Shown here in pieces: positions 1-36,929 of a stretch of DNA of 36,929 nucleotides (position 1 is its first letter; every line of letters begins with the position of its first letter). The stretch is from assembly GCA_030430025.1 (NCBI GenBank), contig JAUIGR010000024.1:1-36929 (forward strand). The letters are read 5' to 3'. Source of the DNA: Gammaproteobacteria bacterium. Its GTDB lineage: Bacteria; Pseudomonadota; Gammaproteobacteria; Xanthomonadales; Marinicellaceae. The notes beneath the pieces were generated by a model that saw only the letters and a list, made by a program, of their open reading frames with translations, had not been told where the DNA came from and ran no database searches. Position numbers and translations under genes: made by a program.

Positions 1-942
1 CCGCCTGATCATAAAGATACTCTGTGGTGTTGCCATTCGCATCCGTGGTAGCGACTAGTCTGCCTGCAGCATCATAGCTGTTACTGGTTTGGGGGTTATC
101 CTCATCTCCCGGGGTGTTATCAGCATAAATGATGGCACTGACCCGGTTGAGCGCATCATAGATGGTTTTAGTACGCCGCCCTGCTCGGTCGATACTTTCA
201 ATCAGGTTGTTTTCCTGGTCATAGATCTTGTGCTCCTCACTGCCATTTGGATAACGGACTAAGATTTCATTACCCCGTTGATCGTATTCATATTCGGTGG
301 TGTTGCCTTTAGCGTCTGTTTGCGTTGCCAGTTTACCAAGGGCGGTGTAAGTGCTGGTCGTTTCATTACCCAATGGATCGATGACTTGGATGGTATTACC
401 CATGGCATCGTATTGATACTCGGTTGTGTATTCAGCAATGATCTGATCATCCTCATCGGTGAGGATCTGGGTTTCGCTGATCACTCGGGCATCAGCATCA
501 TAGCTGCTGACGGTTTTTAGGCCATTGAGGTCAATGTGTTCACCTGAAAGTCCTGCATTGGTGCCTTCATGGATCGGGGTGATTGTATATTTGTTACCCG
601 CTGCATCGGTGTAACCGGTATTGGCTGTGGTGCCGTTATTATCAGTGTACCAGTGAAACTCCGTGCTGTGTCCCAGGGCATCAGTGACTGTAGCTAACTG
701 ACCTGTCCCTTGTGGCTGGTTATCAGGTACGTAGGTGTTGCTGATCACCACTTCGTTTAAGGCATTGGTTTGGGTCAGTAGTTCTCCTTTGTTGTTATAA
801 CTGGAGCTGGTGGTGTGGCCCAAAGGATCAGTCTCAGTCAGCTGGTTACCCATGGCATCATAAGTCCATTCAGTACTGTGGCCCAAAGCATCGGTGCGCA
901 GGGTCTCTAGTCGATAGGCGTTGTACTGATGGTGGGTGGTTT
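1..942. repeat. Direct repeat copy A (Rhs core)
   Basis: This stretch aligns base for base, without any gap, with 3942-4883. Counting by eye gives 44 mismatches in 942 bases, about 95 % identity. The right end is sharp: identity stops at 942/4883. The left end lies outside the window, so the repeat may be longer. It lies in the same orientation as copy B, 3 kb away, and could recombine with it. Confidence 0.93.
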
Positions 943-958
943 CACTGATCACCTGCAT
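1..958 (-). CDS. Orphan Rhs fragment, 3' end outside window
   Basis: An open frame starts at ATG 958-956 and stays open to the window edge (about 319 codons), so its C-terminus cannot be seen. The first residues are MQVISETTHHQYN. From there the product follows residues 2311-2624 or so of the large Rhs protein, with YD repeats such as YDAMGN, YDQRGN and YDAAGRL, and differs at about 20 positions. It has no signal peptide, no vWA domain and no Ig-like modules, so it is not a complete Rhs gene. It starts 6 nt after the immunity-gene stop with no strong ribosome binding site, so it may be translated poorly or only after recombination. In Rhs families such orphans usually carry an alternative C-terminal toxin and immunity gene; whether this one does is inference. 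Confidence 0.85.
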   Translation of the reverse strand, partial: MQVISETTHHQYNAYRLETLRTDALGHSTEWTYDAMGNQLTETDPLGHTTSSSYNNKGELLTQTNALNEVVISNTYVPDNQPQGTGQLATVTDALGHSTEFHWYTDNNGTTANTGYTDAAGNKYTITPIHEGTNAGLSGEHIDLNGLKTVSSYDADARVISETQILTDEDDQIIAEYTTEYQYDAMGNTIQVIDPLGNETTSTYTALGKLATQTDAKGNTTEYEYDQRGNEILVRYPNGSEEHKIYDQENNLIESIDRAGRRTKTIYDALNRVSAIIYADNTPGDEDNPQTSNSYDAAGRLVATTDANGNTTEYLYDQA

Positions 959-964
959 TAAATA

Positions 965-1522
965 TCAACTTGTTTTCATTAGTTTAAAGTCAGCTCCCAT
1001 TAACTTATTTTTTTTAATAATATCGACCACTTCATCCGTAAAATAAATGGTGTGATTTAACTTCACTTGTGGAACTCTAAAAATACTTGAAGTAACTTTA
1101 TCTTCAAAAAAACAAGCTTCAATTATTGCCGAAAAAACATTAGGGTCATTGTTAACGAAGTCTGGAACAGTCTTTGAATTATTGACATCTAGACAGTCAA
1201 CCTCATTAGTACAATGAAAGTAAAAATATTTGCTTTCAACACCTCTAACAGTTAGAGGCAATAAAATACCAGCATTTGTTAAGTGATTTTCTAATATACC
1301 AACAGCTCTTTCACTAAAAATTTTGGGAAAAGCAGATGTGAAAGTTATATCACCAAGCTCGAGTTTCTCATTGTGACCATCTTGAGGAATGATTAATTCG
1401 GGTTCTGGCCATGTTTCGATTAATGGAACAGTAAAATTTATAGTGAACAAATCAATATCATGGTCATTAGCACCTTCAATTATTGCATAATTTTCAGATG
1501 ATGTAGGTTTATAAATTCTCAT
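965..1522 (-). CDS. Probable Imm11-type immunity protein
   Basis: A 185-residue protein whose ATG (1522-1520) overlaps the TGA stop of the Rhs toxin gene as ATGA, so the two are probably translationally coupled. It has no signal peptide and should be cytoplasmic, as expected for an antitoxin against a nuclease. The C-terminal half (LPLTVRG..KYFYFHCTNEVDCLD...IYFTDEVVDIIKKNKLMGADFK) resembles the imm11/DUF1629 family, the family of Myxococcus MXAN_0049. Members often sit next to AHH-type nuclease toxins. The gene is visibly more AT-rich than the Rhs shell, which fits a horizontally exchanged toxin/immunity cassette. Family assignment is from remembered patterns; the immunity role rests mainly on position. 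Specificity for the adjacent toxin is inferred. Confidence 0.78.
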   Translation of the reverse strand: MRIYKPTSSENYAIIEGANDHDIDLFTINFTVPLIETWPEPELIIPQDGHNEKLELGDITFTSAFPKIFSERAVGILENHLTNAGILLPLTVRGVESKYFYFHCTNEVDCLDVNNSKTVPDFVNNDPNVFSAIIEACFFEDKVTSSIFRVPQVKLNHTIYFTDEVVDIIKKNKLMGADFKLMKTS

Positions 1523-4500
1523 AATCTTTTAGCTGCATTTAATGCAAGCTCTCCTGATAATAATTGAAGACGAATGTTAGTTAAAGCTGAAATTACAGAG
1601 GCTTTACCACCTGCATCAGCAGAGGAAAGAATTTCAACTACTAAATCGTCATATGCTTTTCTGTGTCGACCACAATGAATAGTAGAAACTCCTCCTCCGC
1701 CTTTGAAGCTACAGTCTGGTAAAAAGACTCCATTAGATGGTGAGTTTATATCAATATCATGCTTTTGCAAAATTTTACGTGCCTTCTCAGCATTTGCTGA
1801 TGTACCTGCCACCAAATGATGTGCTTGATGGTTAGCTGGAGCATTACCTAACACTTCCTGCATATTATGTCTTAAAGTTGTAGAGTTTGCTTTTAAGCCA
1901 AGCTTAAGCTTGACTCCACGGCCCCAAATATTTCCAAATAGTTTTATTAATTTTTCAGATTGTTTAGCTACTGGCCTAAATGCTGCCAATTTCCCATATA
2001 CAATCTCCTCAGCTATCGCTATTGCTCCACCTGCAAAGTTTCCTGTTGCAAATTGCACTGCAATAGATGCTACTGCATATGAATTAGATATGGCATTAAC
2101 ATTTTGTGCGGTAACAATTTGACCAATTGAGAAGTTTCCCGTTGGATCAATATTATTAATAGGATCGGCATGGGTATAAAGGTACTTATGCAATGACTTC
2201 GGCTCAAACGCCATTCCCGGAAAAGTATCCTTATTCTGGAATCTACCTAATTGTGGATTATAAAACCTAGCTCTTAAATAGTAGAAATGACTGTTTGGGT
2301 CATACTGTTCACCAGTAAATAGATAATTATTAGCTATATCACCATACTGATAATCGATTTCTCCAAATGCGAAATAGGCATAACTGTTTTGCACAACACC
2401 TGTATCATCAGTGAGGATTCTGGTAGAGCCTAATCCATCATAGCCATAACTATAACTGGCATTATCCTGATGTTGGCTAATCAAGTCATCACCATAGGTG
2501 TAATAGGTGATCAATTGATCGGTTTGCTCTGCAATCACTTGCGCATAAGGTCGATTGGCATCAATCAGATATTCAGTGGTAATACCATCTACTTGTTGGG
2601 ATCGTTTAATGCCTGTTGGATGGTAAGTATAGCTAATGGTCGCTTGTGGTGTTATCACTGTAATTAACTGATTTTGATGATTATAACTATACTCAGTATC
2701 CAATTGATTATCGATGGTTTTGGTCAGCGTATTACCATTGTCATCATAATTGTAACTGGTAATGATGTTATCCGTGGTTTCACTGAGCAATCGATCATTG
2801 GCATCGTACTGATAAGTCGTGACTGTGCCATCTTTGTGCTGTTCTAAGCGGTTGCCAGTACTGTCATATACCCAACTGGTCAAGTGATCACCATTGATCG
2901 GATCAGTGATGGTCTCTGTGGTTAAGCGGTACAGCTCATCATAAGTGTATTCAACAACCCGTCCAGTGCCTTCGGTCAGGCTCAAACGATTACCATTAGG
3001 TCCTAATTCATAACTGAAACTGGCCAGGATGTTTTGATTATGCGTGTGCTGTAAATCAATTAATCGATTCAAATCATCATAGAAATAATCAGTGACAACA
3101 CCATTAGCTGCCACTTGTTGTGCTCTGTTACCCACCGCATCATAACTGTAAGTGGTGGTACCTTCACTGTCAGTCACGGTTTCCAGTCGGTTTAATTCAT
3201 CAAAAGTGTAATCAACCGTCTGGTTCGCTGTTTTCAGTTGGCTGCGGTTACCATTGAGGTCATACTGATATTCGATGTAGTTCCCTGCCGGGTAGTCTAT
3301 GCGCTTGAGCCGATCTTGTTCATCATAAGTAAAGCTGGTGATGCCCAAGGCGGTGGTGATGGTGGCGATTTGTCCTGTGGCTGTGTAGGTGTTCGCTACG
3401 GTGCTGTTATCTGCATAGGTGGTTAAGATCAGCTGGTTGAGGTTGTTGTACTCATAACTGGTGGTATCGCCGTTAAAGTCTGTCATGCTGATGCGGTTAC
3501 CTACCGCATCGTAGCTGTAACTTTCGACCTGGCCCATGGGCAGGGTTCTGGATGTGACTCGGTTCAGTTCATCATATGCCCATGTGGTGGTGTTGCCCTT
3601 GGCATCGGTTTGGGTTAGCTTGTTACCGCGTTGGTCATAGCTGTAAGTGGTCTGTTGCCCTAGTGGGTCTGTGACTGTGATCAGGTTACCTGCAGCATCA
3701 TAACCATACTCAGTAGTTAATCCTGCCAGGTCAGTTTCGGCGATCTTGCGGTTGAGGCTATCATAACTCGTCGCGGTATGGGTACCATTAGCAAAGTTCG
3801 TTTGAATGAGGTTACCAGCAGCATCGTAGCTGAAAGTGGTGATCTGACCATTGGCATCAATACTTTGCACTTTCTGGCCCAGTTCGTTGTAGATAAACAC
3901 TGTTTCATTGCCCAAAGGATCAATGGTGTGGGTTCTTCTGCCCGCCTGATCATAAAGGTACTCTGTGGTGTTGCCATTGGCATCGGTGGTACTGATCAGT
4001 CTGCCTGCAGCATCATAGCTGTTACTGGTTTGGGGGTTATCATCATCTCCCGGGGTGTTATCAGGATAAATGATGGCACTGACCCGGTTGAGCGCATCAT
4101 AGATGGTTTTAGTACTCCGCCCTGCTCGGTCGATGCTTTCAATCAGGTTGTTTTCCTGGTCATAGATCTTGTGCTCCTCACTGCCATCTGGATAACGGAC
4201 TAAGATTTCATTGCCCCGTTGATCGTATTCATATTCGGTGGTGTTGCCTTTAGCATCTGTTTGCGTTGCCAGTTTACCAAGGGCAGTATAAGTGCTGATC
4301 GTTTCATGACCCAATGGATCGATGACCTTGGTGACATTGCCCATGGCATCGTATTGATACTCGGTTAGGTATTCAGCAATGATTTGATCATTCTCATCGG
4401 TGAGGATCTGGGTTTCGCTGATCACTCGGGCATCGGCATCATAAGTGCTGACGGTTTTTAGGCCATTGAGGTCAATGTGTTCACCTGAAAGTCCTGCATT

Positions 4501-7500
4501 GGTGCCTTCATGGATCGGGGTGATTGTATATTCGTTACCCGCTGCATCGGTGTAACCGGTATTCGCTGTGGTGCCGTTATTATCAGTGTACCAGTGAAAC
4601 TCAGTGCTCTGGCCCAGGGCATCAGTGACTGTTGATAGCTGACCTGTGCCCTGCGGCTGGTTATCAGGTACGTAGGTGTTGCTGATCACCACTTCGTTTA
4701 AGGCATTGGTTTGGGTCAGTAGTTCTCCTTTGTTGTTATAACTGGAGCTGGTGGTCTGGCCCAAAGGATCAGTCTCAGTCAGCTGGTTACCCATGGCATC
4801 ATAAGTCCATTCAGTACTGTGGCCCAAAGCATCGGTGCGCAGGGTCTCTAGTCGATAGCCATTGTACTGATGGTGGGTGGTTTGACCAAGCGCATTGGTC
4901 TGGGCGATGATGTTACCAGCATTATCAAAAGCATTGATGGTGGCATGGCCACGGCGATCGGTGATCGTTGAGGTCATGGCAATCAGGTCATTGTCGTATT
5001 CAATGCGGTTGCCATCGGCATCGATATGGGCTGTTAGCCTGCCCTCTTGATCATATTCATTCCTGGCCACTTTGATGCCATTAGGATCGATGATTTCCTC
5101 TAGGTAATGATCGGCAAGGTAATTGAATTCTGTGACATGGCCATTAAGATCAGTGACTGTGCTTAAGTTACCCATCTGATCATAGCTGTAATGGATGGCA
5201 TCACCGTTTTCCTTTTCGATCTGGGTGATCCGTCCTTCGTTGTCCTTAATGAAACTGACTGACAAGCCGGCTGAGTGATGGATGCCATTCTCATCAAAGC
5301 TCAATGACTGACCTGAAGTGGTGATCAGTTCAGTGACACCAAAGCCTTGTTGTAACTGATAGACGGTGCCATCAAGCATGGTCAAGGTGTAGCTATCTGG
5401 ATCAATGGCTTCAAACTCATCGATCACTTGTAGGTTACCGTTGATCACATTCAGCAGTGAAATGGAAGTAGTTAAGGCTGAGGTGGTATCTCCTTGGGGA
5501 ATAAATTCAATTTGAAAATCTCCAGGAGGCACCAGATCCTGACACTCAGGTTTACCTTCTGATGGGTTCTGTAGCTTCGCTTGGACTTTGAATTTCTCCA
5601 GCTGACCATCGGGCAATCGCACCGAGACCAATGGCTCACCCACAGGCCGGATACAATACCGAGGAAATGGCAGTGGCAGTGGATTGATGTAATAATATTC
5701 AATGTCCTGATACCAGCCAAGACCAGGTACCCTGCTTTCTGATAAATGCAATGACTCAAAACCAATCTGCCAGCCTTGGCCAAAGGCCAGCTGCTGATCA
5801 CGATCTCGGCTATCATAACCCCGGGTAACGGTGATCGGCACACCCGCCACCGCCAAATTCAGATCCTCAAAAGCCAAAGAAAAATGACCCAGCTTTAAAT
5901 CACCTTCTAGGAAGATGCTGTGGGCAACGCTGCTCTTGAAACCATTGATGTCAGTGGCTTCCAAGACAATGACATAAACACCATTTCTTAACAAGGAAGT
6001 ATCGAGCTCGGCCACTGTTTCATTATCGATATTGTTATTGCCAACCGCTAAGATGCCAGAGGCATCAGCAAACTGATCATCACTGTTAAAATAATACAAT
6101 ACCCAGTCAGTGAGGTTGTCGTCATAGACACTGATATTGATGTCAATAAAACCGGTGGTAATGCCACCATCCTCAGGACTATTGATGGTGATTTCAGGAG
6201 GCTCGGTATCAGCAGGATCACCGACAATAAAGAAACTCTCTCTCATCGCTTGGTCATTCTGATCGGTGATGGTGGCCTCAATGATATGTGTGCCTAACTG
6301 CTCAGCTGTGATGATGGCTTGGTGATTATCATCTAAAGTGATGACCTCCCCATCCAAAGTGGCACTGACGGTGACCTCACCGACGTAATTAACCGGTGTG
6401 ATGGTTAAATTCACCGGCTCACCAGGATCCACTAACTGCGGTTCAACCAAAATGGTCGCGCCCAGGACAAAACTGGAGGGTTCTACAGTGATATTCCAGA
6501 ACTGTTCAACAAAACTGTCGCCATCGGATACTTGCACAATCACTTGGTATCCACCTTCACTGATAGGCACCCAGCTGATCAAACCCTCATTATCAATTTG
6601 CATCCCAGCAGGGGCATCAATGAGTGAATAAAACAGTACCTGGTTATCATCATCATTGGCAATGATCTGATAACTATAAAGTAAATCAACCTCGCCACTA
6701 GTCGGTGGCTCTGAAATGATCTCAGGGCCATAAGAGCCGGTACCAATGGTTAAGGAATAACTTTGCGTGGCATAGCCACCTTTATCGTCCATGACTTTTA
6801 TTTTCACTTGGTGGACACCATCGGTTTGTGATTCCTCGGGCCAAGTGATTAACCCTTGTTGATCAATTAACATACCGGTTGGGCCAATGGGCAACTGGTA
6901 GCTCAAAGGATCGGTATCGATGGCCACCACTTGATACGCATAATCACCAGAATCCTGGCTATAAATGGGGATACTGATGATGTGTGGCGCCACATTCGGC
7001 TCAGTGGTGATGTGTAACTCAAACCATTGACTAGACCAGGCACCATGGATATCACTGACTTTTATTTCAAATTGATATACACCTTCATCATAGGCCAGCC
7101 ATTCCAGTAAGTTACCATTTAACGTGCTACCAATCGGCGCTTGAATCAGTTCATAACTTAAATCGTCACCATCAGCATCGGTGGCGATGACTTGGTAGCT
7201 GAACAAATCGTCAACAATCCAACCAACCAGATCTGGCATCGATTGAATAATAGGTGCTTGATTGTTATCAAGGGTGACATGAATGGTAAAGGATTGTTCA
7301 GCAAACCCACCTTGTGGGTCTTCAACACGAATGATAAAAGGATAATCCCCTTGGTTCGCTGGAGTCCATGTCAATAAACCCTCTTGATCAATCAGTGCGC
7401 CCTCAGGACTTTCAGTCAAACTGTAATTAATGGCCATGCCTTCAGGGTCAATGGCTACCACTTGATAGTCATATTCGATCCCTATACCTTCAGGAATGGC

Positions 7501-10500
7501 AGGTTCAGAGACAAAATACGGAGGCAGATTGCCCGAGGGTTCGACAATGATCTCGATTGTTGGTGGGTAAGTGGTCGCTATCCCCCACTGGTCTTGAGTG
7601 ACAATCCTGATTTCATGGACACCGACATCAGCTTCTGTAGGTAACCAGCTGACTTCACCTAAATCATTAATCATCATGCCTTCAGGTTTTTCATAAACAA
7701 AAAAGTAATCGGTGTTATCCGTTTCTGGCTCTGGATAATTGGGGTTACTTAGTTCAATGACTGCTTCATAGTTTTGCCAAGCGGTGGCATTCGGTAAATC
7801 CTGGGCAGGTGATGGCGCCCTGTTGTTTTTGGCCACTCTGATGGTGAAACTCTGTTGATCTGATAGGTCTTGACTGTCAGTGATTGACCAGTGAACAAAT
7901 TCAGATGAGGCAACGTTATTACTGGTAAAACATTCAGCCAGTGGCACTGTCGGCACCACTTGTGCAATCAAGCGTTGATAAGGCACATTAAAACCATCAA
8001 TTAAGCCATCAAGCTCAACCCGTTTGATTTCATTGAAATCCAGATCATTCACAACAGTACTACCCAACAAATGATCATTGTCTAATACATCATGATAGAA
8101 CTGGACTTGCAATTCACCGGCATAAACGACAGGCGTTAAGTTCCGTAAATCAGCATAGATTTGGTGACCATCAACGGTTTCGGTTAACTCAGGGCCTGCG
8201 ATATGCAAATCAATCATCAGGTTATTTTCAACCAGCTGATCAACTGCGACATTGATCGCTTTGTGCGGATCGCCATTACGATCCAAGGTATGACGATAAC
8301 CACCACCATCAGTGATTTCACCACCACCACTCCAGCTACCACCATTGGAGCCTAAAACATCTAAATAATGATAACCGCTGGCTCGGTAAGGCACTAAAAT
8401 CTCATAATCGCCATCGCTGTTGATGTCTGCGATCATGGGTCGATGACTGCCACCATTTCGACGCCAAAATGCGATCTGATCACCGGTCAACGGGTCAGCT
8501 ATGACCAATGTCTTACTCCCATAAGTACCATAAACCATCTCTAAGGCACCATCCTGGTTTAAATCGGTTAGCCATGGGTTATAGCGCCAGTCACTGGCCT
8601 CATTGCGAATGACCGTTCCATCTGCTTCTAGCACCACACCGGTCATCACAATCTCAACTTGATCATCATAATCCACATCAACAACGATCGGCCTAGTGAT
8701 ATCTTCGACTTGTTGAGTCCATAACAAGCTGCCATCGTGATCGAATAGTTTAACTTGATGGTTATTATTGTTTAGGCTGAATACTTGTACCCATTCCAGC
8801 ATCACATCATTATCAACATCAGCAGTCACATAATAACGTCCATAACCCATGTCGGCATGCCTGACTGAACCATCGTGGTTGTAGACGGTTTTTTGATAGA
8901 ATATTTCTTTGACTCCATCTTGATCAATATCAGCTATTGCTGCATGGTGATCCCCAGCAACGTTAATCGCTAATGATAAAGTAAATAATTCATTACCTTC
9001 CGAATTAAAGACCCGGTTGCCTGCTAGGATTTCCATCTGACCATCATTATTTAAATCATCTGCCAATATAGTCGAATGACCAATACCAACCGATGAGTAT
9101 TCAGCAGAGGTCCATAACAGTTGGCCATCACTATTCATTACATGAAGATAACCATAAGTATCTAATACCAATATTTCACGATTTAAATCACCAGTGATGT
9201 CAGCGACGGCAATGGGGTTGGCTAAGGCATAGTTAGGTGCTCTAACTTCGCTTTGAAACCATCGCTCAGTCAAAGTTTTGCCATCAATGGCCATGATGCC
9301 ATAATCACGTGAACTGATGATCACTTGATCATCGGCTTCATTGACCACACCATCTTCATTACTGTCGGTGAGTGCTGCAACTATGATGTTGGCACCTAGT
9401 GTATCACTGTCATCAGGCCCTATCATCAGTGTTCGCTCAAGTTGAGGAGCCAGGTTATGCCAATCAGGACTGTCACTACCACACCAGTGGTTACTGTGAA
9501 TCACCCCCTCGATGTAGTCAGTTTGTGCGTTTGGCCACCTGATAGGTACCAAAACACCCTCAGTTTGGTAGTCCGCTTCAGGATCTCTGTAGCCATTGAC
9601 ATACATGCCATTGGGTGCTTGGTGTAAAACCGGCGAAAAGCTTTCTATAGCATTGATGTCATTAAAATAGTGGTAGGTGTTGTAATGGTCACCCTCAATA
9701 GCTAAATAACGCTCCTCATTTGTAATTATCGGCGGCGCTAAAGGTTCATCAATAGCCAATAAAAAACCTTGGGCATCGAAATTACCATGTTGATCACTGG
9801 CTCGAATGGCCATCACATAGACTTGTTCCTCAATATCAGCCGGCACTTGCCAGCTGATCAAACCTTGCTCATCAACTGACATACCTATCGGGCTTGATAA
9901 CAGTTGGTAACTCATTTGCGCATCTTCATCAGCAATCACTGCTAACTGATATTGATAAGTGAATCCAGGATGAGCACGCACTTGTGGCTCGCTGATGATC
10001 TCAGGACCGACAATACCATCCGTTACTGTTAAACTGAAACTGCTGCTGACATAGGCGCCAGTCAGGTCTGTCACTTGTACAGTAAAGTCATGACTTTGAT
10101 CTAAATGTTCAGCCTCTGGAGTCCAGCTAAAAACACCGGTCACTGGATTAATGGTCGCTAAATCTTCACCCAATGTTAAACTGAAGTGTAACTGATCCCC
10201 TTTATTCTGATCGCTCGCTTGTACTTGCAGTGAATAATGTAAACCATAGCCAATATTGCTACTGGCGATCGGTTCAATGGTCGGTGCTATATTATGCTCT
10301 GCGATATTGACCGCGAAGTTTTGCTCATCTGTGGCTAGGCCATCACTCACTTCGGTGCTGAACAGGGCTAAACTAACCTCATTGTTATCAACATTACACT
10401 CAGTCTCAGCAGCCACGATCTCGACAGTTAAACCAGTGATATCAACCACATCGAAATTAACGATGGTGCTTTCGCCTACTGGAATGGGCTCTAGGGCATG

Positions 10501-11814
10501 ATTATTAATCACTTCCCCTGCTTTTTTTAATAGCACTTGTGCGGCACCACTGATCGATAGGCCTCGATTAATCACAGTCAGTTGTAACTGATCGGTTAAT
10601 TCCACTTGCCCAAGTGCCAGATCGGCACGATTGATTAACGAGGTTTGTTCTGCTGTGATGTGACCAACAGCAAAAGCCAAAGCTTGAGCAAAGGACTGAC
10701 GGGTGAGATCATCTGAGGTGATGGTGTTAATTTGCCAGGCACTGCCGCCACTGACTAAAGCCGGTTCAGCATAATGGATATAACTATTTCCAGCTGTAGA
10801 ACTGATATGGGCATCAGCACAGCGACTAAAACCGCCATTACCATCCGCTACATAACCAACACCATCAGCGTCAATACCCATGGCAATACTGTCATCTGGG
10901 CACTTAATCGGCGAGAAGTAGCCAATGCTATGAACCACCGTATGGGTTTGAATTAATCGTTCTTTTAAAAATTCTGTTTGTTCCGGATTACTGACACAGC
11001 TTTGACAGGGCTCATCAGTCATGAGAATAAACACCCGGGATGAATAATCACTGAAAGGATACTCATCCAAAGCCGTGTGCATCGCTCTCACGCCATTTTC
11101 GTTGCCACCCTCATTGCCCTGCACGCTCGATATCGGAAACATCAAATTAGCAAAAGTATCTATATCAGCTAAGACTTCACCCTCATCGGTTTCAATTAAT
11201 ATCGCTTGATCACCAAATTCAACTAATCCAACATCAATACCCGCTTCCCCACCTAAACCTAAACCAAGCAATTCACCATACAAACTGGGTAACCATAAAC
11301 CAATGAATATCTGTTCCTCATACATTGAGCCTGATCCATCCATTAAAGTGACCAATTCCACCTGACTCTGTTCACCCAATTGTGAGGCACTCAGTAAACA
11401 CTGATTATTAGCCGCACTGATCCCCGACGAATAATCAGCATCATTCACCGACCACTCGATCAACCCGGTCGAACTATCTTGCACCGCACCTGCTGGTCCT
11501 TCAAGCAACTGATAACTTAACTGATCACCATCGACATCAGTGGCGATCACCTGATAATCATAAGTCTCATATAAATAAGCAACAGCAGGCGCCAGCGATT
11601 CAATTACTGGTGGGTTATTGGTGTCATCACCATCAAAACCATCAGCAAAAATAACATCACCCTCAAAACCATCGGCAAAAACTAAATCAAACGCGAGTGA
11701 ATATTTATTATTGGAAAGGGACTGCTCATCCAGATAAATAACATCTTGCGAGTGAACAGAAAGTGATAAAAATAGCTGTAAACACAGCAATACAGAAAAC
11801 CGTTTCAGACTCAT
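1519..11814 (-). CDS. Giant secreted Rhs polymorphic toxin, vWA/Ig/propeller/AHH nuclease
   Basis: This 3431-residue exported protein probably delivers a nuclease into competitor cells. Residues 1-22 form a Sec signal peptide. Residues 46-50 and 56-60 are two FADGF motifs. An Ig-like segment (69-125) leads into a von Willebrand A domain with MIDAS D159-x-S161-x-S163 and D267. Ig-like/He_PIG modules follow, then an FG-GAP-like propeller (about 805-1190) containing the calcium-loop-like DSNEDGVVNEAD, then five more Ig-like modules to about 1840. The Rhs shell starts near 1970 (VTRGYDSRDRD), continues through many YD repeats and ends with the core YYLRARFYNPQLGRF (about 3175-3190). After DPTGN the AT-rich toxin begins; HQAHHLV near 3330 and IHCGRHRKAY near 3377 match the AHH branch of HNH/Endo VII nucleases. 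AAGGAGTT sits 8 nt before the ATG. No type VI secretion gene or VgrG is seen nearby, so the export route beyond Sec is unknown. Confidence 0.92.
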   Translation of the reverse strand: MSLKRFSVLLCLQLFLSLSVHSQDVIYLDEQSLSNNKYSLAFDLVFADGFEGDVIFADGFDGDDTNNPPVIESLAPAVAYLYETYDYQVIATDVDGDQLSYQLLEGPAGAVQDSSTGLIEWSVNDADYSSGISAANNQCLLSASQLGEQSQVELVTLMDGSGSMYEEQIFIGLWLPSLYGELLGLGLGGEAGIDVGLVEFGDQAILIETDEGEVLADIDTFANLMFPISSVQGNEGGNENGVRAMHTALDEYPFSDYSSRVFILMTDEPCQSCVSNPEQTEFLKERLIQTHTVVHSIGYFSPIKCPDDSIAMGIDADGVGYVADGNGGFSRCADAHISSTAGNSYIHYAEPALVSGGSAWQINTITSDDLTRQSFAQALAFAVGHITAEQTSLINRADLALGQVELTDQLQLTVINRGLSISGAAQVLLKKAGEVINNHALEPIPVGESTIVNFDVVDITGLTVEIVAAETECNVDNNEVSLALFSTEVSDGLATDEQNFAVNIAEHNIAPTIEPIASSNIGYGLHYSLQVQASDQNKGDQLHFSLTLGEDLATINPVTGVFSWTPEAEHLDQSHDFTVQVTDLTGAYVSSSFSLTVTDGIVGPEIISEPQVRAHPGFTYQYQLAVIADEDAQMSYQLLSSPIGMSVDEQGLISWQVPADIEEQVYVMAIRASDQHGNFDAQGFLLAIDEPLAPPIITNEERYLAIEGDHYNTYHYFNDINAIESFSPVLHQAPNGMYVNGYRDPEADYQTEGVLVPIRWPNAQTDYIEGVIHSNHWCGSDSPDWHNLAPQLERTLMIGPDDSDTLGANIIVAALTDSNEDGVVNEADDQVIISSRDYGIMAIDGKTLTERWFQSEVRAPNYALANPIAVADITGDLNREILVLDTYGYLHVMNSDGQLLWTSAEYSSVGIGHSTILADDLNNDGQMEILAGNRVFNSEGNELFTLSLAINVAGDHHAAIADIDQDGVKEIFYQKTVYNHDGSVRHADMGYGRYYVTADVDNDVMLEWVQVFSLNNNNHQVKLFDHDGSLLWTQQVEDITRPIVVDVDYDDQVEIVMTGVVLEADGTVIRNEASDWRYNPWLTDLNQDGALEMVYGTYGSKTLVIADPLTGDQIAFWRRNGGSHRPMIADINSDGDYEILVPYRASGYHYLDVLGSNGGSWSGGGEITDGGGYRHTLDRNGDPHKAINVAVDQLVENNLMIDLHIAGPELTETVDGHQIYADLRNLTPVVYAGELQVQFYHDVLDNDHLLGSTVVNDLDFNEIKRVELDGLIDGFNVPYQRLIAQVVPTVPLAECFTSNNVASSEFVHWSITDSQDLSDQQSFTIRVAKNNRAPSPAQDLPNATAWQNYEAVIELSNPNYPEPETDNTDYFFVYEKPEGMMINDLGEVSWLPTEADVGVHEIRIVTQDQWGIATTYPPTIEIIVEPSGNLPPYFVSEPAIPEGIGIEYDYQVVAIDPEGMAINYSLTESPEGALIDQEGLLTWTPANQGDYPFIIRVEDPQGGFAEQSFTIHVTLDNNQAPIIQSMPDLVGWIVDDLFSYQVIATDADGDDLSYELIQAPIGSTLNGNLLEWLAYDEGVYQFEIKVSDIHGAWSSQWFELHITTEPNVAPHIISIPIYSQDSGDYAYQVVAIDTDPLSYQLPIGPTGMLIDQQGLITWPEESQTDGVHQVKIKVMDDKGGYATQSYSLTIGTGSYGPEIISEPPTSGEVDLLYSYQIIANDDDNQVLFYSLIDAPAGMQIDNEGLISWVPISEGGYQVIVQVSDGDSFVEQFWNITVEPSSFVLGATILVEPQLVDPGEPVNLTITPVNYVGEVTVSATLDGEVITLDDNHQAIITAEQLGTHIIEATITDQNDQAMRESFFIVGDPADTEPPEITINSPEDGGITTGFIDINISVYDDNLTDWVLYYFNSDDQFADASGILAVGNNNIDNETVAELDTSLLRNGVYVIVLEATDINGFKSSVAHSIFLEGDLKLGHFSLAFEDLNLAVAGVPITVTRGYDSRDRDQQLAFGQGWQIGFESLHLSESRVPGLGWYQDIEYYYINPLPLPFPRYCIRPVGEPLVSVRLPDGQLEKFKVQAKLQNPSEGKPECQDLVPPGDFQIEFIPQGDTTSALTTSISLLNVINGNLQVIDEFEAIDPDSYTLTMLDGTVYQLQQGFGVTELITTSGQSLSFDENGIHHSAGLSVSFIKDNEGRITQIEKENGDAIHYSYDQMGNLSTVTDLNGHVTEFNYLADHYLEEIIDPNGIKVARNEYDQEGRLTAHIDADGNRIEYDNDLIAMTSTITDRRGHATINAFDNAGNIIAQTNALGQTTHHQYNGYRLETLRTDALGHSTEWTYDAMGNQLTETDPLGQTTSSSYNNKGELLTQTNALNEVVISNTYVPDNQPQGTGQLSTVTDALGQSTEFHWYTDNNGTTANTGYTDAAGNEYTITPIHEGTNAGLSGEHIDLNGLKTVSTYDADARVISETQILTDENDQIIAEYLTEYQYDAMGNVTKVIDPLGHETISTYTALGKLATQTDAKGNTTEYEYDQRGNEILVRYPDGSEEHKIYDQENNLIESIDRAGRSTKTIYDALNRVSAIIYPDNTPGDDDNPQTSNSYDAAGRLISTTDANGNTTEYLYDQAGRRTHTIDPLGNETVFIYNELGQKVQSIDANGQITTFSYDAAGNLIQTNFANGTHTATSYDSLNRKIAETDLAGLTTEYGYDAAGNLITVTDPLGQQTTYSYDQRGNKLTQTDAKGNTTTWAYDELNRVTSRTLPMGQVESYSYDAVGNRISMTDFNGDTTSYEYNNLNQLILTTYADNSTVANTYTATGQIATITTALGITSFTYDEQDRLKRIDYPAGNYIEYQYDLNGNRSQLKTANQTVDYTFDELNRLETVTDSEGTTTYSYDAVGNRAQQVAANGVVTDYFYDDLNRLIDLQHTHNQNILASFSYELGPNGNRLSLTEGTGRVVEYTYDELYRLTTETITDPINGDHLTSWVYDSTGNRLEQHKDGTVTTYQYDANDRLLSETTDNIITSYNYDDNGNTLTKTIDNQLDTEYSYNHQNQLITVITPQATISYTYHPTGIKRSQQVDGITTEYLIDANRPYAQVIAEQTDQLITYYTYGDDLISQHQDNASYSYGYDGLGSTRILTDDTGVVQNSYAYFAFGEIDYQYGDIANNYLFTGEQYDPNSHFYYLRARFYNPQLGRFQNKDTFPGMAFEPKSLHKYLYTHADPINNIDPTGNFSIGQIVTAQNVNAISNSYAVASIAVQFATGNFAGGAIAIAEEIVYGKLAAFRPVAKQSEKLIKLFGNIWGRGVKLKLGLKANSTTLRHNMQEVLGNAPANHQAHHLVAGTSANAEKARKILQKHDIDINSPSNGVFLPDCSFKGGGGVSTIHCGRHRKAYDDLVVEILSSADAGGKASVISALTNIRLQLLSGELALNAAKRL
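3942..4883. repeat. Direct repeat copy B (inside main Rhs gene)
   Basis: Encodes roughly residues 2311-2624 of the main Rhs protein and is the partner of 1-942. Differences from copy A are scattered single-base changes without indels, and many alter the amino acid (for example GNVTKV versus GNTIQV), so both frames remain open. Confidence 0.93.
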
Positions 11815-11822
11815 AGCCAGTC

Positions 11823-11830
11823 AACTCCTT
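11823..11830 (-). promoter_or_regulatory. Shine-Dalgarno of the Rhs gene
   Basis: Read on the minus strand the sequence is AAGGAGTT, 8 nt before ATG 11814. It is the strongest ribosome binding site in this part of the window and fixes the start so that a signal peptide is retained. Confidence 0.8.
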
Positions 11831-11970
11831 TTAACTCATTGTTACGTGTGTCCACCAAATCTATGACTTTTAGCACACTAAATCAAGTTTATTCTCTCTT
11901 TTTTATGCCTTTTAGGCTCATCTGAGAGCAGAAGTAAGAAAAGTTAAAAAAGTTGAGCCATTAAAAAAAA

Positions 11971-11982
11971 AACGTATACGTT
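11971..11982. promoter_or_regulatory. Perfect 12-bp palindrome, possible operator
   Basis: AACGTATACGTT reads identically on both strands and lies midway between two divergent genes, just after a run of ten A residues. The position suits an operator controlling one or both genes. No regulator can be named, and a single short palindrome in AT-rich DNA may be chance. Confidence 0.35.
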
Positions 11983-12129
11983 AATTGATCACCTTTAAGA
12001 CGAAACACCATTCTTACATTTTTTAATACAAATGCTGGAAGTCTGATAGTTACTTGTTAAACATCACTGGTGATTACTATTTACACGCAACAAAAACACA
12101 AAATCAATATTTTTTAGGAGTCTATTTAT

Positions 12130-12669
12130 ATGAAAAAAACAACCATTGCATTGGGTATCATTACAAATGTCATTATTTCACCACTCTATGCAGCCAATGA
12201 TTGTGCGGACTTTACAGGCACATACGCTGGAAGTTGTGCCAATTTTCCTCCAGAATTCACTCAGGTGAGATCTGTTATTGATCAACAAGGTTGTGACAAT
12301 GTACAGGTATCTTTGGATGTCATTGTTACGGCAGAAAATCAATTCATTCCTGACCCTGTTGGGACCAAATTTGTTTTAAGAACTTTGGATATGCATCCAG
12401 GTAATAACACTGAGACTTTTATTAGAGAAGAAAATGACACCAACACGGTTACTACATATAAACGTCATTCTTATTGGAGTCCTCAGAAAACAACTTTAAG
12501 TGTTTTTGAAAATACACATATAGCCGTTAATGATTTCACTGTATTCAACCAAGATCTTGTGGGTGATTTCTTTTATGACGCTACAGACAATACAATGAAT
12601 CTTGATATCACTAAAGGTGAAAATGAACCAACCAGCTCTGGGGATTGCAAATTATTTAAGTTACCTTAA
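12130..12669 (+). CDS. Small secreted protein of unknown function
   Basis: A 179-residue protein that I do not recognise. Residues 1-22 (MKKTTIALGIITNVIISPLYAA) are a clear Sec signal peptide. The mature part begins NDCADFTGTYAGSC and has cysteines near its start, in the middle (QQGCDN) and close to its C-terminus (GDCKLF), so disulfide bonding in the periplasm or outside the cell is plausible. FTGTYAGSC resembles the first strand of small beta-barrel or lipocalin-like secreted proteins, but that is only a resemblance. It is preceded by TAGGAG at a 9-nt spacing, is transcribed divergently from the Rhs toxin and has no same-strand partner nearby. It lacks the IFADGF tail found on other secreted proteins here. 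Confidence 0.8.
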   Translation: MKKTTIALGIITNVIISPLYAANDCADFTGTYAGSCANFPPEFTQVRSVIDQQGCDNVQVSLDVIVTAENQFIPDPVGTKFVLRTLDMHPGNNTETFIREENDTNTVTTYKRHSYWSPQKTTLSVFENTHIAVNDFTVFNQDLVGDFFYDATDNTMNLDITKGENEPTSSGDCKLFKLP

Positions 12670-12985
12670 ACAGTATAGCTCTTACTAAATACTGGTGTGT
12701 TATAAATCACTCCGATATGATGAAAATTCATTGAGTACTATTTATTTTATATGGAACTGATTTGTAACACGCCCTAACTGTATTCACTATTCTCTACTAG
12801 CAACCTTGCTAAATTCTTAAACAAAGATCAAAAAATCTGCAAATTAGCCTCAATCAGTTGACATTTTTACCAATTAAAAGCGCATTAAACGACATTATTG
12901 CCTTGATTGGTTTGTTTTTTTGAAACTTTTTCCTCATTGATCCTCAAAAATCGAACAAAGACTTCCAGTCGATATACTTTTCTGA
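12670..12985. other. Intergenic region upstream of the efflux operon
   Basis: No open frame of note. A weak hairpin (CAGTAT at 12671-12676 with ATACTG at 12689-12694, 12-nt loop) follows the secreted-protein gene but has no T-run, so it is a poor terminator. The rest is plain AT-rich sequence up to the regulator promoter. Confidence 0.5.
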
Positions 12986-13014
12986 TTGACCGATCGGTCG
13001 GTTCATGCTAGATT
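12986..13014 (+). promoter_or_regulatory. tetR promoter with embedded palindromic operator
   Basis: TTGACC (12986-12991), a 17-bp spacer, then TAGATT (13009-13014) preceded by TG at 13006-13007, giving an extended -10. The perfect palindrome GACCGATCGGTC (12988-12999) overlaps the -35 element, the usual arrangement for TetR-family autorepression. The predicted transcription start falls at 13021-13022, on the ATG itself. Confidence 0.75.
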
Positions 13015-13021
13015 GCACACT

Positions 13022-13600
13022 ATGAATACAAGTAAAAGACAACAAATTTTAGCAGTAGCACTGAATTTATTTGCTGAATTTGGGTTTAGCCATGTATCAA
13101 TCAGCATGATTGCTAAAGAGGCCGGTGTAGGAAAAAGCTTAATCTTCCACCACTTTAACAATAAGGAACAACTTTGGAACGAAGTTAAGCATCATTATTT
13201 TTTAGCTTATACAGAAGCACAACTGTCTTTATTTGACCAAGAGAAAGATCCTATCGAGTTGATCCGCAAGTCAATGCACTCTTATTTTAATTATGTACAG
13301 GCTAACCCACAGGTCGCCCGTTTTTTTGCTTATGCGCATCTGGAAGGTGATGAAAAATGTGGGGAAATGGACCAACCACTCATTCGGCGAGGAAGTGAAC
13401 TCATTCAAACTGCTCAAGACAACGGTTTGATACGTAAAGGGTTTAACCCTACTATTTTAATCATGAGCTTCATAACCACAATAAACCAATATTTTATTGC
13501 TCAATGTCACTTCACTCAATGGGATCATCGCTTATATCAAGAACCGGATCATTTTATCACTGAACTGATTGAGTTAACTATTTCAGGAATTAAGTCATGA
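13022..13600 (+). CDS. TetR-family transcriptional regulator
   Basis: A 192-residue repressor of the AcrR/TetR type, presumably controlling the pump genes it precedes. The N-terminal helix-turn-helix is clear: QQILAVALNLFAEFGFSHVSISMIAKEAGVGKSLIFHHFNNKEQLW (about 6-50). The remaining helices form the ligand and dimer domain. I start it at ATG 13022. An in-frame TTG at 12986 would lie inside the promoter and operator, and the 12 residues it adds are not family-like. There is no Shine-Dalgarno before 13022, and the promoter geometry suggests a leaderless mRNA. The stop overlaps the adaptor start (ATGA at 13597-13600), so the three genes form one operon and the regulator probably represses itself. 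Confidence 0.93.
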   Translation: MNTSKRQQILAVALNLFAEFGFSHVSISMIAKEAGVGKSLIFHHFNNKEQLWNEVKHHYFLAYTEAQLSLFDQEKDPIELIRKSMHSYFNYVQANPQVARFFAYAHLEGDEKCGEMDQPLIRRGSELIQTAQDNGLIRKGFNPTILIMSFITTINQYFIAQCHFTQWDHRLYQEPDHFITELIELTISGIKS

Positions 13601-14667
13601 AGAAAGTGCCCTTAATCATACTACTAGCACTGGTTATGACAGCTTGTACCGACCACAGCAGTAACTCCAGTCAAATACATCAAGTGGTGTATGACAGCGA
13701 AATCTTTATGCCAGCACTTCAACACAAAAAACACAAAATATCCGCTTATGCTGAATCTACTGATCATGCCTCATTGTCATTTCAGGTTTCAGGTTCGATT
13801 ATTAAAGAATATGTTAATGTGGGTGATACTGTTAATAAAGGTGATTCACTATTTGAGATTAGTAATCCAATTTTAGCTCCCAAAATCACGCAGATAGATG
13901 AAGAGATTACCGCATTAGCAGCTGATATTGCTCAAAATCAAACCGAATTAAAACGACTTGCCAATTTAAAAAAAACCAATGCAATCAGTCAGAATGACTT
14001 GGATAAATTGATATACAAAAACGAAAGTTTGAACGCAAAAAAGAGAAGTTTAGAAGCACAACGTCTCGAGGCCAGGTCGCTATTTGAGGAGACTGTTCTT
14101 CATGCACCGTTTACAGGCACAGTAGCCGAAATCTTTAAAAAAAATGGCGAAATGGTCAACATAGGAGAGCCTGTTGCTTTATTGAGTGGAGTCAATTCAC
14201 TGCAGGCCTCTATTTTTGTACCCAGCCACTTGCAAAATGCATTACACCGAGAACAAAAAATACCTGCTTACTATCATGACTCATCATTTTTAGCAGTAAT
14301 CAAAGAAATCAGTCAAACAGCCAATCCTAAAAGTCAACTATTCAAAATAATTATAGAACTACCCTCAGAGATCACTATCAAAGCGGGTGAGCAAATTACC
14401 ACCTTTATACCTGAAGAGCTCGGCACTCACTATTCGGTTCCTTTTGAATCAGTAATAGATGATGGAATCAACAAACCTTATCTTATGGTGCTGCATGAAC
14501 AACAGGTCAAACAAGCTTTTATCAAAATCATTGCCTTGCGTGAAGACGAAATTTTATTGGATTTAGAAACAGACATCAGTCATAACAAAAAAATCGAAGT
14601 CATTACACAGGGCCAGTCACATTTAACAATAGGTCAACATGTGAAATCTAAAGAGAAAAATTCGTGA
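13597..14667 (+). CDS. RND efflux periplasmic adaptor lipoprotein
   Basis: A 356-residue membrane fusion protein that would link an inner-membrane RND pump to an outer-membrane channel. It begins with a lipoprotein signal ending MTAC, giving lipidated Cys17. It has the usual order: a lipoyl half (VSGSIIKEYVNVGDTVNKGDSLFEI), an alpha-helical hairpin (about 95-165, rich in E, K, Q and L), the second lipoyl half (LHAPFTGTVAEI..NGEMVNIGEPV), then beta-barrel and membrane-proximal domains. It overlaps the TetR gene by ATGA and the permease by GTGA. No outer-membrane TolC-like gene is present, so the pump must borrow one encoded elsewhere. Substrates cannot be read from the sequence. Confidence 0.92.
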   Translation: MKKVPLIILLALVMTACTDHSSNSSQIHQVVYDSEIFMPALQHKKHKISAYAESTDHASLSFQVSGSIIKEYVNVGDTVNKGDSLFEISNPILAPKITQIDEEITALAADIAQNQTELKRLANLKKTNAISQNDLDKLIYKNESLNAKKRSLEAQRLEARSLFEETVLHAPFTGTVAEIFKKNGEMVNIGEPVALLSGVNSLQASIFVPSHLQNALHREQKIPAYYHDSSFLAVIKEISQTANPKSQLFKIIIELPSEITIKAGEQITTFIPEELGTHYSVPFESVIDDGINKPYLMVLHEQQVKQAFIKIIALREDEILLDLETDISHNKKIEVITQGQSHLTIGQHVKSKEKNS

Positions 14668-17663
14668 GTGTGATGTATATATTGGTTGGCCAAAAACGGT
14701 TAATTTTAACCACAGCAATTTTGTTGGCACTTTTTGGACTGTTTTCATGGTTTGACATGAACCGTCAAGAGGATCCTTTTTTTCCTTATCGCCACGGATT
14801 TATTTTGACTCAATATCCGGGTGCTGATGTCATACGAATTGAAAAGCAAGTGCTCAAACCGCTCGAGGAGGAACTGTCTCAGATTGAAGAAATTGAAGAA
14901 CTTCGATCAATGGTTCGAACAGGTTTTACGCAAGTCATTGTACAAATGCATGAGTACGTCACTGATACAGATTTGGTTTGGGATAAAGTAAGAAGAGCAA
15001 TAGATAAAGCAGCACTACAGTTTCCAGAAGGTGTTACTCCGCCAGTTTTAGAGGATCGTTTACTGGATACTGCTGTGGCTGTTTACAGTATCTCTGGTCA
15101 CAATGACATCATGTCATTACTTCAGGATTCTAAAGATATAAAAAACCGCTTGTTCCAACTCAAAGACATAGGAAAGGTATCTCTTTATGGTGCACCAGAA
15201 CAACAAATCAGTATTGAAGTTCGTGATTTATTTATAAAGAATGGATTGATTAGTCATGAAGCCATTGCTCAGCAAATCAAGGCAAAAACACAAGTTCTAC
15301 CAATACGTGACTTTCATATTGGAAAACAGCGCATTAACCTAGATGCCCATACTGAATTTCATACCTTGGAAGAGTTGAAAGAAACCGCCATCTTTCTGAA
15401 TGATGGTAAACAACTACCGCTTTCAGTTTTAGCTGATGTCCGCCTGGAAACAACAAGCGTGGCAGATTCAGGGTTTTGGTTTAATCAACAACGCGGCATT
15501 GCAATGTCCATTTACATTCCAGTGAACCACCTTAATGTGGTTGAATTCGGACAAAAATTGCGCCAGTTCATAGAAAAAACCCGAAAGTTGTATCCTCATT
15601 TACAAATTCAAGAGGTGTTTTTTCAACCAGATCGCGTTAAAAACCGCATCACTGAACTCGGTATTTCCTTATTAACGGGAATGGCATTTGTGACTCTAAT
15701 CTTGGCATTTTTTTTAGGCCTTCGACCTGGCCTAGTTGTTGCAACAGTTATCCCCTTGGTTACCTTTTCCTCTTTGGCCGTTTTTAATCTCGGAGGTGGC
15801 GTTTTACATCAAATGGCAATAGCTGGCATGGTGATTGGCTTAGGGATGCTTGTCGATAATGCCATCGTTATGGTTGAAAATATACAATATCATATTGACC
15901 ATGGTATGCGTGGATCAGATGCTTCTGTTACTTCGGTAAAACAACTGGCACTGTCTCTAGGATCAGCTACCGGAACAACCGTAGCTGCTTTTATGCCTAT
16001 GCTGTTATCTGAAGGAAACTCGGCTGATTTTACCCGAGCTATCCCTGCCATGATTATCTTATCGATAACCGTCAGTTATTTATATGCAATTATGGTGACC
16101 CCTGCTTTCAGTCATCTATTTTTAAAACAGCAGAACAAGAAACAACAATCAATATTCCAAAAACTGGGGACAAAATTGGGCCACCTTGCTATATCAAGAT
16201 CTAATCTGATACTTTTAGGTGCTGTCTTATTTATGCTTTTTTCTTTCCTTTCATTTGGGTTTGTGCAAAAAGATTTTTTTCCAGATACTGACCGAAATCA
16301 GCTTGTTATTGATATAAAATATCCTGAAAGCAGCCATATCGTTAGTAATTCACAACAAACAAATGAGATTGCACAGGCTTTATCAAAACAGCCTCATGTC
16401 AAAGATGTAGTAACTTTTACAGGTAATTCAGGACCTGTTTTTTATTACAATCTAGTAGAAAAACCCCGCTCGCCTCATATCGCCAGAATAGTCGCTATTC
16501 TTAATGATGTTAATAATGCAGAAAGCATCATCACATGGTTCTCAAAAGAGATCTCACCGCAATATCCTCGTGCTGAAATTGTTGCTCGGAAACTAGGCCA
16601 AGGGCCTCCTGCTGATGCCCCTATAGAAATTAAAGTCACCGGTGAAAATCGTGCACACCTGGCACAGGCCGTTCGAGATATTCAATTATTACTCAGTAAT
16701 ACAAAAGGAACTCGTACGATCCGTAATAATCTAGGGTTAGGTATGCCTAAATTAACCCTCACAGCCAATGATGTCCTACTTAATGAAAATCAAATTACCC
16801 GTACAGATTTGGCCAGCGGACTGGCACTCAGAACATCAGGCCAAATCATAGGACAGTTCAGAGCACATAAAGACCCGATTAATATCGTCATGCAATCTCA
16901 ACATCATGTTGAGTATCCAATCCAAGAACTATCAGACATTCGTTTTAATAGTGGTGAAAGAACCCTGTCACTTGATGCATTAACACAACAAGAAATTAGC
17001 TATTTACCTGCTACTGTTGCGCACATTAACTTACAAAGAACCGCATCAATTTTCAGTGAAACGGAATTTAACTCTACTTATGCAGATGTTTTAGAAAGCT
17101 TTGAACCCGCGCTGGCTTCACTCGACTTACCTCCTGATGTTGATATCATTATTGCGGGCGCTGCTAAAGAATCCGGAGAAGCAAATGAATCCCTCGGCCG
17201 TGCTTTGCCTATTGGTATTATTATATTACTCATTTTTTTACTATTAGAATTTAATTCATTTCGAAAACTACTAATAATCTTGGTTACTATTCCTCTAGCT
17301 TTCGCTGGTGTACCATTGGGTTTATTGCTAACAAATACATCATTTGGTTTTACAGCCACATTAGGCGTACTGGCTCTGATTGGAATTGTAGTCAACAATG
17401 CCATTGTGCTCCTTGATCTGATACAAAAAAACCAAAACCAAGGTAAAACATTACATCATGCCATTAACGATGCCATCTCGAGAAGAACACGCCCTATCAT
17501 ATTAACCACTTTAACAACCATCGTAGGGTTATTACCATTGGTAATGACAAAATCAACACTCTGGCCTCCCTTAGCCTGGAGCATTATTTCTGGTTTATTT
17601 GTTTCTACTGCACTGTCTCTATTGGTTGTTCCTGCCATGTACCAAAAAATAATCAAAGAATAA
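14664..17663 (+). CDS. RND efflux permease
   Basis: A 999-residue inner-membrane proton-driven transporter of the AcrB/hydrophobe-amphiphile superfamily, slightly shorter than the usual 1020-1050. It shows the internal twofold repeat: TM1 at the N-terminus, a large periplasmic loop, a TM2-6 block (about 335-490), TM7 (about 515), a second periplasmic loop, and TM8-12 (about 850-995). The TM4 proton-relay segment reads GLGMLVDNAIVMVEN, with Asp-Asn where AcrB has Asp-Asp; the TM10 equivalent is GIVVNNAIVLLD. A GTG start at 14664 overlaps the adaptor stop; ATG 14673 is an alternative three codons in. Its partner is the adaptor just upstream. The substrate is unknown; induction by a TetR ligand is likely. 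Confidence 0.95.
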   Translation: MSVMYILVGQKRLILTTAILLALFGLFSWFDMNRQEDPFFPYRHGFILTQYPGADVIRIEKQVLKPLEEELSQIEEIEELRSMVRTGFTQVIVQMHEYVTDTDLVWDKVRRAIDKAALQFPEGVTPPVLEDRLLDTAVAVYSISGHNDIMSLLQDSKDIKNRLFQLKDIGKVSLYGAPEQQISIEVRDLFIKNGLISHEAIAQQIKAKTQVLPIRDFHIGKQRINLDAHTEFHTLEELKETAIFLNDGKQLPLSVLADVRLETTSVADSGFWFNQQRGIAMSIYIPVNHLNVVEFGQKLRQFIEKTRKLYPHLQIQEVFFQPDRVKNRITELGISLLTGMAFVTLILAFFLGLRPGLVVATVIPLVTFSSLAVFNLGGGVLHQMAIAGMVIGLGMLVDNAIVMVENIQYHIDHGMRGSDASVTSVKQLALSLGSATGTTVAAFMPMLLSEGNSADFTRAIPAMIILSITVSYLYAIMVTPAFSHLFLKQQNKKQQSIFQKLGTKLGHLAISRSNLILLGAVLFMLFSFLSFGFVQKDFFPDTDRNQLVIDIKYPESSHIVSNSQQTNEIAQALSKQPHVKDVVTFTGNSGPVFYYNLVEKPRSPHIARIVAILNDVNNAESIITWFSKEISPQYPRAEIVARKLGQGPPADAPIEIKVTGENRAHLAQAVRDIQLLLSNTKGTRTIRNNLGLGMPKLTLTANDVLLNENQITRTDLASGLALRTSGQIIGQFRAHKDPINIVMQSQHHVEYPIQELSDIRFNSGERTLSLDALTQQEISYLPATVAHINLQRTASIFSETEFNSTYADVLESFEPALASLDLPPDVDIIIAGAAKESGEANESLGRALPIGIIILLIFLLLEFNSFRKLLIILVTIPLAFAGVPLGLLLTNTSFGFTATLGVLALIGIVVNNAIVLLDLIQKNQNQGKTLHHAINDAISRRTRPIILTTLTTIVGLLPLVMTKSTLWPPLAWSIISGLFVSTALSLLVVPAMYQKIIKE

Positions 17664-17834
17664 CTTCCGACTGCTTAATAGATGCTCGCTTGCCAAATTG
17701 ACAACCAAGCTTTATTATATTTACCCGCTGTATATGAGATCGTTACACGAATTAAACTTTGACTTGATTATTTCAAATAATTTAGATCAGAGCATCAAAT
17801 TTGGGTAATCACTTCTCATTAGAAAACTGAGCAC

Positions 17835-17869
17835 GGGGACACCATCAAAATAACATGCTTTATGTCCCC
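17835..17869 (+). other. Inverted repeat upstream of fadD
   Basis: GGGGACA (17835-17841) can pair with TGTCCCC (17863-17869) across a 21-nt loop, 28 nt before the fadD start codon. It could be a weak terminator for the pump operon or a leader hairpin, but it has no T-run. Function is not established. Confidence 0.35.
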
Positions 17870-17896
17870 ATAATTTAATCTTTGTTAGAGAAATAC

Positions 17897-19558
17897 ATGT
17901 CAGAAAGCAAACCTTGGCTCGCACAATATGCAGAGGGCGTCCCTGCCGAAATCGGAGAACTACCCTACCAAAATATCCCGCAAATGCTAATCACAGCCTG
18001 TAAAAAATACAGTAGCCGAACATCGTTTGAAAATTTTGGCAAATGCATCACATATCAACAACTCGATCAGTTAAGCGAACAGTTTGCTGCATTTTTACAG
18101 TCAAAACTTAAAACTGGTGATACAGTAGCCCTTATGATGCCCAATGTTTTGCAGTATCCTGTGGCTGTTTTGGGTGTTTTACGAGCAGGTATGATAGTGA
18201 CCAATATCAATCCACTCTATACACCACGTGAATTAAAACATCAACTGAATGATTCCGAAGCCAAAGCCATTTTAGTGATCGAGAACACAGCACATACTTT
18301 GACAGAGGTCATTGATGAAACCATGGTGGAAACAGTCATTACAACCAGTATCGGCGAAATGATTGGTGGTCTCAAGGGTATCATTATGAACTTTGTTATT
18401 AAATATATAAAAAAAATGGTGCCACCATTTCAGTTAGCAGGGAGTATTACTTTCAAACAAGCCCTAAACCAAGGTAAATTACTGAAACATCAACCTGTGG
18501 AAAGTACACCGGATGATATTGCTTTTTTGCAATATACTGGTGGTACAACAGGCGTTTCAAAAGGTGCTATGCTTACTCATCGAAACATGGTTGCCAATGT
18601 AACTCAAGTTGATTGCTGGATTTCCAGCCAGTTTAGCCAAGATCAAGAAGTGGTGATCACTGCATTACCCCTCTATCACATTTTTGCACTAACTGCTAAT
18701 TGCTTGACATTCTCAGTGTATGGTGCTCACAATGTGCTGATAACAAACCCACGCGACATGAAGGGGTTTATTAAGGAATTGTCACGACACCAGTTTACGG
18801 TTTTAACTGGCGTTAATACTCTATTCAACGGGCTACTCAACACAGAAGGTTTTGATCAATTAGACTTCTCAAAACTTAAGTTTACTTTAGGAGGAGGAAT
18901 GGCAGTCCAAAAAGGTACAGCAACTCGTTGGAAAGAGGTCACTGGAGTCACTCTAGCTGAAGCTTACGGATTGACAGAAACATCTCCAGCAGCATGCATG
19001 AATAAGGTTCCTTTGGATGAATATAACGGAACTATAGGATTACCGATCTCATCTACTGACTGCCAAATTCAAAATGAGGATGGTAGTCCACTACCAGCTG
19101 GTGAAATCGGAGAACTATGCATCAAAGGACCTCAAGTGATGCTCGGCTATTGGAAAAAGCCTGAAGAAACAGCCAAGACCATTGTTAATGGGTGGCTCAA
19201 AACGGGTGATATAGCCTGTATGGACGAAAAAGGATATTTTAGAATTGTTGACCGTAAAAAAGACATGATTTTGGTTTCTGGTTTTAATGTCTATCCCAAT
19301 GAAATTGAAGATGCTGCCTGTTTGCACAGCGACATCATTGAATGTGCGGCTATTGGCGTTGAAGATGAAAAATCTGGAGAAATTGTCAAACTGTTTGTCG
19401 TTAAAGCACCAAACAGCAAGATCACAGAAGTTGACGTCATTCAACACTGCAAAGACACATTAACTGCTTATAAAGTCCCGAAAATCGTCGAATTTCGCGA
19501 TGAACTGCCCAAATCGAATGTCGGAAAAATACTCCGCAAGGACTTGAGAGGACAATAA
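17897..19558 (+). CDS. fadD: Long-chain fatty acid-CoA ligase
   Basis: Activates long-chain fatty acids to acyl-CoA with ATP, feeding beta-oxidation; it acts at the inner face of the cytoplasmic membrane. The 553-residue length matches FadD (561 in E. coli). The AMP-binding P-loop YTGGTTGVSKGAMLTH, the adenylate motif AEYGLTE-like EAYGLTETSP, the hinge and DRKKDMILVSGFNVYP motif, and the C-terminal catalytic lysine in PKSNVGKILRKDLR are all present. I use ATG 17897 (MSESKPWLAQYAEG), which fits the family start; the in-frame TTG at 17882 adds only five residues. tdh follows after 9 bp and kbl after that, so they are probably cotranscribed. A common product, acetyl-CoA, may explain the grouping. 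Confidence 0.95.
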   Translation: MSESKPWLAQYAEGVPAEIGELPYQNIPQMLITACKKYSSRTSFENFGKCITYQQLDQLSEQFAAFLQSKLKTGDTVALMMPNVLQYPVAVLGVLRAGMIVTNINPLYTPRELKHQLNDSEAKAILVIENTAHTLTEVIDETMVETVITTSIGEMIGGLKGIIMNFVIKYIKKMVPPFQLAGSITFKQALNQGKLLKHQPVESTPDDIAFLQYTGGTTGVSKGAMLTHRNMVANVTQVDCWISSQFSQDQEVVITALPLYHIFALTANCLTFSVYGAHNVLITNPRDMKGFIKELSRHQFTVLTGVNTLFNGLLNTEGFDQLDFSKLKFTLGGGMAVQKGTATRWKEVTGVTLAEAYGLTETSPAACMNKVPLDEYNGTIGLPISSTDCQIQNEDGSPLPAGEIGELCIKGPQVMLGYWKKPEETAKTIVNGWLKTGDIACMDEKGYFRIVDRKKDMILVSGFNVYPNEIEDAACLHSDIIECAAIGVEDEKSGEIVKLFVVKAPNSKITEVDVIQHCKDTLTAYKVPKIVEFRDELPKSNVGKILRKDLRGQ

Positions 19559-19567
19559 CAAAAACAC

Positions 19568-20590
19568 ATGAAAGCGTTGATTAAGAAATATGCTAAACCA
19601 GGGATATGGATGGAAGATATCCCGATGCCAGAAATGGGTCATAATGATGTACTGATTAAAGTTGAAAAAACTGCTATTTGCGGAACAGATCTACATATTT
19701 ACAAATGGGATGGATGGTCACAAAAAGTGATCAAGCCACCACTAACAATTGGCCATGAATTCGTCGGTGAAATATGTGATATGGGCAGTGAAGTCAAGGG
19801 TTACCGTATAGGCCAGCGAGTCAGTGCAGAAGGGCATATTGTCTGTGGAGTTTGTCGAAATTGCCGTGCCGGGATACCACACCTTTGCCCTAATACTGAA
19901 GGCATTGGTGTCAATAGAAATGGCGCTTTTGCTGAATTCATTACCATGCCTGTACAAAATTTATGGCCTATTCCCGATGAAATTCCTTCGCGATTGGCAG
20001 CTTTCTTTGACCCTTTTGGGAATGCGACCCATTGTGCCCTAGAATTTGACATGCTGGGTGAAGATGTATTAATTACTGGCGCTGGTCCCATTGGTATTAT
20101 TGCTACTGGAATTTGTCGTCATATAGGTGCCCGGCAGGTGGTGATCACAGACATTAATGATTATCGATTAAATCTGGCACAAAATATGGGTGCTACTCGA
20201 TGTGTTAATGTCACAAAAGAAAAATTAACCGATGTAATGAAGGAATTAAAAATCACCGGATTCGATTTAGGAATGGAAATGTCAGGTAACCCGACCGCCT
20301 TTAATGACATGCTTAATAACATGTATTATGGCGGTAAAATAACACTGCTTGGTATGCTACCAGATAGCACACAAATTAACTGGGATCATATTATCTTTAA
20401 AGGTTTATCTGTTAAGGGTATTACAGGTCGTAGAATGTACGAAACTTGGTACAAAATGACACAAATGTTACGCACAGGCTTTCCATTAGAAAAAGCACTA
20501 ACACACGAAATTCATATCAACGACTTCCAAAAAGGCTTTGACCTGATGTCTGAAGGCCAATGTGGCAAAGTAGTCTGTAGCTGGGATTGA
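19568..20590 (+). CDS. tdh: L-threonine 3-dehydrogenase
   Basis: Oxidises L-threonine to 2-amino-3-ketobutyrate with NAD+, the first step of threonine breakdown to glycine and acetyl-CoA. It has 340 residues against 341 in E. coli. Visible features of the zinc alcohol dehydrogenase fold are Cys38 in AICGTDLHI, His63-Glu64 in GHEFVGEI, the structural-zinc cysteines in [15 protein letters not shown], and the NAD-binding GAGPIG. The start ATG follows the fadD stop by 9 bp. It is directly followed by kbl, whose enzyme takes the unstable product. The order tdh-kbl is the reverse of the E. coli kbl-tdh operon. Confidence 0.97.
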
Positions 20591-20592
20591 AC

Positions 20593-21765
20593 ATGAAAAA
20601 CTACCAAAGTATTATCCAAAACATAAAAGACGATGGTCTCTATAAAAATGAACGCATTATCACCAGTCCTCAATCGGCACACATAACATTACCAGACAGT
20701 CAAAAAGTCATTAACTTTTGTGCCAACAACTATTTGGGGTTGGCTGACCATCCTGAAGTCATCAAAGCCGCAAAAAAAGCACTGGATACCCATGGTTTTG
20801 GTATGGCTTCTGTCCGTTTCATCTGTGGAACTCAAGATCTACATAAACAACTGGAACAACGCATCAGTGATTTTTTTAGTACAGATGACACCATTTTATA
20901 CACTTCTTGCTTTGATGCTAATGGAGGTTTATTCGAGACCATACTAAGTAAAGATGATGCTGTCATCAGTGATGAACTCAATCATGCCTCGATTATTGAT
21001 GGGATCCGTTTATGCAAAGCACAGCGTCACCGTTATAAAAACAGTGACATGGATCACTTGGAGTCCATATTACAAGACACCCAAAGCTGTCAACAAAGAC
21101 TGATTGTGACTGATGGTGTCTTCAGTATGGATGGCACCATCGCCAAATTAAAGGAAATAACTGATTTGGCAGAAAAATATGATGCCATGGTAGTGGTTGA
21201 TGATTCACATGCTACAGGATTTATTGGTCAAACTGGCAGAGGCTCCGCAGAACTGGAAAATGTGATGTCTAAGATTGACATTTTTACATCAACTCTAGGC
21301 AAAGCACTGGGTGGAGGATCAGGTGGTTTCACTACAGGCCGCAGCGAAATCATTGAACTGCTCCGCCAACGTTCCCGCCCCTATTTATTTTCAAATACCT
21401 TACCGCCACCGCTAGTGGCTGCCAGTATCAAGGTCTTTGACCTGATTGCTGACTCTACAGCATTGCGTGATAAGCTAGAAATAAATACTCACTATTTTCG
21501 TGATCAAATTGTCAAACTGGGCTTCACTATCTCAGGAAAAACCCACCCCATCATTCCTATCATGTTGGGTGATGCCAAGTTAGCTTCAAAAATGGCTGAC
21601 CGTTTGTTGGAATTGGGTATTTATTGTATCGGCTTTTCATTTCCAGTTGTGCCCCAAAACAAGGCACGTATTAGATTACAAATATCTGCAGCCCATTCAA
21701 AAAATGATTTGGACCTGGCTTTAGCCGCATTCAGACAAGTAAAGTCAGAGTTTTGTATCGAATAA
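20593..21765 (+). CDS. kbl: Glycine C-acetyltransferase (2-amino-3-ketobutyrate CoA ligase)
   Basis: A PLP enzyme that cleaves 2-amino-3-ketobutyrate with CoA to glycine and acetyl-CoA, completing the Tdh pathway in the cytosol. It has 390 residues, close to the E. coli enzyme (398). It shows [11 protein letters not shown] near the N-terminus, [13 protein letters not shown], the PLP-contacting [10 protein letters not shown], and the Schiff-base lysine in [12 protein letters not shown] 20593 lies 2 nt after the tdh stop; a TTG at 20587 overlapping that stop is less likely. It belongs to the alpha-oxoamine synthase family, but the neighbouring tdh makes Kbl much more likely than BioF. Confidence 0.97.
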
Positions 21766-22072
21766 TGTGACACCTCTTCCTTCACTTAGCCAATACTTGG
21801 ATGAAATAACTCAACCAAACTCTGACATTTAATTTGGCCAAAAATGACGAGAAATCACAGCTCTCTGGATGAAATTCAGGATCAGTGGTCTCTTCATTAT
21901 TGACAAATTTTGGCTTCATATGGGTTTAATAAGCAGCTTTTCATCTGTTTATCAAACTAATTATGACCATTCACTCTAGATAGATGCCCTTTAGTGAGAG
22001 TTTTAATTTATATTTTGCTTTTTTTTTGAGGATTCATTAAGATGAATAACCAATGTTTTTAGGCAAAAGATT
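21766..22072. other. Intergenic region between kbl and the response regulator
   Basis: 307 bases with no substantial open frame and no clear terminator. Near the right end a GAGG (22028-22031) precedes a six-codon ATG frame (22042-22062), which ends 10 nt before the regulator start. It could be a leader peptide, but this is probably chance. Confidence 0.5.
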
Positions 22073-22438
22073 ATGGCAAAAATATTGATAATTGACGATT
22101 CACCTTCTCAATTATATGGAATGCAAAAAACTGTAGAAAAGTTGGGACATGAAACCATTCTCACTGAAAATGGCAAAGAAGGCATACAAATTGCCAGAGA
22201 ACAATTACCTGACTTGATTCTGATGGATGTAGTTATGCCTGATTTGAATGGTTTCCAAGCAACCAGAAAAATCAGTAAAGATGAAAGGACTGCACACATT
22301 CCTGTCATCATTGTCACTACCAAAAAACTTGAAACAGATCGAGTATGGGGAATGCGCCAAGGGGCTAAAGACTACCTAGTAAAACCAGTGACTGAGAAAG
22401 CCTTAAAAGAAGTGATTGAATCCAACCTCAATAAATGA
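22073..22438 (+). CDS. PilH-like single-domain response regulator
   Basis: A 121-residue CheY-type receiver with no output domain. The acidic pair is in LIIDDSPSQLYGM, the phospho-acceptor Asp in LPDLILMDVVMPDLNGFQATR, the switch Thr in IIVTTKK and the Lys in YLVKPV. The sequence around NGFQATRKI and ETDRVWGMRQGAKDYLVKPV is very like PilH of the Pseudomonas twitching chemosensory (Pil-Chp) system, so a role in type IV pilus control is likely but inferred. No pil or chp genes are near, so it is a stand-alone copy. It has only a weak AGG-containing ribosome binding site. Confidence 0.85.
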   Translation: MAKILIIDDSPSQLYGMQKTVEKLGHETILTENGKEGIQIAREQLPDLILMDVVMPDLNGFQATRKISKDERTAHIPVIIVTTKKLETDRVWGMRQGAKDYLVKPVTEKALKEVIESNLNK

Positions 22439-22444
22439 ACAACC

Positions 22445-22469
22445 AGCACTCCAAATCAACTGGAGTGCT
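22445..22469. terminator. Bidirectional terminator between convergent genes
   Basis: AGCACTCCA (22445-22453) pairs perfectly over 9 bp with TGGAGTGCT (22461-22469), with a 7-nt loop. It lies between the ends of the response regulator and orn, which converge. The T-richness after the stem is modest on both strands. Confidence 0.65.
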
Positions 22470-22482
22470 TCAGTTTCTCACT

Positions 22483-23037
22483 TTACTTCAAACCAGAAAT
22501 TTCACCCATGAATTGTCGGTAATACCTCAGTTCCCTTATGGACTCTTTAATGTCTTCCATAGCTAGATGTTGCCCTGTTTTGTGAAAGCCACCTAATAAA
22601 GACGGATTCCAGCGTCTAATTAACTCTTTAATACTACTGACATCAATCTGGCGATAATGAAAAAAATTTTCTAACTGCGGCATCCACTTAGCCAGAAACC
22701 GTCGATCCTGACAAATGCTGTTGCCACACATTGGTGATGCGTGAATTTTAACGTGATCACTTAAAAAATCGATAGTCATTTGCTCAGCATCTTTCAGTGA
22801 GACATCAGAAGCCAGCACCCTATCCCACAAACCTGAATTTGAATGGTGTTCGGTATTCCACTCATCCATTTTTTCCAATACCGATAACGACTGATGAATC
22901 GCCAATGCTGGACCTTCAGCCACCACATTTAACTCCTGATCAGTCACAATAGTTGCTATCTCAATAATTTTATCTTTCAGCGGATCCAGACCTGTCATTT
23001 CCAAATCAATCCAAATTAAATGTGATGTGTTATCCAT
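22483..23037 (-). CDS. orn: Oligoribonuclease
   Basis: The 3'-5' exoribonuclease that degrades 2-5 nt RNA oligomers, including pGpG from c-di-GMP turnover; cytoplasmic. The 184-residue length is typical. DEDDh residues are visible: Asp11 and Glu13 in [11 protein letters not shown], Asp in [10 protein letters not shown], and His and Asp in [12 protein letters not shown] choose ATG 23037 because AGGAG (23051-23047 on this strand) stands 9 nt before it; the upstream TTG at 23043 would be too close. It converges with the response regulator and diverges from uvrB. Confidence 0.97.
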
Positions 23038-23199
23038 ACACAAGCGCTCCTAAAAAAAGCTTTATTTTAGTCTGAAACTAACATATAAATCATCAAATTA
23101 CACCTCTTCGACCTCAAAACCATTGACTGGCCTGAAATTCAAGTATTGAAAAAAAAGCTTATGGCCTAGAAAATAGCCAGTCCGTGCCACATGACCTAG

Positions 23200-25227
23200 A
23201 TGACAAAAATGGAACGCATCAGTTTACAAATCAGTAAAAAAAAGCATCCTTTTCAAATTGCCAGTCCTTTTGAACCTGCCGGGGATCAGCCAAAAGCCAT
23301 TGAAACGCTAGTTCAAGGTTTTGAGGACGGACTCAAAGCCCAAACTTTACTTGGCGTAACAGGATCGGGAAAGACGTTCACCATCGCCCATCTGATCAAC
23401 AAAGTTCAGAAAACCACCATGGTTATGGCACACAACAAAACCTTAGCTGCACAACTGTACACCGAATTCAAAGCATTTTTTCCTGATAATGCCGTTGAAT
23501 ATTTTGTTTCCTATTACGATTACTACCAACCAGAAGCCTATGTCCCAGCTTCTGATTTATATATTGAAAAAGATGCTTCCATTAACGAATACATAGAGCA
23601 AATGCGTTTGAGTGCTACCAAAGCCTTAATGGAACGTGATGACGTAATCATTGTGGCCACTGTCTCTGCCATATATGGTCTGGGAGATCCTCAGTCTTAT
23701 CTACAGATGTTGATCAGTTTAAAAGTCGGTGAAACCATTGATCAGCGTACATTATTGAGGCGTTTGGCAGAACTGCAATATGGTCGTAATGACATTGTCT
23801 TAGATCGAGGGTCTTTTCGTGTCAGAGGTGAAGTGATTGATGTTTTTCCTGCAGACTCAGAAAAACAGGCGGTACGTATCGAGTTATTTGATGATGAAAT
23901 TGAACAATTAAGCTATTTTGACCCGTTAACAGGAGAAATCTTCAGTCAAGAACAAAGCATCAATATATTTCCCACGTCTCACTATGCCACCCCCAGAGAA
24001 CGTATACTCAATGCCATAGAAAACATCAAGATAGAACTAAGGGAACGGCTGAAAACACTATATGATGACAACCGTCTGGTTGAAGCCCAGAGACTTGAAC
24101 AAAGAACATTCTATGATTTGGAAATGATGCAAGAGTTAGGCTATTGTTCAGGTATTGAAAACTATTCCAGACACCTGACTGGTTTACCACCCGGCTCCCC
24201 TCCTCCCTGCTTGTTCGACTATTTACCCAGTGATGCCTTACTTGTGATTGATGAGTCGCACGTCACTATCCCTCAAATTGGCGCCATGTACAAAGGTGAT
24301 CGTTCACGCAAAGAAAATCTGGTTCGATTTGGCTTTAGACTACCTTGTGCACTGGATAATCGACCATTGAAATTTGAAGAATGGGAACAACGTACGCCTC
24401 GGATGATTTTTGTTTCAGCAACACCCAGTAAATATGAAGCTGAACATCAAGATCAAGTGGCTGAACAGATTGTTAGACCTACTGGTTTACTGGATCCAGA
24501 GATTGACGTGCGTCCGGTGGCGACTCAAATTGATGATCTGCTTTCAGAAATTAATATGCGAATAGCGAAAAATGAGCGTGTGTTAGTGACCACCTTAACC
24601 AAAAGAATGAGTGAAGACCTCACTGATTATCTTGCAGATAAAGGCATTAAAGTACGTTATTTGCATTCAGAAATTGAAACAGTAGAACGAGTAGAAATCA
24701 TCCGTGATCTTCGTCAAGGAGTATTTGATGTCCTGGTTGGGATCAACTTATTACGTGAAGGGTTAGATATGCCAGAAGTTTCTCTGGTGGCTATTCTTGA
24801 CGCTGATAAACAAGGTTTTCTCCGTTCTGAAAGCTCACTCATTCAAACCATTGGCCGTGCCAGCAGGAACCAGCATGGTCAAGCCATTCTTTATGGAGAT
24901 AAGATCACTGGTGCCATGAAATCAGCCATTGAAGAAACTGAACGTCGCAGAACCAAACAAATCGCTCATAACAAAAAGCATGGCATCACTCCACGATCTG
25001 TGGTCAGAAAAATTCACGACCTCCAAGCAAGCTATCAGCAACCAACAAAAGGATTGGTTAAAATTGCTGAATCCAATACCCGATATAACCCAGAAAAAGT
25101 TAAAGACATCAGTAAATTACTGAATAAACTTGAAAAACAAATGAAAAAATATGCCAGTGATCTGGAATTCGAAAAAGCAGCCGATATCAGAGATGAAATC
25201 GAACGAATTAAACAACAAGTTTTTTAA
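23200..25227 (+). CDS. uvrB: UvrABC excision nuclease subunit B
   Basis: The damage-verifying helicase-like subunit of nucleotide excision repair. It is loaded by UvrA and recruits UvrC. The 675 residues match the family (673 in E. coli). Walker A GVTGSGKT lies at 52-59, the DNA-clamping beta-hairpin at [16 protein letters not shown] in [11 protein letters not shown], and the late helicase motif [10 protein letters not shown]. The C-terminal UVR motif (about 635-672) for UvrC contact is present. The N-terminus is some 14 residues longer than in E. coli. ATG 23209 is an alternative and neither start has a good Shine-Dalgarno. I saw no CTGT-N8-ACAG LexA box in the 162 bases upstream. Confidence 0.97.
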
Positions 25228-25312
25228 TTATTCTGTCTCCTTCAATTTGTCTGGCTCAGTAACCAGAGAACACACCCCAAACAATGTCAAGGGTGCGATA
25301 TGCTGATGATCG

Positions 25313-26650
25313 TTAATTAAAACCATCAGCAAAGATCAGATCAGATGTAATCATTGGAGCAACCGGTTCCGGCGCAGTGATGCCGCCCACAGCAATTGTA
25401 GTCTGTACCTGATAACTGGAACCCGCCACCAAAGGACCACTGAACCACTGAAAGGCCGTACCAACATTAGCAGGTCCGTAGCCATCACCCCATACATTCG
25501 ATAAATCATCAATGGTACCATCATTGAGTTTATCAGCTAAAACATCGCCGGAGTTTATTTCATAGTTCTCATTGCCTGTTGCTCGAAATTCTGCTTGGTA
25601 AGTATCATCTTCATCTACTTGGATGATGTGACTGGGATCATTGTTGATCAATTGTGCTGTATCATTGTCATCGACTGGTTCATTATAATCATGATTCACA
25701 CCAAAGAAAGCAGAGTTAAATAAACTGATGTCGATGTCATTTGCCGTTACATTCGTGATTTTCATGGTACTGGTTATAATGGCTTCATCAGGGTTAAGGC
25801 CTGTTTGGTCAATGACATGGGTCAAATCGGCTCTGAAGCCTTTACCATCAACATCTAACCAAGTCATGGTCACCGCATCACCCCCATCACTGTAAATGGC
25901 ATAATCTGGATATAAAATTGGATATTCTCTGGTATCACTAGCTAATCGATATCTCCAGGTCGTAACAGCACGATAATATACATCCGTTTCAAGCCTATGG
26001 CTAATACCATCATATTGTATATTATAGCTGGCCTCACCATCATTGATCTGTCCTTTAATTCGGTTTATCAGCAATTGTGCAGCAGAGACATGGCCTGTAT
26101 CAACGGCTGCGTTATCATAAACATACAATGTCCAAGTACCATTGGGATTTGCTACCTCACTGAATACTTCATTCATTGAGGTATTCAGTCCTGGATCGGC
26201 TTCGCCTCCTATTGTCGTGGTCCGATAATTAGCATGAGGTAATACCTCTTGACTACTCAAATTTGCAGCCACTATCCACCAATTGTTTAAAAAGTAATCA
26301 GAGGCTTGATCACTGAAAATGTATAGATCATCTAGATTACTAGAGTCCCCAAGACATTCACCTTCCAATGCACCTGTTTTCCCAAAGATAACATGTCGGG
26401 TAAAATCAGGGGCTTCTAGTTCGACTATTAAGTCACCCACCCAAGAATGTTGAATATCAAGAGTTAATTCAACTCTGTTGAGCTCAGTAACAGCTGTTAC
26501 ATCAAAGGTGATCGCTAACGGCTCTCCTGATATGCCACAGTCACCCGGGCCATCAGGAATCGCACCATTACCAGGAATCGATCCTTCAAATTCAAATGCG
26601 TTGACTATTTGAATGCAGCATAATGTAATCAATATGTATTTTTTCATCAT
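25313..26650 (-). CDS. Secreted P-domain protein with C-terminal FADGF tail
   Basis: A 445-residue exported protein of unknown function. A signal peptide (MMKKYILITLCCIQIVNA) is followed by a domain of about 150 residues resembling the P/Homo B domain of proprotein convertases: VELTLDIQHSWVGDLIVELEAPD near the start and NPNGTWTLYVYDNAAVDTGHVSAAQLLI near the end. In bacteria such domains usually trail secreted proteases, but no protease catalytic domain is visible here. The second half is a beta-rich region with a segment (TMKITNVTANDIDISLFNSAF) like proteins carrying repeated surface-type folds. The C-terminus is DLIFADGFN, the same tail type as the nearby beta-helix protein. The start is ATG 26650 or 26647; the upstream TTG is disfavoured. 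Confidence 0.82.
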   Translation of the reverse strand: MMKKYILITLCCIQIVNAFEFEGSIPGNGAIPDGPGDCGISGEPLAITFDVTAVTELNRVELTLDIQHSWVGDLIVELEAPDFTRHVIFGKTGALEGECLGDSSNLDDLYIFSDQASDYFLNNWWIVAANLSSQEVLPHANYRTTTIGGEADPGLNTSMNEVFSEVANPNGTWTLYVYDNAAVDTGHVSAAQLLINRIKGQINDGEASYNIQYDGISHRLETDVYYRAVTTWRYRLASDTREYPILYPDYAIYSDGGDAVTMTWLDVDGKGFRADLTHVIDQTGLNPDEAIITSTMKITNVTANDIDISLFNSAFFGVNHDYNEPVDDNDTAQLINNDPSHIIQVDEDDTYQAEFRATGNENYEINSGDVLADKLNDGTIDDLSNVWGDGYGPANVGTAFQWFSGPLVAGSSYQVQTTIAVGGITAPEPVAPMITSDLIFADGFN

Positions 26651-26846
26651 TTTTTCCAATAGTTAAGTATTACTACCATCGAAATTATGATCATGAACAG
26701 TTCATGAAAATTGCCATTTTTCTGTGAACTTTTTCACATTTTGGAGATTAAACTTTAAAACCATACAAAAAATTTGGAAACAGTCTAATACAGCAATCTA
26801 ATTTAAGTTCCGATAATGGCTAACTTTTATTCGTGGAAACTATACA

Positions 26847-28232
26847 ATGCGGTTTATGTCGAGAGTCAACCCAACATTGGACCCAAAAGTATGCCGTCAG
26901 GCACGTTTAGCGCGTGATGCGCGTTTTGATGGCTGTTTTTTTGTAGCCGTTAAGACAACGGGCATTTACTGTCGATGCATCTGCCCTGCGATACCACCCA
27001 AGGAAGGCAATGTTATTTATTTTGAACATGCAGTAACAGCATCTGACGCTGGCTTCCGACCTTGTTTACGTTGTCGACCTGACAGTGCGCCCCACTCAGC
27101 TGCTTGGATAGGTAGTCATGCGGTACTCAAGCGTTCATTGCGTTTGATTGATGGCGGTTATCTGCAAACTCATACATTGGCCGAGTTAGCTGAACACATA
27201 TCTATTAGTGATCGCTATTTACGCCAATTGTTTATTAAACAATTAGGCGTGTCACCCAAGCAATATGCGTTGCATCAACAATGTTTACTAGCCAAGCAAC
27301 TATTGCATCAAAGTCAATTGCCTATTAAAGATGTCGCAATAGCCAGTGGTTTTAACAGTGTCCGTCGATTCAACGACTGCTTTAGCAAAACCATCAAACT
27401 AACACCGAGTCAAATCCGCAAGACAGAAGGCACCGACTCACAGGGCTTGCAATTAAAATTGCACTACAGACCACCCTATGATTGGCCAAGAATGCAGGCT
27501 TTTTTGGCCAATAGAATAATTGATGGTCTAGAGTGGTCGGATAAAAACCATTATGGAAGAACATTCATAATCAATGGCAGTCATGGTCAGTTCACTGCAA
27601 CCCACGACAGTGAACAACATGCTTTTGTGGTCGACTTACAGCTCGAAGACTTAAGCCAATTGCAGACAGTGGTACATAATGTTCGCCGACTTTTGGACTT
27701 GGATGTCGACATACTTACCATTTCAGACGTATTGAGAACTCATTACAATAAAGAATTGAACATCTATGATGGTTTACGTTTACCAGGTATTTGGAGTTTG
27801 TTTGAAGCCGGCATTAGGGCGATTTTGGGCCAGCAGGTCAGCGTTAAAGCAGCCCGATCATTAGTGACTCAAGTAGTTCAGAACCTTGGCTGTTCGATTG
27901 GAAATCAGTGGTTCTTTCCAACACCAGAAGCATTGACAATGAGTGATTTGTCTTTTATCAAAATACCTAACAGCCGCAAACAAACACTACACAACTTAGC
28001 CAATCATTTTGTCAATCGCCCTCAAGAAGCATGCGATCCAAACACATGGTTGGCATTAAAAGGCATTGGTCTCTGGACAGTTGATTATGCCAAAATGCGG
28101 GGATTAAGTGAGCCAGACATCTATTTAGGTGGCGATTTGGGCATTCAAAAAGCCATGACTAACAAAATCCTAAACCCTCAAGCTGCAAAACCATGGCGCA
28201 GCTATTTAACTTTTCAACTATGGAATCAATAA
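26847..28232 (+). CDS. Ada zinc domain/AraC HTH/AlkA glycosylase fusion
   Basis: A 461-residue protein that combines alkylation sensing with base excision. Residues 1-85 hold the Ada N-terminal zinc domain (TTGIYCRCICP and GFRPCLRCRPD), which accepts methyl groups from phosphotriesters. Residues about 95-190 form an AraC-type helix-turn-helix (ISDRYLRQLFIKQLGVSPKQY; IKDVAIASGFNSVRRFNDCF). Residues about 205-461 form an AlkA-like 3-methyladenine glycosylase with its helix-hairpin-helix (LALKGIGLWTVDYAKM) and probable catalytic Asp in YLGGDLGIQKA. This domain order is known in other bacteria. ATG 26847 has GGAA 8 nt ahead; ATG 26856 is possible. ogt follows in the same operon. Methylation of the zinc-site cysteine probably activates its own operon, as in Ada. 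Confidence 0.93.
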   Translation: MRFMSRVNPTLDPKVCRQARLARDARFDGCFFVAVKTTGIYCRCICPAIPPKEGNVIYFEHAVTASDAGFRPCLRCRPDSAPHSAAWIGSHAVLKRSLRLIDGGYLQTHTLAELAEHISISDRYLRQLFIKQLGVSPKQYALHQQCLLAKQLLHQSQLPIKDVAIASGFNSVRRFNDCFSKTIKLTPSQIRKTEGTDSQGLQLKLHYRPPYDWPRMQAFLANRIIDGLEWSDKNHYGRTFIINGSHGQFTATHDSEQHAFVVDLQLEDLSQLQTVVHNVRRLLDLDVDILTISDVLRTHYNKELNIYDGLRLPGIWSLFEAGIRAILGQQVSVKAARSLVTQVVQNLGCSIGNQWFFPTPEALTMSDLSFIKIPNSRKQTLHNLANHFVNRPQEACDPNTWLALKGIGLWTVDYAKMRGLSEPDIYLGGDLGIQKAMTNKILNPQAAKPWRSYLTFQLWNQ

Positions 28233-28234
28233 CT

Positions 28235-28702
28235 ATGTTTTATGATCATCTAGCAAGCCCCATAGGTCTGATCGAAATCACAGCCTCATCTACGGGCGTA
28301 CAAAGTGTTTACTTTGTAGACAAGATAGAAAATCCAGACAATAGCAACCAGTGGAGTCAACAATGTAAAAGAGAGCTTCAGGCATATTTTTCAGCTCAGC
28401 TACAACATTTTTCAGTTCCTCTCGACCAAAATGGTACTGACTTCCAAAAACAAGTGTGGGAGGCCTTATTAACAGTCGAATATGGAAAAACAGCTTCTTA
28501 CTTGGAGATAGCACAAAAAATCAATAACCCCAAAGCCATCAGAGCTGTAGGTTCTGCCAATGGCAAAAATCCTTTATCGATTATTGTTCCATGCCATCGA
28601 ATCATAGGCAGCAATGGCACACTCACTGGTTATGCTGGAGGTCTAGAGCGAAAGTCTTGGTTATTACAACACGAATCACCAGAACAATTAAACTTAAGCT
28701 GA
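28235..28702 (+). CDS. ogt: Methylated-DNA-protein-cysteine methyltransferase
   Basis: A suicide repair enzyme that moves the alkyl group from O6-alkylguanine to its own cysteine. The active site IIVPCHRIIGSNGTLTGYAGG is intact, as is the DNA-binding helix with the finger arginine in NNPKAIRAVGSANGKNP. At 155 residues it matches the Ogt/MGMT family. I place the start at ATG 28235, 2 nt after the stop of the Ada/AlkA gene, with GGAA 9 nt ahead; ATG 28220 and 28193 overlap that gene and lack a ribosome binding site. Together the pair supplies the phosphotriester-sensing, base-excision and O6-guanine functions that E. coli splits between Ada and AlkA. Confidence 0.95.
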   Translation: MFYDHLASPIGLIEITASSTGVQSVYFVDKIENPDNSNQWSQQCKRELQAYFSAQLQHFSVPLDQNGTDFQKQVWEALLTVEYGKTASYLEIAQKINNPKAIRAVGSANGKNPLSIIVPCHRIIGSNGTLTGYAGGLERKSWLLQHESPEQLNLS

Positions 28703-28755
28703 ATGTTTCTAACAACATAGGTAACCTCTATCAGTTTATACTCTGACCATTTGAG

Positions 28756-28764
28756 TGCTAAAAT
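28756..28764 (+). promoter_or_regulatory. Extended -10 promoter of coq7
   Basis: TGC followed by TAAAAT (28759-28764) is an extended -10 element. Only poor -35 matches are found 17-18 bp upstream. The predicted start of transcription is 28771-28772, at the coq7 ATG. Confidence 0.5.
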
Positions 28765-28771
28765 AGGCACC

Positions 28772-29413
28772 ATGAGAAAACAAGCACATCACTGGCTCGA
28801 TGTCCTGATGATTGAACTGGATCGAGGACTTAAAACCTTAACACATAAAAGTAATCATCTTGTTCCACGACCAGGAAAGAATGAACCAGAAACAGAATTA
28901 TCTGAAGCTCGCAAACAACACACCATTGGTTTGATGCGAATTAACCATACTGGAGAAGTGTGTGCTCAAGCACTTTATAACGGACAAGCAATGCTGGCTA
29001 AAAATAGCACCACCAGGGATCACTTACTCCAAGCTGCTTCAGAAGAACAAGATCACCTGAACTGGTGTCAGGTACGATTGGATGAACTGGGTGGTAAGCC
29101 TTCCATCAGTAATCCTTTTTGGTACTTGCATTCGTTTATTTTGGGCGCTATCGCCGCCAAATTTGGTGACCCAGTGAGTTATGGTTTCGTGATGGAAACA
29201 GAACGACAAGTGGAAAACCACTTGCAAGAGCATATAGAAGACATTGGCGACTCTGATGTACGTAGCCTAAAAATTCTAAAACAGATGCAAGCTGATGAAA
29301 TTAGGCATGGTAGCCATGCACAAGCTGCTGGTGGTCTGGAGCTACCCAAACCAGTAAAAAATATCATGACAGTTATGTCGCAATTGATGAAATTGATAAG
29401 TTATAGGATCTAA
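28772..29413 (+). CDS. coq7: Demethoxyubiquinone hydroxylase Coq7
   Basis: The di-iron monooxygenase that hydroxylates 2-polyprenyl-3-methyl-6-methoxy-benzoquinol, the penultimate step of ubiquinone synthesis, at the inner membrane. The 213 residues match the long proteobacterial Coq7 form. Iron ligands are visible in the paired four-helix motifs: Glu in NHTGEVCAQALY, EEQDHLNW (ExxH), ETERQVENHL and QADEIRHG (ExxH). ATG 28772 is the family-like start (MRKQAHHWLD); TTG 28751 is not. No Shine-Dalgarno is seen. ETF-ubiquinone oxidoreductase, a quinone user, starts 3 nt downstream, so they are cotranscribed. Confidence 0.96.
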   Translation: MRKQAHHWLDVLMIELDRGLKTLTHKSNHLVPRPGKNEPETELSEARKQHTIGLMRINHTGEVCAQALYNGQAMLAKNSTTRDHLLQAASEEQDHLNWCQVRLDELGGKPSISNPFWYLHSFILGAIAAKFGDPVSYGFVMETERQVENHLQEHIEDIGDSDVRSLKILKQMQADEIRHGSHAQAAGGLELPKPVKNIMTVMSQLMKLISYRI

Positions 29414-29416
29414 AAC

Positions 29417-31078
29417 ATGAGTGAACAGCAAATCGAAAGGGAGTCCATGGAGTTTGACGTAGTGATTGTGGGTGGTGGACCATCAGGATTGGCCACTGCT
29501 TGTCGATTAGCTCAATTATCACAACAACATGATAAAGATTGGCAAATTGCTTTGGTAGAAAAAGGCTCCGAGATTGGTGCACATATTATTTCTGGCGCAG
29601 TGATCGAAACCGAAGCTTTAACTGAATTATTTCCCGATTGGAAAAATATGGGAGCACCAGTAAAAACCGCTGTCAAAAATGATGAATTTCACTATTTAAG
29701 AAGTTTAGATAAGAGCACTAAAGTGCCTCATATGTTCATTCCAAAACCAATGAGAAATCATGGCAATTACATCATTTCTCTGAGTAATTTATGCAAATGG
29801 CTAGGCGAACAAGCGGAAAATTTGGGTGTCAATATTTTTCCAGGTTTCCCAGCTGATAAGGTACTGTATGATGATCAGGGCGCGGTTCGAGGTATTGTCA
29901 CAAAAGATATGGGCATCGGTGCTGATGGTCAGCCTAAAAGTTCTTTTGAACCAGGATATGAATTATTAGCTAAGCAAACCATATTTGCTGAAGGCTGTCG
30001 TGGCTCGCTTGGCAAAGAACTCATTGCTCAATTCAACTTACAAGAGCATGCTGATCCCCAACATTATGGTATCGGTATCAAAGAAATCTGGCAAATTAAT
30101 GAAGCACACTCTGAAACAGGCAAAGTAGTCCACACACTGGGATGGCCTCTTGATAACCACACCGAAGGAGGTGGTTTTTTATATCATCTTGATAAAGGTA
30201 CTGTGGCTTTAGGGTTTGTAGTGGCTTTAAATTATCAGAACCCTTACCTTTCGCCATTTGAAACCTTTCAACAATGGAAACAAAACCCTGTCATTAAAAA
30301 CATATTGAAAGGTGGTAAGCGAATCTCATATGGTGCACGAGCCATGAATAAAGGTGGTTTTCAGTCCTTACCCAAACTGACCTTTCCTGGTGGTTTATTG
30401 GTTGGTTGCGAAGCCGGATTTTTAAATCCAGCAAAGATTAAAGGAACTCACACCGCATTAAAATCGGGAATCATCGCTGCCAATACCTTAGCTGAAGCAA
30501 TGCTCAATAACCAGGCCGAAGGAGAGCTGACTGTATATAGTAATAACATTCAATCATCGAGTATATATGCTGAACTCAAACAAAGTCGAAATTTTGAACC
30601 CGCACTGAATAAATTAGGTACATTTTGGGGTGCCGCATTTACTTTTATTGACCAGAATATTTTTCGTGGCAAGTTGCCATTCACCTGGCACAATAAAACC
30701 CCTGATCATGCCACTTTGAAACCGGCAGCTGAATGCCAACATATTGAATATCCAAGACCAGATAACGAAATTTCATTTGACCGACTTTCTTCAGTTTTCC
30801 TATCGAGTACCAACCATGAAGAAAATCAACCCTGTCATCTACAGCTTAAAGATGAGACTATCCCTTTAATGATCAACCTACCCAAATGGGCAGAGCCAGC
30901 ACAACGCTACTGCCCTGCAGCAGTTTATGAAGTGATTGAAGAAAACGATGAGCAAATTTTTAGAATCAACGCTCAAAACTGCGTACATTGTAAAACTTGT
31001 GATATAAAAGACCCTTCACAAAACATCAACTGGACAACACCAGAAGGTGCAGGCGGACCCAATTATTCAAATATGTAA
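29417..31078 (+). CDS. Electron transfer flavoprotein-ubiquinone oxidoreductase
   Basis: A membrane-attached FAD and 4Fe-4S enzyme that passes electrons from ETF, reduced by acyl-CoA dehydrogenases and others, to ubiquinone. It has 553 residues, the usual length. The FAD-binding GGGPSG lies near the N-terminus (DVVIVGGGPSGLATACRL), and the 4Fe-4S cysteines lie in YCPAAVYEV and NCVHCKTCDIKDPSQNINW at the C-terminus. ATG 29417 has AGGA 8 nt ahead; an internal ATG at 29447 with GGAG only 3 nt ahead is less likely. It is coupled to coq7 and functionally linked to fadD through beta-oxidation. The partner ETF subunits are not in the window. Confidence 0.97.
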   Translation: MSEQQIERESMEFDVVIVGGGPSGLATACRLAQLSQQHDKDWQIALVEKGSEIGAHIISGAVIETEALTELFPDWKNMGAPVKTAVKNDEFHYLRSLDKSTKVPHMFIPKPMRNHGNYIISLSNLCKWLGEQAENLGVNIFPGFPADKVLYDDQGAVRGIVTKDMGIGADGQPKSSFEPGYELLAKQTIFAEGCRGSLGKELIAQFNLQEHADPQHYGIGIKEIWQINEAHSETGKVVHTLGWPLDNHTEGGGFLYHLDKGTVALGFVVALNYQNPYLSPFETFQQWKQNPVIKNILKGGKRISYGARAMNKGGFQSLPKLTFPGGLLVGCEAGFLNPAKIKGTHTALKSGIIAANTLAEAMLNNQAEGELTVYSNNIQSSSIYAELKQSRNFEPALNKLGTFWGAAFTFIDQNIFRGKLPFTWHNKTPDHATLKPAAECQHIEYPRPDNEISFDRLSSVFLSSTNHEENQPCHLQLKDETIPLMINLPKWAEPAQRYCPAAVYEVIEENDEQIFRINAQNCVHCKTCDIKDPSQNINWTTPEGAGGPNYSNM

Positions 31079-31131
31079 TACTTTTTATAATCGTGAAACA
31101 AACCGATATTCGGGCCTGCTTTACCGATGGC

Positions 31132-31447
31132 TAATTAGTCGAACCTGAAAAATGCATAACTTATTGTTAAATATAAAGAGTTACTTCAATCTTGCACCTT
31201 TTTTCGACTTAAAAACAGGTGCCTCGATTCATTTTTATTCGCTGCTTCCATGCGGCTCTCAGTAACGTGAAAAAGTTTTCCAGAAACTTTTTTCTGGTCG
31301 ATGGTGGTATGGCACATGGAAGTGCCACCTTGAGCCGTCAGGCTCAAGTGAGGTCAAAAAACATCAGCAAAATCACACTTTTGCGGTTAAGTGTTTTTTA
31401 AACCGAATCTGAAAAAGGCCAGGATGGACTTTTTTCAGGGTTAATTA
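31132..31447 (+). repeat. MITE-like structured repeat, copy 1
   Basis: A roughly 316-bp non-coding element, about 85 % identical by eye to 33230-33547 in the same orientation. The left end TAATTAG...ACCTGAAAAA (31132-31152) and the right end TTTTTTCAGG...TAATTA (31430-31447) form an imperfect terminal inverted repeat. Inside are an outer stem CTTCCATG (31245-31252) with CATGGAAG (31315-31322), enclosing the hairpin CCAGAAA/TTTCTGG (31280-31297). A hairpin TTGAGCC-GTCA-GGCTCAA (31330-31347) and the stem CTGAAAAAG/CTTTTTTCAG (31409-31438) follow. It encodes no transposase. It lies in the 450-base gap between ETF-QO and the beta-helix gene. Confidence 0.85.
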
Positions 31448-31528
31448 ACTATTAAATTCAAAAAAAATGATCTCTTTTTAATGTTTTTTTCGTGATACAT
31501 CAAAACATATTTAATAAAGGGAAACATT

Positions 31529-33199
31529 ATGAAAAAAGTCGCATTGATCACATTCAGTTTGATGATCAGCAATCTATCTAAAGCAGGCGAAGTAGAAGTT
31601 CGCGAGCATTTACAGCTAATCGTACCTTTTCTAACAACCATTGAAAATACTGAAATAGTCAATCCAATCACTGTTGGTAATGAAGCTTCATGTGACTACA
31701 GTACTATTCAGGGTGCTATTGACGCAGGAGCTGACCAGGTCAGAATCACAGACAAAGGTGTACCCTACTATGAAAATCTAGTGATTACTGATAAGACTGT
31801 TTCCCTCAAAGGTAATTATGCTAATTGCCAAGATGCCAGTAATAACATTGAAAGTGATGTCAAAGCGATCATCGATGGCAGTCAAAATAATAGTGTTTTT
31901 TGGATAAGTACAAAAAACATCAACATGCAATACAATGCCATCAGTCATCTCATCATTCAAAATGGTACTGCTGTAAATGGTGGGGGTATAGTAATCAGCT
32001 CTCATTCAAATATTTTTGCCAGTTTGGATAATGTAGAGCTTACATCTAATGTAAGCTCACATTCCTTAGGAAATGGCTCAGCCATCTATATTTCATCACT
32101 TGGTGGAGACGATTATCTGGCCCACCTTTATGTTAAAGACAACCTAATAGCTAATAACTCCGGGGGTAGGTCTGTTATCAGCGGATCAAATCAATGGACC
32201 ATAGCGATTGATGGCAACACAACAATCAACAACAACATGAGTCGTGGCATTAATGCTGGCAGCTACAGCAAACTAACCATTTTTTCACCTGTCACCATCT
32301 CAGGTAATCAGTCAGATGTAAATGGTGGTGGATTAGCGATCAACGATAAAGTCGATCTATACGGCAAGCGCATGTGTGAGCAAGGTTATTGTTTTGGATC
32401 TAATACTCAACCGATCAGTATTATCAACAATACGACAACTGGTAACGGTGGTGGTATCTATATTCGCAACTTAAGTGGCCCTCTTGATATGCATAATGTC
32501 ACTTTCAGAGGCAATCAGGCTGCTTTAGGCGGTGCTTTTTTTATTGACTCCAATAACCAAGGAGGTTCTTTCGTCATAGACTCTAGCCATTTTGAAGCGA
32601 ACCGAGCTGATATTGGTACGATTGGTTGGATTGTTGGCAGTGAAAATCAAATTTATGCTCCACATGATGTTACTATTCAGAATGCTGTCATAACTAATAA
32701 TGGTAAAGGTGGTGTCGGTAATTATATGGATAATTATTTGTTTTATATAGATACTCGATCAGATTTGAGCTTAACTTATAACACGATAGTGGATAATCAA
32801 GTCGAAGGTCCTTTGATCTTAGCTAATAATGGCAATACTGGTGTCAATACCTCGGTATTAACAAGCATCGTCGATGAACCTAATGATTTGTTTTATGGTT
32901 CCCTCGGTTCAACATTTTATGCTGAATGTTTATTAATGCAAAACAGCAATAATTTACCAATTGCTAATCATATCATTGTTGGTGAGCCCGCATTTGTTGA
33001 CCCAGCTGCAGGTGACTATCACCTCACTAATGACTCTCCTGCTATAGATTTCTGTGGCCTGATTGTCAATGAACCCTCTACTGATAAAGACAACGTACAA
33101 CGAGGATTCAACTATCCATTAAAACCTAATGTATATGGCCCCTATGACTTAGGTGCTTACGAACTCAGTGATATTATTTTTGCAGATGATTTTGAATAA
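31529..33199 (+). CDS. Secreted right-handed beta-helix protein with FADDFE tail
   Basis: A 556-residue exported protein of unknown function. Residues 1-19 (MKKVALITFSLMISNLSKA) are a signal peptide. SCDYSTIQGAIDAGADQVRIT, about 35 residues into the mature protein, is the typical lead-in of the pectate-lyase-like/parallel beta-helix class. Many short turns follow with Asn ladders (for example NGTAVNGGGIVISSHS, NNTTTGNGGGIYIRNL, FRGNQAALGGAFFI). It has no obvious catalytic signature, so it could be an adhesin-like surface protein rather than a lyase. LGAYELSDIIFADDFE closes the protein, a variant of the IFADGF tail. AAGGGA before the ATG is the ribosome binding site. It stands alone between two copies of a structured repeat. 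Confidence 0.85.
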   Translation: MKKVALITFSLMISNLSKAGEVEVREHLQLIVPFLTTIENTEIVNPITVGNEASCDYSTIQGAIDAGADQVRITDKGVPYYENLVITDKTVSLKGNYANCQDASNNIESDVKAIIDGSQNNSVFWISTKNINMQYNAISHLIIQNGTAVNGGGIVISSHSNIFASLDNVELTSNVSSHSLGNGSAIYISSLGGDDYLAHLYVKDNLIANNSGGRSVISGSNQWTIAIDGNTTINNNMSRGINAGSYSKLTIFSPVTISGNQSDVNGGGLAINDKVDLYGKRMCEQGYCFGSNTQPISIINNTTTGNGGGIYIRNLSGPLDMHNVTFRGNQAALGGAFFIDSNNQGGSFVIDSSHFEANRADIGTIGWIVGSENQIYAPHDVTIQNAVITNNGKGGVGNYMDNYLFYIDTRSDLSLTYNTIVDNQVEGPLILANNGNTGVNTSVLTSIVDEPNDLFYGSLGSTFYAECLLMQNSNNLPIANHIIVGEPAFVDPAAGDYHLTNDSPAIDFCGLIVNEPSTDKDNVQRGFNYPLKPNVYGPYDLGAYELSDIIFADDFE

Positions 33200-33229
33200 T
33201 GTTTTACATGCATTGTAAATACATTGCAG

Positions 33230-33547
33230 TAAATAGTCGAACCTGAAAATTGCATAACTTATTGTTAAATATGAAGAGTGACATTAATCCTTGCACATTT
33301 TTTCAACCAGAAAACAGGGGGCACAAGGCATTTTTATTCGCCGCTTCCATACAGCTCTCAGGCTAACATGAAAGAGTTTTCCAGAAACTTTTTTCTGGTC
33401 GATGGTATGATAGATGGAAGTGCCACCTTGAGCCGTCAGGTTCAAGCAAGGTCAAAAAACATCAGCAAAATCACACTTCTGTGATTAAACGTTTTTTAAC
33501 CAAATCTGAAAAAGGCCAGGATGGACTTTTTCAGGGTTAGCTAATTA
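33230..33547 (+). repeat. MITE-like structured repeat, copy 2
   Basis: Partner of 31132-31447. The hairpins are conserved: CTTCCAT/ATGGAAG (33344-33350 and 33414-33420), CCAGAAA/TTTCTGG (33381-33398), TTGAGCC/GGTTCAA (33428-33445, with one C-to-T change kept as a G-U pair) and a perfect 9-bp CTGAAAAAG/CTTTTTCAG (33506-33534). The right terminal repeat (33527-33547) ends GCTAATTA. The left one starts TAAATAG, one base off copy 1. Confidence 0.85.
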
Positions 33548-33737
33548 CAATAAAGGGCACTGCTATTAATGAGGTAATTTTTCTGGCAACACCAAAAAAT
33601 AAGAGGCAAGACATGCTCTTTCAACTAAGCATAACAAATGCATATTTGGACAATTTTCTTGATTCACTTTCGTAAAGCAGCACCAATATAAAAATATTTC
33701 ATCAAAAAAAATCTTTATTTCTATGCCTAAAGTCATA
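33548..33737. other. Intergenic region before the metal-uptake genes
   Basis: AT-rich sequence with no open frame of note. I looked for a Zur- or Fur-like palindrome near the downstream promoter and saw no convincing one. Confidence 0.45.
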
Positions 33738-33765
33738 TTGTCACGCTGCTAAATTGACCTATAAT
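33738..33765 (+). promoter_or_regulatory. Sigma70-type promoter of the small CxxC gene
   Basis: TTGTCA (33738-33743), a 16-bp spacer and a consensus TATAAT (33760-33765). Seven bases beyond the -10 lies A33772, the first base of the ATG, so the transcript is predicted to be leaderless. Confidence 0.75.
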
Positions 33766-33771
33766 TGTCCT

Positions 33772-34038
33772 ATGAACGTGCACAAAGATCACAAATGGTT
33801 GTTATTATTACTGCTATCTCTGGCAGCAATGCAACTACACACGACTTTACCCCACAGTGATCTTGAGATTTGTGAGATTTGTGTTTTTCAACCTCATACA
33901 GCAATCATACCAGAAGACCAGGATGAACTTGCCTTAGCTCCTTCAATCGCTGCAGTCACACCCAATTTCACTGGTAATTTAGTTAATCAAATACTGGCCT
34001 ATTCTGAACCCATACGGGGTTCCCCTGCTTTTCTTTAA
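33772..34038 (+). CDS. Small membrane/periplasmic CxxC protein
   Basis: An 88-residue protein that I cannot place in a family with confidence. A hydrophobic stretch (WLLLLLLSLAAMQL, about residues 8-21) is a signal peptide or membrane anchor. It is followed by LHTTLPHSDLEICEICVF, in which two His and a Cys-x-x-Cys could bind metal. The C-terminal half is acidic and then plain. The pattern resembles the DUF2946-like short proteins often found beside metal-related TonB receptors; this is from memory and weak. Only 72 bases separate it from the His-rich TonB receptor, so a shared metal-handling role is likely. ATG 33772 is chosen over TTG 33754, which lies inside the promoter. There is no Shine-Dalgarno. 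Confidence 0.7.
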   Translation: MNVHKDHKWLLLLLLSLAAMQLHTTLPHSDLEICEICVFQPHTAIIPEDQDELALAPSIAAVTPNFTGNLVNQILAYSEPIRGSPAFL

Positions 34039-34056
34039 AATTACATTTTTATATTT

Positions 34057-34080
34057 CACATGTAGTTTATCTTATATGTG
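34057..34080 (+). terminator. Possible attenuator hairpin before the TonB receptor gene
   Basis: CACATGTA (34057-34064) can pair with TATATGTG (34073-34080) over 8 bp including one G-U, with an 8-nt loop, followed by TTTCTTTTAATT. It lies between the small gene and the receptor gene and could lower readthrough. The stem is AT-rich and weak. Confidence 0.3.
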
Positions 34081-34110
34081 TTTCTTTTAATTATATTTTT
34101 AGGAATAGCA

Positions 34111-36441
34111 ATGCGTTATTTATTGATATTTTTCAGCGCCCAATTGTGGGCGCAAACCACTGATTTAAATGGCCAAATCACTAACAACAACAAGCCCGAA
34201 GGTGACTTGATTATAAAGATCATACAGACAGGACAAACAACTGTAACTGACCAACAAGGCCAATTTACTTTCAATAACTTGCCATTTGGCTCATATGACT
34301 TAGATATTGAAGGAGTCCAGAACAAGCACGTCAACACTCATATTGACCACCAAGGAGAAGCCCTTTCGATCGACTTAAGTCAACTGACATTGGATGACTT
34401 AGTGGTTACTGCCAACCCTCTAGAACACAACCAACTGCGCATGACCACACCCGTAACGATTTTAAGCGAGCAAGACCTGGTCTTAGACCGTGGTTTATCG
34501 ATTGACCAAACACTGAATCGCATTACCGGTGTGAACTCAGGTAGTTTTGGTGTAGGTGCAGGTCAAATCGTTATTCGTGGCCAACAAGGTCCACGTGTGA
34601 CTGTGTTAAACAATAATGTCACCAATCAAGATGCCGCTTCAGTTAGTCCTGATCACTGGATCACCACTGAACCGCTACTGGCCAATCAAGTGGAAGTTTT
34701 AAAGGGACCTGGCACTTTATTATATGGTGGTAGCGCTGTGGGTGGTGTAGTCAATGTAGTTGATGGTGTTATTCCCACACAACAGATTAATGGCGTCACA
34801 GGTGGCATTGAGGGCCGCTTTTCTGATAAAACTTTAGGTGAGCAAACCGGTGTTTTTACCATCAACGGTGCCCTAAGCGAGCAATGGATGGGACATTTTA
34901 GTTATTACAACAGCCAAACCGATGACTATGAAATTCCTGGTTTTGCTGAATCTAAAATTTACCATGAAGCGGAAGAGGCGGATGAAGAACATGATGATGA
35001 CGATCAACACGAGCATAATGAAGAGCGTGAAGGTGAAGCATTTGGCTTGCTAGAAAACTCAGCTATGGAATCTGATGGTTTCAATGTAGGTATTTCGAGA
35101 GTCACTGATCGAGGTTTCTGGGGGGTGTCCTATTCTGATTATGACCGTAATTACGGTATTCCAGGCCATGAACATGAACACGGTGAAGAAGATCATGATC
35201 ATGATGATTCAGCGGCAAAAGATGAAGATGACCATGATCATGGTGAAGAAGAAACTGTCCGCATTGATTTGGACAAGTCAGTATTCAATATCAAAGGACT
35301 GCACCGTTTTGATGATGACAATTTCATTCGTCAGTTCAGAACGCATTACTCAAACACCGATTACATGCATGTTGAATTAGAAGGAGATGAAGTTGGTACG
35401 CTATTTGATAACCAGGCTGATGAATTCCGTTTTGAGATGACTCATGGCCCTGTCGGAGGTTTCGAGGGCATTTGGGGACTACAATGGACTAATCGTGACT
35501 TTTCTGCGTTAGGTGAAGAAGCCTACATTTTACCGACTGAAACACAAATCTGGAGCTTGTTCATGATTGAGGAGCGTGATTTTGATAACTGGCATGCTGA
35601 ATTTGGTCTTCGCTATGATAACCAAACCATTGAATCCAATTTCTTCCCAAATTTTGATGACGATGCGCTCAGTGTTTCTCTGGGTGCAACTTTTAAATTA
35701 AATGAAAACTGGACTTTGCCGATTAACTTGACTTCTGCCAGCCGCATGGCCACAGCTGAAGAGTTATTCTCGAATCAACCATTAGGTGAAGAGTTAGTAC
35801 CGCACTTAGCTACTGGTACGATTGAGATTGGTAATCTTAATTTGACTCACGAAGTTTCAAACAATTTTGATATAGGTCTAAAGTACCGCAACAACGGCTG
35901 GCGCTTCAATGCTGCGTTTTTCTACAATCAATTGGATGATTTCATTTTCCTACGTAATTCCGGTTTGGAAGAAGATGAAACAGCAATCTTTGTTTACGCC
36001 CAACAAAATACCACTTTTGTGGGTTATGAAGCTGACTTAGCCTATCAATTTGAGGATGGCTTTAATAACCAATGGGATATCAGATTGTTCACAGATGCTG
36101 TTAAAGCCGAACTGAATACGGGAGAAAATGTACCTCGTATTCCAAGCAATCGCTATGGTGCTGAAATCAATTGGACTCATGGTCCTTGGGGTATTGGCAT
36201 CAACCACACCCACGTCACAGACCAAAATGATGTAGCTGATTTTGAATTACCCACCAAAGGTTATGACCTGCTAGATTTAAATGTTAGCTGGGTTCATTAT
36301 CATGATCGTTTTGAGACTTTGGTATTTTTACGGGCTGATAATTTGCTGGATGAAGAAATTCGTGAACATTCATCTTTCATCAAGGATATTGCACCACGTC
36401 CTGGACGCAGTATCTCAGCTGGTTTACGTGTAACATTCTAG
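34111..36441 (+). CDS. ZnuD-like TonB-dependent receptor
   Basis: A 776-residue outer-membrane receptor, probably for zinc or another divalent metal. The signal peptide is MRYLLIFFSAQLWAQ. A carboxypeptidase-regulatory-like domain (LNGQITNNNKPEGDL...GQFTFNNLPFGSYDL) comes next, then a TonB-box-like LDDLVVTAN, the plug (IVIRGQQGPRVTVLNNN; LKGPGTLLYGGSAVGGVVNVV) and a 22-strand-type barrel ending in the terminal Phe of SISAGLRVTF. Two extracellular-loop insertions are packed with His, Asp and Glu: about 283-312 (EEHDDDDQHEHNEE) and about 351-384 (GHEHEHGEEDHDHDD, DDHDHGEEE). Such loops mark ZnuD-type zinc receptors. AGGA precedes ATG 34111, chosen over GTG 34078. Zinc-responsive control is expected from the family but not seen. 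Confidence 0.9.
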   Translation: MRYLLIFFSAQLWAQTTDLNGQITNNNKPEGDLIIKIIQTGQTTVTDQQGQFTFNNLPFGSYDLDIEGVQNKHVNTHIDHQGEALSIDLSQLTLDDLVVTANPLEHNQLRMTTPVTILSEQDLVLDRGLSIDQTLNRITGVNSGSFGVGAGQIVIRGQQGPRVTVLNNNVTNQDAASVSPDHWITTEPLLANQVEVLKGPGTLLYGGSAVGGVVNVVDGVIPTQQINGVTGGIEGRFSDKTLGEQTGVFTINGALSEQWMGHFSYYNSQTDDYEIPGFAESKIYHEAEEADEEHDDDDQHEHNEEREGEAFGLLENSAMESDGFNVGISRVTDRGFWGVSYSDYDRNYGIPGHEHEHGEEDHDHDDSAAKDEDDHDHGEEETVRIDLDKSVFNIKGLHRFDDDNFIRQFRTHYSNTDYMHVELEGDEVGTLFDNQADEFRFEMTHGPVGGFEGIWGLQWTNRDFSALGEEAYILPTETQIWSLFMIEERDFDNWHAEFGLRYDNQTIESNFFPNFDDDALSVSLGATFKLNENWTLPINLTSASRMATAEELFSNQPLGEELVPHLATGTIEIGNLNLTHEVSNNFDIGLKYRNNGWRFNAAFFYNQLDDFIFLRNSGLEEDETAIFVYAQQNTTFVGYEADLAYQFEDGFNNQWDIRLFTDAVKAELNTGENVPRIPSNRYGAEINWTHGPWGIGINHTHVTDQNDVADFELPTKGYDLLDLNVSWVHYHDRFETLVFLRADNLLDEEIREHSSFIKDIAPRPGRSISAGLRVTF

Positions 36442-36460
36442 GTTCACTTCATACAACAGT

Positions 36461-36490
36461 AAAAAGGGTGGCCATACGGCAACCCTTTTT
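36461..36490 (+). terminator. Rho-independent terminator of the TonB receptor gene
   Basis: AAAAAGGGT (36461-36469) pairs with ACCCTTTTT (36482-36490), with an inner GCC/GGC step and an ATAC loop. The T-run is part of the 3' arm and more T follows after GCA. It lies 20 bases after the stop codon. Confidence 0.85.
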
Positions 36491-36534
36491 GCATTTTTTG
36501 GCTTGATCAAAGCAGTGTCAGTCATCGCTAACTC

Positions 36535-36543
36535 TGGTAAAAT
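36535..36543 (+). promoter_or_regulatory. Extended -10 of prfC
   Basis: TGG followed by TAAAAT (36538-36543) is an extended -10 with no good -35. It would give a leader of about 25 nt before ATG 36575. Confidence 0.4.
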
Positions 36544-36574
36544 GCGCCTCTTGCTTTTAATGGATAATGCATAA

Positions 36575-36929
36575 ATGTCAGAAAAACAAGCTGAATATTT
36601 AAATCGTAGAACCTTTGCAATCATTTCGCATCCGGATGCTGGTAAAACAACCATCACAGAAAAAATTCTGCTGTTCGGAGGTGCCATTCAAGTTGCAGGC
36701 TCAGTCAAGTCACGTAAAGCTGATAAACATGCCACATCTGATTGGATGGAGATGGAAAAAGAACGTGGCATTTCTGTCACCTCCTCGGTGATGCAATTCC
36801 CATACAAAGGACGTACGATTAATTTATTGGACACACCAGGACATGCCGATTTTTCAGAAGACACCTATCGAACATTAACTGCTGTTGATTCTGCACTGAT
36901 GGTGATTGACTGTGCTAAAGGTGTAGAGG
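36575..36929 (+). CDS. prfC: Peptide chain release factor 3, 5' part
   Basis: The GTPase that recycles RF1 and RF2 from the ribosome after termination. 118 codons are visible and the rest lies beyond the window. G1 is [10 protein letters not shown] and the G2 region holds [15 protein letters not shown]3 is [18 protein letters not shown]. The start [21 protein letters not shown] is family-like. The pattern ([20 protein letters not shown]) separates RF3 from EF-G and LepA. It has a weak ribosome binding site and its own promoter after the terminator at 36461-36490. Confidence 0.96.

Follow-up and report, generated by a model that had tools for sequence, protein, structure and literature searches.

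Introduction

When a surface-protein gene lies between two copies of one repeat, did the gene and repeats arrive together, as a mobile unit, or did the repeats insert one at a time? The question is raised by a 36,929-nucleotide stretch of DNA from a gammaproteobacterium of the Marinicellaceae (contig JAUIGR010000024.1, assembly GCA_030430025.1), the whole of which is referred to here as the window. In it, two direct copies of a non-coding structured repeat, at 31132-31451 and 33230-33547, stand on either side of a gene encoding a beta-helix protein. An earlier note on this DNA described the arrangement as a composite, non-autonomous mobile unit carrying the gene. Here we argue that the two repeats are probably separate insertions of one IS5-derived MITE family.

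The two repeats and their ends

The two direct non-coding copies described in the earlier note were confirmed at these positions. With flanking hexamers counted in, copy 1 is 320 bp and copy 2 is 318 bp, and 261 of 303 aligned bases are identical between them (Table 1). Neither contains an open reading frame of 100 amino acids. The outer inverted repeat that the note had reported, between 31132-31152 and 33527-33547, was also recovered, at 81% complementarity (17/21). However, this outer pair, with one end from each copy, is not special: a single end pattern accounts for the ends of both copies, and left and right ends form an inverted repeat within copy 1 as well (76%). At up to three mismatches the pattern has four matches in the window, which are the four ends of the two copies (shuffle mean 0.33; four matches in 0/100 shuffles), and each copy is bounded by two ends of its own. 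The sequence GCTAATTA does occur at both outer borders (31130-31137 and 33540-33547), as had been claimed, but its GC is not one shared feature: on the left it belongs to the flanking DNA, and the right-hand GC is the element's own tip, altered by mutation; the family consensus there is GAC followed directly by TANNTA.

Table 1. Features of the two repeat copies and the enclosed gene (window coordinates).
Feature	Position	Strand	Remark
Target hexamer TAATTA, left, copy 1	31132..31137		TANNTA directly repeated at both ends of family members
MITE copy 1, 308 bp, long (~306-bp) class	31138..31445	+	9.5% from 28-copy consensus
Left terminal inverted repeat, copy 1, GTCGAACCTGAAAAA	31138..31152	+	0 mismatches to TANNTAGTCRNNCCTGAAAAA
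Hairpin block, copy 1; in long class, absent from 258-bp class	31232..31287	+	
Right terminal inverted repeat, copy 1	31431..31445	-	Tip: two changes or 4-bp deletion
Right hexamer TAACTA, copy 1, substitution reading	31446..31451		
Right hexamer TAATTA, copy 1, 4-bp deletion reading	31442-31447		
Beta-helix/POMP-repeat surface-type protein gene, 556 aa, enclosed by the copies	31529..33199	+	
Target hexamer TAAATA, left, copy 2	33230..33235		
MITE copy 2, 306 bp, long class	33236..33541	+	13.4% from 28-copy consensus
Hairpin block, copy 2; in long class, absent from 258-bp class	33331..33388	+	
Right terminal inverted repeat, copy 2	33527..33541	-	2 mismatches to end pattern
Target hexamer TAATTA, right, copy 2	33542..33547		

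A MITE family abundant in one genome

A search of the same genome with the repeat returned 221 candidates, and the 40 that were scored all showed 85-100% identity. The element was defined by aligning 30 scored matches with window copy 2 (mixed strands), after which 28 long-class copies were turned to one strand. Elements of the family end in GTC-RNN-CCTGAAAAA, in inverted orientation, with a 6-bp TANNTA duplication outside. In the aligned copies of the long class, which is about 306 bp long, the left end is GTCGAACCTGAAAAA and the right end TTTTTCAGGNNTGAC, with a TANNTA hexamer at each. Size classes of about 318, 258 and 55 bp (hexamers included) occur, as do intermediates. The 28 long-class copies lie 2-13% from their consensus, most of them near 3%, and the window copies are among the most diverged.

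Across the 3.08 Mb of the genome, 177 + 175 = 352 ends were found at up to two mismatches (1 + 3 with a reversed-pattern control) and 152 + 149 = 301 at up to one (control 0), which corresponds to about 150-175 elements if the ends pair, some of them copies of an insertion sequence (IS). The repeat is therefore multicopy, and not a single-copy sequence with fixed neighbours. Copy number, ends, target duplication, folding and the lack of a transposase gene in the copies all support the view taken in the earlier note that the repeats are MITE-like, structured and non-autonomous.

A search with copy 1 gave a match at E <= 0.001 in 13 of 101 genomes, the genome of origin included. The strongest matches outside that genome were in two others of the same genus (G014 and G005), and several of the 13 gave short partial matches only. 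Counting ends at up to one mismatch in 33 genomes of the family gave 301 in the genome of origin, 32 in G005, 19 in G014, 4 in G011, 1-3 in six genomes of another genus and 0 in the remaining 23; the control gave one hit in each of three genomes. By these counts, the MITE family is abundant only in its own genome among the 33 searched. One of its copies (L004) had no match in plasmids or phages (blastn, E <= 1e-5), and the exact 22-base left end was not found in viral contigs.

The probable parent insertion sequence

The earlier note had proposed looking for a transposase gene whose own ends carry CCTGAAAAA, and such genes were found in the same genome, both frame-broken. On contig C2 (10850-12468), a broken transposase gene, with a 258-bp MITE inside it, lies between two unpaired ends that are 1.6 kb apart. 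On contig C45 (9513-10977), a 1,465-bp IS (hexamers included) has both MITE-type ends, one of them with one mismatch, and a transposase split over two frames. TAATTA is present on both sides of the C2 relic and of the C45 IS. Four transposase pieces from these loci were scanned against NCBIfam, and the best model was NF033578, IS5 family (transpos_IS5_1). It was the best family for both C45 halves, at E-values of 8.3e-72 and 3e-74; their scores are 242.6 and 250.6 bits, against a curated cut-off of 275 bits that applies to the whole protein. Pfam identified DUF772 and DDE_Tnp_1 in the C2 pieces. Further transposase relics lie on contigs C49, C38, C107 and C53, those of C49 and C38 being IS fragments at contig ends, and none of the matches seen in this genome has the transposase intact in a single frame. 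Together, the sequence evidence points to a MITE family that is a non-autonomous derivative of an IS5-family (NF033578) insertion sequence, an IS of this kind being the probable parent.

A 131-aa transposase query found distant matches in three of 17 other genomes of the genus (best E 1.6e-5, 29-32% identity), and G005 and G014, though they carry MITE ends, gave no match to it. Relatives of the transposase were then sought more widely. A scan of named genomes gave at least 588 stretches with at least 568 relatives, and 80 were kept; 55 of these loci were analysed by script, of which 50 had room on both sides, and ends were chosen blind to the flanks. In this sample of the listed matches, 36 of the 50 loci had both GTCGNNCCTGAA ends at up to one mismatch, and 20 of those 36 had identical flanking 6-mers (5000 shuffles: mean 1.3, maximum 8). 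The measured relatives are 1.2-1.6 kb long, most of them near 1.5 kb.

The same ends and duplication thus occur on transposase relatives in other phyla. In the Planctomycetaceae genome CP030884, eight IS copies have the aligned ends GTCGTCCCTGAA and TTCAGGGTCGAC and identical 6-bp flanks in 8/8 cases, and the 6-bp flanks also agree in both members of a second group (L190 and L192). Finding ends by comparison of copies gave no clear ends in the other four of six groups of transposase relatives. The duplication length of the IS group, 6 bp, is that of the MITEs.

Target sites and probable separate insertion

The flanking hexamers are identical in 25 of 49 distinct pairs of ends from the genome of origin, with ends taken at up to four mismatches, whereas 2000 shuffles of partners gave a mean of 8.0 and a maximum of 15. 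TAATTA is the commonest target hexamer (17 of 49 left hexamers). In 533 kb of sequence, from regions mostly picked for carrying copies, blastn found 60 pieces, 38 of them of at least 200 bp, and 20 of these 38 have identical flanking hexamers. On two contigs that were read nearly through (C107 and C11, 320 kb), open reading frames of at least 150 aa contain 2 of the 40 piece ends. Since such frames make up 83-90% of the sequence of these contigs, the insertions are mainly intergenic.

A comparison of filled and empty sites, which the earlier note had suggested, was possible for another copy within the same genome, and no empty site was found for the window locus in relatives. The filled site (C2:12124-12381) holds a MITE of 246 bp (258 bp with hexamers) with TAAATA on both sides. 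The empty site is in an IS fragment with which contig C49 ends; this fragment lacks the MITE, has a single TAAATA and matches the C2 IS at 95.8% over 96 bp and 99.2% over 130 bp. Here, therefore, one MITE inserted by itself and duplicated 6 bp, and its target was an IS of the type encoding its probable transposase.

At the window locus, we consider it likely that the same process occurred twice. The transposase made by the IS would have acted in trans on the MITE ends, and this mobilisation would have spread the family to its approximately 150-175 elements. Insertion would have been mainly into AT-rich intergenic TANNTA sites, with 6 bp duplicated, and each window copy would have arrived independently, the beta-helix gene now lying between them because the intergenic gaps on both of its sides were hit. 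Under even scatter, roughly 6-11 close direct pairs are expected within 1.8 kb. When pieces of 170 bp or more are considered, and distances of up to 2.2 kb, four direct neighbour pairs were found besides that of the window, on contigs C2, C6, C58 and C73 (in the 533 kb of mostly chosen sequence). This makes five with the window pair, or 11 when all 60 pieces, short ones included, are counted. Glyoxalase-like and pyrroline-5-carboxylate reductase genes lie within the C2 pair, and an aminopeptidase P gene and a gene for an MGMT-type DNA-binding protein within the C58 pair, so that two of the four enclose housekeeping genes. An intact duplication around a single copy is seen in three of the four, for one copy of the C2 pair, both copies of the C58 pair and one of the C73 pair. 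The second C2 copy has unlike hexamers (TAAGTA/TATTTA), the second C73 copy is cut by the contig end, and the C6 pair has no exact duplication of its own.

Did the gene move together with its repeats?

The main alternative to separate insertions is that of the earlier note, a composite MITE transposon in which the gene and both copies moved as one, the transposase using the two outermost ends, in the manner of the TIME-COMP structures compared below. The two copies are direct and close, MITE pairs that move DNA have a precedent (in the available part of PMC4133298), and no homolog of the beta-helix gene stands beside the ETF-QO gene in the corresponding loci of relatives. The outer hexamers are both TAATTA, whereas each copy's own two hexamers differ by one base. 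For copy 1 this last point is ambiguous, because its right tip is compatible with either two substitutions or a 4-bp deletion. At the family-average mismatch rate, a rough likelihood ratio for a joint outer duplication is 4.5 under the deletion reading and 74 under the substitution reading. However, the window copies are old and decayed (9.5% and 13.4% from consensus, against about 3% for a typical copy), and allowing for this age brings the ratio down to about 1.6-12.

The outer match is also weak in itself, since TAATTA is the commonest hexamer. It says little in view of the C58 pair, in which the outer hexamers are likewise TAATTA and each copy is nevertheless flanked by TAATTA on both sides. 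Furthermore, the block was not found at a second site, the best other protein match in the genome being 62%, and the two closest paralogs of the gene have no enclosing pair. Similar close pairs enclose housekeeping genes, and most of those pairs contain a copy whose own duplication is intact. As few composites are to be expected beforehand and the ratio is about 1.6-12, we regard joint movement of gene and repeats as unlikely. The genome contains many related beta-helix genes. The broader proposal of an IS5-type counterpart of TIME-COMP, with a MITE pair as composite ends carrying the beta-helix gene, such that MITE pairs would shuffle surface genes, seems to us slightly less likely again. A composite would, if true, matter more than separate insertions, but the evidence does not require it. 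With a full set of ends on each copy, similar pairs elsewhere and closest paralogs that lack a pair, the mobile unit proposed in the earlier note is unsupported.

The locus and the beta-helix gene in relatives

The closest paralogs of the beta-helix protein in its own genome have 62% and 47% identity. The former, on C45, has an IS upstream only, and no element was found in the 6 kb fetched around the latter. In 17 genomes of the same genus the best full-length match is 35%. An ancestral insertion shared by the beta-helix gene and its C45 paralog was considered, as element ends are similarly placed upstream of both, but was rejected: the genes are 67.7% identical in DNA and the MITE copies lie 2-13% from consensus, so the insertions are taken to be younger than the gene duplication.

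The ETF-QO gene was found in 16 of 18 genomes searched, its own included, and was read 1.5 kb downstream in that genome and 15 relatives (14 full-length genes and one partial). None of the 15 relatives has a MITE end there at up to four mismatches, and the genome of origin alone has one. A cold-shock gene is next to ETF-QO in 13 of the 15. A beta-helix homolog (E <= 1e-5) was absent from the ETF-QO loci of relatives and present in the genome of origin only. In G006, the opposite strand of the ETF-QO locus carries the gene of a different secreted protein, called repeat-type from the appearance of its sequence. The distance between ETF-QO and the TonB-receptor gene is 165 kb on a single contig of G017 and about 174 kb in G013, and in nine other relatives the two genes are on different contigs. 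Upstream of the TonB-receptor gene, in the genome of origin and the loci of 11 relatives, there is a recurring small gene among otherwise varying genes, and the 11 relatives' loci have no match to a MITE end below four mismatches. Neither gene led to an empty site for the window locus in relatives, because gene order there is too different.

Rearrangement at this locus in the genome of origin is possible. Recombination between distant MITE copies could have joined ETF-QO, the beta-helix gene and the TonB gene and left mixed hexamers, which would be consistent with the unlike hexamers of both window copies, with the separation of ETF-QO and the TonB gene in relatives where both could be placed and with the cold-shock gene that usually adjoins ETF-QO. 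However, mismatches between the two hexamers of a long-class copy (28 aligned) affect fixed positions in 7 copies and variable positions in 5, which is what simple mutation would produce, and the order of these genes varies among relatives anyway, even where there is no MITE end. A junction of this kind is therefore very unlikely to be the origin of the arrangement, and separate insertion is still the explanation we prefer.

Folding and the hairpin module

Copy 1 folds strongly as a single strand (z = -5.08; 0/100 shuffles as good). That the repeats are kept as structured RNA or as regulatory parts of the beta-helix gene, and not as transposon copies, is suggested by this predicted folding and by a terminator-like stem on the minus strand of copy 1 (five such sites in the region, 1.9 in shuffles), but is highly improbable given that the window has no Rfam match at gathering scores, that 3 of 77 consensus pairs are changed on both sides over 28 copies, with a covariation term of about zero, and that copies stand beside unrelated genes on many contigs. 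The folding is that of a palindromic element, with no sign of an RNA being maintained.

A block of about 58 bp, which contains the hairpin GTGAAAAAGTTTTCCAGAAACTTTTTT, distinguishes the long class from the 258-bp class. Judging by sequence, the long class seems to contain a hairpin module resembling separate hairpin clusters in related genomes. With the stem bases left free, the hairpin pattern has a match in 13 of 33 genomes of the family, and its control had none in any genome. The fetched loci contain 23 rows of exact instances, 22 of them with complementary free bases; after removal of five rows doubled by overlapping loci, 18 hairpin places are left, 17 complementary and 3 in the genome of origin. 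Five stem types occur (AG/CT, TA/TA, TC/GA, TG/CA and AA/TT). In loci selected for one such hairpin (overlaps kept), 90 of 137 hairpins have a GGA or TCC loop, and hairpins with a GGA loop show no genome-wide enrichment (16/203, against 9/101 in shuffles, in 400 kb from ten relatives at round coordinates). A tRNA gene is present in 6 of 11 relatives' hairpin loci scanned, from four genomes. A hairpin module of a similar kind breaks the transposase frame in the C2 and C38 relics, which otherwise differ by several bases. The C45 locus shows what we take to be a resemblance to attC.

Comparison with known systems

This analysis identifies a high-copy MITE family with its exact ends, its TANNTA target and a probable parent IS. 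With the ends and the 6-bp target known, copies of this kind can be annotated correctly, and the end motif and 6-bp duplication, which recur together in 20 of the 36 transposase relatives with both ends, can serve as a rule for recognising MITEs of this group in other genomes. We judge the kind, an IS5-type MITE, to be already known and this family of it to be new; no title or abstract opening found by searches for the family names it.

Correia elements are classical MITEs. Like the window family they are short and multicopy, with terminal inverted repeats common to a resident IS and a target duplication. They are mentioned in the available part of PMC4133298. The same features characterise BrickBuilt of Porphyromonas gingivalis, whose ends are also IS5-type (PMC4596501, available part). 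According to the same portion of that paper, three of four BrickBuilt copies have duplications that are unlike in length and sequence, whereas the window family has a uniform 6-bp TANNTA duplication, and BrickBuilt has 19 copies, compared with approximately 150-175 elements here (PMC4596501).

TIME-COMP elements are composite structures bounded by Tn3-derived MITEs (PMC4133298 and PMC13367494, both in their available parts), and, as at the window locus, two MITE copies bracket DNA. In these accounts TIME-COMP has Tn3-type ends and its movement as a block has been demonstrated, whereas the window locus has IS5-type ends and is at most a putative mobile block. Tn3-type ends are absent from the window copies, whose ends go with the IS5-family element. 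Compared with NF033578 insertion sequences, the window copies lack a transposase gene, whereas the measured relatives of 1.2-1.6 kb encode one; the end motif GTCGNNCCTGAA and the 6-bp TANNTA-like duplication are common to the window family, the IS of its own genome and the relatives in other phyla.

Hairpins inside and outside the MITE

The long class of the MITE, an IS5-type family, carries a hairpin block of about 58 bp that is missing from the 258-bp class. At 17 of the 18 distinct places that carry such a hairpin, the free stem bases are complementary. A module of the same kind lies inside the transposase frame of two relics of the IS that shares the MITE ends, on contigs C2 (locus L102) and C38 (L109) of the own genome. 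It sits at an identical place in both relics, yet the copies differ by several bases. Either the module acts like an independent insertion, or the broken IS was copied together with it.

The block also resembles separate hairpin clusters with GGA/TCC loops in related genomes (loci L283-L311), the majority of which are without the ends of this MITE. A tRNA gene was present in 6 of the 11 hairpin loci of relatives that were scanned.

Mosaic hairpin arrays with recurring parts were seen at L039, L040, L283 and L285. One such part, CCATTCAC-TTCCCT-GTGAATGG, is found in genome G011 and also in G002, with a varied form in G004; another, GTATC-AGGAC-GATAC, is found in G011.

Coordinates of features in the window and on contig C45
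Feature	Position	Strand or context
3431-aa open reading frame	window 1519-11814	minus strand
~58-bp hairpin block, MITE copy 1	window 31232-31287	long MITE class
~58-bp hairpin block, MITE copy 2	window 33331-33388	long MITE class
Tyrosine-recombinase integrase gene and GC-rich attC-looking DNA	C45:11030-11400 and 13555-14541	locus L132 (G000, C45:5000-16000)

Gene neighbours

Searching with the beta-helix protein encoded at 31529-33199 produced 64 match rows for the own genome (G000) versus 2-20 for the 17 other same-genus genomes, although one long protein may account for two rows; its predicted surface-protein family is taken to be expanded in G000.

On C45, the integrase gene (Pfam match Phage_integrase) and the GC-rich DNA directly adjoin a truncated MITE and the IS. 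This DNA looks like attC, and together with the integrase it may represent a chromosomal integron.
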